Positions 1 through 64,000 of a stretch of DNA of 64,000 nucleotides are shown here, in pieces. The stretch lies in NCBI RefSeq assembly GCF_015291885.1, contig NZ_CP036186.1, forward strand, positions 3,685,001-3,749,000, read 5' to 3'. Source of the DNA: Stutzerimonas stutzeri. Lineage in GTDB: Bacteria; Pseudomonadota; Gammaproteobacteria; Pseudomonadales; Pseudomonadaceae. The notes under the pieces are model-generated. The model worked only from the letters and a program-made list of their open reading frames with translations, did not search any database and was not told the DNA's origin. Both the position numbers and the translations under genes were made by a program. Position 1 is the stretch's first letter; each line of letters starts with the position of its first letter.

Positions 1-1070
1 TCGTTTACCTCATTGCCGGCCTTGTGCTACTCGTCGCTGGTGCGGAGGTGCTGGTGCGCGGCGCGGGCAAGCTAGCGGCCCAGTTTGGTATCTCGCCTCT
101 GGTCATCGGCCTTACCGTAGTCGCCTTCGGTACCAGCGCGCCGGAAACAGCGGTCAGCGTACAGGCCTCGCTTAATGGCAGCGGCGACATCGCAATTGGC
201 AACGTGCTGGGTAGCAACATCGCCAACGTGCTGCTGATTCTCGGCATCACGGCGCTGGTTGCACCCCTGGTGGTGTCGCGTCAGCTGATCCGCCTGGACG
301 TGCCGATCATGATCGGCGCCAGCCTGGTCACCTTTGCGCTGGCCTGGGACGGCGAGCTAAGCCGCTTCGATGGCGCATTGCTGTTCACGGCTGTAGTGGT
401 CTACACGCTGTTTCTGATCATCAGCAGCCGCCGTGAGAAAGCGGCCGATGCTGACGACGAATTCGCCAAGGAGTTCGGCCTGAACGAGCCCGCCAAGCCG
501 TATGCAGGGCTGATCAATGCCGGGCTAGTGCTAGGCGGCCTCGTGCTGCTGGTGGTGGGCTCCAACTTCCTTGTCGAGGGCGCTGTATCATTGGCCCGCG
601 CGCTCGGCCTGTCGGAGCTGGTCATTGGTCTGACCGTTATCGCTATCGGCACATCACTGCCGGAATTGGCCACCTCGATCATGGCGGCGTTTCGTGGCGA
701 GCGCGACATCGCCGTGGGCAATATCGTCGGCAGCAACATTTTCAACCTGCTCTGCGTACTTGGCCTGGCTTCGCTCGTATCACCGCAGGCTATCGCCATA
801 TCGCCCAATGCACTGGCATTCGACTTCCCAGTGATGATTGCAGTGGCGTTTGCCTGCCTGCCGATCTTCTTCGCCGGCTACAGCATCAATCGTTGGGAAG
901 GCGCACTGTTCGTGGCCTATTACGTGGCGTATACGCTTTACCTCGTGCTCGCCAGCACCGGTCGACCATTCGCCGAAACCTTCGGCGACGCGATGCTGGG
1001 CTACGCGCTGCCGCTTACCGCAATCACGCTGTTGGTCATTACCGGTAGCGCCTGGAAAACTCAGCGCTAA
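1..1070 (+). CDS. Calcium/sodium antiporter, CaCA family (YrbG-like), 5' end outside window
   Basis: Inner-membrane cation exchanger. The open frame runs from the first bases of the window (codons from position 3), so the start codon lies upstream; the GTG at 24 is internal because the preceding residues already read as the first membrane helix. Two alpha-repeats typical of the CaCA family are visible: one with GTSAPE followed by GNVLGSNIANVL, the second with GTSLPE followed by GNIVGSNIFNLL. A charged cytoplasmic loop (REKAADADDEF) separates the two halves. About ten hydrophobic segments are seen. Family assignment is firm; ion specificity is inferred. Confidence 0.93.
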   Translation, partial: VYLIAGLVLLVAGAEVLVRGAGKLAAQFGISPLVIGLTVVAFGTSAPETAVSVQASLNGSGDIAIGNVLGSNIANVLLILGITALVAPLVVSRQLIRLDVPIMIGASLVTFALAWDGELSRFDGALLFTAVVVYTLFLIISSRREKAADADDEFAKEFGLNEPAKPYAGLINAGLVLGGLVLLVVGSNFLVEGAVSLARALGLSELVIGLTVIAIGTSLPELATSIMAAFRGERDIAVGNIVGSNIFNLLCVLGLASLVSPQAIAISPNALAFDFPVMIAVAFACLPIFFAGYSINRWEGALFVAYYVAYTLYLVLASTGRPFAETFGDAMLGYALPLTAITLLVITGSAWKTQR

Positions 1071-1109
1071 GTGACTCAGGGGCGGGCCTTACTGGCTCCC
1101 CCCTGCACT

Positions 1110-1535
1110 TCAGCCCTCGCACACCTGCGGGCGTGGCAACTCGAACACCTGGGCGGTCTCTTCTTCGTCACTCATACGATTGAGGGCGCCGTCGACCACT
1201 GCGCCATTTTCCATGCTTAGTTGGCGATAGCGGATATTGCCGCGCACGCGCGCATTGGAATGCAGCTCAAGAAGGTGTTCGACCACCAGATCCCCAACGA
1301 TGGTGCCGTCGATCAGCGCATCGTAGCTGCTCACGTTTCCTTCGATCTTACCTTCGGCGCTCAGCGCCAGCAGGCTATGCGTGCCTGGCTTGTGGCAAAC
1401 GTTGCCGCGCACTTCGCCGCTGACCTTGAGTCCTTCTTCGAAGGTGACATCCCCTACCAGTGACAAATTTCCGGAGATCAGGCTGGAAAATTGATCGATG
1501 GTGACGCGAGACACCGGCTTCTTCTTGTTGAACAT
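1110..1535 (-). CDS. Bactofilin (polymer-forming cytoskeletal protein)
   Basis: About 141 residues with the bactofilin (DUF583) core from about residue 20 to 120: short regular hydrophobic repeats such as GNLSLVGDV, GEVRGNV and GKIEGNVSS, which in this family form a right-handed beta-helix that polymerises without nucleotide. The Lys-rich N-terminus (FNKKKP) may touch the membrane. I start at the second ATG because a GGAG stands 6 nt before it. It is the last gene of a run with a coiled-coil protein and an M23 peptidase, a pairing common for bactofilins, which position cell-wall hydrolases. The exact cellular role here is inferred. Confidence 0.9.
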   Translation of the reverse strand: MFNKKKPVSRVTIDQFSSLISGNLSLVGDVTFEEGLKVSGEVRGNVCHKPGTHSLLALSAEGKIEGNVSSYDALIDGTIVGDLVVEHLLELHSNARVRGNIRYRQLSMENGAVVDGALNRMSDEEETAQVFELPRPQVCEG

Positions 1536-1552
1536 CATCTACTCCAAAACGG

Positions 1553-1909
1553 TTAACGGGCTTTCTTCTGTTGGCGGAAGAATGCCAAATCGGTCTGCAG
1601 GCGCTCGACTTGCGCTGAAAGGGTGGCGATACGCCTGAGCAACTGTTCTTCAGTGGCCTGAGTCTCCTGGCGCTGCAAGCGGCTCTGCTCCAGCTCTGCC
1701 TTGAGTGCAAGAGTCTCGCGACTCAATGCCTCGGTACGCTGCGCATAGTTGCTGTGCTCGTGGCTGCGCAAATAAAGCAAAGCGCCGATGACGCAGAGCA
1801 GTCCAGCAATGATCCAGTGCCCGGTGCGCGCACGGCGGCCAGCCTGCGGCCGGTGTACAGCGCGTACCAGTTCTCGGGTGGAGGGGCGTTTAGTCCTCAG
1901 CCAGGTCAT
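1553..1909 (-). CDS. Single-pass membrane coiled-coil protein (DUF6776-like)
   Basis: About 118 residues: a basic N-terminus, one membrane helix (WIIAGLLCVIGALLYL, near residues 32-47) and then a continuous heptad-rich helix rich in Glu, Gln, Arg and Leu to the C-terminus. The start ATG at 1909 lies inside the 3' end of the upstream M23 peptidase gene (about 20 bp overlap), so the two are translationally coupled; an in-frame ATG further upstream would overlap more. The bactofilin gene follows 17 bp downstream. Function unknown; position suggests a membrane anchor or spacer working with the peptidase and the bactofilin. Confidence 0.72.
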   Translation of the reverse strand: MTWLRTKRPSTRELVRAVHRPQAGRRARTGHWIIAGLLCVIGALLYLRSHEHSNYAQRTEALSRETLALKAELEQSRLQRQETQATEEQLLRRIATLSAQVERLQTDLAFFRQQKKAR

Positions 1910-2873
1910 CGCCGACGCGCTCCAGATCACCCAGGGCGAGGAATCGCTGCGGGTCGACGAAACGCCCCTTGTGCAGCACTTCGAAATGCAGATGTGGCCC
2001 GGTGGACCGCCCCGTAGAGCCTACAGCACCGATCCGCTGCGCCGGCGTAATCACGTCGCCCTGACGCACATCCAGCCGCGACAGGTGTGCGTAGCGGGTA
2101 ACCAGCCGATTGCCATGGTCGATTTCCACCAGATTGCCGTAGGCGCCGCGGTAGCCAGCAAAGCGCACCCGCCCTCCCGCTGCAGCAACCACTTCCGAGC
2201 CGCTCTTCAGCGCGAAATCGACCCCCGAATGGAACGCCAGCTGCTTACGAAACGGATCAATGCGGTTGCCGAATGCCGACCCCAGGCGGGCTTCACCCAC
2301 CGGTCGCCGGGACGGAATCGCCATGAGCGCGGCATTACGCTCGGCGACTCGCCGCATCAAGTCATCAAGCATCACGCGCATGCAGCGCGCCGACGTCTCG
2401 CTATGCTTCACGTCAGCGAGGGTCGCACGCTCGGTATTTGCCAATAGCTGCCCTGAGCACCCTCTAGGCGGCAACAGCGCGCCGCCCTGCCCTGCGCCAG
2501 TGCGCGCAGCACGATCTGGTGCCAAAACTGGCAGCAACGCCGGGTCCAGCGCAGTTAGCTGCCCATGCAGCACACGCTGGTCATCCATCATCTGCTGCAG
2601 AGCGAGCAGGTCGGATTCAAGGGATTTCAAGCGGCCTACCACCTCACCAACGCGGGCGATGGCGAACCGACCTTCATCCTCAAATGCCGTTGGGTCCTCG
2701 AAGGTAACCGTGGGCTGTGCACGCAGATCGCTACCGATCCACACGCCACCAGCGAAACTTCCCAAACTGAGTGCTAGCACCAGAGCCAAACCCGGCGCCG
2801 CAAGCCGCCGCAGGCTAACGACACGGATGTCGTCGCGCGTCAGTGATCGGCTTGAAGGAGTGAAAAATGCCAT
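1890..2873 (-). CDS. M23 family metallopeptidase, membrane-anchored
   Basis: 327-residue peptidoglycan endopeptidase-like protein. One membrane helix at about residues 26-46, a helical linker (about 75-185) and a C-terminal LytM/M23 domain (about 195-312). Zinc ligands are complete: H215 and D219 in HSGVD, H263 in YAHLS, H294 and H296 in HLHFEV, so it should be catalytically competent rather than an EnvC-type activator. First gene of the M23 - coiled coil - bactofilin run on the minus strand. In this context it probably trims the wall at a site marked by the bactofilin; that is inference. Confidence 0.93.
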   Translation of the reverse strand: MAFFTPSSRSLTRDDIRVVSLRRLAAPGLALVLALSLGSFAGGVWIGSDLRAQPTVTFEDPTAFEDEGRFAIARVGEVVGRLKSLESDLLALQQMMDDQRVLHGQLTALDPALLPVLAPDRAARTGAGQGGALLPPRGCSGQLLANTERATLADVKHSETSARCMRVMLDDLMRRVAERNAALMAIPSRRPVGEARLGSAFGNRIDPFRKQLAFHSGVDFALKSGSEVVAAAGGRVRFAGYRGAYGNLVEIDHGNRLVTRYAHLSRLDVRQGDVITPAQRIGAVGSTGRSTGPHLHFEVLHKGRFVDPQRFLALGDLERVGDDLAED

Positions 2874-3069
2874 GAGTTATTCCCTAGAACACAAAGCGGC
2901 TGCCCCACCAGGCAAGCCGTTGAACGTCCAGGGCAATGTGACCGAAACGGGCTTTTTTTTCTGAGGCCTGATGACCGATTACGACCATCGCGCCGCAATT
3001 CTTAAGCTGTAAAGCCGATATCGGTCACATTGGCGACGAACGGCAAGGAATCATTACCAACGTCGTCGG

Positions 3070-4011
3070 TTAGATCCAACCCAACCAGCCCAATAGAAAC
3101 AGCCCGGCGTTGATGCTCAATGCTGCCATTAGCGTGGTTATGACGATAATCGTGGCGGCGAGCTGATGATTGGAATTGACCGCACGCGCCATGACAAAGC
3201 TGGCAGCGGCTGTAGGACTGGCAAAGTAGAGGAACAGAATGCCCAACTCAGCGTCCCGAAAGCCACAGGCCCAGGCCCCCAGTGTCGCGAGGGCGGGCAA
3301 CCAGACCATTTTCATCAGGCTCGAACTTAGCGCACTGCCGCTACTTTTGCGCAACGCATCCAGTGACAGCGTGGCGCCGATGCAGATGAGCGCCAGCGGC
3401 AAAGTCATCTGGGCAAAATACTGCCCCGAGGTCATCAGCCAGCCCGGCAAGACAACTTGCCAATAGGCGAACGGCACTGCCGCCACCACACCGATGATCA
3501 ACGGATTACGCAGAATACTGAGCAGAATATCCTTCGGTCCGACCTGACCGTCAGGGCTGTAGATGGCGAGGACCATTGCCGAGAGGCTGTTGTAAACCAG
3601 AATCACCACACCAGCGAGCACGCCACCGACCGATAGTCCGTAGTCGCCGTAGAGGCTGGTGGCCAGCGCCAGACCGACGATCCCGTTGTTACCTCGAAAC
3701 GCACCCTGGACATACACCCCGCGGTCGGATGTCGGGCAGCGCCATAGAGCCCAGAGCCAGGCCACGATGAAGGTCGCTATCGTGGCAAGAACGAAATAGA
3801 GCAGCAGCGCAGGTTGCAGGGCCGTAGTCAGGTCGGCCTTGATGATCGAGATGAACAGCAGCGTGGGCATGGTGCCCTTGAACACCAGCGATGAGGCGGT
3901 GTGGACGAACGCCGAGTCGATCCAGCGCAGGCGCATGAGCGCGACGCCGAGAAACAGCATGGCAAACACCGGAGCAGTGACGCTCAGGGTTTGGAGTACA
4001 AGGGGAAGCAT
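3070..4011 (-). CDS. AEC (auxin efflux carrier) family transporter
   Basis: About 313 residues with eight to ten hydrophobic helices, from TLSVTAPVFAMLFLGVAL at the N-terminus to INAGLFLLGWLGW at the C-terminus. The mid-protein RGNNGIVGLAL and C-terminal FASPTAAASFVMA motifs are typical of the AEC/MdcF family of carriers for small organic acids. I start at the ATG at 4011; a TTG 15 bp upstream is also in frame and neither has a strong ribosome site. It stands alone between the M23 gene and roxR on the same strand. Substrate unknown. Confidence 0.88.
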   Translation of the reverse strand: MLPLVLQTLSVTAPVFAMLFLGVALMRLRWIDSAFVHTASSLVFKGTMPTLLFISIIKADLTTALQPALLLYFVLATIATFIVAWLWALWRCPTSDRGVYVQGAFRGNNGIVGLALATSLYGDYGLSVGGVLAGVVILVYNSLSAMVLAIYSPDGQVGPKDILLSILRNPLIIGVVAAVPFAYWQVVLPGWLMTSGQYFAQMTLPLALICIGATLSLDALRKSSGSALSSSLMKMVWLPALATLGAWACGFRDAELGILFLYFASPTAAASFVMARAVNSNHQLAATIIVITTLMAALSINAGLFLLGWLGWI

Positions 4012-4119
4012 GAAGAACGCCTGCAACTACGGGAGAGGCAAGCATAAAGCATGAGCTGCGCGAGGGCTCAACCGCCGTGCCATTACGGCGCCTGCCCCCC
4101 GCGCAGCCGGATCGCAGCC

Positions 4120-4680
4120 TTAACGTCTGACCGGGCGCTTCTGCAACTTGCGCTGCAATGTGCGCCGATGCATGCCCAGCGCGCGCGCGGTGGCAGAAAT
4201 GTTGCCATCGTGCTCACTTAGCACTCGCTGGATATGCTCCCATTGCAAGCGATCGACAGACATCGGATTTTCCGGCACCAGACTATCGAGATCGGCATGC
4301 TGCGACAGCAAGGCCGCCAGCACGTCGTCGGCATCGGCAGGCTTGCACAGGTAATTGCAGGCGCCACGCTTGATCGCCTCCACCGCCGTGGCGATGCTGG
4401 AGTAGCCAGTCAGGATCAGCACACGCATCTCCGGATCCAGCTCGAGCAGCTTGGGTAGCAGCACCAAGCCCGAATCGCCCTCCATTTTCAGATCAAGCAC
4501 TGCGTAGTCGGGGATATCCTGCTTGGCCAGGGCAAGGCCCTCCTCGGCCGAACCGGCGATACTGACCTGCAGGCCACGACGGCTCATGGCACGAGCCATC
4601 ACCCGAGTGAACGTCGAATCGTCATCCACCAACAGCAGGTGAGGTTGTTCTTCACCCTCTTGCTGCAACTCGTCGGTCAT
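4120..4680 (-). CDS. roxR: RoxR/RegA-type response regulator
   Basis: 186 residues. Receiver domain at about 12-128 with acidic pocket D19-D20, phospho-acceptor D63 (in VLDLKM) and conserved K in CKPAD; then a short linker and a Fis-type helix-turn-helix at the very C-terminus (GNISATARALGMHRRTLQRK). This compact receiver-plus-Fis-HTH layout without an AAA domain is that of RegA/PrrA/ActR/RoxR, which control terminal oxidases and other redox genes. The ATG at 4680 is chosen over an upstream in-frame start because it matches the family N-terminus. It follows roxS by about 33 bp, so the two form one unit. Confidence 0.93.
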   Translation of the reverse strand: MTDELQQEGEEQPHLLLVDDDSTFTRVMARAMSRRGLQVSIAGSAEEGLALAKQDIPDYAVLDLKMEGDSGLVLLPKLLELDPEMRVLILTGYSSIATAVEAIKRGACNYLCKPADADDVLAALLSQHADLDSLVPENPMSVDRLQWEHIQRVLSEHDGNISATARALGMHRRTLQRKLQKRPVRR

Positions 4681-4713
4681 CTGTGCATTTCCTCGCATTG
4701 TTCACGAACGGGA

Positions 4714-5967
4714 TCAGGGGCGCACCGAACCATGCGGTAGGCGCAGTTCGGTCAGTGTGCCACCTTCTTCGTGATTGTAGAGCTTCACTGTGCCGCCGGC
4801 GCGGGTGACGCTGGCCTGACTGAGAAACAGACCAAGGCCAAAGCCCTTGCCTTTAGTGGTAATGAAGGGCCTGCCAATTTGCTCGGCAATGGCTAGCGGC
4901 ACCCCAGCCCCATGATCGCGTATGGTCAGCTTCACCCACTGCGCGTCCCAGTCCAGACGTATTTCCAGGTCCTCGGGGCTGGCATCGGTGGCGTTGTTCA
5001 GCAGGTTGAGCAACGACTGGCTGAGGTCAGCTGGCGGCATCAGACGCGGCGGACTGCCTAAGCCCATGCAGTGGAAACGATAGGTCGCTTCAGGGCGCAT
5101 CAGGTGCCAGCGCTGCAGGACCGAGTCGACCCACTCGCGAGCGGTCTGCTCCACGACTGCCTGACGCCGATCAGCCTCGGCAGCCCGAACCAGCTGTCGC
5201 AGGCTCTCTTTGCAGAGCTGAACCTGCGACTGCAGCAGCCCGAGATCCTCGCTCAGCTGTGGATCGTTGTATTCCTGGCGCAACTCCTTGAGCAGCACAC
5301 TCATGGTCGCCAACGGCGTACCCAGCTCATGGGCAGCGCCGGCGGCTTGTGTAGCCACGGCGAGCAGCTGTTGATCGCGCATGCTCTCCTCGCGGCGCTG
5401 GGCTTGCTGTTGTTCCTGGCGGCGCAACTGTTCAGCCATGCGCGCGACGAAGAACGTAATCAGTGCCGCGGCCAACGCGAAACTCAGCCACATGCCGTAA
5501 ACCTGTAGCGTCGCGCGCTCGAAGGGTGGCAGGGTCAGCGGGTCGTACCACACCAGCATCAATGTGTAGCCCAACAGCGCAAGACCGGAGAGAACGATGG
5601 AGTACAGCCACGGCAGGGTTGCCGCGGCGATGGTCAGTGGCACGAGGTAATAGGAGACGAAAGGATTGGTCGAGCCACCGGAGTAATACAGCAGCGCGCT
5701 ATGGACCATCAGATCGCAGCCCAGATGCACCGCATACTCGAGCTCGGTGACCGGCCAGGGGCCACGCAACCGCAACGCCGTACCCAGACAAAGCACGGCC
5801 GAGACAGCGAGCGTAATGCCCAACGCGAGCCACGGCAGCGTCAGCAACTGGGTCGCATAAGCCACGCCCACGGCGCCGGACTGCGCAGCCAGCACCACAA
5901 TGCGGATGAGTGTCAGTAACCGAAGGTTCTGCCGGCTGGCGGACAGCAGCGGGACGGATGCGTACAT
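4714..5967 (-). CDS. roxS: RoxS/RegB-type redox-sensing histidine kinase
   Basis: 417 residues. Six membrane helices fill residues 1-175, including the GGSTNPF quinone-site motif (97-103) that marks the RegB family. The dimerisation domain has the H-box AAHELGTP with H213; C252 lies 39 residues after it, matching the spacing of the redox-active cysteine in RegB (H225/C265). ATP-binding N and G boxes follow (LLNLLNNATDAS, DHGAGVP, GKGFGLGLFLS). Start at 5967 is preceded by GGAG. Known family role: autophosphorylates under reduced quinone conditions and passes the phosphate to RoxR. Confidence 0.93.
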   Translation of the reverse strand: MYASVPLLSASRQNLRLLTLIRIVVLAAQSGAVGVAYATQLLTLPWLALGITLAVSAVLCLGTALRLRGPWPVTELEYAVHLGCDLMVHSALLYYSGGSTNPFVSYYLVPLTIAAATLPWLYSIVLSGLALLGYTLMLVWYDPLTLPPFERATLQVYGMWLSFALAAALITFFVARMAEQLRRQEQQQAQRREESMRDQQLLAVATQAAGAAHELGTPLATMSVLLKELRQEYNDPQLSEDLGLLQSQVQLCKESLRQLVRAAEADRRQAVVEQTAREWVDSVLQRWHLMRPEATYRFHCMGLGSPPRLMPPADLSQSLLNLLNNATDASPEDLEIRLDWDAQWVKLTIRDHGAGVPLAIAEQIGRPFITTKGKGFGLGLFLSQASVTRAGGTVKLYNHEEGGTLTELRLPHGSVRP

Positions 5968-6120
5968 GGAGTCTCCAACAATTCGGCGGAGTATAACCAA
6001 GCCGTTCGCAAGCCAGCCCAAAATGCGGCAACTCGACGCACGGACTGCTGCACACATTCGCTGGCGGAGTTAGAGTCTTGAGCTACCGCACCGCACCGGT
6101 GCCCATGCCAAGGACCCGTT

Positions 6121-6825
6121 ATGCACCCATGCCTCCTCCGCCGCGCAGCCTTCGTCGCCGTGCTCGCGAGCGTCACCAGCCTGCCCGCCCTGGCCGAAGA
6201 GGCCCGCTACAACCAGGTCGCCCTGCGCGCCGAAGTCAGCAGCGAAGTGGCCCATGACCGCATGCACGTCACGCTCTACAGCGAGGCCCAGCACAGCGAC
6301 CCCGCCGAGCTCGCGGCGCAGACGACTCGCGCGTTGAACCAGGCGCTGCAGACCGCTCGCCAGAACAAGGACGTGATCGTCAGCCAGGGCAGCCGCAACA
6401 GCTATCCGGTCTACGACGACAAGGGTCAGCAGATCACCGGCTGGCGAGAGCGTGCCGAGCTGCGCCTGGAAAGCGGCGATTTCGCCAGTCTGTCGAAACT
6501 GACTGCCGAACTGATGAAGAGCCTGAAGATGGGCGGCATGTATTTCAGCGTCTCCGACCCGATCCGCAAGCAGAACGAGGATGCTCTGCTCAAGGATGCC
6601 GTAGCCGCGTTCCAGGCCCGCGCCCAGCTGGCGACCGAAGCCCTCGGCGGCAGCGGCTACAAGCTGGTGAGCCTCAACCTCAACGGCGGCGGCTTTCAGC
6701 CGGTCATGCGTAGCAGCGCGATGAAGATGGACCGTCTGGAAGCGGCGCCGATTCCGGAAATCGAGGCCGGCAGCCGGCAGGTATCGGTCAATGCCGATGG
6801 CGTGATCGAGGTACAGATGCCCTGA
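6121..6825 (+). CDS. SIMPL-domain (DUF541) periplasmic protein
   Basis: 234 residues. An N-terminal signal peptide (about residues 1-25, cut near ALAEEA) is followed by one SIMPL/DUF541 domain, recognised by the conserved pattern of alternating strands with VSQGSRNSYPVYDD and the terminal VNADGVIEVQ. Family members are periplasmic or outer-membrane associated and of unsettled function (BP26 and YggE are examples). Transcribed away from roxS, with 150 bp between the two starts. No partner gene downstream; a strong stem-loop follows. Confidence 0.88.
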   Translation: MHPCLLRRAAFVAVLASVTSLPALAEEARYNQVALRAEVSSEVAHDRMHVTLYSEAQHSDPAELAAQTTRALNQALQTARQNKDVIVSQGSRNSYPVYDDKGQQITGWRERAELRLESGDFASLSKLTAELMKSLKMGGMYFSVSDPIRKQNEDALLKDAVAAFQARAQLATEALGGSGYKLVSLNLNGGGFQPVMRSSAMKMDRLEAAPIPEIEAGSRQVSVNADGVIEVQMP

Positions 6826-6841
6826 AGATCCAACGTGCAAA

Positions 6842-6871
6842 GACCCGCCCCGCCAAAAGGCGGGGCGGGTC
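6842..6871. terminator. Stem-loop between converging SIMPL and piuA-type genes
   Basis: A perfect 13-bp GC-rich stem (6842-6854 with 6859-6871) closes on an AAAA loop. It stands 16 bp after the SIMPL stop and 45 bp after the receptor stop on the other strand, so it can serve both. The tract after it is not T-rich on the plus strand, so termination strength is uncertain. Confidence 0.65.
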
Positions 6872-6915
6872 GATCGTTCGACTGACGCGGCCGCTGCCGC
6901 GCTGGAGAGGCTTGC

Positions 6916-9018
6916 TCAGAACGTGAGGTTGGCGCTGACTCCGAAGGCCAGCGGCGAGCCCGGCATGATGTTGTTGTCGCTATGCGCCGAGGCGTAGTAC
7001 TCCTCGTCGAACAGGTTCTCCACGTTCAGCTGCAGGCGCAGGTCCGGGTTGACGGTGTAGTACACCGCCGCATCCACGCGGGTGAAGCTCGGCAGAGTCA
7101 CCGCATTGGAGCTGGTCGCGTAAGCGTAGCTCTGATAGACGGCGCCGAGGCCTACGCCCCACTGCTCGTTGAAGTCATAACGGTTCCACAGGGACAGCGA
7201 GTTACGCGGCACCTGGCCGAGCTTGTTGCCCTTCTGGTTGCCGCCAAGGATCTCGCTTTCCTGGTAGGCGTAGCCACCGGTGATCTGCCAGGCATCGGTC
7301 AGATTGCCGGAGATCCCCAGCTCGACGCCCTTGACGCGCTGATCGGCGAGGATCGACACGCCCGGCAGCGTCGGATGCGAAACGACCGCATCGGTTCGAT
7401 CCAGACGATAGAGCGCGGCAGTGGCTGCCATGCGCTCGGTGACGTCCCACTTGACGCCGATTTCCTTGTTGATGAACTTCTCCGGATCCAGCGCCCGGTT
7501 GCTCAGCGACAGGGAAGACAGCTGCTCACCGGCACGCGGGACATGTGCGATGGTGTAGCTGGTATAGAAGGACAGGTTGTCGAGCGGCTTGTAGATCAGG
7601 CCGGCGCGCGGCGAGAACAGGTCATCGGAGCTCGACAGCTCGGAATTGTTGTTCTTGTTGTCCAGGTCGATCTTGAAATTGTCGTAGCGCACGCCAACGA
7701 TCGCCTCCCACTGGGGGCTCAGCTCGATCTGGTCCTGCACATAGAGCGCGGCGGTTTTCGCGACACTGCGGTTGTTGGCGTCTGTGGTTCCGTTGTTGGC
7801 GAAGGAAATCGGCAGGCGGTAGATGGTGTCGTCGAGACCGACCGAACGATTGCTGCTGGCAAAGACACCCGACTGGCGATAGTTGTCGGTGACCTGGCGG
7901 CTGAACTCCATGCCGGTCAGGAAGGTATGGCCGATGCCGAAGGTATCGACGTTGAACACGTAGTCGGTCTGGTTGATCAGGTTCTTGCGATCGGTCGCCG
8001 AAGTGTAGGCGGCAATGCCGATTCGGTTGGTAGCGCTATCGTAAGCCCCAGGGAACACGTTGCCGTAGAACTTCTCGTATTCGGCATAGCGGGTCTGGTT
8101 GGTCAGGGTCGAACCATTGGCGAATTCATGGCGGATGCGGGCGGTCAGTGCGTCGACCTCTGCCGTCGAGTCGCTCAGCGCAGGGTTGCCGATGAACGTC
8201 GTCTCATTGAGCCTGAGCGGCTTGCCGTTGAACGAGGGCACGCCGCGATCGACGATGCGATCGTCTTCGAAGTGCTCATAGCCCACTTCGATGCTGGTGG
8301 CATCGCTCAGCCGGAAGGTGGCGGTCGGATTGATCGCCCAGCGCTCCAGCTCGCCGTAGTCACGGAAGCTGTTGGAGTCTTCGTACATCGCCGTCAGGCG
8401 CACCGCGACGTTCTCGTTCACGCCCTGGTTCAGGTCGGTGGTGATGCGACGCTTGTCCCACGAACCGTAGCTCAGGCCGATCTCGTTGCGATCCAGCCAG
8501 TTGGCCTGCTTGGTCACGCGGTTGATCAGGCCACCGGTGCCGCCACGACCGAAGATCATCCCGCTCGGCCCCTTGAGGATCTCGATGCGCTCGCTGTTGT
8601 AGAGATCGCGGTAGTACTGGGTGTCATCCCGCATGCCATCGACGAAGAAATCCGCGGTGGAAGTGTTGCCACGCAGGATCGGCGCATCGCGATGGCCTTC
8701 GCCCTGGGCCATCTGCACGCCCGGCACGTAGCGCACCACGTCGGCCATGCTCTGCATGTTCTGATCCTTGATCTGCTGGTCGGTCACCACGCTGATCGAC
8801 TGCGGGATGTTGCGCAGCGGGGTGTCGGTCTTGGTGGCGACCTTGGTCCGCTCGATCTTGTAGGAGTCGCGCTGCTCGACGACTTCCATGGAGTCCAGCG
8901 TGACGCTGCCGTCCGCCGCATGAACCAGTTGTGCCGAGGCAAGCAAGGGCAGGCCATACACGGCCATGCGGATCACGTTGGCCATCCGGGTTTTCTTGAA
9001 GCGTGGCTGCCGAGACAT
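6916..9018 (-). CDS. piuA: TonB-dependent catecholate siderophore receptor (PiuA/Fiu type)
   Basis: 700-residue outer-membrane ferric-siderophore receptor. Signal peptide to about residue 35 (cut after VHAA), TonB box region LDSMEVVE, plug domain with RNIPQSISVVTDQQI, the Fiu/PiuA-like signature DGMRDDTQYYRDLYN and ILKGPSGMIFGRGG, then a 22-strand barrel ending in the aromatic F of NLTF. In P. aeruginosa the PiuA gene lies a few genes from speC, and speC is the next chromosomal gene here, which supports the name; piuC is not seen. GGGGA precedes the ATG. Only 29 bp of native upstream DNA remain before an IS element, so the native promoter and a probable Fur box are displaced. Confidence 0.85.
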   Translation of the reverse strand: MSRQPRFKKTRMANVIRMAVYGLPLLASAQLVHAADGSVTLDSMEVVEQRDSYKIERTKVATKTDTPLRNIPQSISVVTDQQIKDQNMQSMADVVRYVPGVQMAQGEGHRDAPILRGNTSTADFFVDGMRDDTQYYRDLYNSERIEILKGPSGMIFGRGGTGGLINRVTKQANWLDRNEIGLSYGSWDKRRITTDLNQGVNENVAVRLTAMYEDSNSFRDYGELERWAINPTATFRLSDATSIEVGYEHFEDDRIVDRGVPSFNGKPLRLNETTFIGNPALSDSTAEVDALTARIRHEFANGSTLTNQTRYAEYEKFYGNVFPGAYDSATNRIGIAAYTSATDRKNLINQTDYVFNVDTFGIGHTFLTGMEFSRQVTDNYRQSGVFASSNRSVGLDDTIYRLPISFANNGTTDANNRSVAKTAALYVQDQIELSPQWEAIVGVRYDNFKIDLDNKNNNSELSSSDDLFSPRAGLIYKPLDNLSFYTSYTIAHVPRAGEQLSSLSLSNRALDPEKFINKEIGVKWDVTERMAATAALYRLDRTDAVVSHPTLPGVSILADQRVKGVELGISGNLTDAWQITGGYAYQESEILGGNQKGNKLGQVPRNSLSLWNRYDFNEQWGVGLGAVYQSYAYATSSNAVTLPSFTRVDAAVYYTVNPDLRLQLNVENLFDEEYYASAHSDNNIMPGSPLAFGVSANLTF

Positions 9019-9043
9019 CTAGGTTCCCCTGTGAAATTCATAT

Positions 9044-9047
9044 CTAA
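9044..9047. repeat. Left target-site duplication (CTAA) of the IS5-family element
   Basis: CTAA directly before the left end GGACAGTCTG. The same four bases follow the right end at 10240-10243. CTAA fits the YTAR target preference known for IS5. Confidence 0.9.
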
Positions 9048-10239
9048 GGACAGTCTGAAAAAGACTTCCTGATTTTGGCAAAATAGCCGAACGCCACCCA
9101 CCGAGTTTTCTGATGAAGCAGATGACCTTCGCCGATGCCGAGTACGCCGGCAAGCGCAAGCAGACCCGCAAAGAGCTGTTCCTGATCGAGATGGATCGGG
9201 TGGTGCCGTGGAAGGGGTTGATTGCCCTGATCGAGCCGCATTACCCCAAGGGTGAAGGTGGCCGTCCGGCGTACCCGTTGATGGCAATGCTGCGGGTTCA
9301 TCTAATGCAAAACTGGTTCGGTTATAGCGATCCAGCGATGGAGGAGGCACTGTACGAGACCACCATCCTGCGGCAGTTCGCGGGGCTGAGCCTGGAGCGT
9401 ATCCCCGACGAAACCACCATCCTCAACTTCCGTCGCCTGCTGGAGAAACACGAACTGGCTGCTGGCATCCTGGCCGTGATCAATGGCTACCTGGGTGACC
9501 GTGGCCTGTCGCTGCGCCAAGGCACCATCGTCGATGCCACGCTGATCAATGCGCCGAGTTCGACCAAGAACAAAGACGGCAAGCGCGACCCAGAGATGCA
9601 CCAGACCAAGAAGGGCAACCAGTATTACTTTGGCATGAAGGCCCACATCGGCGTCGATGACGAATCGGGCCTGGTGCATAGCGTGGTAGGTACGGCGGCT
9701 AACGTGGCGGACGTCACCCAGGTCGACAAGTTGCTGCATGGCGAGGAAAACGTGGTCTGCGCCGATGCGGGTTATACCGGCGTCGAGAAGCGTGCCGAGC
9801 ATGATGGCCGCGAAGTGATTTGGCAGGTGGCAGCACGGCGCAGCACTTACAAAAAGCTGGGCAAGAGCAGCGCGCTGTACAAAGCCAGACGCAAGATCGA
9901 GAAATCCAAGGCTCAGGTACGGGCCAAGGTTGAGCACCCGTTTCGGGTGATCAAGCGGCAGTTCGGTTATGTGAAGACGCGCTTCCGTGGCTTGGCCAAG
10001 AATACTGCGCAACTGGTGACGCTGTTCGCGTTGTCGAACCTGTGGATGGCACGCCGACATTTGCTGACCAATGCAGGAGAGGTGCGCCTGTAATGCAGGA
10101 AATGGCCGCCGCGAGGTGTTCTCGGCGGCTAGAAACACCGAAATGAGCTGGTTATCTGATCGTTTTTGATCGGTTTGCCGCTTTCAAAATCGGCGGAGGC
10201 TGAAGTCAGCCGGAAATGCATGGCTACTTCAGACCATCC
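9048..10239 (+). mobile_element. IS5-family insertion sequence, complete
   Basis: 1192 bp, close to the 1195 bp of IS5 itself. Ends are imperfect inverted repeats: left GGACAGTCTGAAAAAGAC, right (reverse complement) GGATGGTCTGAAGTAGCC, 13 of 18 identical. Flanked by a 4-bp CTAA duplication on both sides. Carries one intact transposase gene. Intact ends, frame and duplication suggest a recent and possibly still active copy. Confidence 0.93.
9113..10093 (+). CDS. IS5-family transposase (DDE)
   Basis: 326 residues, the same length as IS5 InsH. N-terminal DUF772-type domain (about 15-110, with GGRPAYPLMAMLRVHLMQNW), then the DDE_Tnp_1 catalytic domain. The triad reads D141 (TIVDATLI), D218 (VCADAGYTG) and E274 (AKVEHPFRVIKRQFGY), the last in the IS5/IS4 Y-(2)-R-(3)-E-(6)-K type context. 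No frameshift or internal stop, so the enzyme should be functional. Transcribed away from the neighbouring receptor gene, so it would not drive that gene. Confidence 0.96.
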   Translation: MKQMTFADAEYAGKRKQTRKELFLIEMDRVVPWKGLIALIEPHYPKGEGGRPAYPLMAMLRVHLMQNWFGYSDPAMEEALYETTILRQFAGLSLERIPDETTILNFRRLLEKHELAAGILAVINGYLGDRGLSLRQGTIVDATLINAPSSTKNKDGKRDPEMHQTKKGNQYYFGMKAHIGVDDESGLVHSVVGTAANVADVTQVDKLLHGEENVVCADAGYTGVEKRAEHDGREVIWQVAARRSTYKKLGKSSALYKARRKIEKSKAQVRAKVEHPFRVIKRQFGYVKTRFRGLAKNTAQLVTLFALSNLWMARRHLLTNAGEVRL

Positions 10240-10243
10240 CTAA
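10240..10243. repeat. Right target-site duplication (CTAA)
   Basis: CTAA immediately after the right terminal repeat, identical to 9044-9047. Removing 9048-10243 restores the uninterrupted receptor leader. Confidence 0.9.
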
Positions 10244-10261
10244 ATGCGAATTGTTTGTATT
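10243..10261 (-). promoter_or_regulatory. Probable Fur box, cut off from the receptor gene by the IS
   Basis: AATGCGAATTGTTTGTATT on the plus strand matches 14 of 19 bases of an AATGAGAATTATTCTCATT-type Fur operator. It directly abuts the right copy of the IS target duplication. Before insertion it would have been about 33 bp from the receptor start codon, the usual position for Fur control of siderophore receptors. The surrounding AT-rich 20 bp probably held the promoter as well. Confidence 0.55.
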
Positions 10262-10430
10262 AATTACTAGATGATAAATACGTGCGCGCGGCAAGTCCAG
10301 CGTTTCGGCATGCGGCAGGCTGGCGCAGTCGAGACGGCGATGGGACCGGGCGCAGGAGGCGCCACAGGAGCGCCCGGGCGGCGCAGAGAGGGGAGACGGC
10401 AGCGGCGCCTGCGGGCGCGGCGCAGAAAAG

Positions 10431-10457
10431 AAAACGCCCCGCGGTGCGGGGCGTTTT
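10431..10457 (-). terminator. Rho-independent terminator of speC
   Basis: Perfect 12-bp stem (10431-10442 with 10446-10457) with a 3-nt loop. Read on the minus strand the stem ends in TTTT, followed by CTTTT. It starts 17 bp after the speC stop. The GC-rich 170 bp between this and the displaced Fur box shows no gene. Confidence 0.88.
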
Positions 10458-10474
10458 CGGTCAGGGCGGACAGA

Positions 10475-11638
10475 TCAGATGTAGTAAGCCTTCAGCGGCG
10501 GGAAGCCGTTGAATTCCACCGCGCTGTAGCTAGTGGTGTAGGCACCGGTGGACAGCCAGTAAAGGCGGTCGCCGATGGCCAGGTTCAGCGGCAAGCCGTA
10601 CTTGTAGTTCTCATACATGATGTCCGCGCTGTCGCAGGTCGGGCCGGCGATGACCACTTCCTCGACCTCACCCTTCTTCTCGGCGTAGATCGGGAATTTG
10701 ATGGACTCGTCCATGGTTTCGATCAGGCCGCTGAACTTGCCCACGTCGACATACACCCAGCGCTCGACTGCGGTACGCGACTTGCGCGCCACCAGCACCA
10801 CTTCGCTGACCAGGATGCCGGCGTTGGCGATCAGCGAGCGGCCGGGCTCGAGGATGATTTCTGGCAGTTCGTCGCCGAAGTCTTCCTTGAGGAAACGGAT
10901 GATCTCTTCGGCGTAGGTTTCCAGGCTGTTGGTGCGGGTGATGTAGTTGGCCGGGAAGCCGCCACCCATGTTGATCATCTTCAGCTCGATGCCGTCCTCT
11001 TCCTTCAGGCGCTCGAAGATCACCTTGACCTTGGCGATGGCGGCGTCCCATACGGAAATATCACGCTGCTGCGAACCGACGTGGAAGGAGATGCCGTAGG
11101 GCTCCAGCTTCAGCTGACGGGCCAGGATCAACAGATCCATAGCCATGTCGGTCTGACAGCCGAACTTGCGCGACAGTGGCCAATCGGCAGTGGTCGAGCC
11201 TTCGGTCAAAATACGCACATAGACTTTCGAGCCCGGGGCGGCCTTGGCGATATTGCGCAGGTCAGCTTCGGAGTCGGTAGCGAACATACGCACGCCCTTC
11301 TCGTAGAAGTAGCGGATGTCCTTGGACTTCTTGATGGTGTTGCCGTAGCTGATTCGCTCCGGACCCACGCCACGGGACATGACCTTGTCCAGCTCGTAGA
11401 TCGAGGCGATATCGAAACTCGAACCCTTGTCGCGCAGCAGGTCGATGATTTCCACCGCCGGATTGGCTTTGACGGCGTAGTACACACTGGCGAACTCGAA
11501 ACCGGCGCGCAGGTCATCGTAGGCCTTGCTGATGGTTTCGGTGTCGATCACCACGAATGGGGTTTCGTGCTGGTCGGCGAACGCCTTCATCTTCTGGAAG
11601 GTGGCGCGAGGGTAATAGTCTTCGATCTTGACCGTCAT
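10475..11638 (-). CDS. speC: Ornithine decarboxylase, alanine-racemase fold (type III)
   Basis: 387 residues, the length of P. aeruginosa SpeC. It converts ornithine to putrescine using PLP. The PLP lysine is K57 in YYAVKANP; H186 (FHVGSQ), the GGGFP glycine loop and EPGR (264-267) bind the cofactor phosphate; C335-D336 in GPTCDSADI are the catalytic pair supplied across the dimer. Eukaryote-like ODCs of this fold sometimes also take lysine, so strict specificity is not proven. I start at the ATG at 11638, preceded by GGAG, not at the in-frame ATG 27 bp upstream. With speA in the same window the cell has two putrescine routes. Confidence 0.93.
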   Translation of the reverse strand: MTVKIEDYYPRATFQKMKAFADQHETPFVVIDTETISKAYDDLRAGFEFASVYYAVKANPAVEIIDLLRDKGSSFDIASIYELDKVMSRGVGPERISYGNTIKKSKDIRYFYEKGVRMFATDSEADLRNIAKAAPGSKVYVRILTEGSTTADWPLSRKFGCQTDMAMDLLILARQLKLEPYGISFHVGSQQRDISVWDAAIAKVKVIFERLKEEDGIELKMINMGGGFPANYITRTNSLETYAEEIIRFLKEDFGDELPEIILEPGRSLIANAGILVSEVVLVARKSRTAVERWVYVDVGKFSGLIETMDESIKFPIYAEKKGEVEEVVIAGPTCDSADIMYENYKYGLPLNLAIGDRLYWLSTGAYTTSYSAVEFNGFPPLKAYYI

Positions 11639-12032
11639 GCGTGGGACTCCAAAAACGGGAAACAAAAGTCGGATGAGGGATGGAGGGCATCAGCCCTGAC
11701 AAGAACGCCTGATCAGTTTCCCCACTTTGGTTCGCCTACTTCCCAAGGCATGTCGCCGAGTATCACGGGGGATCTCTCGTCGTCAGTACTTGAGCCGGAT
11801 GGATCGTTGCCAGCATGGACGTTCGGGCGCGAACTTTAGGACCAAGGGGGGCATAGATCAATCAAAAAAACGTCCCGCGTTCGAGATGTTGTCGATTCAA
11901 AACAAAGCGTCATGGAAACTGCACAAATCGGCGATTTCCGCAGCCGTGCGGGCCGCAGCGAAATCCATTTGCCGCTATAATCGCCGCCTTTTTTGACAGA
12001 CCGACTACTCGTCGACGGGTTCCTTAATTCCG
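11639..12032. other. 394-bp divergent intergenic region, speC / prfC
   Basis: No gene seen. Contains the leaders and promoters of speC (minus) and prfC (plus). A TATAAT at 11976-11981 is the best -10 for prfC, but no good -35 stands 16-18 bp before it. No riboswitch-like fold was recognised by eye. Confidence 0.5.
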
Positions 12033-13616
<1,584 letters not shown>

Positions 13617-13668
13617 TGCCGGAAATGCGTCTGCTGCCGGTATGCGGGCGCATTTGATCGGGCACCGC

Positions 13669-13727
13669 CGCGAGGCTGCGCCGCGAGGCTGCGCCCAACA
13701 CTGCGACCTCTCGCAAGGATGCGAGAG
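13669..13727 (+). terminator. Short tandem repeat and stem-loop after prfC
   Basis: Two copies of CCGCGAGGCTGCG in tandem (13669-13694) precede a perfect 8-bp hairpin (13708-13715 with 13720-13727, loop AGGA) that is followed by CCCCGCTTTT. It is the only terminator-like structure after prfC; it also lies 24 bp before the next gene, so it could instead be in that gene's leader. Confidence 0.4.
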
Positions 13728-13751
13728 CCCCGCTTTTCACAAGGAAGTGAT

Positions 13752-14213
13752 ATGCCCACCGAACGCCCCTCTGCGCAACAGCTCCAGTTCGCCAGAAAAC
13801 TTCGAGGCCAACTCACGGATTGCGAGCGCCTGCTGTGGGGACGGCTGCGCAATCGGGGGTTAGCCGGATTCAAATTTCGCCGACAGCATCCGTGCCCGCC
13901 CTATGTCCTGGATTTCTACTGTGCAGATTTGCGACTTGTAGTTGAACTCGATGGCGGTCAGCACTTCGACGAAGCTGGTCTGGCGAAAGACCGTTTGCGC
14001 ACGGCCTACATGCAGCACCACGGGCTGGAGGTTCTACGCTTCAGCAATCTGGATGTGATACGGAATCTAGAGGGTGTTCTGACTGAAATCTTGAGCTGGA
14101 TTGAGACCCGCCCCCTCACCCCAACCCTCTCCCCAATGGGGAGAGGGAGCTGGATTGAGGCAGCCGGATCACTTGTGCTCATACAGACCATGCAGAGCAA
14201 GCGAGGGGAGTGA
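13752..14213 (+). CDS. DUF559 endonuclease-domain protein (VSR-like fold), tail read into repeat
   Basis: 153 residues. The DUF559 domain covers about residues 10-118 and belongs to the PD-(D/E)XK nuclease superfamily: FRRQHPCPPYVLDFYC carries the motif Asp and LVVELDGGQH the ExD-like motif, with the family W in LLWGRLRNR. The ATG at 13752 has AAGGAAG 5 nt upstream; an in-frame ATG 33 bp upstream lacks one. From residue about 117 on (PLTPTLSPMGRG...) the frame runs into a REP-like palindromic repeat, giving a low-complexity tail that is probably not part of the fold. Biological role of the family is unsettled. Confidence 0.82.
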   Translation: MPTERPSAQQLQFARKLRGQLTDCERLLWGRLRNRGLAGFKFRRQHPCPPYVLDFYCADLRLVVELDGGQHFDEAGLAKDRLRTAYMQHHGLEVLRFSNLDVIRNLEGVLTEILSWIETRPLTPTLSPMGRGSWIEAAGSLVLIQTMQSKRGE

Positions 14214-15002
14214 GCGCGGGCTGTGCCCATCAAGCAGTTGCAACAACCACCAGCACGCTCTCACCCCAGCACCCAATCCTGGGGTTAGCCGATCCACCAA
14301 GCTGAATCCAACCCGGTCCAGTCTCCTCTCCCCTCCGAGGAAAGGGCTAGGATGAGGGGCGGGGTGGCGATGGCTGCGAGTTACTGATCTCCGCTGACGA
14401 TTGCGACGTTCATCAGTTCACTCTCACCGGCACCCAATCCGCGCATTACCGATACACCGGCCTGAATCCGAGTCTTGACTGAAATCTTGCACCAAATCGA
14501 GGCCCGCGCCCCTCACCCCAACCCTCTCCCCAATGGGGAGAGGGGGCCGGATTGAGGCGGCCGGATCACTTGTGCTCATGTAGACCCTGCAGAGTAAGCG
14601 AGGGCGTGAACGCGGACTGCCCATCAAGCAGTTCAACAACCGCCAGCACGCTCTCATCCCCAGCGCCCAATCCTGGCGTTAGCCGATCCGCCAAGCTGAA
14701 ATCCAACCCGGTCCAGTCCCCTCTCCCTCCCCCTCGGGGAGAGGGGCGGAGCGGCGATGGCTGCGAGTCACTGATCTTCGCTGACGATTGCGACGTTCAT
14801 CAGTTCACTCTCACCTGCACCCAATCCGCGCACTACCGATACACCGGCCTGAATCCGAGTCTTGACTGAAATCTTGCACCAAATCGAGGCCCGCGCCCCT
14901 CACCCCCAGCACCCCATCCTGGCGTTAGCCGATCCGCCAAGCTGAAATCCAACCCGGTCCAGTCCCCTCTCCCCTCCGGGGAGAGGGCTAGGGTGAGGGG
15001 CT
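14068..15002. repeat. Degenerate tandem repeat, unit about 390 bp, built on REP-like palindromes
   Basis: About 2.3 units. Landmarks recur at 387-393 bp: GGCGATGGCTGCGAG at 14366 and 14753; GATCCRCCAAGCTGAA at 14291, 14684 and, after a deletion of about 146 bp, 14931. Each unit holds palindromic blocks of the type CCTCACCCCAACCCTCTCC / GGGGAGAGGG (near 14115, 14325, 14513, 14725, 14895, 14965). The segment TGACTGAAATCTTG, the 3' coding part of the DUF559 gene at 14080, recurs near 14478 and 14865. No gene is supported from 14214 to 15053. Confidence 0.85.
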
Positions 15003-15053
15003 GGTGGCTATGTCGAGCGCCGCAGTCGACGTCGCCACCTGCCCCCGCTTCAC

Positions 15054-17447
15054 CTACTCCTCAAGGGTCCACGCGATCAAGGAATCACCCAGCTTGGTGC
15101 CGAACGATCCATGCCCGCCGGCCATCTGCACCACGTACTGCTTTCCGGTCTTCTCGGAAACGTAGGTCATCGGCGTCGCCTGGCCACCGGCAGGTAAGCG
15201 GCCTTTCCACAGCTCCTTGCCGTTTTGCAGATCATAGGCGCGCAAATAGTAATCCAGCGTACCGCTCATAAAGGCCACTCCACCGGCCGTGACGATCGGC
15301 CCGCCCAGTGCTGGCGTACCCACCGGGAAGGGAATGCCCAGCGGGGCACTGTCGCGGCTCGTGCCGTTCTTGTGCATCCAAACCTTCTTCATGCTGCGCA
15401 GGTCCAGCGCGGTGACGAAGCCCCATGGCGGGGTCTGGCACGGCAGGCCGAGCACCGACATGAACGGCTCCAGCCGCACCATATACGGCGCCCCCAGATT
15501 GGGCTGCAGGCCAGTCTCACCGCCACCGGTACGCTCATCGGGGTCGACCTCGCTGCGCTTGACCATTGTCGAGACGAAGGCCAGGTAGTTAGGCGCGCCG
15601 AACAACAGCTGCCGGCTCGGATCGACCGCCACCGATGGCCAATTGAAGGTACCCACGTTACCCGGATAGATCAGCGAGCCCTGCTCCGACGGCGGCGTGA
15701 AGTCGCCCTCGTAACGCAGCTTGCGGAACTGGATGCGGCACATCATCTGGTCCAGCGGAGTGCCGCCCCACATGTCGCGCTCGCGCAGCGGTTCTTGCGG
15801 GGCGTAGCTGACGGCCGATGCGGGCTGGGTCGGCGCGGTGAACTCGCCGTAGTCGGTGCCTTGCGGCACGGGCACCTCTTCCACCGGCACGATCGGCTCG
15901 CCGGTGCGCCGGTCGAGGATGTACAGATCGCCACGCTTGGTCGGCTGGATGATGGCCGGCACCTGACCTTGGGGGCCGTCGATGTCCACCAGCGTCGGCT
16001 GCGATGGCAGGTCGCGATCCCAGAGATCGTGGTGAACGGTCTGGAATTCCCAGCGCACCTGGCCGGTGGCCAGGTCCAGCGCCACCAGCGCGTCGGTGAA
16101 GCGCTCGGACTCCGGCGTACGCGGCTGCGCCCACTGGTCCGGCGTCTGGTTACCGGTGGGGATGTACACCAGGCCCAACGACTCGTCAGCGGTGGCGATG
16201 GTCCAGGAGTTCGGCGTGCTGCGCACGTAGGTTTCGCCGGGTGGCAAGGGCTCTGTGGCGTCCGGATTGCCTGGATCGAAATTCCACACCAGCTCGCCGC
16301 TGCGCACGTCATAGGCGCGAATCACGCCACCGGGTGAATCCACCGCGCCGTTGTCGGTGATCGAACCGCCGACGATGACCAGTTTCTCGGTAACCACCGG
16401 TGGTGAAGTCGGCAGGTAAACACCCAAAGCATCCTTACCGAGTCCAGCCTTCAGATCCACCACGCCGGCATTGCCGAAGTCTTCACAGAGCTTGCCGTCC
16501 TCGACATCCAACGCGACCAGCGTGCCGTCGTTGGTCGGCAAAAACAGCCTCCGCGCGCAACGCGCTACGGGCTGGTCGGACGGCGCCGTCGCTGCGGGCC
16601 CGTAGGCGTTGGCGTCATGGAAGGCCAGGCCACGGCAGGTCATGTGCTGGTAGTACTCGGCATCGCGGTTGATGCTCGGGTCGAAGCGCCAGCGCTCCTC
16701 ACCGCTGTCGGCATCGACGGCGATGGCGATGCTGTGCGGCGTGCAGATGAACAGATTGTCGCCAACCTTCAACGGCGTCACCTGATAGGTGATCTCGCCG
16801 GGGTCACCCTCGCCGGAAAGGTCACCGGTGTGGAACTCCCAGGCCTTTTTCAACTTGCCGACGTTGTCCGGCGTGATCAGATCGGCCGTCGAATAACGAT
16901 CGCCGCGGTCGGAGCCGCCGTAGGCTTTCCATTCGCCGGCAACCCTGCCGGCCTGCCCGTCGGGGTTCAAGCCTTGCATCTGCGTATCGCTGAATTCGCC
17001 GGTGATCGAGTGGTAATCCTGGGTCAGCGAATACCCTGCGATCAGCGCGCCGGCCATCAGCCCCAAGCCGAGCAGCCCACTGGCGCCATCACGCCAGACC
17101 AGCCGATCGCCCACGTAACGATTGACGAACGGCAGGATCAGCCAGAGCCCGAGGATGCACCAGAGGTCGATGCGCGGCGCTAGCTGCCACCAGTCGAAGC
17201 TGACTTCGTACAGCGTCCACGCCAACGTCGCCAGCAGCAGCACCGCGTAGAGCCAGATCGCGGCGCGGCGCCGAGCGAACAACAGCCCCGCTACGCCCAG
17301 CAGCCCGATACCGGCCAGCAGGTAATACCAGGAGCCACCCAGCATCGCGAGGTAGCCGCCACCGACCGCCATCAGCGCTCCCAGCAGCAGAACCACCACG
17401 GCGGTCAGGGTGATGCGCATGGGCCGCGGCCCATAATCGATACTCAT
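15054..17447 (-). CDS. gcd: Membrane-bound PQQ-dependent glucose dehydrogenase
   Basis: 797 residues. Five N-terminal membrane helices (about 10-140) are followed by the periplasmic eight-bladed PQQ propeller that oxidises glucose to gluconolactone and passes electrons to ubiquinone. Seen: the tryptophan-docking-like blades ending with SGTLDYYLRAYDLQNG and GGHGSFGTKLGDSLIAWTL, the substrate-site HDLWDRDLPSQP and the MTCRG/CARR segments usual for Gcd. Start at 17447 (SIDYGPRP) rather than the in-frame ATG 18 bp upstream. Lies downstream of fruA on the same strand but a terminator separates them. Needs PQQ made elsewhere. Confidence 0.95.
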   Translation of the reverse strand: MSIDYGPRPMRITLTAVVVLLLGALMAVGGGYLAMLGGSWYYLLAGIGLLGVAGLLFARRRAAIWLYAVLLLATLAWTLYEVSFDWWQLAPRIDLWCILGLWLILPFVNRYVGDRLVWRDGASGLLGLGLMAGALIAGYSLTQDYHSITGEFSDTQMQGLNPDGQAGRVAGEWKAYGGSDRGDRYSTADLITPDNVGKLKKAWEFHTGDLSGEGDPGEITYQVTPLKVGDNLFICTPHSIAIAVDADSGEERWRFDPSINRDAEYYQHMTCRGLAFHDANAYGPAATAPSDQPVARCARRLFLPTNDGTLVALDVEDGKLCEDFGNAGVVDLKAGLGKDALGVYLPTSPPVVTEKLVIVGGSITDNGAVDSPGGVIRAYDVRSGELVWNFDPGNPDATEPLPPGETYVRSTPNSWTIATADESLGLVYIPTGNQTPDQWAQPRTPESERFTDALVALDLATGQVRWEFQTVHHDLWDRDLPSQPTLVDIDGPQGQVPAIIQPTKRGDLYILDRRTGEPIVPVEEVPVPQGTDYGEFTAPTQPASAVSYAPQEPLRERDMWGGTPLDQMMCRIQFRKLRYEGDFTPPSEQGSLIYPGNVGTFNWPSVAVDPSRQLLFGAPNYLAFVSTMVKRSEVDPDERTGGGETGLQPNLGAPYMVRLEPFMSVLGLPCQTPPWGFVTALDLRSMKKVWMHKNGTSRDSAPLGIPFPVGTPALGGPIVTAGGVAFMSGTLDYYLRAYDLQNGKELWKGRLPAGGQATPMTYVSEKTGKQYVVQMAGGHGSFGTKLGDSLIAWTLEE

Positions 17448-17488
17448 GCAACGCTCTCCAGCCAATTCATCTTCAAAACAAAAAGCAA

Positions 17489-17529
17489 AAAGCTGGCGAA
17501 ACTTTCTGACACAAAGTCTCGCCAGCTTT
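17489..17529 (-). terminator. Terminator of the fruBKA operon
   Basis: Long hairpin: 11-bp stem (17489-17499 with 17519-17529), one mismatch, then a further 5-bp stem (17501-17505 with 17513-17517) and a 7-nt loop. On the minus strand it is followed by TTTTTGCTTTTTGTTTTG. It starts 48 bp after the fruA stop and ends before the gcd start. Confidence 0.88.
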
Positions 17530-17577
17530 CAGTGGATACGATGGACAGGGCTTTAGTTCAGCCGCTCTGGCGAGCGC

Positions 17578-19314
17578 TTACGCCGTCGCCCCAACGCTGA
17601 GCGGTTGCGTTTCAGGCCGCTTGATCACCGCATAGATCACCCCCGTCACCAGACTGCCGGCGAGGATCGCGACGAGATACAGCAGTGCGTGATTGATGGC
17701 GTTGGGGATCAGTAGCACGAACAGCCCGCCATGCGGCGCCAGCAGCTTGGCGCCGAAAGCCATGGACAGCGCACCGGTCAGCGCACCACCGGCGATGCTG
17801 GCCGGAATCACCCGCAACGGGTCTTTCGCAGCGAACGGAATCGCGCCCTCGGAAATGAAGCAGCAGCCCAGCACCAGCGCGGCCTTGCCAGCTTCGCGCT
17901 CGGTCTGCGCGAACTTGCGTCGGGCGATCAGCGTGGCGATGCCCATGCCGATTGGTGGCACCATCCCCGCCGCCATGGTGGCGGCCATCGGCGCGTAACT
18001 CTGGGACGCGAGTAGCCCGACGGAGAAGGCATAAGCGGCCTTGTTCACCGGTCCGCCGAGGTCGACGCACATCATGGTGCCGAGCAGCAGCCCGAGCAGG
18101 ATGGCGTTGGAGGTGCCCATGGTGTCGAGGAATTCGGTGAGCCCGGCGAGCATCTTCGCCACCGGCGTGCCGACGATGTAGATCATCACCAGACCGGTGA
18201 CCAGGCTCGCCAGCAACGGAATGATCAGGATCGGCTTGAGCGATTCGATACTGGCCGGAAGCGGAATCCAGCGACTCACCGCCTTGGCCGCATAGCCGGC
18301 CACGAAACCGGCGATGATCCCGCCGATAAAGCCCGCACCCAGGGTGCCAGCCAACAGCCCACCGATCATGCCGGGCGCCAGGCCCGGGCGATCCGCGATT
18401 GAATACGCGATGTAGCCGGCCAGCAGCGGTACCATCAGCTGGAAGGCCGTTTCGCCGCCGATCTTCATCAAGGCGGCTGCTAGCGTGCCCTCCTCCTTGA
18501 ATGCCTCGATGCCGAACACGAAGGACAGTGCGATCAACAGACCGCCGGCCACCACCATCGGCAGCATGTAGGACACACCCGTCAGCAGGTGCTTGTAGAC
18601 GCCGGTCTTCTCGCCCTTCTGCTCACCACCCGTGCTGGCAGCGACGCCTCCAGCGAGCACCGCGCCCTCTTCCAGCGCCCGATCCAGAGTCGCATCAGGC
18701 TGCTTGAGCGCAACGCCGGTGCCGCAGCGAAACACGCGCTTACCGGCGAAGCGGGCCACATCCACCTCGATGTCGGCAGCCAATAGGACCACGTCGGCCG
18801 CGGCGATGGCGTCCGCTTCCAGCACATTGCGCGCCCCCACCGATCCGCGGGTTTCAACCTGCAGGTCGTAGCCCTTGCGAACCGCAGCCTGCTGCAGCGC
18901 TTCGGCCGCCATAAAGGTATGCGCAACACCGGTCGGGCACGCTGTGATGGCAACCAGCTTGGGCTTGCCGCTGGTATGCGCCGCATCCGCTTCGTCGGCC
19001 TGCTGCAGCTCGCTCGCCGTGTCCGCGGCACTGCGCAGGAAGGCTTCCGGATCGAGCAGCGCCTCGGATGGGGTCGATTGCGCGACGCGCTTACCGATGA
19101 AGCGCTGCAATGACAGTGGGCCGGTTTTCACCACGATCACCAGATCGGCGTTGGCGATCTGTGCAGGCGTCAGCGGCGAGCCAATGGCCTTGGGATCGTG
19201 GACTTCCACGGCAGTCGACCAGCCCAGGCGATGAGCAGCCGCTTCGAGTAGGCGTGACGTCAGCACGCTGGTGACCATTCCATTGGGGCAGGCCGTGACG
19301 ATGAGAAGATTCAT
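17578..19314 (-). CDS. fruA: PTS fructose transporter subunit IIBC
   Basis: 578 residues. An N-terminal duplicated IIB' domain (1-100), the active IIB domain (about 120-215) with the phospho-cysteine in TACPTGVAHTF, and a C-terminal IIC membrane domain with about eight to ten helices (from YMLPMVVAGGLLIAL on). It imports fructose and releases fructose-1-phosphate. Third gene of fruB-fruK-fruA; starts 20 bp after fruK stops. This IIB'-BC order is that of E. coli FruA. Confidence 0.96.
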   Translation of the reverse strand: MNLLIVTACPNGMVTSVLTSRLLEAAAHRLGWSTAVEVHDPKAIGSPLTPAQIANADLVIVVKTGPLSLQRFIGKRVAQSTPSEALLDPEAFLRSAADTASELQQADEADAAHTSGKPKLVAITACPTGVAHTFMAAEALQQAAVRKGYDLQVETRGSVGARNVLEADAIAAADVVLLAADIEVDVARFAGKRVFRCGTGVALKQPDATLDRALEEGAVLAGGVAASTGGEQKGEKTGVYKHLLTGVSYMLPMVVAGGLLIALSFVFGIEAFKEEGTLAAALMKIGGETAFQLMVPLLAGYIAYSIADRPGLAPGMIGGLLAGTLGAGFIGGIIAGFVAGYAAKAVSRWIPLPASIESLKPILIIPLLASLVTGLVMIYIVGTPVAKMLAGLTEFLDTMGTSNAILLGLLLGTMMCVDLGGPVNKAAYAFSVGLLASQSYAPMAATMAAGMVPPIGMGIATLIARRKFAQTEREAGKAALVLGCCFISEGAIPFAAKDPLRVIPASIAGGALTGALSMAFGAKLLAPHGGLFVLLIPNAINHALLYLVAILAGSLVTGVIYAVIKRPETQPLSVGATA

Positions 19315-19334
19315 TCCTTCACCTCTTGTTCGAT

Positions 19335-20273
19335 TTATTGGCTCAGCGGCTGGAGACGCACTGCGGCCTGAAGTTCGGCCAGTTGCGCCGTATCGGTGAT
19401 GCCAAAGCCGACCTGCCCAACCGCTTGTGCGGCGATGGCAGTGGCATGCGCGAGGGTGCGCTCTGCCGGCCAGCCTACGAGCAGGCCATGCAGCATCCCG
19501 GCGAGCAGCGAGTCGCCTGCACCGACGGTGCTGATCACCTGAACCTTGGGCGGCTGGGCGTGCAGTGCTGCGCCTGGCGAGAACCAGCTGACGCCGTCAG
19601 CCCCCTGGGACACCACCACGTGCTCGATGCCTTCGCCTTGCAGTCGCCGCGCTTCGGCCAGCAGCGCCGAAGATCCGGTGAGATCAACGCCACGGGCCTC
19701 GGCCAGCTCCTCCTCATTGGGCTTGATCAGCCACGGGCGGGTCGCCAGCCCGTCACGCAATGCGGCGCCACTTGTATCCAGCGCCACCCGCGCGCCGAGC
19801 GCTTTGAGGGTGTTCAGCATCTCCACGAACCACTGGCTGTCGATGCCCCGCGGCAAGCTGCCGGCGACGACCACGAGGTCATGAGCGGGCGCCAGCCGCT
19901 GGAGCCGTGTCAGCAACTCCGCGCGCTGCGCCTCGCTCACCTTGAGCCCCGGGCCGTTGATGTCGGTGACCTGCCCGCCCGCTTCGGCCAGTTTGATGTT
20001 GCTGCGGGTATCGCCCGGCACGCGGACGAATTCGTCGGCAAATCCACGCGCGGCGAACAGCTGCTCAAAGGCCAGAGGATTGCCCTCGCCTAGAAAGCCG
20101 GTGACGGTCAACTGATGGCCGAGGTCGGCCAGCACCTGCGCGACGTTGAGCCCCTTACCGGCGGCATGCACCTGCAGGCTTTCGCTGCGATTGACTTCAC
20201 CCAGGCGCAGCGCGGACAGCTGCACGGTTAGGTCCAGGGCCGGGTTAAGGGTGACAGTGAGAACACGAGCCAT
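19335..20273 (-). CDS. fruK: 1-Phosphofructokinase
   Basis: 312-residue PfkB-family sugar kinase that turns fructose-1-phosphate into fructose-1,6-bisphosphate. The N-terminal GKGLNVAQVLADLG motif and the C-terminal PfkB signature with GAGDSLLAGM (catalytic Asp) are present, as is the KPNEEEL motif of the 1-phosphofructokinase/tagatose-6-P kinase branch. Its ATG overlaps the fruB stop as TGATG, so translation is coupled. Confidence 0.96.
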   Translation of the reverse strand: MARVLTVTLNPALDLTVQLSALRLGEVNRSESLQVHAAGKGLNVAQVLADLGHQLTVTGFLGEGNPLAFEQLFAARGFADEFVRVPGDTRSNIKLAEAGGQVTDINGPGLKVSEAQRAELLTRLQRLAPAHDLVVVAGSLPRGIDSQWFVEMLNTLKALGARVALDTSGAALRDGLATRPWLIKPNEEELAEARGVDLTGSSALLAEARRLQGEGIEHVVVSQGADGVSWFSPGAALHAQPPKVQVISTVGAGDSLLAGMLHGLLVGWPAERTLAHATAIAAQAVGQVGFGITDTAQLAELQAAVRLQPLSQ

Positions 20274-23152
20274 CAGCAGTGCTCCCCGACAAAGGCGCGG
20301 ACTTCATGGGCGCCGGGCAGCATCAAGGCTTGCTGGGCCAGCCTCTGGCAGGTCGTGAAATCCAGCTCGCGGACCCGCGCCTTCACCAGGGCGATGCTGC
20401 GCGCCGAAACGCTCAGCTCATCCACGCCCAGCCCCACCAGCATCGGCACCGCCAGTGCATCAGCGGCCAGTTCACCGCAAACGCCCACCCACTTACCGTG
20501 CGCATGAGCGGCCTCGACAGTCATGCTGATCAGCCGCAGCACCGCCGGGTGCAAGCCATCGGCCTGCCCTGACAGCGTCGGATGCCCGCGATCGATGGCC
20601 AGGGTGTATTGCGTCAGGTCATTGGTGCCGATGCTGAAGAAGTCGACTTCCTGCGCCAGCACCGGCGCGATCAAAGCTGCTGAGGGGATCTCGATCATGA
20701 TGCCGACCTGCAGATCGGCCACCGGCAGCTCAACGCGCAGGCGGTCGACCATGGCCTTGGCGGTGCGCCACTCGTCGATATTGCCGACCATGGGGAACAT
20801 GATCCGCAGCGGGCGGCCATCGGCCGATGCGAGCAAGGCACGCAGCTGGGTTTCGAGGATGTCCGGGCGTTGCAAACTCAGGCGAATGCCGCGCACGCCG
20901 AGGAAAGGATTTTCTTCAGCGGGCATCGGCCAGTATGGAAGCGGCTTGTCACCGCCGACATCCAGCGTGCGCACCACCAAGGGGCGCCCTTCGAGGACTT
21001 CCAGCACGCGGCGGTACTCGGCTTCCTGAGTTGCCTGATCTGGCGCCTGAGAGTGGTTCATGAACACCAGCTCGGTGCGCAGCAGACCAATGCCTTCGGC
21101 GCCCATAGCCACGGCTTCCGGAGTTTCGCCGGCCGCGCCGATGTTGGCAGCAATTTCCACAGGATGGCCGTCGCGAGTGATGGCAGGCTCCATGCGTCGC
21201 TCGTTTGCCAGGCGCTTGCGCTCTTCCCGCGCGGCGCGCTCGCTACGGGCATGCTCCAGCTGCGCATCGGTCGGCGCGACCAGCAGCTCGCCACGCTCGC
21301 CATCGAGCAGCAATAACGTATTGCGCGCCAAGCCGAGCACTCCCGGCCCGGCACCGACGATGGCCGGAATGCCCAGTGCACGAGCGATTATCGCGCTATG
21401 CGAGGTGGCTCCGCCGCCAGCGGTGAGGATGCCCGCAACGCGCTGGGCGTTGAGCGTGGCAACGTCCGAGGGCGCCACCTCGTCCATCACCAGGATGTAG
21501 GGCTCATCTGGGGCCTGATCGGCTTCCACACCTGTCAGGCAGGCCAGCACACGGCGACCCACGTCACGCAGGTCGGCGGCCCGCTCGGCCAGCAGCTTGT
21601 CGTGCAAGGCCTCCTGCTGCTGCGCCGCAGTTTCGATTTCCTCCATCCAGGCGGCTTCGGCGCTCAATCCTTTTTGCAGACGCGCCTGGACTTCCTCGCG
21701 CAGCGCCGGGTCACGCAGCATGGCCTGATGGGTAGTAAAGATGTCGCGGATGCTGGCGACCTGACTCTCATCGATCAGCGTGCCGATCTCCGCATGGACC
21801 TTGTCCAGCGCCGCATCCAGCCGCTGCAGTTCGATCACCGGAGACTCGCCGCGCTTGGGGTAGTCGATCACCTGCGGCTTGCGTACCAGGACCGGACCGA
21901 TGGCGATGCCGGGAGAAGCAGCAATACCATTCACCAGATCACCCGCGCGCAGGGCGGTCTGCTCGATGGCCGACTCATCAGGTTGCGCGGCAATCACCGA
22001 TTGCTCCGCCTCACCCGGGGCCGGTAAGGGTTCAACTTCTTCCCCCAGCCCCTCTTCTACTGCACGCACCAGGGCAGGCAACGCATCATCTGAAATAGAA
22101 GGCTCGGCCATGAATTCCAGCACTTGACCGCGATGCGCACCCATTGCCAACAATTTGCTCAGGCTCTTGACCGATACCCCGGCGCTCTCACTACCAGCCA
22201 GCCGCACGCGAATTTCGCCTTCGAACGCCTGGGCGATCTCGGTCAGCACTTTGGCCGGGCGCGCATGCAGCCCATGGGCATTGGCCAGCGGCACCTGGGC
22301 GCTCGGCCAGTCTACTGGCACGTCCCCGCCCAGAGCTTCGAGCACCGTGCGACTGGATGTCGCCCGGCTCAGCTCCTGACCACGACCCTCGATCAGCAGA
22401 TTGCACAGCCGTTCGAGCATGGCCTGATGCGCTTCCCCCATGCTGGCCAGCACGAAAAGCCCATTGAGCGGCTGACCCTGATGCTCAAGATTCGAGACTG
22501 GCGTGACGAAAGCGAGACCAGGACGCTGCACCGACTGCTCGCTGCTCAGCCACCAGAGGCCGTCCCCCAGCGGCAGCGACTGTCCAAGCGGCAGACTGGC
22601 ATTGAAGCCGGGCTCCACGCACTGCGCACGCTTGAGCAGCTTGACGCCCTGCCAGGCTAACTCGTCGAAATCATCCGCCGCGACACCCAGCGAGACCAGC
22701 TCGCCATCAAGCGCCAGCGCCTGCGGCGCGCCCTGCAGCAGGTCGATGATCGCCTCTGGAGCGTCAGCTTTCTGCAGCCCCTCGCTCAGATCGCCCTCAC
22801 CCAATGCCCGGGTCAGCAGCTGCAACAGGCGCAGGTGCTCGTCGGAGCGCGCCGCGATGCCGATGGCGAGATACACCAGCTGGCCGTTGCCCCAATCGAC
22901 GCCGGCCGGAAAATGCAGCAGCCGCACGCCGGTGATGAACACCTGATCGCGGGTTTCCGGCGTGCCATGGGGGATCGCGATGCCCTGCCCGAGAAACGTC
23001 GAACCCTGCGCTTCGCGCGCACGCAGCCCGTCCAGATAACCCGGCGCGACCAGCCCATCAGCCACCAGAACTTCACCCAGCAGGGCCAGCGCGGCAGGCT
23101 TGTCCACCGCCGTCTGGTGCATATGGATGTGCTGCGCATTCAACTCAAGCAT
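20273..23152 (-). CDS. fruB: PTS fructose multiphosphoryl transfer protein (EIIA-HPr-EI)
   Basis: 959 residues, a three-module fusion. EIIA-Fru (about 1-145) with phospho-His in [11 protein letters not shown]; HPr (about 285-370) with [11 protein letters not shown]; enzyme I (about 410-959) with the phospho-His in [21 protein letters not shown] and PEP-binding motifs near the C-terminus ([17 protein letters not shown]). The protein carries the whole phosphorelay from PEP to FruA, as usual in Pseudomonas, where fructose is the main PTS sugar. First gene of the operon; GGAG-like site before the ATG. Confidence 0.97.
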
Positions 23153-23245
23153 GAATAACTCCTGCGGGGCTCGCGATTGTTGTAGTCGCCGACGAGAGCC
23201 GGCATCACCCGAATCCTGGGCTGGCGCTTCTGACCAAAGGCCTGC

Positions 23246-23257
23246 TGAAACGTTTCA
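23246..23257. promoter_or_regulatory. FruR (Cra) operator
   Basis: TGAAACGTTTCA, a perfect 12-bp palindrome matching the Cra/FruR consensus (GCTGAAACGTTTCA core in E. coli, TTAAACGTTTCA in P. putida). It lies 94 bp before fruB and 75 bp before fruR, so one site can control the operon and the regulator. Fructose-1-phosphate is the known inducer in Pseudomonas. Confidence 0.9.
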
Positions 23258-23331
23258 CCTAAGACTGGCACATTACGCAATATTGGGTAATTCTAGAAGC
23301 CCGAGTTCAAACCATCTGTCTAGGATCCGAG

Positions 23332-24321
23332 TTGAAACTGACCGACATCGCCCGCCTTGCCAACGTTTCGGTAACCACCGCCAGCTACGTGCTCAACGGC
23401 AAGGCCGCGCAGCGTCGCATCAGCCCAGCCACGGTTGAACGGGTAATGGCTGTAGCGGAACAGCAGGGTTTTCAGCTCGATCAACAGGCCGCGGGCCTGC
23501 GCCGCGGGCAGTCGCGAACGCTGGGTTTAATCGTCCCGGATCTGGAAAACCCCAGTTATGCGCGGCTGGCCAAGCTACTCGAGCAGCGCGCCCGGTTGCG
23601 TGGTTATCAGCTGTTGATCGCGGGGTCCGATGACGAGCCGGACACGGAACGCCAGGTCATCCAGGTGTTGCGCTCGCGCCGCTGCGATGCACTGATCGTC
23701 GCCAGCTGCCTGCCGGCTGATGACACCAGCTACCGCAAGCTCCAGGCAGGCGGGACGCCTGTCATTGCGCTTGATCGGGCACTGGATGCCGAGCATTTCT
23801 GCTCGGTGATCAGCGATGATCGCGAAGCAGCAGCGCAGCTGACGCGCTCCCTACATACCCCAGCCGACGCACACATCGCCCTGATCAGCGCACGCCCCGC
23901 ATTGCCTATCAGTCAGCAGCGCGAAGAAGGTTTTCGCCAGGCACTCTCGCAGCACATAGGCCAGGTCAGCATCCTGCGTGCCGACCAGTTCAGCCGCGCC
24001 TGCGGCCGCGAACAAATGCTCGCTCTGCTCGATCGCGGCCCGCTGCCCGATGCCCTGATCACCACCGCCTATGTCTTGCTCGAAGGCGTCTTCGATGCGC
24101 TGCGCGAACGCGATCTACTCTGGCCGGAGCACTTGCGGCTGGCGACCTTTGGCGACGCGCAGTTGCTGGATTTCCTGCCGATCCGCGTCAATGCGATCTC
24201 CCAGCAGCACGAGCAGATTGCCGAGCGAACCCTGGAACAGGCGATCCGCGCCATCGAGCAAAGTGACTACCGTGCCGGCGTGATCGCCATCGAGCGCGAG
24301 CTGAAAGTACGCCGTGACTGA
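23332..24321 (+). CDS. fruR: Fructose operon repressor, LacI family
   Basis: 329 residues starting at TTG (AGGATC upstream, no ATG gives the full DNA-binding domain). N-terminal LacI helix-turn-helix LTDIARLANVSVTTASYVLNG and hinge, then a periplasmic-binding-protein-like effector domain (about 60-329). Divergent from fruBKA with the palindromic operator between them. The rare TTG start probably keeps repressor level low. Confidence 0.95.
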   Translation: MKLTDIARLANVSVTTASYVLNGKAAQRRISPATVERVMAVAEQQGFQLDQQAAGLRRGQSRTLGLIVPDLENPSYARLAKLLEQRARLRGYQLLIAGSDDEPDTERQVIQVLRSRRCDALIVASCLPADDTSYRKLQAGGTPVIALDRALDAEHFCSVISDDREAAAQLTRSLHTPADAHIALISARPALPISQQREEGFRQALSQHIGQVSILRADQFSRACGREQMLALLDRGPLPDALITTAYVLLEGVFDALRERDLLWPEHLRLATFGDAQLLDFLPIRVNAISQQHEQIAERTLEQAIRAIEQSDYRAGVIAIERELKVRRD

Positions 24322-24388
24322 CGCCGCTCTTGCGGCCACGGACACGCTGGCGGAAGCTTGTCGTCTTTCGAACCGCCCGCTCTCCCAG

Positions 24389-24694
24389 ATGAATATCGAA
24401 CAGATTACCCAACGCCTGCATGCCATCCGCGACAGCAACGACTGGCAGCGCTTTCACAGCCCGAAAAACCTCGCCATGGCCGCCAGCGTGGAAATGGCCG
24501 AACTGGTGGAAATCTTCCAGTGGCAGACCGAGGACGAGTCGCGTCGGCTGCCGCTCGACAAGCTCGAACATGCCGGGCAGGAAGTCGGCGACATCCTCAT
24601 GTACCTGTTGCTGATGTGCAGCGAACTGGGCATCGACATGGAGCAGGCGCTGCTGGCCAAGCTGGCCGATAACGAGCGGCGGTTCGCCCGATGA
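24389..24694 (+). CDS. MazG-like nucleotide pyrophosphohydrolase
   Basis: 101 residues. All-alpha NTP-PPase domain with the metal-binding EMAELVEIFQW (ExxE pattern) and EVGDILMYLLLM (ExxD pattern) motifs, as in RS21-C6/MazG house-cleaning enzymes that hydrolyse non-canonical or dCTP-like nucleotides. I start at the ATG at 24389, where family similarity begins; a GTG at 24314 overlapping the fruR stop would add 25 residues. Neither has a good ribosome site. Its stop overlaps the next start (ATGA). Confidence 0.85.
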   Translation: MNIEQITQRLHAIRDSNDWQRFHSPKNLAMAASVEMAELVEIFQWQTEDESRRLPLDKLEHAGQEVGDILMYLLLMCSELGIDMEQALLAKLADNERRFAR

Positions 24695-25440
24695 GCGACC
24701 GCCATTTCGACGAGCTGGCGACGCGCTTTGCCGAGAAAATCTATGGCGGCGCCAAGGGCGCGATTCGCCTCGCCGTACTGCAGGCGGACTTGTCCGAGGT
24801 TCTGCCGCAGCGGCCGTTGCGGGTTCTCGACGTCGGTGCCGGCCTCGGCCATATGAGCCTGTGGCTGGCGCGCCAGGGCCATGAAGTAACCCTTGCCGAG
24901 CCCGCCGAACCGATGCTGCAAGGCGCCCGCCAGCAGTTCGCCGACGCCGGTCAGCAGGCCACCTTCATCCAGGCGCCCTGGCAGAAAGTGGAAGCGCATG
25001 TCGACGGCCGCTTCGACCTGGTCATCTGCCACGCCGTGCTGGAGTGGCTCGCCGAGCCCCAGGCGATCCTGCCGGTGCTGCACCGCCTGACCGCGGCCGA
25101 TGGCTGGCTGTCGCTGGCCTTCTACAACCGCGATGCGCTGATCTACCGCAACCTGCTCAAGGGCCACTTCAAGAAGCTGCGCAGCCAGACCTACGCCGGC
25201 GAACGGCAGAGCCTGACCCCGCAGCAACCGCTGGACCCACGCGAACTGGCTGCGCAACTCGCGCCGCACTGGCAGGTCGAATCCAGCAGTGGCGTGCGCG
25301 TATTCCATGACTACATGCCCGCCGATTTCCAGGCCCGCACCGAGCCTGCCGAACTGATCGAGATGGAACTGGCCTACCGCCGCCATCCGCAATTTGCCGG
25401 TCTCGGGCGCTACCTGCACTGGATGTGTCGGCCGCGCTGA
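24691..25440 (+). CDS. cmoM: tRNA 5-carboxymethoxyuridine methyltransferase CmoM
   Basis: 249 residues, class I SAM methyltransferase. Motif I is VLDVGAGLGHMS near residue 45, the acidic post-I residue AEP, motif IV DLVICHAVLEWL. The segment LAFYNRDALIYRNLLKGHF is characteristic of CmoM (SmtA), which methylates cmo5U34 to mcmo5U in tRNA. Coupled by ATGA overlap to the MazG-like gene; the nucleotide-hygiene neighbour may be only operon company. Confidence 0.88.
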   Translation: MSDRHFDELATRFAEKIYGGAKGAIRLAVLQADLSEVLPQRPLRVLDVGAGLGHMSLWLARQGHEVTLAEPAEPMLQGARQQFADAGQQATFIQAPWQKVEAHVDGRFDLVICHAVLEWLAEPQAILPVLHRLTAADGWLSLAFYNRDALIYRNLLKGHFKKLRSQTYAGERQSLTPQQPLDPRELAAQLAPHWQVESSSGVRVFHDYMPADFQARTEPAELIEMELAYRRHPQFAGLGRYLHWMCRPR

Positions 25441-25460
25441 GCGCCGACCGGGAGGTCTTC

Positions 25461-26063
25461 ATGTCGATCCGCGCTTTTCTGCCCCTGCTCTGTCTGAGCC
25501 TGGTGGCCTGCCAGAGCAAGAACCCCTACACCGAAGACTCGGCGCCGATTCCGCCGGCTCCGCCGGTCGAGCAAATTCAGTCGCCGACTTACCCGGCGGC
25601 CCCGCGCGACTTCTCCAGCTACCAGAGTTGGAGCTGGCGAACTCCACCGGCCGGCACGGCCTCGATCGCCGGTGAGGAGCTGCAGGAGATGGTGGCCGGC
25701 GCGCTCGATCAGCGCGGTTTGCGGCCTGCCCCAGGCAACGGCAAAGGCGATGTGCTGGTTGCCGCCGGCGCCAGCAAGGAAACGCGGGTACGCCAGACCT
25801 ATGACCACTACGGCCCGCAGGTCGGCGTTGGCCGCTATGGCGGCGGCTACGGCTCAGGATATGGCGTCGGGACCAGCGTGCCCCTCGTGCGCAATTATGA
25901 AGAAGAGGTGATCTCGGTGCGGATCGAGATGTTCGACGCCGCCTCAGGCCTGTCCGTCTGGAGCAACCGGGCCGAAGCACGGAGTGGCGGCAACCGAGCC
26001 AAACAGCAGGATGCTGTGCGCCAGGCGGTGCAGCGCGCACTCGAAGACTATCCGCCACGCTGA
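25461..26063 (+). CDS. DUF4136-type lipoprotein (first of two)
   Basis: 200 residues. Lipoprotein signal with lipobox LSLVAC at about residue 17, a Pro-rich linker, then a DUF4136 domain opening with FSSYQSWSWRTPP and including LDQRGLRPA. A Gly/Tyr-rich loop (GRYGGGYGSGYGVG) sits in the middle. GGGAGG lies before the ATG at 25461; an upstream in-frame ATG inside cmoM would destroy the signal peptide. Function of the family unknown. Paralogue of the next gene. Confidence 0.82.
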   Translation: MSIRAFLPLLCLSLVACQSKNPYTEDSAPIPPAPPVEQIQSPTYPAAPRDFSSYQSWSWRTPPAGTASIAGEELQEMVAGALDQRGLRPAPGNGKGDVLVAAGASKETRVRQTYDHYGPQVGVGRYGGGYGSGYGVGTSVPLVRNYEEEVISVRIEMFDAASGLSVWSNRAEARSGGNRAKQQDAVRQAVQRALEDYPPR

Positions 26064-26077
26064 GCGCGACAATGTGG

Positions 26078-26106
26078 TCTAGGCCCGAAACTGCGTCACG
26101 CCTAGA
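26078..26106 (+). other. Small inverted repeat between the two lipoprotein genes
   Basis: TCTAGGC (26078-26084) pairs with GCCTAGA (26100-26106). No T-run follows on the plus strand, so it is a weak terminator candidate or a leader structure of the second gene. Confidence 0.3.
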
Positions 26107-26136
26107 CTGAACAGATTCCACACCGGGAGAGCGATC

Positions 26137-26694
26137 ATGTTCCGCCGCCTGTTGCTGATTCCCCTTCTACTCGCGCTGGCTGCGTGCCAAGGGCCGCAAG
26201 TGCAGCGTGATTTCGATCCCGCGCGGGATTTCTCCGCCTATCGTGCCTGGAGCTGGAAAGAGCCAGCGCTGCAATACCGGCCCGACGACCCTCGCATCAA
26301 GAGCGACCTCACCGAACAGCGCATCCGCGATGCAGTTGCCGACCAGCTCGATCAGCGAGGCCTACGCCCGGCCACTGCTGATAGCGCAACGGACGTCAAC
26401 GTGCAGGCATGGTACATCGTTGATCAGCGCACTCAGCAGTACAGCACGACCTCCGGCGCCTGGGGCAATCCCTGGTATGGCTATTGGGGCGGGCCGATGT
26501 TCACCGATACCCGCACTATCGATTATCAGGTCGGCACCCTGCAGATCGACTTATATGACGCCACCGACGGCAAGCTGGTCTGGCGCGGCAGCGCCGAGCA
26601 AGTGTTGAGCAGCCGTCAGGGAACGCCCGACGAGCGCGCCGGCAACCTGCGTGAGCTGGTGGCACGGGTTCTTTCGCAGTATCCACCACACTGA
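26137..26694 (+). CDS. DUF4136 lipoprotein (second of two)
   Basis: 185 residues. Signal peptide with lipobox LALAAC (about residues 12-17), then DUF4136: FSAYRAWSWKEP, VADQLDQRGLRP, a Gly/Trp/Tyr-rich loop (GNPWYGYWGG) and a C-terminal GNLRELVARVLSQYPP that mirrors AVQRALEDYPP of the preceding gene. GGGAGA lies 6 nt before the ATG. The tandem paralogues differ mainly in the loop. No enzyme motif seen; probably outer-membrane anchored. Confidence 0.88.
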   Translation: MFRRLLLIPLLLALAACQGPQVQRDFDPARDFSAYRAWSWKEPALQYRPDDPRIKSDLTEQRIRDAVADQLDQRGLRPATADSATDVNVQAWYIVDQRTQQYSTTSGAWGNPWYGYWGGPMFTDTRTIDYQVGTLQIDLYDATDGKLVWRGSAEQVLSSRQGTPDERAGNLRELVARVLSQYPPH

Positions 26695-26778
26695 ACGATT
26701 TCACCTGAGCAGCCACAACGCTGGCGAGGCACTGCCTAGCGCACCATAATGTCGCGCCCCTGACTCTGGAGACTCGAC

Positions 26779-27228
26779 ATGCCCGCCGTTGCCTGGTGGT
26801 TACTGACCCTGCCGTTCATTGCCGGCGCACTGCTGCCGCTACAGGCAGGAATCAACGGCCAGGTAGCGCGTCACCTCGGCAATGTAATGGGAGCGGCGCT
26901 GCTGTCGTTCGCCGTAGGGACCCTGGCGCTGCTCGTTATTGTATTGATCCAGCGCGATATGCCGGCGCTGCAGACGCTCAAAAGCCTGAATTGGTGGCAT
27001 TGGTCTGGCGGCTTGCTCGGCGCGTTCTTTATCGCCACCGCCGCCTTCGCCGCGCCACGCACCGGGGCGCTGCTATTCATGGCCCTATTGCTCGCCGGCC
27101 AGTTGTTCGTCGCCCTGCTACTGGATCACTTCGGCTGGGCCGGATTTCGCCAGTCTTCCATAAGCGTGGGCAAAGTGGCCGGCCTGCTGCTGGTTTTTGC
27201 TGGTGTCTGGCTGATTCAGCGCGGCTAG
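26779..27228 (+). CDS. DMT-superfamily membrane protein, YdcZ (DUF606) type
   Basis: 149 residues with five hydrophobic helices and the family N-terminus (ALLPLQAGINGQVARHLG) and end (VAGLLLVFAGVWLIQRG). Half-size DMT transporter proteins of this kind are thought to work as dimers. Stands alone; its stop is 19 bp from the convergent gene's stop. Substrate unknown. Confidence 0.87.
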   Translation: MPAVAWWLLTLPFIAGALLPLQAGINGQVARHLGNVMGAALLSFAVGTLALLVIVLIQRDMPALQTLKSLNWWHWSGGLLGAFFIATAAFAAPRTGALLFMALLLAGQLFVALLLDHFGWAGFRQSSISVGKVAGLLLVFAGVWLIQRG

Positions 27229-27247
27229 CAGACCGGCAAAGACAGGG

Positions 27248-28180
27248 TCAGTCGTGCTCGAAGGCGTAGAACAGATTGGGTTCGCTGACCAGGTAGAGGT
27301 TGCCGCGCGCATCGAGGGTCATGCCCTCGGCCTGCGGGACGCTACGCTCGAGGCCGGCAAAACCGCTCCATAGAGAGCGAAAGCTGACCAGTTCGCCCTT
27401 CGCATTCAGCTCCAGCATCATCCTTGCCTCGTCGCTGAGCAGTACGAGGTGTCCAGTTCGCTCATCGAAATGTACCGATGAGAGATCACTGGCCATATCC
27501 AGCTTCTCGATCCAGGCCTCGCGGTCGATGATCTTGACGTCCAAGTTGCCCTCAAGGCTGCGCTTGAGGCCTTGGATCTCGTAGAGCTTGCGTGGTGAGT
27601 GCTCCTTGACCACGAATAGGCGGTCACCGGCCCGGTCGTAACCAAGCCCCTCGAAACCCGAGTTCTCCTCGTCAAACAAACGAAGCGTGAGTGCTTGATA
27701 GTCGCTTCGCTTCAACGGGCGGACAGTGTCGGGAATCTGAACAATAACCAACGACTGCTTACGCTCCTCGGCCAGCACCAGCAGGCCATCGCCGAGATAG
27801 GTAACACCCTCTACATCCTCGAACTCCTCGAGCGGATAGCGCGCAATGAAGCCGCCGTTGCGATCCAGGGCAACCAGCTCCTCCGGATTGTTGACCACCG
27901 CCCAGAGATGATCTCGCTGCTCGTCGTAGGTCAGCCCGGAAAGATTGTCCTTAACCGAAGCTACTGGCAGTGCGTCGATCTTCACCCTGTATTCCGGCAG
28001 CCACAGACTACGCCGCTCCCAGGTGTCTTCATGCCAGGTGGTTTTCAATGCGTAGAACAGACGCTCATCCAGATGAATGAAGGATGCGGCATAGAGCAGG
28101 CTAAAAAGAGCGCAGCCATACCACCAGACAGGGCGTAGCGTCGCGAATCGTCCCAGCTGCGCTCTGGCAAGGGCTCGCAT
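27248..28180 (-). CDS. SdiA-regulated / YjiK-type beta-propeller protein
   Basis: About 310 residues. One N-terminal membrane helix (about 18-36), then a six-bladed propeller recognised by NLSGLTYDEQRDHLWAVVNNPEELV, the FEDVEGVTYLG segment and GFEGLGYDRAGDRLFVVKE, hallmarks of the SdiA-regulated (PF06977) domain. The C-terminal blade PQAEGMTLDARGNLYLVSEPNLFY closes the ring. Likely faces the periplasm. Two ATG codons in a row begin the frame; I use the second. Role unknown. Confidence 0.85.
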   Translation of the reverse strand: MRALARAQLGRFATLRPVWWYGCALFSLLYAASFIHLDERLFYALKTTWHEDTWERRSLWLPEYRVKIDALPVASVKDNLSGLTYDEQRDHLWAVVNNPEELVALDRNGGFIARYPLEEFEDVEGVTYLGDGLLVLAEERKQSLVIVQIPDTVRPLKRSDYQALTLRLFDEENSGFEGLGYDRAGDRLFVVKEHSPRKLYEIQGLKRSLEGNLDVKIIDREAWIEKLDMASDLSSVHFDERTGHLVLLSDEARMMLELNAKGELVSFRSLWSGFAGLERSVPQAEGMTLDARGNLYLVSEPNLFYAFEHD

Positions 28181-28410
28181 CATTAAAGTTCTCGTTCAGG
28201 AAATCGTAGACAGGCTGCCTGGAGCTTGTTGCAGTTGCATGAAGGCTGATTGCCAACCCGGTCGGCCCAGGCAGCAACGCTGAGACCTCCTTTCCCGGCC
28301 AGTGGTTCCAGGCCGGCAGCAGCGATGTTTGGAACTCTCAGGCCTGCTCGACAGCCCAATGCCCAAGGCTGCGCTCACGCGCCGCAATCGAACGTTCAGG
28401 AGAGTGATAC

Positions 28411-28704
28411 ATGCGGGTAGAAGGATTCTTCGAATGGCTGGGACAAGCGCTGGGCTCGGTCATACGCTTCATCGTCGAGGCGCTGGGCGACTTCTTCGGC
28501 CTGTTCGCCCGGGCCGGGCACAATTTCCTCGAGGGGCTCTCGCGCACCCTGGGCATGGATCGTTCGCTGATCAGTCTGGTGGCACTGGCGATCGGCCTTT
28601 TGTTGCTGGTCGCGGCGGTACGCTCGTTCTTTCGCGGCTCGATCATCGGTGGGCTGATCTGGCTGTTCCTCGGACTGTGGCTGCTGAGCTGGTTGATTCA
28701 CTGA
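28411..28704 (+). CDS. Small membrane protein, function unknown
   Basis: 97 residues. An amphipathic N-terminal half (EGFFEWLGQALGSVIRFIVEALGDFFGLF) and two adjacent C-terminal membrane helices (LISLVALAIGLLLLVAAV and GGLIWLFLGLWLLSWLI). AGGAGAG lies 8 nt before the ATG, which supports it as a real gene. No domain recognised. A weak hairpin with T-rich tail follows. Confidence 0.65.
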   Translation: MRVEGFFEWLGQALGSVIRFIVEALGDFFGLFARAGHNFLEGLSRTLGMDRSLISLVALAIGLLLLVAAVRSFFRGSIIGGLIWLFLGLWLLSWLIH

Positions 28705-28714
28705 CGCACAACCT

Positions 28715-28736
28715 AAAGCTCGGGCTTTTCCTCTTT
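28715..28736 (+). terminator. Weak terminator after the small membrane protein
   Basis: AAAGC (28715-28719) pairs with GCTTT (28724-28728), followed by TCCTCTTTT. Stem is short, so efficiency is doubtful. Confidence 0.4.
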
Positions 28737-28780
28737 TATCGCATGCCACGTATAGTGCCGGGCCGCCCCGGAGGCCCGTA

Positions 28781-30154
28781 ATGTCCAGCATGCTTGCCGC
28801 CTGGCGCCACACGCCCACCCACAGCAAGGTATGGGCGCTGGCGGCGCCGATGATCCTGTCCAACCTTTCCGTTCCGCTGGTCGCACTAGTGGACAGCAGC
28901 GTGATCGGCCATCTGCCGCACGCGCATCAGCTGGGTGCCGTGGCAGTTGGCGGCAGCCTGTATACGTTGCTGGTCTGGGTGATGGGCTTCCTGCGCATGG
29001 GCACGACGGGCTTCGCCGCCCAGGCGGCCGGCCGCGAAGACGGCGGGGCCCTGCGCCAGATCCTGTTGCAGGGGTTACTGCTGGCACTCGGTTTCGCGCT
29101 GTTACTGGGCGCGATCGGCGTACCGCTGAAGGGCGCCGCGCTACAGCTCATGCAGCCCTCCGCTCAGCTCGACGAACTCACCCGCGATTATTTCCACACG
29201 CGCCTGTTCGGCCTGCCAGCGGCGCTGGCCAGCTACGCCTTGATCGGCTGGTTTCTCGGGACGCAGAACGCCCGCGCACCGCTGGCCATCTTGCTGACGA
29301 CAAACCTGATCAACGTGGCGCTGGACCTGTGGTTCGTGCTCGGCCTCGACTGGGGCGTGGCCGGCGCCGCGCGCGCCTCGGTGATCGCCGAATGGAGCGG
29401 CGCTCTGCTGGGCCTGGCGCTCACCCGCAGTGCGCTGGCTCGCTACCCCGGTCGAGTCGATACCCGCGCATTGCGCCGCTGGCTGAGCTGGCGGCCGCTG
29501 ATGTCGGTCAACCGCGATATTTTCCTGCGCTCACTAGCGCTGCAACTGGTGTTTTTCCTAGTGACGGTACAGGGCGCACGGCTGGGCGATGCAACAGTCG
29601 CCGCCAACGCTCTGCTGCTCAACGGCCTGCTGCTGACCGCGCATGCCCTCGACGGGCTGGCCCATGCGGTGGAAGCCTTGAGCGGGCATGCCATCGGTGC
29701 AGGCGACCGCAACGCACTGCAACGGGTGATGGTGGTTGCCGGGGGTTGGTCATTGCTGGCCAGCATCGCCTTCGGCCTGTTCTTTCTGTTCGGCGGCCAG
29801 CTGTTCATCCAGTTGCAGACCGACATACCCGAGGTGCGCCAGACCGCGCTGACCTACTTGCCCTATCTGGCGGCATTGCCGCTGATCGCGGTCTGGAGCT
29901 ATCTGCTCGATGGCCTGTTCATCGGTGCCACCCGCGCGCGGGAGATGCGCAACGGCATGCTGCTGGCAGTGGCGCTGACGTTGCCGCTGAGCTGGCTGCT
30001 GCAGGGGCTGGGCAATCACGGCTTGTGGCTGGCATTTCTGAGCTTCATGCTGATGCGCGGCGTCTGCCTGGGTGTGCTCGCTCAGCGCCTGCAGCGCCGC
30101 GGAGCCTGGTTTACCATGGGCGCGCCGAGCACCACACACTCCGAAGGACCCTGA
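28781..30154 (+). CDS. dinF: MATE family efflux transporter (DinF type)
   Basis: 457 residues with twelve membrane helices in two MatE halves. The first reads MILSNLSVPLVALVDSSVIGHL, typical of the DinF/DNA-damage-inducible branch, and GFLRMGTTGFAAQAAG follows. Members export cationic compounds in exchange for Na+ or H+. A DUF2214-like gene begins 2 bp after its stop, so the two are cotranscribed. I see no LexA box upstream, so SOS control is not supported. Confidence 0.88.
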   Translation: MSSMLAAWRHTPTHSKVWALAAPMILSNLSVPLVALVDSSVIGHLPHAHQLGAVAVGGSLYTLLVWVMGFLRMGTTGFAAQAAGREDGGALRQILLQGLLLALGFALLLGAIGVPLKGAALQLMQPSAQLDELTRDYFHTRLFGLPAALASYALIGWFLGTQNARAPLAILLTTNLINVALDLWFVLGLDWGVAGAARASVIAEWSGALLGLALTRSALARYPGRVDTRALRRWLSWRPLMSVNRDIFLRSLALQLVFFLVTVQGARLGDATVAANALLLNGLLLTAHALDGLAHAVEALSGHAIGAGDRNALQRVMVVAGGWSLLASIAFGLFFLFGGQLFIQLQTDIPEVRQTALTYLPYLAALPLIAVWSYLLDGLFIGATRAREMRNGMLLAVALTLPLSWLLQGLGNHGLWLAFLSFMLMRGVCLGVLAQRLQRRGAWFTMGAPSTTHSEGP

Positions 30155-30156
30155 AC

Positions 30157-30615
30157 ATGGCCTACGCCATCGCCGCCTATCTGCATTTTCTGGCGATATT
30201 CCTACTCTTTGCCCTGCTGCTGCTGGAGCACCAGCTGTTCCGGCAGCCGCTGACGCTGGAGCGCGCGCGCAGCCTGTTCCGCATCGACATCGCCTTCGGC
30301 ATCACCGCGGCGGCGGTACTGGCCAGCGGAGCGGCGCGGGCAATCTTCTATGGCAAAGGTCTGGACTATTACCTGAAGAACAGCCTGTTCCATGCCAAGG
30401 TCGGCCTGTTCGTGATGGTCGCGGTACTTTCCATCTATCCCACCCTGACGTTCCTGCGCTGGCGCCCGGCCTTGTCCGCTGGCCAGGCACCGATCATCTC
30501 AGACAACAGCGCCAGGTGGGTCAAGCTGACCATCCGCTTGGAGCTGCTGCTACTCCTGCTGATCCCATTGCTGGCGGCACTGATGGCGCGCGGCTTTGGC
30601 GTCATGCCCGGCTGA
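30157..30615 (+). CDS. DUF2214-like four-helix membrane protein
   Basis: 152 residues with four membrane helices: AYLHFLAIFLLFALLLLEH, FGITAAAVLASGAARAI, AKVGLFVMVAVLSIYPT and LELLLLLLIPLLAALMA. The HxxxI of helix 1 and YYLKNSLFHAKVG are family-like. The ATG follows the MATE stop by 2 bp. The same strand carries a longer open frame through the MATE gene, but the membrane protein clearly starts here. Function unknown. Confidence 0.82.
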   Translation: MAYAIAAYLHFLAIFLLFALLLLEHQLFRQPLTLERARSLFRIDIAFGITAAAVLASGAARAIFYGKGLDYYLKNSLFHAKVGLFVMVAVLSIYPTLTFLRWRPALSAGQAPIISDNSARWVKLTIRLELLLLLLIPLLAALMARGFGVMPG

Positions 30616-30630
30616 CGCCGGGCTCGCCAC

Positions 30631-32544
30631 TCAAGGCGTCAGATAGGAAGACCGCGTTAGGCCCAGTCGCAACGCATCGATGTACTGGGTGCGTTCCTTA
30701 GCACTCAGCTTGGCGCTGGCGACCTTGTCGCGGTAGTAGGTCATCAGCTCCTCGGGCGACAGGTGCACGTAGCGCAGCATGTCCTCGATGGTGTCGTGGG
30801 TCTCGATGCCGGCGTGGTAGTAGCTGCCGTCCTCACGCTGATAGACGTTCACCGAGTCGGTATCACCGAACAGGTTGTGCATGTCGCCGAGAATTTCCTG
30901 GTAGGCGCCCACCAGGAACACGCCGAGGAAATACTCTTCGCCAGGCGCTACCTCATGCACCGGCATGCTGCTCTCGATGCTCTGCTCGTCGACGTAGTGC
31001 TTGATCTTGCCGTCCGAGTCGCAGGTCAGGTCCTGCAGCACGGCGCGCCGCACCGGCTCCTCGCTCAACCGATGCAGCGGCACAATCGGCAGAATCTGGT
31101 CGATCGCCCAGGTGTCCGGCAAGCTCTGGAACACCGAGAAGTTGCAGATGTACTTGTCCGCCAGCTTGTCGTTGAGCTCATCGAGCACCGCGCGGTGCGA
31201 GCGCTGGCGCGCCTTGAGCTGGTTGTACAGGCGGCGGCAGATGGCAAAATAACTCTGCTCGGCCAGGGCTTTCTGCGCCAGGGTCAACTTACCGGAAGCA
31301 TACTGCGCACCGGACTCGCTCATGTAATGGGTGGCGCGCCAGTAGGTCTCGGTGACCATTTCCGGGTCGGTCGGCCCGAGCAGATCGGCCAGCGACTGGA
31401 CGATATCCGGCAGCTCGTCGTAGTTGTCGATCTGCGGTATTTCGTCGTTGTGCCGCTCGACATCGGTGACCTGCATGACCAGCACCGCATGGTGCGCCGT
31501 CATCGCACGCCCGCTCTCGGAGAAAATGTTCGGGTGCGGCAGCCCCTGTGCCTCGCAGAACTCCTTGAGCATGCCGACCACGGTACCGGCGTATTCGTCG
31601 ATGTCGTAGTTGATCGAGCTGGCATTGCGCGAGTGGGTGCCGTCGTAGTCGACCCCCAGGCCGCCGCCGACATCGATGTAATCCACCGGCAGGTTCAACG
31701 CCCGTAGCTCGGCGTAGTAACGGATAGCCTCACGGAAGCCCTGACGGTAATCCGCCAGGTTGGCGATTTGTGAGCCCATGTGGAAGTGCAGCAGGCGGAT
31801 GCCCTGATCCATTTCTGCGGCGCGGAAGCGCTCGATCACCGAGAGCAACTGCGCTGCGGACAAGCCGAACTTGGAACGCTCGCCACCGGTATCGGCCCAT
31901 TTGGACGATGCCAGCGACGACAGGCGCACACGCAGACCGACCTGCGGGGTCAGCTTGAGCTCGTTGGCCTCCTCGATCACCAGGCCGACCTCGGACTCCT
32001 TCTCGATGACGATGAATACGTTATGCCCGAGTTTCTGGCCCATCAGTGCCAGACGGATGAACTCGCGATCCTTGTAGCCATTGCAGACGATGGTGCCGCC
32101 CTTTGGCGCAAGCGCCAGCACAGCCATTAGCTCCGGCTTGGAGCCCGCTTCCAGGCCGATGGAAACGTTCTGCGTTGCGATGATGCTCTCCACCACCGCT
32201 TCCTGCTGGTTGACCTTGATCGGATACAACGCGGTGTACTTGCCGGCGTACTCCATGCGCTCGATGTTGGCATCGAAGGCACCGGTCAGGCGCCGTACGC
32301 GGTCCTGCAGGATGCCGGGGAAACGCACCAGCAACGGCAGCGACAACCCCGCCTCGCGCAATTGCTCGATCAGGCCGTTGAACTCGATCGGCTCGCCGCT
32401 CGGCCCTTGCGGGCGCACTTCGACATTGCCTTGGTCGTTGATTGCGAAATACCCAGCGCCCCAGTGGCGGATACCGTAAATGCTGCGGCTATCGGCAGCG
32501 GTCCACTGGCTACCGTCGTCTTTACGTGTGCGTCGTACAGGCAT
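30631..32544 (-). CDS. speA: Biosynthetic arginine decarboxylase
   Basis: 637 residues, PLP-dependent, converts arginine to agmatine for putrescine and spermidine. The PLP lysine lies in [12 protein letters not shown] (near residue 105); [26 protein letters not shown] and SESGRAM bind the cofactor; CDSDGKI near the C-terminus holds the catalytic Cys-Asp. Length and helical-bundle insert fit E. coli SpeA. ATG at 32544 with GGGAGG 7 nt upstream, preferred to the TTG three bases earlier. Converges with the DUF2214 gene with only 15 bp between stops. Confidence 0.96.
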
Positions 32545-32666
32545 CAAGGCCTCCCGGAAGAAATTGAGTGTTTCGCAGCGAGCAGAACCGTGCGGCGAAG
32601 GCTATGCGGCTTCGACAGCCGATATGCGGAAAATGGTGAAAATCGGTGGAGGCGTCACATCGGCGC

Positions 32667-33038
32667 TCAGCCACCGGACTTCTTGGCCTTGAAGCCACGT
32701 TTGTTCAGCTCGTCGATCAGCAGCTGAACGTGGTCGCCCTGAATCTCGATGACGCCGTCCTTCAACGCGCCACCCGTGCCGCAGCGGCGCTTCAGCGCGC
32801 TGGCCAGCTCTTTGAGCTCGATCTCGGCCAAGGGAACGCCACTGATGGTGGTCACCGTCTTGCCGCCCCGCCCCTTGCTCTCACGGCGCACCCGTGCAAT
32901 GCCGTCGCCTTCGGGCAGAACGCTCTGTTTGCAGATGCAACTGCCCAGCGGTTGACTGCACTCGGGACAATGCCGACCAGCATCGGTGGAATAGACCAGC
33001 CCGCTCAGGCCGGCTAGAGAAGTGGTTTTTTTCGCCAC
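32667..33038 (-). CDS. yciH: SUI1/YciH family translation factor
   Basis: 123 residues, GTG start with GAGGT 5 nt upstream. An N-terminal Cys-rich stretch (CPECSQPLGSCIC) is followed by the SUI1/eIF1 fold (about 45-123): GRGGKTVTTISGV, KRRCGTGGALKDGVIEIQGDH and a Lys-rich end. Bacterial YciH is thought to act on initiation fidelity or as a stress-linked inhibitor of translation. A much longer frame continues upstream without a start of its own and overlaps thiO; I reject it. Confidence 0.9.
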   Translation of the reverse strand: MAKKTTSLAGLSGLVYSTDAGRHCPECSQPLGSCICKQSVLPEGDGIARVRRESKGRGGKTVTTISGVPLAEIELKELASALKRRCGTGGALKDGVIEIQGDHVQLLIDELNKRGFKAKKSGG

Positions 33039-33187
33039 GCATACCTCACTCGCGAATCTGGCTCTGCCTGGCAGAACCGAAGTGCCGGCTAATTTACCAG
33101 CAATGCGAGTCAGTAGCAGAACAGAGTCCGGGCGACGGATATGAAACCCGGACTGCTCACGTAACCGGGAGCCCAGCGAAGAGTCGC

Positions 33188-34291
33188 TCAGCCCTTCTGA
33201 TCGATACGACCGGTCGGTGCATAGGGCGAGGGATCCACGATCGGCGCCTGCCCAAGCATCAGATCGACCAGCAGCTGGCAGGACGCCGGCGCCAGCACCA
33301 GCCCGTTGCGGAAGTGCCCGCAGTTCAGCCACAGCCCGTCGAAACCGCTCACCGGCCCTATATAAGGGACACCGTCCGGCGAACCAGGACGCAGACCCGC
33401 CCAGTGCTTGACCACTTGCGCGTCGGCCAGCGCGGGCAGCAATTCGACTGCGGTCGCTCGCAGGCTTTCCAGCGCATCCTCGGTGGGCGTCTTGTCGAAA
33501 CCGACATCTTCCAGCGTGCTGCCGACCAGGATATGGCCGTCGCGACGGGGAATCGCATAGCGCCGCTTGGCCAGCACCATGCTCGGCAGGAAGTCCTCCG
33601 CGCACTTGAACAGGATCATCTGGCCTTTCATCGGCTTGACCGGCAGCTCCAGCCCCAGCGTCGCCAGCAACTCACCGCTCCAGGCACCAGCAGCCACCAC
33701 CACCCGCTCGGCGCGCATCTCGCCCTGGGCCGTCTGCACACCCAGAATCCGCCTGCCCTCACGCACGAACCCCGTCACCGGGCAATGCTCCACGACCCGC
33801 ACATTGGCCATCCGCCCCAGCGCCTCGCGCAAGGCACGCAACAAACGCGGGTTGCGCACATTGGCCACGCCCGGCATGAACAGCGCCTTCGAGAAGCCTT
33901 CGCCCAAGGCCGGTACGGCAGCCCGCACCTGCTCCATCGCCACCCGCCGCAAGGGCCTTCCCTGGCGCTCGGCCCATGCCAGCGCCTCGTCTTCGTCCTG
34001 CAGATCCAGCCAGTACAGCCCGGTCTCATGCACCTCGGGATCGACCGCCGCCTGCTCGCGCAGGCGCTCGCCAAAGCCCGGATAGAAATCCTGCGACCAA
34101 TGCGCCAACGCCGTCACCGCCGCGCTGTAACGCCAGGGATACAACGGCGAAACGATGCCGCCCCCCGCCCAAGAAGCCTCACGCCCCGCCTCGCCCGCTT
34201 CGAGCAAAACCACCTGCCGGCCCGCGCCAGCCAGTTGATAAGCCGACAGCAGACCGATGATGCCGGCGCCTATGACGATTACATCTGCCAA
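33188..34291 (-). CDS. thiO: Glycine oxidase ThiO
   Basis: 367 residues, FAD-dependent DAO-family oxidase that makes the imine precursor of the thiazole of thiamine. The FAD-binding VIVIGAGIIGLLSAYQL motif begins at the fourth residue only if translation starts at the TTG at 34291 (GGAG 7 nt upstream); the ATG 96 bp further up would add an unlikely leader. C-terminal HWAGLRPGSPDGVPYIGP and NCGHFRNGLVLAP are conserved DAO motifs. Divergent from fimT, as beside the P. aeruginosa pilus cluster. Confidence 0.93.
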   Translation of the reverse strand: MADVIVIGAGIIGLLSAYQLAGAGRQVVLLEAGEAGREASWAGGGIVSPLYPWRYSAAVTALAHWSQDFYPGFGERLREQAAVDPEVHETGLYWLDLQDEDEALAWAERQGRPLRRVAMEQVRAAVPALGEGFSKALFMPGVANVRNPRLLRALREALGRMANVRVVEHCPVTGFVREGRRILGVQTAQGEMRAERVVVAAGAWSGELLATLGLELPVKPMKGQMILFKCAEDFLPSMVLAKRRYAIPRRDGHILVGSTLEDVGFDKTPTEDALESLRATAVELLPALADAQVVKHWAGLRPGSPDGVPYIGPVSGFDGLWLNCGHFRNGLVLAPASCQLLVDLMLGQAPIVDPSPYAPTGRIDQKG

Positions 34292-34372
34292 ACCGGTACT
34301 CCATCTCAATTGGAAAACTAAAGGTTTTGCTACGCTGCATGCCGTCAGGACAACGACGCTCAGGTATTCAGG

Positions 34373-34894
34373 ATGAAAACCAGACATAGCACCGGCTATA
34401 CCCTGTTCGAATTGCTCATCGCGCTGGCCGTCTTCAGCATACTGATGGGCATTGCCATCCCAGCCGTCTCAGCCTGGCAGGAGCGCCAGCAGCTTCAGAG
34501 CCTGCAAGCAGGACTATTTCACATGACCAGCAAAGCCCGCTACCTGGCCATGACCAGCCACAACCGGGTCACCCTCTGCCCACTCACGCAACAGGGCTTA
34601 TGTCAGCAAAGCTGGAGCGGCAGCATCAGCAGCTTTACCGACATCAACGGCAACCGCCGTCTGGATGCCGGCGAGGATATCCTCGGCACGCTCTATTTAC
34701 CCGACAGCATCAGCCTCTACTGGCGGGGCATGATGCCGAACAATTCGATCCATTTCAGCAGCCAGGGCGTCACCTTCGTCAGCAACGGCACCATGAGCCT
34801 CTGCCCTGCAAGAGCTGGGGCCAGAACTGGCGCGATGGTCATCACCCGCCAAGGCCGGATAAGAGTATCGAGTGACGACGCCCGCTGCCCTTGA
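34373..34894 (+). CDS. fimT: Type IV pilus minor pilin FimT
   Basis: 173 residues. Prepilin peptidase site after the short basic leader: STGYTLFELLIALAVFSIL, with G at -1 and the conserved E5. A GspH/FimT-type C-terminal domain follows (ITRQGRIRVSS end). First of the minor pilin genes; 110 bp separate it from fimU, and that gap holds a separate promoter, so fimT may be transcribed on its own. In some bacteria FimT binds DNA for uptake; natural transformation is known in P. stutzeri, but the link here is inference. Confidence 0.9.
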   Translation: MKTRHSTGYTLFELLIALAVFSILMGIAIPAVSAWQERQQLQSLQAGLFHMTSKARYLAMTSHNRVTLCPLTQQGLCQQSWSGSISSFTDINGNRRLDAGEDILGTLYLPDSISLYWRGMMPNNSIHFSSQGVTFVSNGTMSLCPARAGARTGAMVITRQGRIRVSSDDARCP

Positions 34895-34928
34895 TGGCGC
34901 CTGGCGACCACTCACCCCTGGGAATGAA

Positions 34929-34976
34929 CCGGACGTCCGGACAAAACTTGATGAGCGATGGCAAGTGGCCAATGAT
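34929..34976 (+). promoter_or_regulatory. Promoter of fimU-pilVWX-pilY1-pilE with upstream palindrome
   Basis: TTGATG (34948-34953), 17-bp spacer, AATGAT (34971-34976), about 30 bp before the fimU ATG. A perfect palindrome CCGGACGTCCGG (34929-34940) ends 7 bp upstream of the -35, a place suited to an activator. In P. aeruginosa this operon is activated by AlgR, but the palindrome does not match the AlgR box CCGTTCGTC. Confidence 0.5.
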
Positions 34977-35004
34977 GCCACCCATATTGCAAGGACTCCG
35001 CAAG

Positions 35005-35520
35005 ATGAAGCAGCAAGCTGGATTCACCCTTATTGAACTGATGATTACCCTGGCATTGCTCGGAATCATCCTGGGCCTCGCGGTGCCAGCCATCAGCGAC
35101 TTCACCGTCAAGCAACGCGTCAGCTCGCAGGCCAATGAAATGATGCTCTCGCTGGCATTCGCAAGAAGTGAAGCCGTGAAGCGCAACGAGGATATCCGCC
35201 TCATTCCAAGCACGGGCACTGCCAGTGGCTGGAGTGACGGCTGGTGCGTAGGCCCGACCAGCATCGGCAACAACTGCGACCACGCCGACGTGATACGCGT
35301 CTTCAGCGGAACCCGCGGCGTGAGCATCACCAGCTTCAATACCGCCAACCCGCCAAGGTTCGTATTCAGACGAGATGGCACGCGCGAAGGCAATGTCGAT
35401 GCCGGGCTGAAAGTCACCTCCCCCCAGCTCGACGCCACCAGTGAAAGCGCACGCTGCATCACCTTGAACCCGCTCGGTCGTGCAGAAAGCGAAAAAGCAG
35501 CACGCGATGACGCCTGCTGA
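35005..35520 (+). CDS. fimU: Type IV pilus minor pilin FimU
   Basis: 171 residues. Class III leader of six residues, then [20 protein letters not shown] with E5; GspH domain after it, with the Cys pair CVGPTSIGNNC. The ATG at 35005 gives a proper prepilin leader; upstream in-frame ATGs would make an improbable 44-residue leader. AAGGA precedes it. First gene of the minor pilin operon; FimU, PilV, PilW and PilX prime pilus assembly with PilY1. Confidence 0.9.
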   Translation: MKQQAGFTLIELMITLALLGIILGLAVPAISDFTVKQRVSSQANEMMLSLAFARSEAVKRNEDIRLIPSTGTASGWSDGWCVGPTSIGNNCDHADVIRVFSGTRGVSITSFNTANPPRFVFRRDGTREGNVDAGLKVTSPQLDATSESARCITLNPLGRAESEKAARDDAC

Positions 35521-35536
35521 CAGACAAGGAACGTAT

Positions 35537-36163
35537 ATGAGCCCACAACCATGCAAGCAGCAGGGCGCCTCTCTGATAGAAGTCATGATTGCGCTGCTGA
35601 TTTTTACCGTCGGCCTGCTGGGCCTGGCCGCCATGCAGCTCAACGCATTGCAAAGCACAAGCGACAGCGGCCAGCGCTCGCAGGCGGCCTGGCTGATGAA
35701 CGACTTGGCCGAACGCATGCGCGCCAATCCTGGTGGATCGCTGGACAACTACCGGGCGGCTCCCAACTGTGCGGCACTTCCCGCCACTATCTGCGCCGAT
35801 TACTACAATCCCGCCACCAACGCCAAGGTAAACGCAGCCAATTGCAGCAGCGAGCAGATGGCCGCGTTCGACCGCTGGGAGGCGCAGTGTAGCTACGCCG
35901 CCGTCGCCGCGCTGAATCCCAACGGCAACAACCGCTTCAATAGCCGAGACTTTCTGATAACCCCCGAAGATGACGCTCTCAGCCTGGATGGCGATGGAGA
36001 TCTGCGTATCAACTGGTTCAGCAAAGCGGCCAACAACAAGCCTTCGTTCTATCAGGAGCCAGAAGAGGACGATGAAGAAGAGGACGAAGGCGCGGAAGAG
36101 CCTGCGACTCCAGCCATCCAGCCATCCGAGCAGAGCTCTGCAACCGTGAGGATCGTCCGATGA
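35537..36163 (+). CDS. pilV: Type IV pilus minor pilin PilV
   Basis: 208 residues. Leader MSPQPCKQQG, then ASLIEVMIALLIFTVGLLG, with E5, as in PilV. The DLAERMRANP motif after the helix is typical. The C-terminal portion carries an unusual acidic tract (EEDDEEEDEGAEE, about residues 177-189) followed by a Pro/Ser stretch. Start at 35537 rather than the ATG inside fimU. Its stop overlaps the pilW start (ATGA). Confidence 0.9.
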   Translation: MSPQPCKQQGASLIEVMIALLIFTVGLLGLAAMQLNALQSTSDSGQRSQAAWLMNDLAERMRANPGGSLDNYRAAPNCAALPATICADYYNPATNAKVNAANCSSEQMAAFDRWEAQCSYAAVAALNPNGNNRFNSRDFLITPEDDALSLDGDGDLRINWFSKAANNKPSFYQEPEEDDEEEDEGAEEPATPAIQPSEQSSATVRIVR

Positions 36164-36966
36164 ACTCCCGCAAGGCCCAGGCCGGCCTCTCCATCGTCGA
36201 ACTGCTAGTGGCCCTGGTGATCAGCATGCTGCTGATGACCGGTGTCGTTCAGGTCTTTCTCGCCTCCAAACAGACCTACGCCAGCAACGAAGCGGCATCA
36301 CGCCTGCAGGAAAACGGGCGCTTCGCCCTGGAGTTCATTGCTCAGAGCACAAGGCATGCAGGCTATGTCGAGGCAGCCAACAATACGCTGGAAACACTCC
36401 CCAGACCCGTTTTGGGCCCAGACGATACGGCTTGCGGCAACCTCTGCAGCAGCCAGGGGACCGAGGACAATCCGGACGCTTCTGACAGTATCGCCTTTAG
36501 TTTTCAGCCCCGACTGCTGGATGGCGCGAGGAGAGACTGCCTAGGCAATACCAACATTGGCACGAGCAACATTGGGAATACCGATGTAATTGCCAACCAT
36601 TTTTTTATTGTAAATGAAGGCACAGAGCAATCTGCTTTGGCCTGCAATTCCCGTCATATACGGGAAAACACGGTAAGTAACGGCAGTGTGCTTGTAGAAG
36701 GCATAGACGCTCTGCAAGTCCAATACGGTATCGGCACCACCGGCACTGTAGCTCAATACGTCTCAGCTGATCGCGTAACTAACTGGAATAACGTACTAGC
36801 TGTTCGTATCGCCGTGTTGGCAAACTCCATAACTCAAGTAAACCCGGCTCCACCCGCTGACCGCCAGTACGTACTTTTGGACGCAGCACCGCTGAGTTTT
36901 GCAGACGGCAAGGCACGCCAAGTGTTTACCACGACCATTAAGCTCCGCAACACCGGAGAACCGTAA
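36160..36966 (+). CDS. pilW: Type IV pilus minor pilin PilW
   Basis: 268 residues. Leader ending in QAG, then LSIVELLVALVISMLLMTG, with E5. The large C-terminal domain has the PilW pattern (FALEFIAQSTRHAGY, several Cys). The second half (about 36540-36960) is clearly richer in A and T than the first, as if it had been exchanged. Overlaps pilV by 4 bp and is followed by pilX after 2 bp. Confidence 0.9.
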   Translation: MNSRKAQAGLSIVELLVALVISMLLMTGVVQVFLASKQTYASNEAASRLQENGRFALEFIAQSTRHAGYVEAANNTLETLPRPVLGPDDTACGNLCSSQGTEDNPDASDSIAFSFQPRLLDGARRDCLGNTNIGTSNIGNTDVIANHFFIVNEGTEQSALACNSRHIRENTVSNGSVLVEGIDALQVQYGIGTTGTVAQYVSADRVTNWNNVLAVRIAVLANSITQVNPAPPADRQYVLLDAAPLSFADGKARQVFTTTIKLRNTGEP

Positions 36967-36968
36967 CA

Positions 36969-37511
36969 ATGAATGCAACCCTTCGACGCCAGCAGACTGG
37001 CGCCACCTTGATCGTGGCCCTGGTGTTCCTTGTTGTACTTACCGTAGCGGGCATAACGGCCATGCAGTTTTCTACCCTTGAAGAGCGCATGGCCGGCAAC
37101 TCTCAATCACGCAACGCGGTATTCCAAGAAACACAGAACTTTATTCAGGAAAATCTTCTTGAACTCAACAAGGGCCAGGACGGCCGGATAACGCTGCAGA
37201 GCGCAATGAACGAAGGTCCGTATAACAACGGCAGTGGCAGTTATCCCATCAGGCTGACGCTCGCTGAACTTGAACAACTTGGGCTACCGCAAACCAGTGG
37301 CCGAGCCGTCGATGCTCCTGTCAGCCCAGAACAGGGCTCAGCCGTCATCCGCAAAACCCATAACCCAACACTCTGTGACTACGATGCGGACAACGCATCT
37401 GGACAGATCATCGAATGCTCGAAGTTCGAAATCCAGGTTCGTTCCGAACTACCCAACGGCGCCTATTCCGATCAGTCCCAAGGCATCGTTTTTGAAAACG
37501 TCAGGAGCTAG
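36969..37511 (+). CDS. pilX: Type IV pilus minor pilin PilX
   Basis: 180 residues. Leader MNATLRRQQTG, then ATLIVALVFLVVLTVAGITAMQ; position 5 is not Glu, which is typical for PilX-like pilins that sit at the pilus tip. The STLEERMAGNSQSRNAVFQ motif is the PilX_N signature. Two Cys near the C-terminus probably form a loop. Followed after 9 bp by a small secreted-protein gene. Confidence 0.88.
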   Translation: MNATLRRQQTGATLIVALVFLVVLTVAGITAMQFSTLEERMAGNSQSRNAVFQETQNFIQENLLELNKGQDGRITLQSAMNEGPYNNGSGSYPIRLTLAELEQLGLPQTSGRAVDAPVSPEQGSAVIRKTHNPTLCDYDADNASGQIIECSKFEIQVRSELPNGAYSDQSQGIVFENVRS

Positions 37512-37520
37512 GAAGCCGCC

Positions 37521-37847
37521 ATGAACAAGCTATTTGCAATCCTCGCCCTGACCGCAAGCGCCGCTGTTCCTACTATCGGGCACAGCGCCGAAGATCCCAA
37601 CACCTACGCACCGCTGGAAATGACCACAGTCACCATCCGCATGACAGGCGGCCACCCCTACGGCCAGCTATACCCCTGCCCCGAAGGCTGTGCATTGCGC
37701 CTGCTGCCCTTCACGCCGGATGCACGTATCTATGTTCAGGGCGTACCGAAGTCAGCCCGTGAGTTGCAAGACGGCCAGAAACTGGTCGGCACGGTGTTCC
37801 TCACCAGCCAGCCAATCGATGCCATAGATCGCATACACGCCGAATGA
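37521..37847 (+). CDS. Small exported protein between pilX and pilY1 (possible PilY2 counterpart)
   Basis: 108 residues with a clear signal peptide (about 1-22, cut near GHSA) and one Cys pair (PCPEGC). The second half (DARIYVQGVPKSARELQDGQKLVGTVFL) looks like a small beta-barrel with a property-of-residue plus value theme seen in PilY2-type proteins. In P. aeruginosa pilY2 lies after pilY1; here no gene stands between pilY1 and pilE, so this may be its displaced counterpart. Overlaps or abuts pilY1, in the operon. I do not recognise it with certainty. Confidence 0.7.
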   Translation: MNKLFAILALTASAAVPTIGHSAEDPNTYAPLEMTTVTIRMTGGHPYGQLYPCPEGCALRLLPFTPDARIYVQGVPKSARELQDGQKLVGTVFLTSQPIDAIDRIHAE

Positions 37848-37861
37848 AAGGACTCTTGAAC

Positions 37862-40800
37862 ATGAATATCCGCCCATACGCGCTTTTGCTTGGCAGTTTC
37901 TGTTATATCGGGCTTTCCCTGCAAACCGCGCTTGCCGATGACACAGAAATCTATGTCAGTCGCAAGCTATCGGAAGACCAGCAGATACGTCCCAACTTGC
38001 TGTTCGTGATCGACAACTCTGGCTCCATGCTGTCCGCCGTCCCCGGAACCAAATGCGCCGATGGAGATAGGGACTACCCAAACCGCTGCGACCGTAGGAC
38101 CAATCAAAAGACCAGAATGCAGGTTGTAAAGGACGTAACAAACGAACTCATTGACGAGTTGAGACTAAGTGACGATGTCAATGTTGGCCTGATGCATTTC
38201 GATACAGCGGTTAGATACAGCGGCCGCAATATCGATTACTCAAAAAGCTATCAGGGCGGCATGGTGGCCATTCCTGTTGGACGCATTAGCAGTAATGCCG
38301 ACGCACTCAAGGAAGAAATTAACAAACTCTACGCCCTGACCAACACTCCACTATCCGAAACCTACTATGAAGCTGCCCTGTATATGAGAGGGGAACAGCC
38401 AAAATTTGGCGATGACACTCAGGCTGGCTATGAAGATGGGAAAGGCTCTAAAAGAGAGAACAAACCCAGCGTACCGGGTTCGAAAAACGGCAATAGATAC
38501 AAAAGCCCCATCGAATATTCCTGCCAGAAAAGCAATATCATCCTGCTGACGGACGGCGAGCCGACTTACGATAACGCCGCCAACAATGATATTCGCTCAC
38601 TGATCAGCACCCCCGGCGAAACCAACACACAATATCTGCCCGCCACCTGCCGTAACCCTGGTACCAGCAGCACTAGCCGTAGCGGCGAGTGCATGCCCCA
38701 CCTCGCCGAGCACCTTGCCAACCAAGATATCAGCAGTAGTCAACCCGGCAAGCAAACCGTCAACACCTATACCATCGGTTTCGCTACCAACCAGACCCTG
38801 CTGCAGAACACTGCCAACGCTGGCAATGGTCGCTACTTCACCACGGACAATACATCCGGCCTGGTCGATGCTCTCAAGTCGATCCTCGTGGAAATCCTCG
38901 CGGAAAATACGACATTCGCCACGCCCAGTGTTGCAGTAAGTGCCTACAACAACCTGGGCTACCGCAACGACCTATATTACGCCCTGTTCCGTCCGGCCGA
39001 AGGCGCACGCTGGGTCGGCAACGTCAAACGCTACCGAGCCGAAACCACGACGGATGCCAACGGCAATACCATTACCCAGGTCGTGGACAAAAACGGTCAG
39101 CCGGCCATCGACGAGTCCACCGGCTTCTTCCGAGACAACTCCTCCAGCTTCTGGTCCAGCCTTGATGGCCGCGATGTGGAAAAAGGCGGTGTGGCCGGCA
39201 CGTTGAACGAGCCGGCCAACCGCAAGATTTTCACCTGGACAGCAGCAGACCGCAGCCCCAGCGCCAGTACGGGCAGCGAGGCCCTGTCCAGCCAGCTGAA
39301 TGAGAACAACAGCGCCCTGACCCAGGCACTGCTCGGAGTCAACAGTAGCGAAGCCAGAACAAAAGCCATCCAGTGGGGCCGCGGCCAGAACCCGGACAGC
39401 CCGGCCCAGGCCCGCCGGCAACTGGCGGACGTACTGCACAACGAGCCCCGTCTGGCCGCCTACAAGACCGATGAGGACCTGGAGCGGGCTGGCACTGCGA
39501 CTTCACCCGAACAGCTCTATATGTTCTTCGGCACCAACGAAGGCTTTATCCACGCCGTGGACCCCAGCAACGGTCAGGAAAAATTCGCCTTTATCCCCAA
39601 GGAATTGCTGCCCAACCTGAGCGCCTACTATCAGAACCCAAAAGGCTCGGACCAGAAACGCTACGGCATGGATGGCCAGTTCAACCTCTGGGTTGAATAC
39701 GGTGACCTAGATATCAATGCCAAAACCCGCAGCATCAGCAAGAGCTACCTCTATGCCGGCATGCGCCGGGGCGGCAAGAACTACTACGCGCTCGATGTGA
39801 CGAATATTGATCAACCAAAACTCAAATGGGTGATCAAGGGCGGCGCAACACCCGGTTTCGAAAAGCTGGGACAAACCTGGTCCACGCCCAAACTGGCCAA
39901 TATCAAGCTCAACGGCACGCAAACCAAGGTGCTGGTATTCACCGGCGGCTATGACCCACAACAGGATAACGACAGCCCCAACACACCCCTTGCCGGCGAT
40001 ACCCAGGGCAATGCGCTGTATATCGTCAATGCCGAAACCGGCCAGTTGATCTGGCGAGCCGGGCACAGCTCCGAGACAGGCGCCAACCTGAAGCTGGCCG
40101 AGATGACTCACAGCATGCCGGCTGATCCGGTGATCATCGATGCCAACGGCGACGGCCTGGCTGACATCATTTATGCCGTCGATGCTCGCGCCCAGGTGTT
40201 CCGCTTCGATATCGACAATGCCAGTAGCTCAGCCAGCGCCCTCGCCACCGGTGGGCGCATCGCCAAGCTGGGTGGCGACACCGCCCTGGACAATCGCCGT
40301 TTCTTCAGCATGCCGGACGTGGCCATGGTCCGGGAGCGTGGCGGCAAGAGTTACTTTGCCATCGCCATCGGCTCCGGCTACCGCTCCCACCCGCTCAACG
40401 AAGACACCATCGACCGTTTCTATGTGCTTCAGGATGGCCCACTGTTCAGCAAGCCGAAAGATGGTATTTACACCACCCTCACCGAGGACGACCTGCTGGA
40501 CGTTTCCAGCGTGGATCTCACTGATGCTGAAGCCGCAGGGATTCAGGAGGAAATCGCCGAAGCCGAAGCCGCCATCGCCGCGCTGAACCAGGCGGTCGCC
40601 GCTGCACGCGATGCCTTCAATGCCTACAAGGAGTCCTCAGGCTTTACCTCCAAATACAACGCCATGCTGCAGGCCAACAACGCTGCCAACAGCCTGCAGG
40701 CAGAGATCGATGCGTTGATGGCAAGCGATCCCTATCTGCAAGCTCATGCAGCCGAAAGCAGTGAGCAGAGCAAGCTGCAGCAGGGGCTGCTGGAAAGCCA

Positions 40801-42181
40801 AAACACCCTGAAGGCACTGCAGGATGCGATTGCCGCTGCCGCCCCAGACCTGGCGGACAAGGAGGACGCGTACGAAGCGGCCAAGGCACACTTAGCTACC
40901 ATTGATGAGGATGACCCTACCTATGCAGACGCTAAGCAGGCCTATGAGAGCGCCAAAGGCGACTGGGACGCTGCAGACGGCAAGCAAACAGCGCGCTCTG
41001 AGCAAAGAACAAAGCTGGCTGAGATCTACAGCACCCTGATCAGCCTGCAGGCCGAACTGAACTCCGCTTACCAGGGGATCCTGGATCAGGAGCGGGCGAT
41101 CCTCGATGCGGTGGCAGCCTCAGCGAGTGAATCCACCGTCGATAACTTGCGCTCCGGGTTGGAAACCTTGAACCAAGATTATGGCAACCATCCCGCCGCT
41201 CTCAAACGTGATGGCCTCAACGCAGCCGAAGGCAGCAGCACCCAACTACTGAGCGCACTGAATCGGCTCAAAGATGCCATCCATAGGGACGCCGCCAGCC
41301 AAATCGACGGCGTATTGGCCGATCTGAGCACACAGCTTTCGCCGCTTGCGCCCTCGCTCGTCGAGTCCGAGCTGCTGGCACGCGAGGAGGCGGCCAAACA
41401 CACGGAGCTTGCTGCAAAAGCCGCCAACCTTGAAGGCAACGTGGATTTTGCAGCGGAGCTGGAATCGCAACGGCTTGCGCAGTCAGGGCAGGCCTCAGCC
41501 GCCCAGGCAGAAGCCAATGACATCGCTTCCGGCCCCTACCAAGCGTCTTCCGCCCTGCTGAACGCCGAGCAGCTGGCTGCGGCCAAAGCGCTTTACGGCA
41601 ACGACCTGACGATGTTCGAGGCCTATCAGTTCCTGCTCGACCAGGCGCAGTTGGCCGTAACCGACAGCGAAGATGGCGTGCCGGCGCTGCGCAAGGAGAT
41701 CAACCAACTCTATGGCCAACTGGTCCCTGGCAACAGCTACACGCCTAACCCGTCCTTGCTGGCTGGCAGCAAGGGCTGGTTCATGCGCCTACCCAAGGGC
41801 GAAAAGGTGTTGTCGTCCCCGCTGATCTTCAGGGGCGCACTGTTCTTCACCACGTTCAGCCCTCGTGGCGAGACCATCACCACGTGCGGCCCCGACGTCG
41901 GCCGCGGGCGAGCCTATGCGCTGAATCTTCGCGACGCCAGCGCGATCCTCGCGGTGAACGATGCGCCCATCCGCAGCTATGCGCTGCTGCGCTCCGGCAT
42001 TCCGCCAGCGCCAACGGTGCTGTTCAACGAAGACGGACCGCCACGTGTCATCATCGGCACCGAAGTGCTGAACGACCGCCCCAAGGACGGTGATGGCGAT
42101 GAACCGGAGTGCATCGGCGGCGTCGGCTTCTGCGACAAGGATAGAAGCCCGGTCAGCAAAACCTACTGGAGAGAGAACTGA
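37862..42181 (+). CDS. pilY1: Type IV pilus tip adhesin PilY1, enlarged
   Basis: 1439 residues against about 1160 in P. aeruginosa. Signal peptide to about residue 25; von Willebrand A domain (about 45-350) with MIDAS DNSGSM and TDGEPT; C-terminal PilY1 propeller from about 380 with the Ca2+ loop DANGDGLAD near 760-768. From about residue 885 to 1300 an Ala/Glu/Gln-rich coiled-coil block interrupts the propeller, which resumes at [16 protein letters not shown] and ends normally in KTYWREN. ATG at 37862 has AAAGGA 9 nt upstream; the ATG at 37844 overlapping the previous stop is the alternative. Known role: tip adhesin, mechanosensing and pilus priming with the minor pilins. Confidence 0.93.
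40513..41763 (+). other. Region of pilY1 encoding a long coiled-coil insertion
   Basis: About 417 codons without any propeller motif, dominated by Ala, Glu, Gln, Leu and Ser in heptad-like order (for example [20 protein letters not shown] and [20 protein letters not shown]). Flanks are normal PilY1 sequence on both sides (TEDDLLD before, [14 protein letters not shown] after). Base composition resembles the rest of the gene. Confidence 0.85.
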
Positions 42182-42597
42182 TGCGACACCAGAGCGGCTT
42201 TACGCTGATCGAACTGATGATTGTGGTGGCGGTGATCGGCATTTTGGCCGCTATCGCCTACCCCAACTATCAGCAGTACCAACTCAAGGCTGGCCGCTCC
42301 GACGGCCATGCCAAACTGACACAGCTGATGCAAATGCAGGAGCGGCTTTATTCGCAGAATCAAACCTACAGTACTGATCTGGGTGCCGGCGCCAACACTG
42401 CAGTGCTCAGCGATGAGCAGCGCTACAGCATTACAGCCGAGGCCTGCGCCGCTGGCACGCCACTAGCACGTTGCGTGCGGCTGGTCGCCACTGCCATCAA
42501 CCAGCAGGTTGCCGATACCCAGTGTGGCAATCTCATCCTCACCAGCCGGGGTGAAAAGCTCATATCGGGGACAGGGACACGGGAGAGCTGCTGGTAA
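42181..42597 (+). CDS. pilE: Type IV pilus minor pilin PilE
   Basis: 138 residues. Leader MRHQSG, then [24 protein letters not shown], the standard type IVa pilin helix with E5, and a small C-terminal domain with Cys pairs near the end. Its ATG overlaps the pilY1 stop (TGATG). Small size and position identify PilE rather than the major pilin PilA. Confidence 0.93.
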
Positions 42598-42635
42598 AAA
42601 GGCCGTAGCCCGACGGCGCTAAGCCAGAACCAATA

Positions 42636-42665
42636 AAAAAGCCGACCCATACGAGTCGGCTTTTT
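42636..42665. terminator. Bidirectional terminator between pilE and ispH
   Basis: 11-bp stem (42636-42646 with 42655-42665) with an 8-nt loop; A-run on one side and T-run on the other, so it works for both converging units. Confidence 0.92.
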
Positions 42666-42683
42666 CATATCAGCAATTACATC

Positions 42684-43628
42684 TCACAGCTGCCTGACCC
42701 TTAATTCCTTCGGCATCGAGAACGTCACGTTCTCCGGTCGCCCTTCCAGCTCATCCATGCCTGTCGCGCCCCACTCGCGCAACTGGTCGATCACCCCACG
42801 CACCAGCACTTCCGGGGCCGATGCGCCGGCGGTGATGCCGATACGCTCGACGCTCTCGAACCATTCTCGCTTGAGGTCCTCGGCGCCGTCGATCAGATAG
42901 GCCGGGGTGTTCATGCGCTCTGCCAGCTCACGCAGACGGTTTGAGTTTGAGCTGTTGGGGCTGCCGACCACCAGTACCACGTCGCATTCATCGGCCAATT
43001 GCTTTACCGCATCCTGGCGATTCTGCGTGGCGTAGCAGATGTCATCCTTGCGTGGACCACCGATGCTCGGGTACTTGCTGCGCAGCGCGTCGATGACGCG
43101 ACTGGTGTCATCCATGGACAACGTGGTCTGGGTGACGAATGCCAGCGCCTCGGGGTTGCGCACCTGCAGCTGGGCGACATCCTCTTCATCCTCGACCAGG
43201 TAGATCGTGCCGCCATTGCGCGCGTCGTACTGCCCCATGGTCCCTTCGACTTCCGGGTGGCCCTGGTGGCCGATGAGGATGCACTCGCGCCCTTCACGAC
43301 TGTACTTGGCCACTTCCAGATGCACCTTGGTGACCAGCGGACAGGTGGCGTCGAACACCTTCAGGCCGCGCTTCTCGGCTTCCTGTCGAACGGCCTGCGA
43401 AACGCCATGGGCGCTGAAGATGACGATGACGTTGTCCGGCACCTGATCCAGCTCCTCGACGAAGACCGCACCGCGGGCACGCAGGTCTTCCACGACGAAC
43501 TTGTTGTGCACGACCTCATGTCGCACATAGATCGGAGGACCGAAGACTTCCAAGGCGCGGTTGACGATTTCGATGGCGCGATCTACACCCGCGCAGAAGC
43601 CGCGAGGGTTGGCGAGTTTGATTTGCAT
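42684..43628 (-). CDS. ispH: 4-Hydroxy-3-methylbut-2-enyl diphosphate reductase
   Basis: 314 residues, last enzyme of the MEP isoprenoid pathway. Three Cys ligands of the FeS cluster are seen in [11 protein letters not shown] (C12), [10 protein letters not shown] (near C96) and SPN-containing C-terminal region after [16 protein letters not shown]; catalytic E is in the VEGTMGQ segment. Start at 43628 matches the family N-terminus ([11 protein letters not shown]). Last gene of ribF-ileS-lspA-fkpB-ispH. Confidence 0.97.
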
Positions 43629-43746
43629 GATGGGTCTCGGCACGCGAAGGCTTGATGACGGGGGAGTGTAACGCGATACGTGCGGGCTTTCTCGGGTGCC
43701 CTTCGTCAGCCAGCGGACGCGAACGCCTCCGCCGACTGCGAGCCGG

Positions 43747-44184
43747 TTACACCGGTTTGACGTCGATGATCTCGACTTCGAAGGTAAGGGTCTTGCCAGC
43801 CAATGGATGATTGAAATCGACGGTAACCTGACTATCGTCGAACGCCTTCACCACACCCGGCAGCTCGGTGCGCGCAGCATCCTGAAAACTGACCATCAGC
43901 CCTTCGGAAAGCTCCATTCCGGCGAACTGACTGCGTGGCATGACCTGCACATTCTGCTGGTTGACCTGACCGAAGCCCTGCTCCGGCGCAATCTGCAGGG
44001 TGCGCTTGTCACCTGCCTTGAGTCCGTAGAGTTGCTGCTCGAAGCCTGGCAGCAGGTTGCCATCGCCCACCTTGAAGGTGGCAGGCTTCTTGTCGAACGT
44101 GCTGTCGACCAGCTCACCCGTCTCCAGGCCGAGCGCAAAATGCAGGGTGACTTCCTTGTCCGGCCCAATGCGCTGTTCAGTCAT
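43747..44184 (-). CDS. fkpB: FKBP-type peptidyl-prolyl isomerase (SlpA/FkpB)
   Basis: 145 residues. Single SlyD-like FKBP domain ([19 protein letters not shown] ... [18 protein letters not shown]) with an inserted-in-flap loop but no His-rich tail, as in SlpA/FkpB. Overlaps the lspA end by 8 bp. Position between lspA and ispH is the usual one. Confidence 0.93.
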
Positions 44185-44680
44185 GTGCGGCTTCTCCGGT
44201 CTTGTTGCCCTTGAACATATCCAGCGCCAGCATCACGGCGCCGACGGTGATGGCGCTATCGGCGATATTGAATGCAGGGAAATACCAGCGATTCTGCCAA
44301 TGCACCAGGATGAAATCGACCACATGGCCCAGCACCACGCGGTCGTAGAGATTGCCAATCGCACCGCCCAGAACCAGCGCCAGCGCGACGGCCAGCCAGG
44401 TTTCGTTCGGTTTTAGACGCTTAAGCCAGACCACCAGCACGACACTGACGCCAACCGCGATGACCGCAAACAGCCAGCGCTGCCAGCCACCGTGATCGGC
44501 GAGGAAGCTGAACGCCGCACCGGTGTTGTAAGCCAGCGTCCAGGCGAAGTAGCCGGGAACTACGTCGACCTTTTGATACAGGCTGAAATTGGCCTCGAAG
44601 TAGTGTTTTGTCGCCTGATCGAAGGCGATCACCAGCACACTGAGCCAAAGCCAGGGGAGCCTGCCGAAACGTGCACTCAT
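44177..44680 (-). CDS. lspA: Lipoprotein signal peptidase (signal peptidase II)
   Basis: 167 residues, four membrane helices. Aspartyl protease motifs are in FDQATKHYF, the NTGAAFSFLADHGGWQRW segment, GGAIGNLYDRVVLGHVVDFI and FNIADSAITVGAV, giving the two catalytic Asp. Start at 44680 (SARFGRLPW); an upstream in-frame ATG reads through a repeat element and is rejected. Processes prolipoproteins such as the DUF4136 proteins in this window. Confidence 0.96.
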   Translation of the reverse strand: MSARFGRLPWLWLSVLVIAFDQATKHYFEANFSLYQKVDVVPGYFAWTLAYNTGAAFSFLADHGGWQRWLFAVIAVGVSVVLVVWLKRLKPNETWLAVALALVLGGAIGNLYDRVVLGHVVDFILVHWQNRWYFPAFNIADSAITVGAVMLALDMFKGNKTGEAAHD

Positions 44681-44757
44681 ACCGTAGCCTCCGCTAGCAC
44701 ACCGCGCGGCAAGGTGGTGGTGGTCCTTTCCCCACCGAAACAGAAGGCCACGTCGTA

Positions 44758-44782
44758 ATGGGGGGCTGAAGCCCACCCTACG
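44758..44782. repeat. REP-like palindrome in the ileS-lspA gap
   Basis: Reads on the minus strand as GTAGGGTGGGCTTCAGCCCC. GGGC-TGAA-GCCC forms a small hairpin. This kind of short palindrome is scattered through Pseudomonas genomes. Only one copy is seen here. Confidence 0.5.
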
Positions 44783-44797
44783 GCAGTAAGCACAGAG

Positions 44798-47629
44798 TCA
44801 CGCATAGTGGCGAACCTCACCAGCACCTTCGATGTTCTCGATGCAGCGCCCGCAGATTTCCGGATGCTCGGCATGAGCACCAACATCTGGAAGGTGATGC
44901 CAGCAACGCCCGCACTTGCTGTGCTCGGTCTTCTTGACCACCAGCTTGAGGCCGACCAATTCGCTCTCCACGGCTTCGGCTGGCGCCTGGGTCAGTGGTG
45001 CGATATCGACAGCAGAGGTGATCAGTACGAAGCGCAGCTCGTTGCCGAGCTTGGCCAACTCTGCAACCAGGGCATCTTCGGCATACAGCGTGACTTCCGC
45101 CTGCAGGTTGCCGCCAATGGTCTTGGCCGCACGCTGGTTTTCCAGCTCCTTGTTCACCGCGGTCTTGACTGCCATGACCTTGTCCCAGAAGGCGCGATCA
45201 AGCTCGGTGCCTTGCGGCAGTTCGGTCAGGCCGGTGTACCAGGTGTTGAGCATCACCGACTCGTTACGCTCACCCGGCAGGTACTGCCAGATTTCCTCGG
45301 CGGTGAACGCCAGGATCGGCGCGATCCAGCGCACCAGCGCCTCGGCGATGTGATACAGCGCGGTCTGGCAGGAGCGACGCGGCAGGCTGTCCGCACCGGT
45401 GGTGTACTGGCGGTCCTTGATGATGTCCAGATAGAAGCCGCCCAGCTCCTGCACGCAGAAGTTGTGCACCTTCTGGTAGACGTTCCAGAAGCGATAGGTG
45501 GTGTAGGCCTCCTCGATCTCCTGCTGCAGCAGCAGTGCGCGGTCGATGGCCCAGCGGTCCAGGGCGATCAGCTGATCATTCGGCACCATGTGCTGCGCGG
45601 GATCGAAGCCGTCGAGATTCGAGAGCAGGAAGCGTGCGGTGTTGCGGATACGACGGTAGGCATCGGCGCTGCGCTGCAGGATCTGCTTGGATACCGCCAT
45701 CTCGCCGGAATAGTCGGTGGCCGAGACCCACAGACGCAGGATGTCGGCGCCCATGCTGTCGGTGATTTCCTGCGGCGCGATGACGTTGCCGAGGGACTTG
45801 GACATCTTGCGGCCGTTCTCATCCACGGTGAAACCGTGGGTCAGCAGGCCCTTGTACGGCGCATGACCGTCGATGGCCGCGCCAGTCAGCAGCGATGAAT
45901 GGAACCAGCCGCGATGCTGGTCGGAGCCTTCCAGATAGAGGTCGGCACGCGGGCCGCTTTCGTGGCCCATGGGGTGCGAGCCGCGCATCACATGCCAGTG
46001 GGTGGTGCCGGAATCGAACCAGACATCGAGGGTGTCGGTGATCTTCTCATACTGCGCCGCTTCGTCGCCGAGCAACTCGGCTGCGTCGAGCTTCGACCAG
46101 GCCTCGATACCGCCCTGCTCCACACGCTGCGCCACGGCTTCCATCAGCTCCGCGGTACGCGGGTGCAGCTCGCCGCTTTCCTTGTGCAGAAAGAACGGAA
46201 TCGGCACACCCCAGGTGCGCTGACGCGAGATACACCAGTCCGGACGCCCGGCGATCATGCCGTGCAGGCGCGCCTGCCCCCAGCCCGGGACGAATTCGGT
46301 CTGCTCGATGGCCTCCAGCGCACGGCGACGCAGCGAACTGCCGTCGTGGGCGACCTTGTCCATGCCGACGAACCACTGCGCCGTGGCGCGGTAGATCAGC
46401 GGCGTCTTGTGCCGCCAGCAGTGCATGTAGCTGTGCTGGATCGACTCGTGCTTGAGCAGCGCGCCAACCTCGGCGAGCTTCTCGACGATCGCCGGGTTGG
46501 CCTTCCAGATGAACTGGCCGCCGAAGAACGGCAGATCCGATACGTAGACACCGTTACTCTGCACCGGGCCGAGAATATCGTCATTCTCCATGCCGTAGTG
46601 CTTGCAGGAGCGGAAGTCGTCCTCGCCGTATGCGGGCGCCGAATGGACGATACCGGTACCGGCACCGGTTTCCACGTAGTCGGCCAGATAGACCGGAGCG
46701 AAGCGCTCGTAGAACGGATGGCGGAAGCGGATCAGCTCCAACGCCTTGCCTTCGCAACGGGCGGTGATTTCACCGGCCAGGCCATAGCGCTGCAGACAGG
46801 ACTCCACCAGCTCCTCGGCCAGCACCAGCAGACGCTCGCCGGTGTCGACCAGCGCATAGACGAACTCGGGATGCACGTTCAGCGCCTGGTTGGCCGGAAT
46901 GGTCCAGGGCGTGGTGGTCCAGATCACGATGCTGGCAGGCTTGGCCAAATTGGGCAGACCGAACGCAGCAGCCAGCCTGTCGGCATCCTCGACCGCGAAC
47001 GCGACGTCGATGGCATCGGATTTCTTGTCCTGATACTCGACTTCCGCTTCGGCCAGCGCCGAACCGCAGTCGAAGCACCAGTTCACCGGCTTCAGGCCCT
47101 TGAAGACGAAGCCGCCTTCGACCAGCTTGGCCAAGGCGCGGATCTCGCCGGCTTCGTTGGCGAAGTCCATGGTCTTGTACGGGTTGTCCCAGTCACCCAG
47201 CACGCCGAGACGGATAAAGTCGGCCTTCTGCCCTTCGATCTGTTCGGCGGCATAGGCACGGCAGCGCTCGCGGGTCAGATCGGCCGGCTGGTTCTTGCCG
47301 AAGGTGGTCTCGACCTTGTGCTCGATCGGCAGACCGTGGCAATCCCAACCCGGCACATAAGGCGCGTCGAAGCCGGCCAGGGTGCGCGAGCGGACGATCA
47401 TGTCCTTGATCACCTTGTTTACCGCGTGACCAATGTGAATATTGCCGTTGGCATACGGCGGGCCATCGTGCAGGACGAACTTCGGGCGACCTTCGCCGAT
47501 CTGCCGCAGCTTCCGGTACAGGTCAATGCTGTTCCAGCGCTGCAGAATCTCCGGCTCGCGCTGTGGCAGACCGGCCTTCATCGGAAATGCCGTGGACGGC
47601 AGATTGAGGGTCGCTTTGTAATCGGTCAT
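44798..47629 (-). CDS. ileS: Isoleucyl-tRNA synthetase
   Basis: 943 residues, class I synthetase. HIGH motif as [10 protein letters not shown] (near residue 65), editing domain CP1 with [18 protein letters not shown] motif in [12 protein letters not shown] (near 605), anticodon-binding domain and a C-terminal zinc finger with CGRCW and CGRC. Bacterial type I form. Starts 1 bp beyond the ribF stop, so the two are coupled. Confidence 0.98.
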
Positions 47630-47630
47630 T

Positions 47631-48581
47631 TCAGTCCTGACTCGTCATAAGGGGTGAAGCCCGCCAGTAATCACGGGCAGCGGCGATGTCGGCATCAATC
47701 GCCGTCTTGAGCGCCTCCAGCGAGGCAAAGCGCTGCTCGTCGCGCAGCTTGCGATGAAAGGTCACCTGCACCAGACGGCCGTACAGGTCGCCCTGATAAT
47801 CGAGCAGATGCACTTCCAGATGTGGTTTACCGTCACTCTCGACCGTGGGCCGCATGCCGATGTTGGCGACACCGGCAAGCGATTTTCCATCCAATTCGAG
47901 ACTGACCAGGAACACGCCACTTAGCGGCGTATTGCGACGCTTGAGCTGCACATTGGCAGTCGGTGCGCCGAGCTGGCGACCTAGCTTTTGCCCATGCATG
48001 ACCCGACCGGTGATACCGAACGGCCTGCCGAGCAGCGCCTCGGCGCAGGCCAGATCACCCTCTGCCAGCACCTGGCGCAGCCGCGTACTGCTGACCCGCT
48101 CGCCATCCACCTCAATGGTGGTCGCGGCCTCAACCGAGAAGCCTTCGGCCGCGCCGGCCTTGAGCAGGAAATCGAAATCGCCGGCGCGGTCGCAACCGAA
48201 ACGGAAATCGTCACCCACCTCCAGGTGCTGCACTCCCAGCCCTTCCACCAGCGTGGCATGGACGAACTCGGCGGCACTCAGCTCACGCAGGCGGCGATTG
48301 AACGCCAGACACAGCACCAGATCGACCCCCTGCTCGCTCAGGAGCTGCAGCTTTTCACGCAACCGGGTGAGCCGTGCCGGCGCCTTGTCCGGCGAAAAGA
48401 ACTCACGCGGTTGCGGCTCGAAGATCACCACACAACTGGGCAGCCCCAATTCGGCCGCACGCTCGCGCAGCCGCGCCAGGATGGCCTGATGCCCCCGGTG
48501 CACGCCGTCGAAATTGCCGATGGTGGCGACGCAACCCCGATGCCGGGGTCGCAGATTGTGAAGGCCTCGAACCAGCTGCAT
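47631..48581 (-). CDS. ribF: Bifunctional riboflavin kinase / FAD synthetase
   Basis: 316 residues. N-terminal nucleotidyl transferase with [14 protein letters not shown] (HxGH-like) and [10 protein letters not shown]-terminal riboflavin kinase with [11 protein letters not shown] and LEVHLLDY. Makes FMN and FAD. Start at 48581 (QLVRGLHNL). First gene of the ribF-ileS-lspA-fkpB-ispH operon, with a TATAAT about 29 bp upstream of the ATG. Confidence 0.96.
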
Positions 48582-48609
48582 ACCGCACTTCTTGCTTGAA
48601 AAGTGGCCG

Positions 48610-48615
48610 ATTATA
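48610..48615 (-). promoter_or_regulatory. -10 element of the ribF operon
   Basis: Perfect TATAAT on the minus strand, 29 bp before the ribF ATG. The -35 is poor (CTGTCC about 19 bp upstream). Confidence 0.5.
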
Positions 48616-48665
48616 CGCATGTGCCGAGCATCCCGGACAGGTTTGCGCCGCCCGTGAATCGTCGA

Positions 48666-50213
48666 TCAATGCCGCAAATGCCGCGGCCGCAGTCCCGTCA
48701 GCAGCAGCCCACCGGCAAATGCCGCCAACCCTGCGCAAACGAGAATCCCCAACCGCAGCGCTCGCTGCTGCCAACCCCAGGCAAACCACTCTTGTGCCGG
48801 CACATTGAGCCACCAGACCACCGCCACCATTGCCGCGCAGGCAGCCGCCAGGCGCAATCCGAACTGCCACCAGCCAGGCGCCGGGCGATAGACCCCGACC
48901 TTGTACAAGCCCCAGAACAACAGCACCGCGTTGAGCATCGAGGATAACGATGTAGCCAATGCTAATCCCACGTGCTGCAACGGCCAGATCAGAATCAGGT
49001 TCATCACCATATTTGCGACCATGCAAATGACCGCGACGCGCACCGGAGTCTTGAGGTCCTGACGCGCGAAGAAGCCCGGCGCCAGCACCTTGATCAGCAT
49101 GAACGCCAGCACGCCCAGCGAGTAAGCCTGCAGGGCCCGTGCCGACTGAACCACTGCTTCCTCACTCATGGCGCCGTAGTAAAACAGGCTGGCAATCATA
49201 GGCTCGGCGAGGATACCCAGCGCCAGCGCAGCAGGAACACCGACCAGCAGCACCATGCGCAACGCCCAATCAACCGTCGCCGAGAACGCCTTCGGGTCTT
49301 CGCCGGCGTGCTGACGCGACAGGCTCGGCAGGATCACCGTACCAATCGCGATACCGAACGCCCCCAACGGCAACTCGGACAGGCGGTCGGCGTAGTACAA
49401 CCAGGAGACGCTGCCGGTTTGCAGGAAGGACGCGAGCACCGTATCGAGCAGCAGATTGATCTGACTGACAGAAACCCCAAACAACGCCGGCACCATGAGC
49501 AGCATGATACGACGCACCCCCTCATCACCCCGTTTGACCCTTGGCCGGGGCAACAGGCCGAGCTTGGCAACGTACGGTAGCTGGAAGGCCAACTGGGCGA
49601 AGCCCGCGATGAACACCCCCCAGGCCAGCGCCATGATTGGCTGATCGAAATAGGGCGTAAGAAACACCGCCGACGCGATCATGCAGGCATTGAGCAGCAC
49701 TGGCGTGAAGCCGGGCACCGCAAAATGCCCATAGCTGTTGAGCACGCCGGAGGTGAATGCCGTCAGCGAGATCAACATCAGGTAGGGAAAGGTGATGCGC
49801 AGCAACTCGCCGGCAAGCTGCATCTTCGCCGGATCGTCGTGAAAGCCTGGAGCGAAGACCATCACCACATAGGGCGCGAACAGCACGCCCAGCGCGGTCA
49901 GACCGGCAAGGATAAGTCCGAGCATGCCGGCGGTGCGATCCACCAACTGCTTGACGTCGGCCAGCGTGCGCTTGGTGCGATATTCCGACAGCACCGGCAC
50001 GAATGCCTGGGCAAAAGCCCCCTCGGCAAACAGCCGGCGTAAGAAGTTGGGAATCTTGAACGCAATGAAGAAGGCGTCAGCGGCAGCTCCAGAACCAAAG
50101 TAGCTGGCGACGACCATATCGCGTACCATACCCAGCACGCGCGACAGCAGGGTCATGACACTGACCACAGCGCTGGAACGCAACAATCCGCCCTTGCCGG
50201 TTTTTTCGGACAT
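48666..50213 (-). CDS. murJ: Lipid II flippase MurJ
   Basis: 515 residues with fourteen membrane helices of the MOP superfamily. The MviN signature GMVRDMVVASYFGSGAAADAF is at the N-terminus and RRLFAEGAFAQAFVP follows; both contain arginines needed for lipid II transport in E. coli MurJ. Divergent from rpsT. Essential for wall synthesis. Confidence 0.97.
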   Translation of the reverse strand: MSEKTGKGGLLRSSAVVSVMTLLSRVLGMVRDMVVASYFGSGAAADAFFIAFKIPNFLRRLFAEGAFAQAFVPVLSEYRTKRTLADVKQLVDRTAGMLGLILAGLTALGVLFAPYVVMVFAPGFHDDPAKMQLAGELLRITFPYLMLISLTAFTSGVLNSYGHFAVPGFTPVLLNACMIASAVFLTPYFDQPIMALAWGVFIAGFAQLAFQLPYVAKLGLLPRPRVKRGDEGVRRIMLLMVPALFGVSVSQINLLLDTVLASFLQTGSVSWLYYADRLSELPLGAFGIAIGTVILPSLSRQHAGEDPKAFSATVDWALRMVLLVGVPAALALGILAEPMIASLFYYGAMSEEAVVQSARALQAYSLGVLAFMLIKVLAPGFFARQDLKTPVRVAVICMVANMVMNLILIWPLQHVGLALATSLSSMLNAVLLFWGLYKVGVYRPAPGWWQFGLRLAAACAAMVAVVWWLNVPAQEWFAWGWQQRALRLGILVCAGLAAFAGGLLLTGLRPRHLRH

Positions 50214-50356
50214 TTGTCTTCCTAGAATTGCAGCGAGATTGATCGACCGAGCGCCTGGCGCCGGCCGGATCGATGGCCAGTTACGACACGAAAAGAGGCG
50301 GCGAGTTTAGCCGCACCCCTTCTGTCCGACCAGCTTCTCAAGCCATTCGACCAGGC

Positions 50357-50385
50357 TTGACAAGCGACCTTCGCGTCGGCATGAT
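50357..50385 (+). promoter_or_regulatory. Sigma-70 promoter of rpsT
   Basis: Perfect TTGACA (50357-50362), 17-bp spacer, CATGAT (50380-50385). Predicts a leader of about 45 nt before the GTG. Confidence 0.65.
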
Positions 50386-50435
50386 TCGCGGCCTTATTTG
50401 CTTTGCAATCCCCCAAGTTTTCGAGGAGTTCGACG

Positions 50436-50714
50436 GTGGCCAACAGCCCTTCCGCCAAAAAACGCGCAATTCAGGCTGAGAAGCGTCGCAGCCACAATGC
50501 CAGCTTGCGCTCCATGGTTCGTACCTACATCAAGAATGTGGTCAAGGCCATTGACGCCAAAGACCTGGACAAGGCTCGCACAGCCTACACTGCTGCTGTG
50601 CCGGTCATTGACCGCATGGCTGACAAAGGCATCATCCACAAGAACAAAGCCGCTCGTCACAAGAGCCGCCTGAACGGCCACATCAAGGCCCTCGGCGAAG
50701 CTGCTGCAGCCTAA
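50436..50714 (+). CDS. rpsT: 30S ribosomal protein S20
   Basis: 92 residues starting at GTG with GAGGAG 8 nt upstream, giving the family N-terminus [17 protein letters not shown]. Helical, Lys/Arg-rich, binds 16S rRNA. The non-ATG start is in keeping with E. coli rpsT (UUG), where it serves autoregulation. Followed by a strong terminator. Confidence 0.97.
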
Positions 50715-50727
50715 CTGCAGGTTCTTG

Positions 50728-50756
50728 AAAAAAACCGGCCTAGCGCCGGTTTTTTT
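50728..50756. terminator. Terminator between rpsT and creA
   Basis: AAAAAACCGGC pairs with GCCGGTTTTTT around a 5-nt loop. T-run on the plus strand and A-run on the other side, so it can serve both converging genes. Confidence 0.93.
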
Positions 50757-50801
50757 ATGTCCCGCTTTTACCCGTCACCACGATGACGGGAAAGACTCAG
50801 G

Positions 50802-51266
50802 CTATGGCGCTACTGGCCAGGGCAGAATCGGAATGGCCGTAACCGCATTTTGCGGGCTACCTTCGATGACACGATCGCTGTAGACGAGATAGACAAGAGT
50901 ATTGCGCGACTCATCGAAGAAGCGCACAACCTGCATCGTCTTGAAGACCAGCGAAGTGCGCTCCTTGAAGACCACATCACCATCCTTGAGCTTAGCGTTA
51001 ATGCGAATAGGCCCAACCTGCCGACAGGCGATGGACGCCTCAGCCCGATCTTCTGCGAGACCCAAACCACCCTTTATGCCGCCGGTCTTTCCACGAGAGA
51101 GATAGCATGTCACGCCATCAACCAAGGGATCATCGAATGCCTCGACGACAATCCGATGATTCGGCCCAAGCCACTTGAATACGGTATCCACCTCGCCGAT
51201 CCGCTCGGCAAGCGCGAACTGCGGAATCGTGAGCCCAAGGGCCAATGTCAGAACGGCAAGACGCAT
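50802..51266 (-). CDS. creA: CreA family periplasmic protein
   Basis: About 154 residues: signal peptide (cut near FALAE) and the CreA domain ([25 protein letters not shown] ... [30 protein letters not shown]). Two Cys likely form a disulfide. Three start codons stand in a row (GTG ATG ATG); I use the last because a GAGG lies 5 nt before it. Starts 8 bp after proB stops, so it is cotranscribed with proB. Function unknown. Confidence 0.92.
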
Positions 51267-51273
51267 CATCACC

Positions 51274-52392
51274 TCAGACCAAAATCATGTTGTCGCGATG
51301 GATAAGCTCCGGCTCATCGACATAACCGAGCAGCTTCTCGATCTCGTCTGATGGCCGCCCGAGAATGCGCTGCGCCTCGGCCGCACTGTAGTTCACCAGA
51401 CCGCGCGCAACCTCCAAACCTTGCGGCCCCACACAGACAACCATCTCACCACGACGGAATGCCCCCTGCACTGCGCGCACACCAACAGGTAGCAAACTGC
51501 GATTGCCCTGGCGCAAGGCATGCACCGCACCGTCATCCAGCGTCAGCGTGCCACGAGTCTGCAGGTGCCCAGCAAGCCACTGCTTGCGCGCCGCATGTCG
51601 ACTGCACTCCGGCGCCAGCAGCGTCCCCAGACGCTCACCCACCTTGAGGCGCGCCAGCACCCGCTCGATGCGCCCACCGACGATCACCGTATGCGCACCA
51701 GAACGCGCCGCCAGACGAGCCGCGCGCAACTTGGTCTGCATACCGCCACGCCCAAGCGCCCCACCCGTACCACCAGCCACCGCATCCAGGGCGGGATCGT
51801 CGGCGCGAGCCTCACTAATCAGATTAGCCTCAGGATTGAAGCGAGGATCGGCGTCGAACATGCCATCGCGATCAGTCAGAATGACCAGCAAATCAGCCTC
51901 GACGAGATTGGCAACCAGGGCTGCTAGCGTGTCGTTATCCCCAAAGCGGATCTCGTCGGTGACGACAGTGTCGTTCTCGTTGATGACCGGCACCACACCT
52001 AGATCGATGAGCGTGCGCAGCGTGCTACGCGCATTGAGGTAACGCTTGCGGTCCGAGAGATCGTCATGAGTGACAAGAATCTGCGCCGTTTGCTGATCGC
52101 AGCGGGCAAAGCTGGATTCCCAGGCACGAATCAAGCCCATCTGCCCGACAGCAGCAGCAGCCTGAAGCTCATGCACCGCCTTGGGTCGAGAACTCCAACC
52201 GAGACGACTCATGCCTGCCGCAACCGCACCTGACGAAACCAGCACAAGCTCGACACCTGCTTCACGCAAGGCGACCATCTGATCGACCCAGACCGCCATC
52301 GCCGCCTGATCGAGCCCCCGACCATCGGCGGTCAGCAGCGCACTGCCGATCTTCACCACCCAGCGCCGCGCACCGCTCACCTTGTCCCGCAT
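51274..52392 (-). CDS. proB: Glutamate 5-kinase
   Basis: 372 residues. Amino-acid kinase domain ([65 protein letters not shown]) followed by a C-terminal PUA domain (about 280-372). First step of proline synthesis; feedback inhibited by proline in the family. Follows obgE on the same strand after 105 bp. Confidence 0.97.
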
Positions 52393-52497
52393 CGTTCCCG
52401 CCTTCTATACGGCCAAAACACTTCCGGATCGGACTGCGCACGAGCCAGCCCACCGACCTCCCGCCCGACCAGGCCGCACAGCGACCCGGCGTTCGAA

Positions 52498-53742
<1,245 letters not shown>

Positions 53743-53766
53743 TTAAGTAACAAGAAACATAAGGGT

Positions 53767-53819
53767 CTTGCAAAAAAACCCAGCGAAAACTGATTGAGCA
53801 CCGAGCAGTTCTTTGCAAG
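53767..53819 (-). other. Long-range inverted repeat in the obgE leader
   Basis: CTTGCAAA (53767-53774) pairs with TTTGCAAG (53812-53819), spaced by 37 nt, in the 127 bp between the rpmA terminator and the obgE start. Could be a leader structure or chance. Confidence 0.3.
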
Positions 53820-53842
53820 AGCCTCACAGGATACAGAAACAA

Positions 53843-53870
53843 AAAAGCCCCGTCGCATGACAGGGCTTTT
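53843..53870 (-). terminator. Terminator of the rplU-rpmA operon
   Basis: AAAAGCCC pairs with GGGCTTTT, with a further GTC/GAC pairing inside; read on the minus strand it ends in a run of six T. It starts 16 bp after the rpmA stop. Confidence 0.88.
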
Positions 53871-53885
53871 CCAGCAACGGCGCAG

Positions 53886-54143
53886 TTAGGCTGCGACGAC
53901 GCTCACGTAGCGACGACCAAAAGCGCCCTTCACTTCGAATTTGATCACGCCTTCGACTTTCGCGAACAGGGTGTGATCCTTGCCCATACCAACGCCGTAA
54001 CCGGCATGGAACTGGGTGCCGCGCTGACGCACGATGATGTTGCCGGCCTTGATGGCCTGGCCGCCGTACATCTTCACGCCAAGGCGTTTGGCTTCTGAGT
54101 CGCGACCGTTGCGGGTAGAACCGCCAGCTTTTTTGTGTGCCAT
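53886..54143 (-). CDS. rpmA: 50S ribosomal protein L27
   Basis: 85 residues. N-terminus [23 protein letters not shown], the flexible tail that reaches the peptidyl-transferase centre. No N-terminal cleavage extension of the Firmicutes kind. Second gene after rplU. Confidence 0.98.
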
Positions 54144-54179
54144 GAGTTCAATACTCCTATAAGGGGATTCAGGCCCTAA

Positions 54180-54491
54180 TTAGCCCTGAATACCGGTGAT
54201 TTTGACCTCAGTGAACCACTGACGGTGGCCCTGACGCTTCATGTGGTGCTTACGACGGCGGAACTTGATGATGGTGACTTTGTCGTGACGACCTTGGGCG
54301 ATCACTTCAGCAGTAACCTTGGCACCATCGACCACCGGAGCGCCGATTTTCACATCTTCGCCGTTGCCGATCAGCAGAACGCGGTCAAAAGTGACAGCTT
54401 CGCCAGTCGCAACTTCGAGTTTTTCAATCTTGAGGTATTCGCCTTCGGCAACCTTGTATTGCTTGCCGCCGGTTACGATAACTGCGTACAT
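54180..54491 (-). CDS. rplU: 50S ribosomal protein L21
   Basis: 103 residues beginning [19 protein letters not shown]; ends with the conserved [23 protein letters not shown]. The ATG at 54491 is used; an in-frame ATG 69 bp upstream would add an unrelated leader. First gene of rplU-rpmA. Confidence 0.98.
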
Positions 54492-54632
54492 CTGTGTATC
54501 TCCGTTGATCCTGCTCACCCAGCGCTTAGAAATAATGGTTAGTGGCTGGCATGGCTGCATGGGGCCGGAAGTTGACGCCCGTGCAATTGCGTAAGGCAGG
54601 GAAATGCCCAGGGGGGAAGTTCAGGGTCCGCG

Positions 54633-54661
54633 ATTGTACGCATGCGATACACCCCGCGCAA
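54633..54661 (-). promoter_or_regulatory. Promoter of rplU-rpmA
   Basis: On the minus strand TTGCGC, 17-bp spacer, TACAAT. Predicts a leader of about 135 nt before rplU, long enough for a regulatory fold; none recognised. Confidence 0.6.
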
Positions 54662-54679
54662 TAGCCAACTGGGGTTGCC

Positions 54680-54708
54680 TTGACAGTACTAGACCCGCCC
54701 CCTAGCAT
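54680..54708 (+). promoter_or_regulatory. Promoter of ispB
   Basis: TTGACA (54680-54685), 17-bp spacer, TAGCAT (54703-54708); start codon about 27 bp downstream. Lies back to back with the rplU promoter. Confidence 0.65.
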
Positions 54709-54734
54709 GCCGCGCAATCTGCGAGGAGTCCCCG

Positions 54735-55703
54735 ATGCAACCCCAGCCTTTCTATCAAGTTGTGGCGGACGATTTTGCCGCTGTCGACGGCATCATCCGC
54801 AAGCAACTGACTTCGCGCGTTCCTCTAGTGGAAAAGATCGGGGACTACATCACCTCGGCCGGGGGCAAGCGCCTGCGCCCTCTACTGGTGCTGCTCAGTG
54901 GCAGTGCGCTCGGGCATCAGGGCGATCAACTGCGCCTACTGGCCGCCATCATCGAATTCCTGCACACCTCCACGCTGCTGCATGACGATGTCGTCGACAT
55001 GTCAGGCATGCGCCGCGGCCGCTCCACTGCTAATGCCTTGTGGGGTAACGCCCCTAGCGTGCTGGTTGGTGACTTTCTATATGCACGCTCGTTCGAAATG
55101 ATGGTGGAACTGGACTCCATGCCGGTGATGCGCATCATCTCCCAGGCAACCAGAGTCATCGCCGAAGGCGAAGTGCTGCAACTGTCGAAGGTTCGTGACG
55201 CCAGCACCACCGAAGAAATCTACATGGAAGTCATCCGCGGCAAGACTGCCATGCTCTTCGAAGCCTCGACCCACAGCGCGGCGACACTGGCCGGCGCCAA
55301 TGAGGAGCAGCGTGAAGCGTTGCGCACCTTTGGCGATCACCTTGGCATCGCCTTCCAGCTGGTCGACGATCTGCTCGACTACCAGGGTGACGCGGAAACC
55401 CTTGGCAAGAATGTCGGTGACGACCTTGCCGAAGGCAAGCCCACGCTCCCGCTGATCTATACCATGCGCGAAGGTACGACTGAACAGGCTGCACTGGTGC
55501 GCAAAGCCATCCAGAAAGGCGGCCTGGAAGACCTCGAGAGTATTCGTGCCGCTGTTGAGGCATCAGGCGCATTGGATTACACCGCAAAGCTTGCGCGCGA
55601 CTATGCCGAACGCGCCATTGCCTGCCTAGAAGTCATTCCCGCCAACCAGTATCGCGACGCCCTGGTCGAGCTGTGCCGCTTTGCAGTAGCTCGCACACAC
55701 TGA
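54735..55703 (+). CDS. ispB: Octaprenyl/polyprenyl diphosphate synthase
   Basis: 322 residues, trans-prenyltransferase making the ubiquinone side chain. First Asp-rich motif HDDVVDMSGMRRG (near residue 85) and second QLVDDLLDYQGD (near 213); small residue pattern before the first motif fits long-chain products. GAGG before the ATG. Divergent from rplU. Confidence 0.96.
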   Translation: MQPQPFYQVVADDFAAVDGIIRKQLTSRVPLVEKIGDYITSAGGKRLRPLLVLLSGSALGHQGDQLRLLAAIIEFLHTSTLLHDDVVDMSGMRRGRSTANALWGNAPSVLVGDFLYARSFEMMVELDSMPVMRIISQATRVIAEGEVLQLSKVRDASTTEEIYMEVIRGKTAMLFEASTHSAATLAGANEEQREALRTFGDHLGIAFQLVDDLLDYQGDAETLGKNVGDDLAEGKPTLPLIYTMREGTTEQAALVRKAIQKGGLEDLESIRAAVEASGALDYTAKLARDYAERAIACLEVIPANQYRDALVELCRFAVARTH

Positions 55704-55787
55704 CCACCAAGAACCTCCGATGCTGCGTCGTACAGGGCGCAGCAGCAGCCAAACGCCACCCACGATCGCTTAATCACCAACCCTCTT

Positions 55788-55819
55788 TGCCCGCCGGGCA
55801 GAATAGGTTTTTTTTGCGC
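55788..55819 (+). terminator. Probable ispB terminator
   Basis: TGCCC (55788-55792) pairs with GGGCA (55796-55800), then GAATAGG and a run of eight T. Short stem, long T-run. Confidence 0.5.
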
Positions 55820-55851
55820 TTGCATCTTTGTAAATAACAATTATTCTCATT
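55820..55851 (+). promoter_or_regulatory. Fur-controlled promoter of the 75-residue protein
   Basis: Fur box AATAACAATTATTCTCATT (55833-55851) agrees at 16 to 17 of 19 bases with an AATGAGAATTATTCTCATT operator. It covers the likely -10 (TATTCT, 55842-55847) of a promoter with -35 TTGCAT (55820-55825, spacer 16). Repression by Fe-Fur is therefore expected. Confidence 0.8.
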
Positions 55852-55875
55852 ACGGGAATCAATTGGAGATGCCGC

Positions 55876-56103
55876 ATGACTTACTTGATAGATGCTTGGC
55901 TGGACCGACCGCAGCCCTACCTGCGCATACTCGACCGCAACACCGGCGCGGTGTGTGTTTCACTAGAAGGCGAGGCGCTGGAAGAGTTGCGCGAGCAAGG
56001 TGACCTCGACCTGCAGGAGCTGAGCACGAACGAGCCCTGCGTGCTGAAGGAACAGATCCGCAATCTGTTCCTCTTCAGCTATGCCCGGGCGCTGCGGCCT
56101 TGA
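55876..56103 (+). CDS. Small iron-regulated protein, function unknown (PA4570-like)
   Basis: 75 residues, no signal peptide or membrane helix: TYLIDAWLDRPQPYLRILDRNTG at the start, an acidic helix (GEALEELREQGDLDLQELS) and NLFLFSYARALRP at the end. GGAG lies 7 nt before the ATG. Its place after ispB matches P. aeruginosa PA4570, which I recall as strongly induced by iron starvation. The near-consensus Fur box upstream supports that. No enzyme motif; perhaps a cytosolic adaptor or sparing factor. Confidence 0.85.
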   Translation: MTYLIDAWLDRPQPYLRILDRNTGAVCVSLEGEALEELREQGDLDLQELSTNEPCVLKEQIRNLFLFSYARALRP

Positions 56104-56146
56104 GGCGTTTTCAGGCTTCAGGCGTGGCTTGAAGCCTGCTGCCCTT

Positions 56147-56764
56147 TTAGAGCACGTCCAGCAACTCGACGTCGAACACCAGCGTGCTGTGCGGCGGGAT
56201 GCTGCCTACGCCCTGGGCGCCGTAGGCCAATTCGCTCGGCACATACAGCCGCCACTTACTGCCGGCGTTCATCAGCTGGAGTGCCTCGGTCCAACCTGCA
56301 ATTACACCGCCAACCGGAAACTCGGCTGGCTGGCCGCGCTGATAGGAACTGTCGAACACACTGCCGTCGATCAGCGTGCCGTGGTAATGCGTACGGACAC
56401 TATCCTCGCGGGACGGTTTGGCGCCATCACCGGTAGTCAGCACTTCGTACTGCAGGCCCGACTGCAGCACAACCACGCCTTCGCGCTTGGCATTTTCGAC
56501 GAGGAAGGCGCGACCTTCAGCAGCGGCCGCTTCGGCCTTCTGCTGAGCCTCTGCCTGCATGCGCTCGCGAATCACCGCGAAACTGGCATTCAGCGCCTCT
56601 GGGCTGACCTGGCTGGCCACACCGGCGAATGCGTCGCGAATGCCGGCAATCACTGCATCAAGGCTGACACCAGGCGGAGGGTTGTCACGCAACTGGTCGC
56701 CCAATTGACGGCCAATGCCGTAGCTTACGCGGGTTTCGTCAGTGGAGAAGTTGAGTTCGGTCAT
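56147..56764 (-). CDS. fklB: FKBP-type peptidyl-prolyl isomerase, FklB type
   Basis: 205 residues. N-terminal helical dimerisation domain (VSYGIGRQLGDQLRDNPPPGVSLDAVIAG) and C-terminal FKBP domain (VRTHYHGTLIDGSVFDSSYQRGQPAEFPVGGVIAGWTEAL cut here into family signatures). No signal peptide, so cytoplasmic, unlike FkpA/Mip. ATG at 56764 with GGAG upstream. Converges with the small iron-regulated gene. Confidence 0.93.
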   Translation of the reverse strand: MTELNFSTDETRVSYGIGRQLGDQLRDNPPPGVSLDAVIAGIRDAFAGVASQVSPEALNASFAVIRERMQAEAQQKAEAAAAEGRAFLVENAKREGVVVLQSGLQYEVLTTGDGAKPSREDSVRTHYHGTLIDGSVFDSSYQRGQPAEFPVGGVIAGWTEALQLMNAGSKWRLYVPSELAYGAQGVGSIPPHSTLVFDVELLDVL

Positions 56765-56851
56765 GCCGGGCTCCGAGAGCAAAAAAGGTCGGCCAGCCTA
56801 GCACAGCTGCGGCGACCGGGGCGGCAGCCAGTGCTCTGCCGTCACGTGCTG

Positions 56852-57007
56852 CTACCCGCCCCTCGGGGCCGCCCCGCTCCTGTTACGCCGACATCGTTCA
56901 GAGCAATACCGCACCTCATCCCAGCAGCGTGCCCATTTCTTTCGCCAGGTAAAGGGTAGTCCGCACACCACGCAGTTTTTTACCGGCAGGTCAGCTTTCT
57001 GTCTCAC
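56852..57007 (-). CDS. DUF2256 small zinc-finger-like protein
   Basis: 51 residues from a GTG that overlaps the TGA of the preceding photolyase-like gene (GTGA). It reads [36 protein letters not shown] and a short Arg-rich tail; the CxxC and CxxxC pairs (C12, C15, C35, C39) could hold Zn. DUF2256 genes are regularly found beside the FeS photolyase/cryptochrome family, which supports the call even though the gene is very short. Role unknown. Confidence 0.85.
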
Positions 57008-58218
57008 AACGCGTCACCAGCATCCAGACGCTCCAACAATGCCTCGCCGCGCTGCCATACTCCCTCCCGCTTGCTCTCGTCCATACGTGCGAGGTTGCGG
57101 TAGATCATCGTCATTCGAGGATTACTTTGCAGCCGCTCGCGGTGACGCATAAGAAAGTGCCAATAAAGGGCATTGAAAGGACAGGCATCGTCCGTCGTAC
57201 TCTCACCCACCTTGTAGGCGCAGCCGTGACAGTAGTCGGACATGCGCTTGATGTACTGGCCGCTGGCACAGTAAGGCTTGGAGCCGAGATAGCCACCGTC
57301 GGCGTGCAGCACCATGCCAAGCACATTCGGCAGCTCTACCCAGTCGAATGCGTCCATGTACACCGCCAGATACCAGTCGCACAACGCCGGTGGAGCGATG
57401 CCTGCCAGTAGCGCGAAATTGCCTGTCACCATCAGCCGCTGGATATGGTGAGCATAGGCATGGTTCAGCGTCTGCCCTATGACCTGGCGCATACAGTTCA
57501 TACGTGTCCGACCAGTCCAGTAGAACTCCGGCAGCGGCCTGGTGTTACCGAATGCGTTGCGCCGGGCGTAATCGGGCATCTGCAACCAGTAGATGCCACG
57601 CACATACTCACGCCAGCCGATCAGTTGGCGAATGAAACCTTCGGCGGCATTCAATGCGACGCGCCCTTGCCGATAGGCTTCGGCATCGAGATTCCAGACT
57701 CCACCTTCCGGCGTCCCATCCAGATTCAGCAGAAGTCCTGCTCGGCGTCGCATCTCGCGGTAGAAGAACTCCATTCGCAGCTGCTTTTTACCGCTCGCCC
57801 AGCAAGCGAACTGGGCCCGCGAACAGAGAAAGCGCTGATCGGCATGCCATGTGATCGGCAGGCCACTGCTTTTCAGCGCCTGCTCGACTCGCCAGTCGCC
57901 AGCTTCGGTGACGTGGATATCGGCGGGTCGATACTTTGCGGCAAAGCGCGCCAGCTCTCCGGCTAGCGAACCACTGTTGGCAGGGTCATTGAGCGCCACA
58001 TAGTCCACGGCCACACCGCGCTCGCGCAGGGCCTGGGCGAAGTGGCGCATCGCACTGAAGATGAAGGCAATCTTCTGCGGATGGTGCGGCACATGGTTGG
58101 CCTCATCGGCCACTTCAGCGAGCAAAACCCGATCATGAACCGGGTCTAGCCCATCCAGGGCAGACAGATCGAAGCTCAGCTGATCGCCGAGCACCAACCG
58201 TAGCGCGGTGATGCTCAT
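57004..58218 (-). CDS. FeS photolyase/cryptochrome (FeS-BCP, PhrB-like) with internal deletion
   Basis: 404 residues, whereas this family is usually about 500-520. N-terminal photolyase-like domain ([43 protein letters not shown]) and C-terminal catalytic domain ([29 protein letters not shown], and the FeS Cys residues in [17 protein letters not shown] and ACPFN) are good. Between VWNLDAE and AYRQGR, near position 57680, about 100 residues of the usual helical segment are missing while the frame stays open. ATG at 58218 has GGAGGG 6 nt upstream. It may be inactive or altered in cofactor binding. Confidence 0.85.
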
Positions 58219-58267
58219 CACCAGCCCTCCTCACACCAGCAGGGCAGGACACAACAGCGGCGAGATC

Positions 58268-58573
58268 TCACCACTGAGAGCGCATACCAAGCGGCACACG
58301 CAGCGGTTCGCGAACGCCCTCGGCCAAACCGCACATTTCGTCGTAGGGCGATTGCTGCACGAGGTGGAACGGCAGTTCGGGCAATTCCCGCAAGATGTCG
58401 CGGGCATGCTCCACCGAACGCAGGTGCCAGACCTTCCCGCGATCATCAGTCAAACTGTGCCGCTGGCCTTGAAGATAGATGTCGAGAAGGTAGATCCCAC
58501 CCTCGAGTGAAATCAGCTGCAGAGCGTCGACGCGTCCGGCGACGGCATGAGTCGCAAGGTCCTGAAGGTACAT
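58268..58573 (-). CDS. DUF6482 family protein
   Basis: 101 residues, soluble, no motifs of known enzymes. Sequence features: YLQDLATHAVAGRVDALQLISLEGG, LLDIYLQGQRHSLTDDRG and the end with PYDEMCGL. Found near the same genes in other pseudomonads. Upstream stands a hairpin with a T-run that could act in its leader. Confidence 0.72.
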   Translation of the reverse strand: MYLQDLATHAVAGRVDALQLISLEGGIYLLDIYLQGQRHSLTDDRGKVWHLRSVEHARDILRELPELPFHLVQQSPYDEMCGLAEGVREPLRVPLGMRSQW

Positions 58574-58588
58574 GGCGAATCCCCGTGA

Positions 58589-58629
58589 AAAACCGCTACA
58601 GAATATTCGACAAAATAATAACTCTGTAG
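58589..58629 (-). terminator. Hairpin between the UPF0114 gene and the DUF6482 gene
   Basis: CTACAGA (58596-58602) pairs with TCTGTAG (58623-58629); on the minus strand it is followed by CGGTTTTTC. The 20-nt loop is long. It may end UPF0114 transcription or attenuate the next gene. Confidence 0.45.
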
Positions 58630-58688
58630 AGCTTTTTATCAGATACCACAGGGACTTCCGCCTGCCCGCGACGGCAGGGTGCCGGCAA

Positions 58689-59177
58689 TCAGTGTTTGGT
58701 GATCTTATCCATGTAGCCCATGGCGAAGGCCGAGACCACGAACGTCAGGTGGATGATCACATACCACATCAGTTTTTCACTCTCGATTTGCTGCACATCC
58801 ATGAACATACGCAGCAGATGAATCGACGAAATCGCCACGATCGAAGCCGCGACCTTGAGCTTTAGCGAACTGGAATCCATCTTGCCAAGCCAGTCCAACT
58901 TCTCCTTGCCCTCGTCCACGTCCAGCTGCGAAACGAAGTTCTCGTAGCCGGAGATCATGACCATCACCAACAGACCGCCGACCAGCGCCATATCGATCAG
59001 CGACAGCAACGTCAGCACCAGATCCGCTTCGCTGATCGACAAGATCATCGGGAGGATGTGGAAGACCTCCTGAAAGAACTTGATTGCCAGCGCCAGAAGT
59101 GCAAATGCCAGACCGAAGTAGATGGGGGCCAGCAGCCAGCGAGCGGCGTACATGGCATTTTCGAGAATGCGCTCCAT
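58689..59177 (-). CDS. UPF0114 / TIGR00645 membrane protein (YqhA-like)
   Basis: 162 residues with four membrane helices: [50 protein letters not shown], an SIHLLRMFM segment and a C-terminal [20 protein letters not shown]. The [17 protein letters not shown] loop is a family hallmark. Function unknown. Confidence 0.93.
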
Positions 59178-59342
59178 GAGGTCTCACAGTGGGAAAAGAA
59201 GACGCGCGAGTATACGCAGCCGTACCGAGCGCACCAAGACAAGCCAACGGTGCACATTCCGCATGTGGATAAAAATCCGGCTGGCGCAGGCAAAAAGAAA
59301 GAACGAGCCTGTCAGCCAGCACCAGGTGTGTGCAGAGCGGAC

Positions 59343-59678
59343 TTAGGGTCGCGACTCCCAGCCGCGTAGAAAACGCGCCTGATTGGCGTTAACTCGGCGC
59401 AATTCGGCTTGCATGTGCAGTTGCCAGATCGAAGGGGCGTCCGACTCGCAGTAGCCCTGGCCAATTAGGTTATCGGCGATTGCGGCAAGCACCGATTCGG
59501 CCATTGCAGGCCCGTGGAATGGGCCCTGGACCTTGATTGCAGTCGGTTGCCCGTCTGCCAGACCAGCCGCGCACAGCAGCGTCCACAGCCCGTTGCCGCC
59601 GGCAAGAGGGCGTATGGCGCATTCGATTCGGGTAACCAGGCCCAGGCACTGGCGATTCAGACAAAGATTGTGCGACAT
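59343..59678 (-). CDS. Conserved hypothetical protein (PA4575-like)
   Basis: 111 residues: SHNLCLNRQCLGLVTRIECAI, a middle part with DGQPTAIKVQGPFHGP, and AIADNLIGQGYCESDAPSIWQLHM. No signal peptide; no known domain recognised. Start at 59678 chosen (GAGGA upstream) over an in-frame ATG 36 bp earlier. Neighbour of the Lon-like gene, as in P. aeruginosa. Confidence 0.7.
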   Translation of the reverse strand: MSHNLCLNRQCLGLVTRIECAIRPLAGGNGLWTLLCAAGLADGQPTAIKVQGPFHGPAMAESVLAAIADNLIGQGYCESDAPSIWQLHMQAELRRVNANQARFLRGWESRP

Positions 59679-59853
59679 AGTGGCGATCCTCGCGTCGGGC
59701 TGACGCGGGAACATCCTTCACGGATGTAGCGCGAGAGCCTGTTTATCCCCTGAAGCTGTGGATAATCCTGTGGATGAAGGGTGGATGCCCTCCTCCACTG
59801 CAGACCCGCCGCGCGCGCTATCGTTCCGTTCAAAAACCGTACAGCGGTGACGC

Positions 59854-62295
59854 CTAGTTATCTTCGTCCGACTTGGCCGCTTGTTGCTCAGTTGAATCCG
59901 CAGCCTCGCCCTTGCCTTCCTCTTCCAGCTCGATTTCGGCAATGTCACGCAAGCGCTCAACCACCCTGGCGTTGACGCTTCCCTTGGGGAAATGTCCCTG
60001 CTCATCGGCCGCGCCCACATCCTCGCCCACCAAGAGCGACAGCGCCTCATCTACCTGCCTTACGGCATAAACGTGGAAGCGCTGCTGACGAACCGCATCC
60101 AGCACGCGCTCGTCGAGCATCAGCGTAGTGACATTGGCGAACGGGATGATCACCCCTTGCTCGCCTGTCAGTCCGCGCGCTTCGCAAAGACGGAAGAAAC
60201 CCTCGATCTTCTCGTTCACGCCGCCAACCGCCTGCACTTCACCAAACTGGTTGATCGAACCGGTGATGGCGAAACACTGTTTGAGCGGCGTACGCGATAG
60301 TCCCGAGATCAGTGCACAGCATTCCCCGAGCGAGGCGCTATCGCCGTCAACATAGCCGTAGGACTGCTCCAGCGCGATGCTTGCCGATATTTCCAGCGGA
60401 AACTCCTGCGCATAACGGCTGCCCAGATAACCCGTGAGAATCATCACCCCTTTGGAGTGAATCGGCTGACCGAGATTGACCTCGCGCTCGATATCGACGA
60501 TCCCCGAGCCGCCCGGATAAACGGTGGCAGAAATGCGCGCCGGCATGCCGAATGCCGAGTCACCAACCTCCAGGACGGTCAGCCCGTTGCATTTGCCGAT
60601 GGCTGCGCCTTCGCTATCGATCAGAATAACGCCGGCCAGAATGTCTTCGAGAATCCGCGCCGAGACACGACCCGTACGCGTGGCCTTGGCCTTGAGTGCA
60701 CGCTCGATATGGCCGACATCCGTGACTTCGTCCTTGGCCAGCTGGCGAATGAAATCGGCCTCGCTGACCAGCTGGAACAGATCGCCGATACGCGCCGACA
60801 AGCGCCCCTGGTGCTCGGCCAGACGCGCACTGTAGGTCGCCAGACGCGCAACCGCTGCTGCCGTAAGCGGTGCCATGCCCTCTTCCGAGGTGCGGGTCTT
60901 CATCAGCTGGGCGAACTGTTCGAGGCTGTCCTCGGCCAGCGGGATGTCCTCGTCGAAGTCCACCAGCACGCGGAACATTTCCTGGAAGTCCGGATCCAGG
61001 TCCTGCAGCGTGTAATAGAGCTGGCGCGAGCCAATGATGATCACCTTCACATGCAGGGGAATTACCTGCGGCGTCAGCGTTACGGTGGCCAGACGCCCCA
61101 GTTCGGCCAGCGGCGACTCCATCTTCAGTTTGCGCGACTGCAAGGCGCGCTTGAGGGCCTCCCAGACAAAGGGCTCACTGAGCAGTTTCTCCGCCTCCAG
61201 CATGAGAAAGCCACCATTGGCGCGGTGCAGGGCACCCGGACGCAATTGCCGATAGCTGGTGTAGAGGGCGCCCTGATCGGTGTTGTATTCGATGCGACCG
61301 AACAGATTGTCATAGGTCGGATGTGGCTCGAACACCACCGGCGCACCGCCATCGAGCGGGTGTCCGACCACCAGGCTGGGGCTGTACTGCTCCTCGAGCA
61401 ACACACGGCTCTGCGCTTCCGGACGGTTCTCGTCCACCAGTTGCTCGACAACTGTCTTCAGCAGATTGACCTGCACCGCCTGCAGATAGGCTTCGATACC
61501 GGCATTTTCGGCGTACTTCTCGGACAGCGGCGCCAGCAGCGGCTGCAGCGCCTGACTGATGGTTTCGTCGTTGAGCTGGCGCAGCTGGTTGGTCGACTCG
61601 CGCTTCCATTGCGGCAGACTCGCCAGCTCTTCGTTCAGGCGCACTTCCAGTGCGGAAATGTCCTCGTGATAACGCTCGCGCTCGGCTTCGGGCAGTTGGG
61701 CGAACTCAGTCTCGTCGAGCGCTTTACCCTCCTTCATAGGAGTAAAGGCGATGTTATTGCTGTCGCGGTAAAGGGCGATTTCCTTTTCCAGCGCGAGCTT
61801 CTCAATGATATCCAGCGCCTTGTCGTAGCGTTGGTTGAACGCACGATCGATCGCGCTCTTCTTCTGCTGAAAGCTCGGATGCTCGAACACTGCCGGGAAC
61901 GTCGCCAGCAGGTTGTCGATCAGCTGATTGATATCGGCGATGAAGGTTGCTGCGCCGCCGTTGGGCAACTCCAGCACACGTGGCTCACGAGGTTCGTCGA
62001 AATTGTTTACGTAAACCCAGTCCGAAGGCGTCTCCAGTCGCTTGCCTTCAGCTTTCAGATAGCGCCGCACGAAGGAGAAACGCCCTGTCCCCGGCTCCCC
62101 CATCACATACACGTTATAGCCGGGGCGCGGCATTGCCACGCCGAACTGCAACGCCTCGACTGCGCGCTCCTGACCGAGCACACCAAGAAACGGCTCAAGT
62201 TCGGCGGTGGTGTTGAAGTTGAATTGGCTGGGCTCGAAGGGACGGGTCAGCGCATCGGGTGCCAGGCGCAAGCCGGCAGCGACAGGTTCAGGCAT
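59854..62295 (-). CDS. Lon-like ATP-dependent protease (AAA_32 / Lon_C)
   Basis: 813 residues. N-terminal AAA_32 part with a degenerate Walker A (GEPGTGRFSF, R and F in place of K and S/T), a long helical insert (about 140-300), the second AAA half with the Walker B-like GGFLMLEAEKLL, and a C-terminal S16 protease domain. The catalytic Ser is in GDSASLGECCALISGLS and the Lys in GGVNEKIEGFF. It lacks the Lon N-terminal domain. Family role is poorly known; probably a cytoplasmic quality-control protease. Confidence 0.92.
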   Translation of the reverse strand: MPEPVAAGLRLAPDALTRPFEPSQFNFNTTAELEPFLGVLGQERAVEALQFGVAMPRPGYNVYVMGEPGTGRFSFVRRYLKAEGKRLETPSDWVYVNNFDEPREPRVLELPNGGAATFIADINQLIDNLLATFPAVFEHPSFQQKKSAIDRAFNQRYDKALDIIEKLALEKEIALYRDSNNIAFTPMKEGKALDETEFAQLPEAERERYHEDISALEVRLNEELASLPQWKRESTNQLRQLNDETISQALQPLLAPLSEKYAENAGIEAYLQAVQVNLLKTVVEQLVDENRPEAQSRVLLEEQYSPSLVVGHPLDGGAPVVFEPHPTYDNLFGRIEYNTDQGALYTSYRQLRPGALHRANGGFLMLEAEKLLSEPFVWEALKRALQSRKLKMESPLAELGRLATVTLTPQVIPLHVKVIIIGSRQLYYTLQDLDPDFQEMFRVLVDFDEDIPLAEDSLEQFAQLMKTRTSEEGMAPLTAAAVARLATYSARLAEHQGRLSARIGDLFQLVSEADFIRQLAKDEVTDVGHIERALKAKATRTGRVSARILEDILAGVILIDSEGAAIGKCNGLTVLEVGDSAFGMPARISATVYPGGSGIVDIEREVNLGQPIHSKGVMILTGYLGSRYAQEFPLEISASIALEQSYGYVDGDSASLGECCALISGLSRTPLKQCFAITGSINQFGEVQAVGGVNEKIEGFFRLCEARGLTGEQGVIIPFANVTTLMLDERVLDAVRQQRFHVYAVRQVDEALSLLVGEDVGAADEQGHFPKGSVNARVVERLRDIAEIELEEEGKGEAADSTEQQAAKSDEDN

Positions 62296-62505
62296 CGGGA
62301 ATCCTTGCTGGAGTGGCGCATATAGCCACGATTGATGGCGCCATTCTGGCGTTGCCTCGGTCGCGCCGCAAGGCTGGCCAGGACCAGCGCAACTCGAAGG
62401 GGCCTCATATTGAAAAGGTCACGCCTCCAGCCGGCGTCTGCCACTACCAATCAGTAACTGGACACAACTGGATACAGTTAGCCGCACCGGGTCTGCCGGA
62501 TCATC
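62296..62505. other. Gap upstream of the Anr box
   Basis: Between the Lon-like start and the ccpR promoter. No gene or clear structure seen. Confidence 0.4.
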
Positions 62506-62519
62506 TTGATGCAGATCAA
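62506..62519 (+). promoter_or_regulatory. Anr/FNR box of ccpR
   Basis: TTGATGCAGATCAA, a perfect match to TTGAT-N4-ATCAA. It ends 59 bp before the ccpR ATG. In pseudomonads cytochrome c peroxidase is induced by Anr at low oxygen. Confidence 0.9.
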
Positions 62520-62578
62520 ACGGTCGCTTGACGAAAAGGCGCCTCCTAGCATCAGCCAACACAAAAGGAGCTTCCGTG

Positions 62579-63607
62579 ATGCGCCCTTCCCTCACCCTAT
62601 TGCTTAGCAGCCTACTGTTTACCAGCGCAGCGAACGCTGATGAACTGCGCGAACGAGCCAATGCCATTTTCAAACCTATCCCCGACAAAGTCACCGAAGT
62701 CCGCGGCCAGAAAGTCAGCGAAGACCAAGCTGTACTCGGTCACAAACTCTGGTTTGACCCGCGCCTCTCCAGCAGCCACGTCATCAGCTGCAACACTTGC
62801 CACAACCTGAGCATCGGCGGCAGCGACAACGTGCCGACCTCGATCGGTCACGGCTGGCAAAAAGGCCCGCGCAACTCACCCACCGTGCTGAACGCAGTGT
62901 TCAACGCCGCGCAGTTCTGGGACGGTCGTGCCAAGGACCTGCAGGAGCAGGCCAAAGGCCCGGTGCAGGCGAGCGTGGAAATGAACAGCACACCAGAGCG
63001 CGTCGTCTCCACGCTCAAGAGCATTCCGGCGTATGCCGCCGAGTTCAAGAAAGCCTTTCCCAAGGACAAGGATCCGGTCAGCTTCGACAACATGGCCTAC
63101 GCCCTGGAAGCCTTCGAGGTCACGCTGACTACGCCAAACTCGCCGTTCGACCGTTTCCTCAAGGGTGAGGACAAGGCACTGGACGACAAGCAGAAGCAAG
63201 GCCTGGCGTTATTCATGGATGCTGGATGCTCTGCCTGCCACAACGGGGTAAACCTCGGTGGTCAGGGTTACTTCCCCTTCGGTGTGATCAAGAGGCCAGG
63301 AGCCGAGGTGCTGCCAGTAGGCGACAAGGGGCGCTTCGCAGTGACCAACACGGCAAGCGACGAATACGTGTTCCGCGCCGCACCGTTGCGCAACGTCGCG
63401 CTGACCCCACCTTACTTCCACAGCGGCGAGGTCTGGGAGCTTGAAGAAGCGGTTGCGATCATGGGCGACAGCCAACTGGGTCGTCAGCTCAACAAAGATG
63501 AAGTCAGCGCCATCACCGCATTCCTGCACAGCGTAACCGGCGAACAGCCACAAGTGGCCTACCCGATCCTCCCTGCCAGCACAGCGACCACTCCAAAGCC
63601 TGAGTGA
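62579..63607 (+). CDS. ccpR: Cytochrome c peroxidase, dihaem
   Basis: 342 residues. Signal peptide to about residue 20 (cut after SAANA), then the CCP_MauG fold with two c-type haem sites: CNTCH (71-75) and CSACH (217-221). The N-terminal haem is the peroxidatic one; His and Met ligands of the family are in the loops after each. It reduces H2O2 in the periplasm with electrons from cytochrome c. ATG at 62579 follows AAAGGAG. Controlled by the Anr box upstream. Confidence 0.96.
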   Translation: MRPSLTLLLSSLLFTSAANADELRERANAIFKPIPDKVTEVRGQKVSEDQAVLGHKLWFDPRLSSSHVISCNTCHNLSIGGSDNVPTSIGHGWQKGPRNSPTVLNAVFNAAQFWDGRAKDLQEQAKGPVQASVEMNSTPERVVSTLKSIPAYAAEFKKAFPKDKDPVSFDNMAYALEAFEVTLTTPNSPFDRFLKGEDKALDDKQKQGLALFMDAGCSACHNGVNLGGQGYFPFGVIKRPGAEVLPVGDKGRFAVTNTASDEYVFRAAPLRNVALTPPYFHSGEVWELEEAVAIMGDSQLGRQLNKDEVSAITAFLHSVTGEQPQVAYPILPASTATTPKPE

Positions 63608-63615
63608 TCGTTCCT

Positions 63616-63642
63616 GTTACCCGGCGCCAGTCGCCGGGTAAC
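63616..63642. terminator. Stem-loop between ccpR and mscL
   Basis: Perfect 11-bp stem (63616-63626 with 63632-63642), 5-nt loop, then TTCCCC. Between converging genes; T-run is weak. Confidence 0.65.
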
Positions 63643-63670
63643 TTCCCCATGACGCTCAGTAAACGCCCGC

Positions 63671-64000
63671 TCAGTTACTCTTCTGCTCCCTGAGCAAGTC
63701 CCGAATCTCGGTCAGCAGCAGCTCTTCCTTGGAAGGCGCAGGCGGTGCGGATGGCGCTTCTGCTTCCTTGCGCTTCAGATGATTGATGGCTTTGATCGCC
63801 ATGAAGATGGCGAAGGCAATGATCAGGAAGTCCACCACCGTTTGAATGAACGACCCATAGCGAAGTAGCACCGCCGGCGCATCACCTACCGCATCCTTGA
63901 GCACTATTGCCAGATCGGAAAAGTCCACGCCACCAATGAGCAAGCCCAGTGGAGGCATGATCACGCCATCGACGAACGACGAGACGATCTTGCCGAACGC
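63671..64000 (-). CDS. mscL: Large-conductance mechanosensitive channel, 5' end outside window
   Basis: Frame open to the end of the window; the visible 109 codons begin within the first membrane helix ([21 protein letters not shown]). The periplasmic loop [17 protein letters not shown], the second helix ([23 protein letters not shown]) and the cytoplasmic charged bundle ([13 protein letters not shown]) are present. Opens under membrane tension to release solutes. Confidence 0.95.

Follow-up and report, generated by a model that had tools for sequence, protein, structure and literature searches.

Here we show that the PilY1 protein encoded in a 64,000-nucleotide stretch of Stutzerimonas stutzeri DNA (hereafter the window) carries a long, predicted helical insert within its beta-propeller, and that this insert recurs in a lineage of related proteins. 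The changing length and variable end of a hairpin in the insert are the main point of this work and go beyond the original prediction, which had described a single long block. The explanation that we favour, with a probability of roughly 0.55, is that the hairpin forms a lateral spike whose length and tip have diversified and which would project at the pilus tip.

PilY1 is held to prime pilus assembly, to adhere, and to sense surfaces, which raises the question of how these tasks are kept apart within a single tip protein. Spike length and spike end differ widely between very similar relatives, which therefore provide a natural series for testing the role of the spike: one module ranging from none to ~530 residues, in some pairs of proteins that are 98-99% identical elsewhere. 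With such a series one could ask if adhesion, DNA uptake, phage sensitivity, or surface sensing depends on the reach of the spike or on the identity of its tip. It also suggests a fast route of antiparallel hairpin evolution, in which one tip-spanning deletion, or matched heptad gaps, would change length while the fold is kept.

The window pilY1 belongs to a cassette with the order fimT-fimU-pilV-pilW-pilX-(108-aa ORF)-pilY1-pilE, in which the following features were identified:

34373..37511, + strand: minor pilin genes fimT (34373), fimU (~35011), pilV (35534), pilW (36160), and pilX (36969) (Pfam GspH, Tt1218-like, PilW, PilX_N; TIGR02523 PilV)
37521..37847, + strand: 108-aa ORF between pilX and pilY1, no family match
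37862..42181, + strand: pilY1, 1439 aa, putative type IVa pilus tip adhesin and priming protein (PF05567 above cut-off)
37862..39454, + strand: PilY1 N-terminal region, aa 1-531, weak VWA match (PF13519, 22.5 bits, under the cut-off of 27)
39455..40513, + strand: first part of the beta-propeller, aa 532-884 (strands in the model, block pLDDT 50-95; 3HX6 match)
41771..42178, + strand: remainder of the propeller and C-terminus, aa 1304-1439 (model; 3HX6 match)
42181..42597, + strand: pilE-like pilin, last gene of the cassette (Pfam ComP_DUS and N_methyl)

The PF05567 propeller domain, together with co-encoding with fimU-pilV-pilW-pilX and pilE, places the protein among the PilY1/PilC tip adhesins. 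An N-terminal VWA domain is common, though not universal, in this group, and the VWA match is also listed for close relatives of the window protein (e.g. P0003). The 108-aa ORF has a likely signal peptide, as judged by eye, and a similar ORF lies beside pilY1 in L051-L054; in P. aeruginosa the small pilY2 is located after pilY1. The cassette lies between thiO and ispH-fkpB-lspA-ileS, gene names that we assign from sequence and order. The same flanks surround the cassette in 17 of 19 insert-bearing loci, the exceptions being L066 and L069, which are without the downstream genes in the fetched piece, L069 also being without thiO. Six genomes of the genus that are without the insert were compared. 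In four of them, the flanking genes are 80-98% identical to those of the window while the propeller is 28-31% identical, and because of this disparity the minor-pilin/pilY1 cassette (34373-42597) seems to have been replaced as a unit at a fixed thiO-ispH locus within the genus. In the remaining two, the cassette is elsewhere or without these flanks. This resembles a report on Acinetobacter baumannii, in which the cassette that includes the ComC gene has undergone at least two replacements at a fixed place (PMC10374093).

Comparison with relatives sets the limits of the insert at aa 885-1303, a stretch rich in Ala, Glu, Gln, and Leu, and the ~415-residue coiled-coil block inside the propeller that had been predicted is borne out by model helices and a heptad period. 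The possibility that the block folds as normal propeller blades was rejected, as structure prediction shows helices. Its parts are as follows:

40514..41770, + strand: helical insert, aa 885-1303, about 419 aa (model; short linker in insert-free homologues)
40523..40726, + strand: outgoing base arm A, aa 888-955, model helices 357-394 and 397-424 (model; hydrophobic period 3.4)
40736..40900, + strand: outgoing distal arm B, aa 959-1013, model 428-482 (model; variable length in homologues)
40901..40921, + strand: hairpin tip, aa 1014-1020, model 483-489 (model loop; midpoint helix breaker; tip region of lowest identity)
40922..41116, + strand: returning distal arm B', aa 1021-1085, model 490-554 (model)
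41129..41380, + strand: small mid domain of short helices, aa 1090-1173, model 559-642 (model)
41387..41527, + strand: returning base arm A', aa 1176-1222, model 645-691 (model; second model)
41564..41722, + strand: conserved base helices beside the propeller, aa 1235-1287, model 704-756 (model; conservation)

We consider it highly probable that the core of the insert adopts the predicted fold of an antiparallel coiled-coil hairpin. Both models show a pair of long helices connected through a short midpoint loop, and the sequence agrees (29 of 34 segments, see below); the second model breaks the helix where predicted and contains a 47-residue helix matching A', in the same order. Arms A, B, and B' of the window have a period of 3.4-3.5 with strong hydrophobics, A' is without a clear peak, and single-sequence periodicity of the window insert is weak when Ala is counted. 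A structure search matched the second model, in its tip portion, to known hairpins, and the two arms may pack against each other. Since the hairpin leaves the propeller and returns to it, it would form a side spike rather than an in-line stalk; the earlier suggestion of a stalk carrying the adhesin outward does not hold in that form, the N-terminal VWA-like region not being on the hairpin. At 1.5 A per residue, and assuming collinear arms, the spike is estimated at ~19 nm in the window, with the longest forms reaching something on the order of 50 nm. Alternatively, the hairpin might tune surface sensing mechanically, as a stiff lever or as a fuse that unfolds under force, given the force-dependent behaviour of P. 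aeruginosa PilY1 in single-molecule work (PMC11891296) and the fact that coiled-coil hairpins act as levers elsewhere, the dynein stalk being among the structure matches. We judge this improbable, however, as a side loop need not bear load when the propeller and N-terminal region are pulled apart, and near-identical proteins have very different hairpin lengths.

No known sequence family was found for the insert at Pfam cut-off (DUF4859, 15.5 vs 22.6), or for a longer form, for which Foldseek likewise returned nothing at E <= 0.001. A PDB profile search gave a weak, helical match to Nesprin-2 over part of the insert (E 0.0085). The receptor-binding hairpin of colicin E (2B5U, 2YSU), an unrelated protein from another setting, is 15-19% identical and similar in arrangement, and enterococcal PrgA (6Z9L), from a Gram-positive source, superposes loosely. 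P. aeruginosa PilY1 (3HX6) is ~21-23% identical to the window PilY1 over the matched part; its 486-residue solved chain was matched on both sides of the window insert and therefore contains no block of such size. Among PilY1-type tip adhesins, A. baumannii ComC also has an inserted finger-like protrusion; that finger belongs to the N-terminal VWA domain and bears a Tyr-rich motif, whereas the predicted hairpin of the window lineage is helical, interrupts the propeller, and varies widely in length (PMC10374093). A survey of myxobacterial PilY1 classes resembles the window lineage in showing a conserved propeller with changing attached domains, the variation being reported in N-terminal domains (PMC13190605); the words insertion, helical, and coiled are absent from its main text. 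The original prediction that no PilY1 with this architecture had been described is not contradicted by text searches of open papers on PilY1 and pilus tips, most subscription papers being outside this scope: no coiled-coil insert in the propeller is described in the available parts of PMC13190605, PMC11891296, PMC10374093, PMC7541494, PMC11841053, and PMC7726212.

In a first protein search, 76 proteins including the window's own matched aa 870-1320 at E <= 1e-3, among the 7992 candidates sharing most words; a second search scored the 7995 candidates sharing most words, and the best 120 of its 2802 matches were used. The 129 proteins pooled from both searches have 191-892 aa between the propeller flanks; they are the nearest relatives, and the presence of the insert in all 129 is uninformative about the rest. 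In the family, the propeller was matched at E <= 1e-10 in 212 of 398 genomes, 36 of which (30 plus six more) were checked for the insert. It is present in the 20 best, down to E 5e-115 (19 measured, and L007, with 729 aa between flank motifs in its larger piece L055), and absent in 16 of the 36. The next ten Pseudomonadaceae genomes, from E 1.4e-75, have only 4-21 aa at the insert site, in line with the predicted short linker. Two of 56 genomes of the genus carry the insert, the other 54 being without an insert match. In the class, 13 of 369 genomes matched; among the places listed, the window's own alone spans the whole profile, and in the 12 further genomes the listed matches are confined to the propeller flank, at profile positions 1-56. 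An insert private to the window genome was rejected, relatives carrying it, as was one universal in PilY1, in view of insert-free homologues in the family, genus, and class searches. The architecture belongs to a lineage in 20 of 398 family genomes rather than to a single odd protein. Named carriers, taken from a pattern search in which relatives made up 10 of 50 matches, include Stutzerimonas stutzeri SD25545, Pseudomonas composti, P. alcaligenes, and P. flexibilis, as well as Atopomonas sediminilitoris, whose match is partial. A quick tree built from 77 propeller rows places all 64 insert-bearing rows beyond one branch (SH-aLRT 94, no bootstrap); the outgroups in this tree have long branches. 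A composition count of helix-like 60-mers was discarded, having also flagged Ser/Thr/Asn-rich places in insert-free L071 and L074. One metagenome-assembled Pseudomonas (L039:1-2067) has an in-frame stop in its PilY1 insert, either decay or a sequencing error.

For alignment of the inserts, 96 of the 129 rows were kept by word sharing. Length changes mostly at model residues 460-510, and added residues peak equally on either side of the tip loop (means of 32.5 before and 32.1 after). In all rows but P0096, which lacks it, the segment between anchors at model residues 450 and 520 measures 14 to 531 aa (95 of 96 rows). The correlation between N-side and C-side lengths is 0.99 and is alignment-dependent. 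The tip was also located with the inner alignment ignored, as the worst helix-forming 9-mer of each segment, excluding segments of <50 aa (24 of 96) and keeping 34 of the remaining 72 as non-redundant. With a centre of 0.515 and a tolerance of 0.045, both chosen after the tip positions from the alignment were known, the worst 9-mer fell at the midpoint in 61 of 72 segments and 29 of 34 non-redundant ones, compared with a mean of 3.1 and a maximum of 10 of 34 for shuffled segments (2000 sets). In 62 arms of long forms the hydrophobic period peaks at 3.50 (power 3.4 vs 1.0), the arm segments being 35% Ala and 14% Thr. Of 39 rows with short forms, 22 have a 12-residue tip and arms of 30/24, 37/31, or 44/38 residues, each step adding a heptad to both arms. 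The remaining 17 depart from this series, either in the tip (0, 7, 11, or 13 residues) or in having a single uneven arm.

That the length differences stem from assembly or gene calling in a repetitive stretch is highly improbable. While many members are metagenome-derived and one long form has degenerate Ala-rich DNA repeats, TRF arrays are merely 15-19 bp in the two genes tried, lengths also differ among proteins encoded on chromosome-sized NCBI contigs (P0078, 444 aa; P0098, 677 aa; P0100, 627 aa), and tips remain central throughout the series. On the same TRF result we reject the idea that length changes arise from tandem DNA repeats. The window contains one 15-nt repeat pair and L055 degenerate repeats.

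Eighteen pairs among the 129 proteins have propellers at least 0.97 identical, C-terminal parts at least 0.95 identical, and hairpins differing by at least 14 aa, and all were aligned. Four differ by a single gap inside the insert, all identities being those of aligned residues: P0055 (Pseudomonas sp. TTU2014-080ASC) vs P0078 (Ectopseudomonas mendocina), 98.1% identical with one 69-aa gap; P0112 vs P0113, 98.7% identical with one 221-aa gap; P0114 vs P0115, 98.0% identical with one 220-aa gap; and P0096 vs P0105, 94.4% identical over aligned residues with one 492-aa gap, larger than the hairpin. Another five (two sets of related rows) have two 28-aa gaps of four heptads, one per arm, with small gaps beside them, and nine have several uneven gaps. 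P0096 has a 191-aa insert without the distal hairpin; because it nests among long forms in the tree and is 94% identical to P0105, the hairpin may at times be lost whole. A DAAQA repeat flanks the 221-aa gap of P0112/P0113, and P0055/P0078 is without such a clear repeat.

Divergence is greatest at the tip and in the mid domain. In 187 pairs with propellers at least 0.93 identical, gaps being scored as differences, both propeller parts average 0.96 identity and the base 0.91-0.93; the N-terminal region averages 0.84, the mid domain 0.75, and the tip 0.54. The mid domain is 39-46% identical to that of some relatives with propellers 90-99% identical. P0001 and P0006 are 99% identical in the propeller and 100% in the first base region and C-terminus, but identity drops to 62% for A', 41% for the mid domain, and 29% for the tip region, a mosaic that exchange between alleles would explain more easily than drift. 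Between P0001 and P0005 the tip region is 74% alike and the other regions from aa 532 on 97-100%. For the window vs G138, the propeller has a dN/dS of 0.06-0.07, compared with 0.61 for the tip and 0.13-0.29 for other parts of the insert, A' not being computable because synonymous sites are saturated; by these ratios the insert is relaxed or diversified, and dN/dS does not indicate positive selection.

Such relaxation is what would be expected had the linker simply taken a helical insert that drifted in length with little function, the propeller being indifferent, and forms with almost no distal hairpin do exist (P0055, P0112, P0115, P0096). This reading is possible, though not favoured: the heptad period and midpoint tip are maintained over 52-531 aa, the base is more conserved than other insert parts (77 and 82%, window vs G138), and a 99% propeller with a 29% tip region does not easily arise from slow drift alone. 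It is rather unlikely that phages or predators using the pilus tip select against common spike forms, so that the spike serves as a decoy or in evasion; the tip region is indeed the most divergent, and the cassettes found at this locus vary strongly across the genus, but evasion alone leaves the length polymorphism unexplained.

We propose instead that a short propeller linker grew, most simply once, in one Pseudomonadaceae lineage, into a helical domain. This would comprise a conserved base by the propeller and a small mid domain, with an antiparallel coiled-coil hairpin at the distal end that closes in a short loop. The hairpin would be a side spike of adjustable length, altered by one gap across the tip or by matched gaps in both arms, with the tip and mid domain varying most even where propellers are almost identical. 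The spike would most likely project from the pilus-tip complex with its variable end facing a surface, partner cell, phage, or predator, and may act as a reach and specificity element alongside conserved priming and propeller functions. The chances that the spike is exposed and its end under changing pressure seem to us about even. A variant in which it is a probe working while the pilus is retracted, threading the secretin and reaching or passing the outer membrane before pilus assembly, strikes us as improbable; such a probe would sense contact directly or act as a gate in the channel, and its hairpin would be as long as the envelope and capsule require.

Variation outside the insert was also observed. 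The insert-free L077-L080, L082, and L083 have PilY1 open frames of 1557-1616 aa, presumably due to the N-terminal part. Gaps of 11-12 aa separate P0001 from P0005 in N-terminal loops (window ~38040-38270, ~aa 60-135), the aligned residues of the two proteins being 95% identical.
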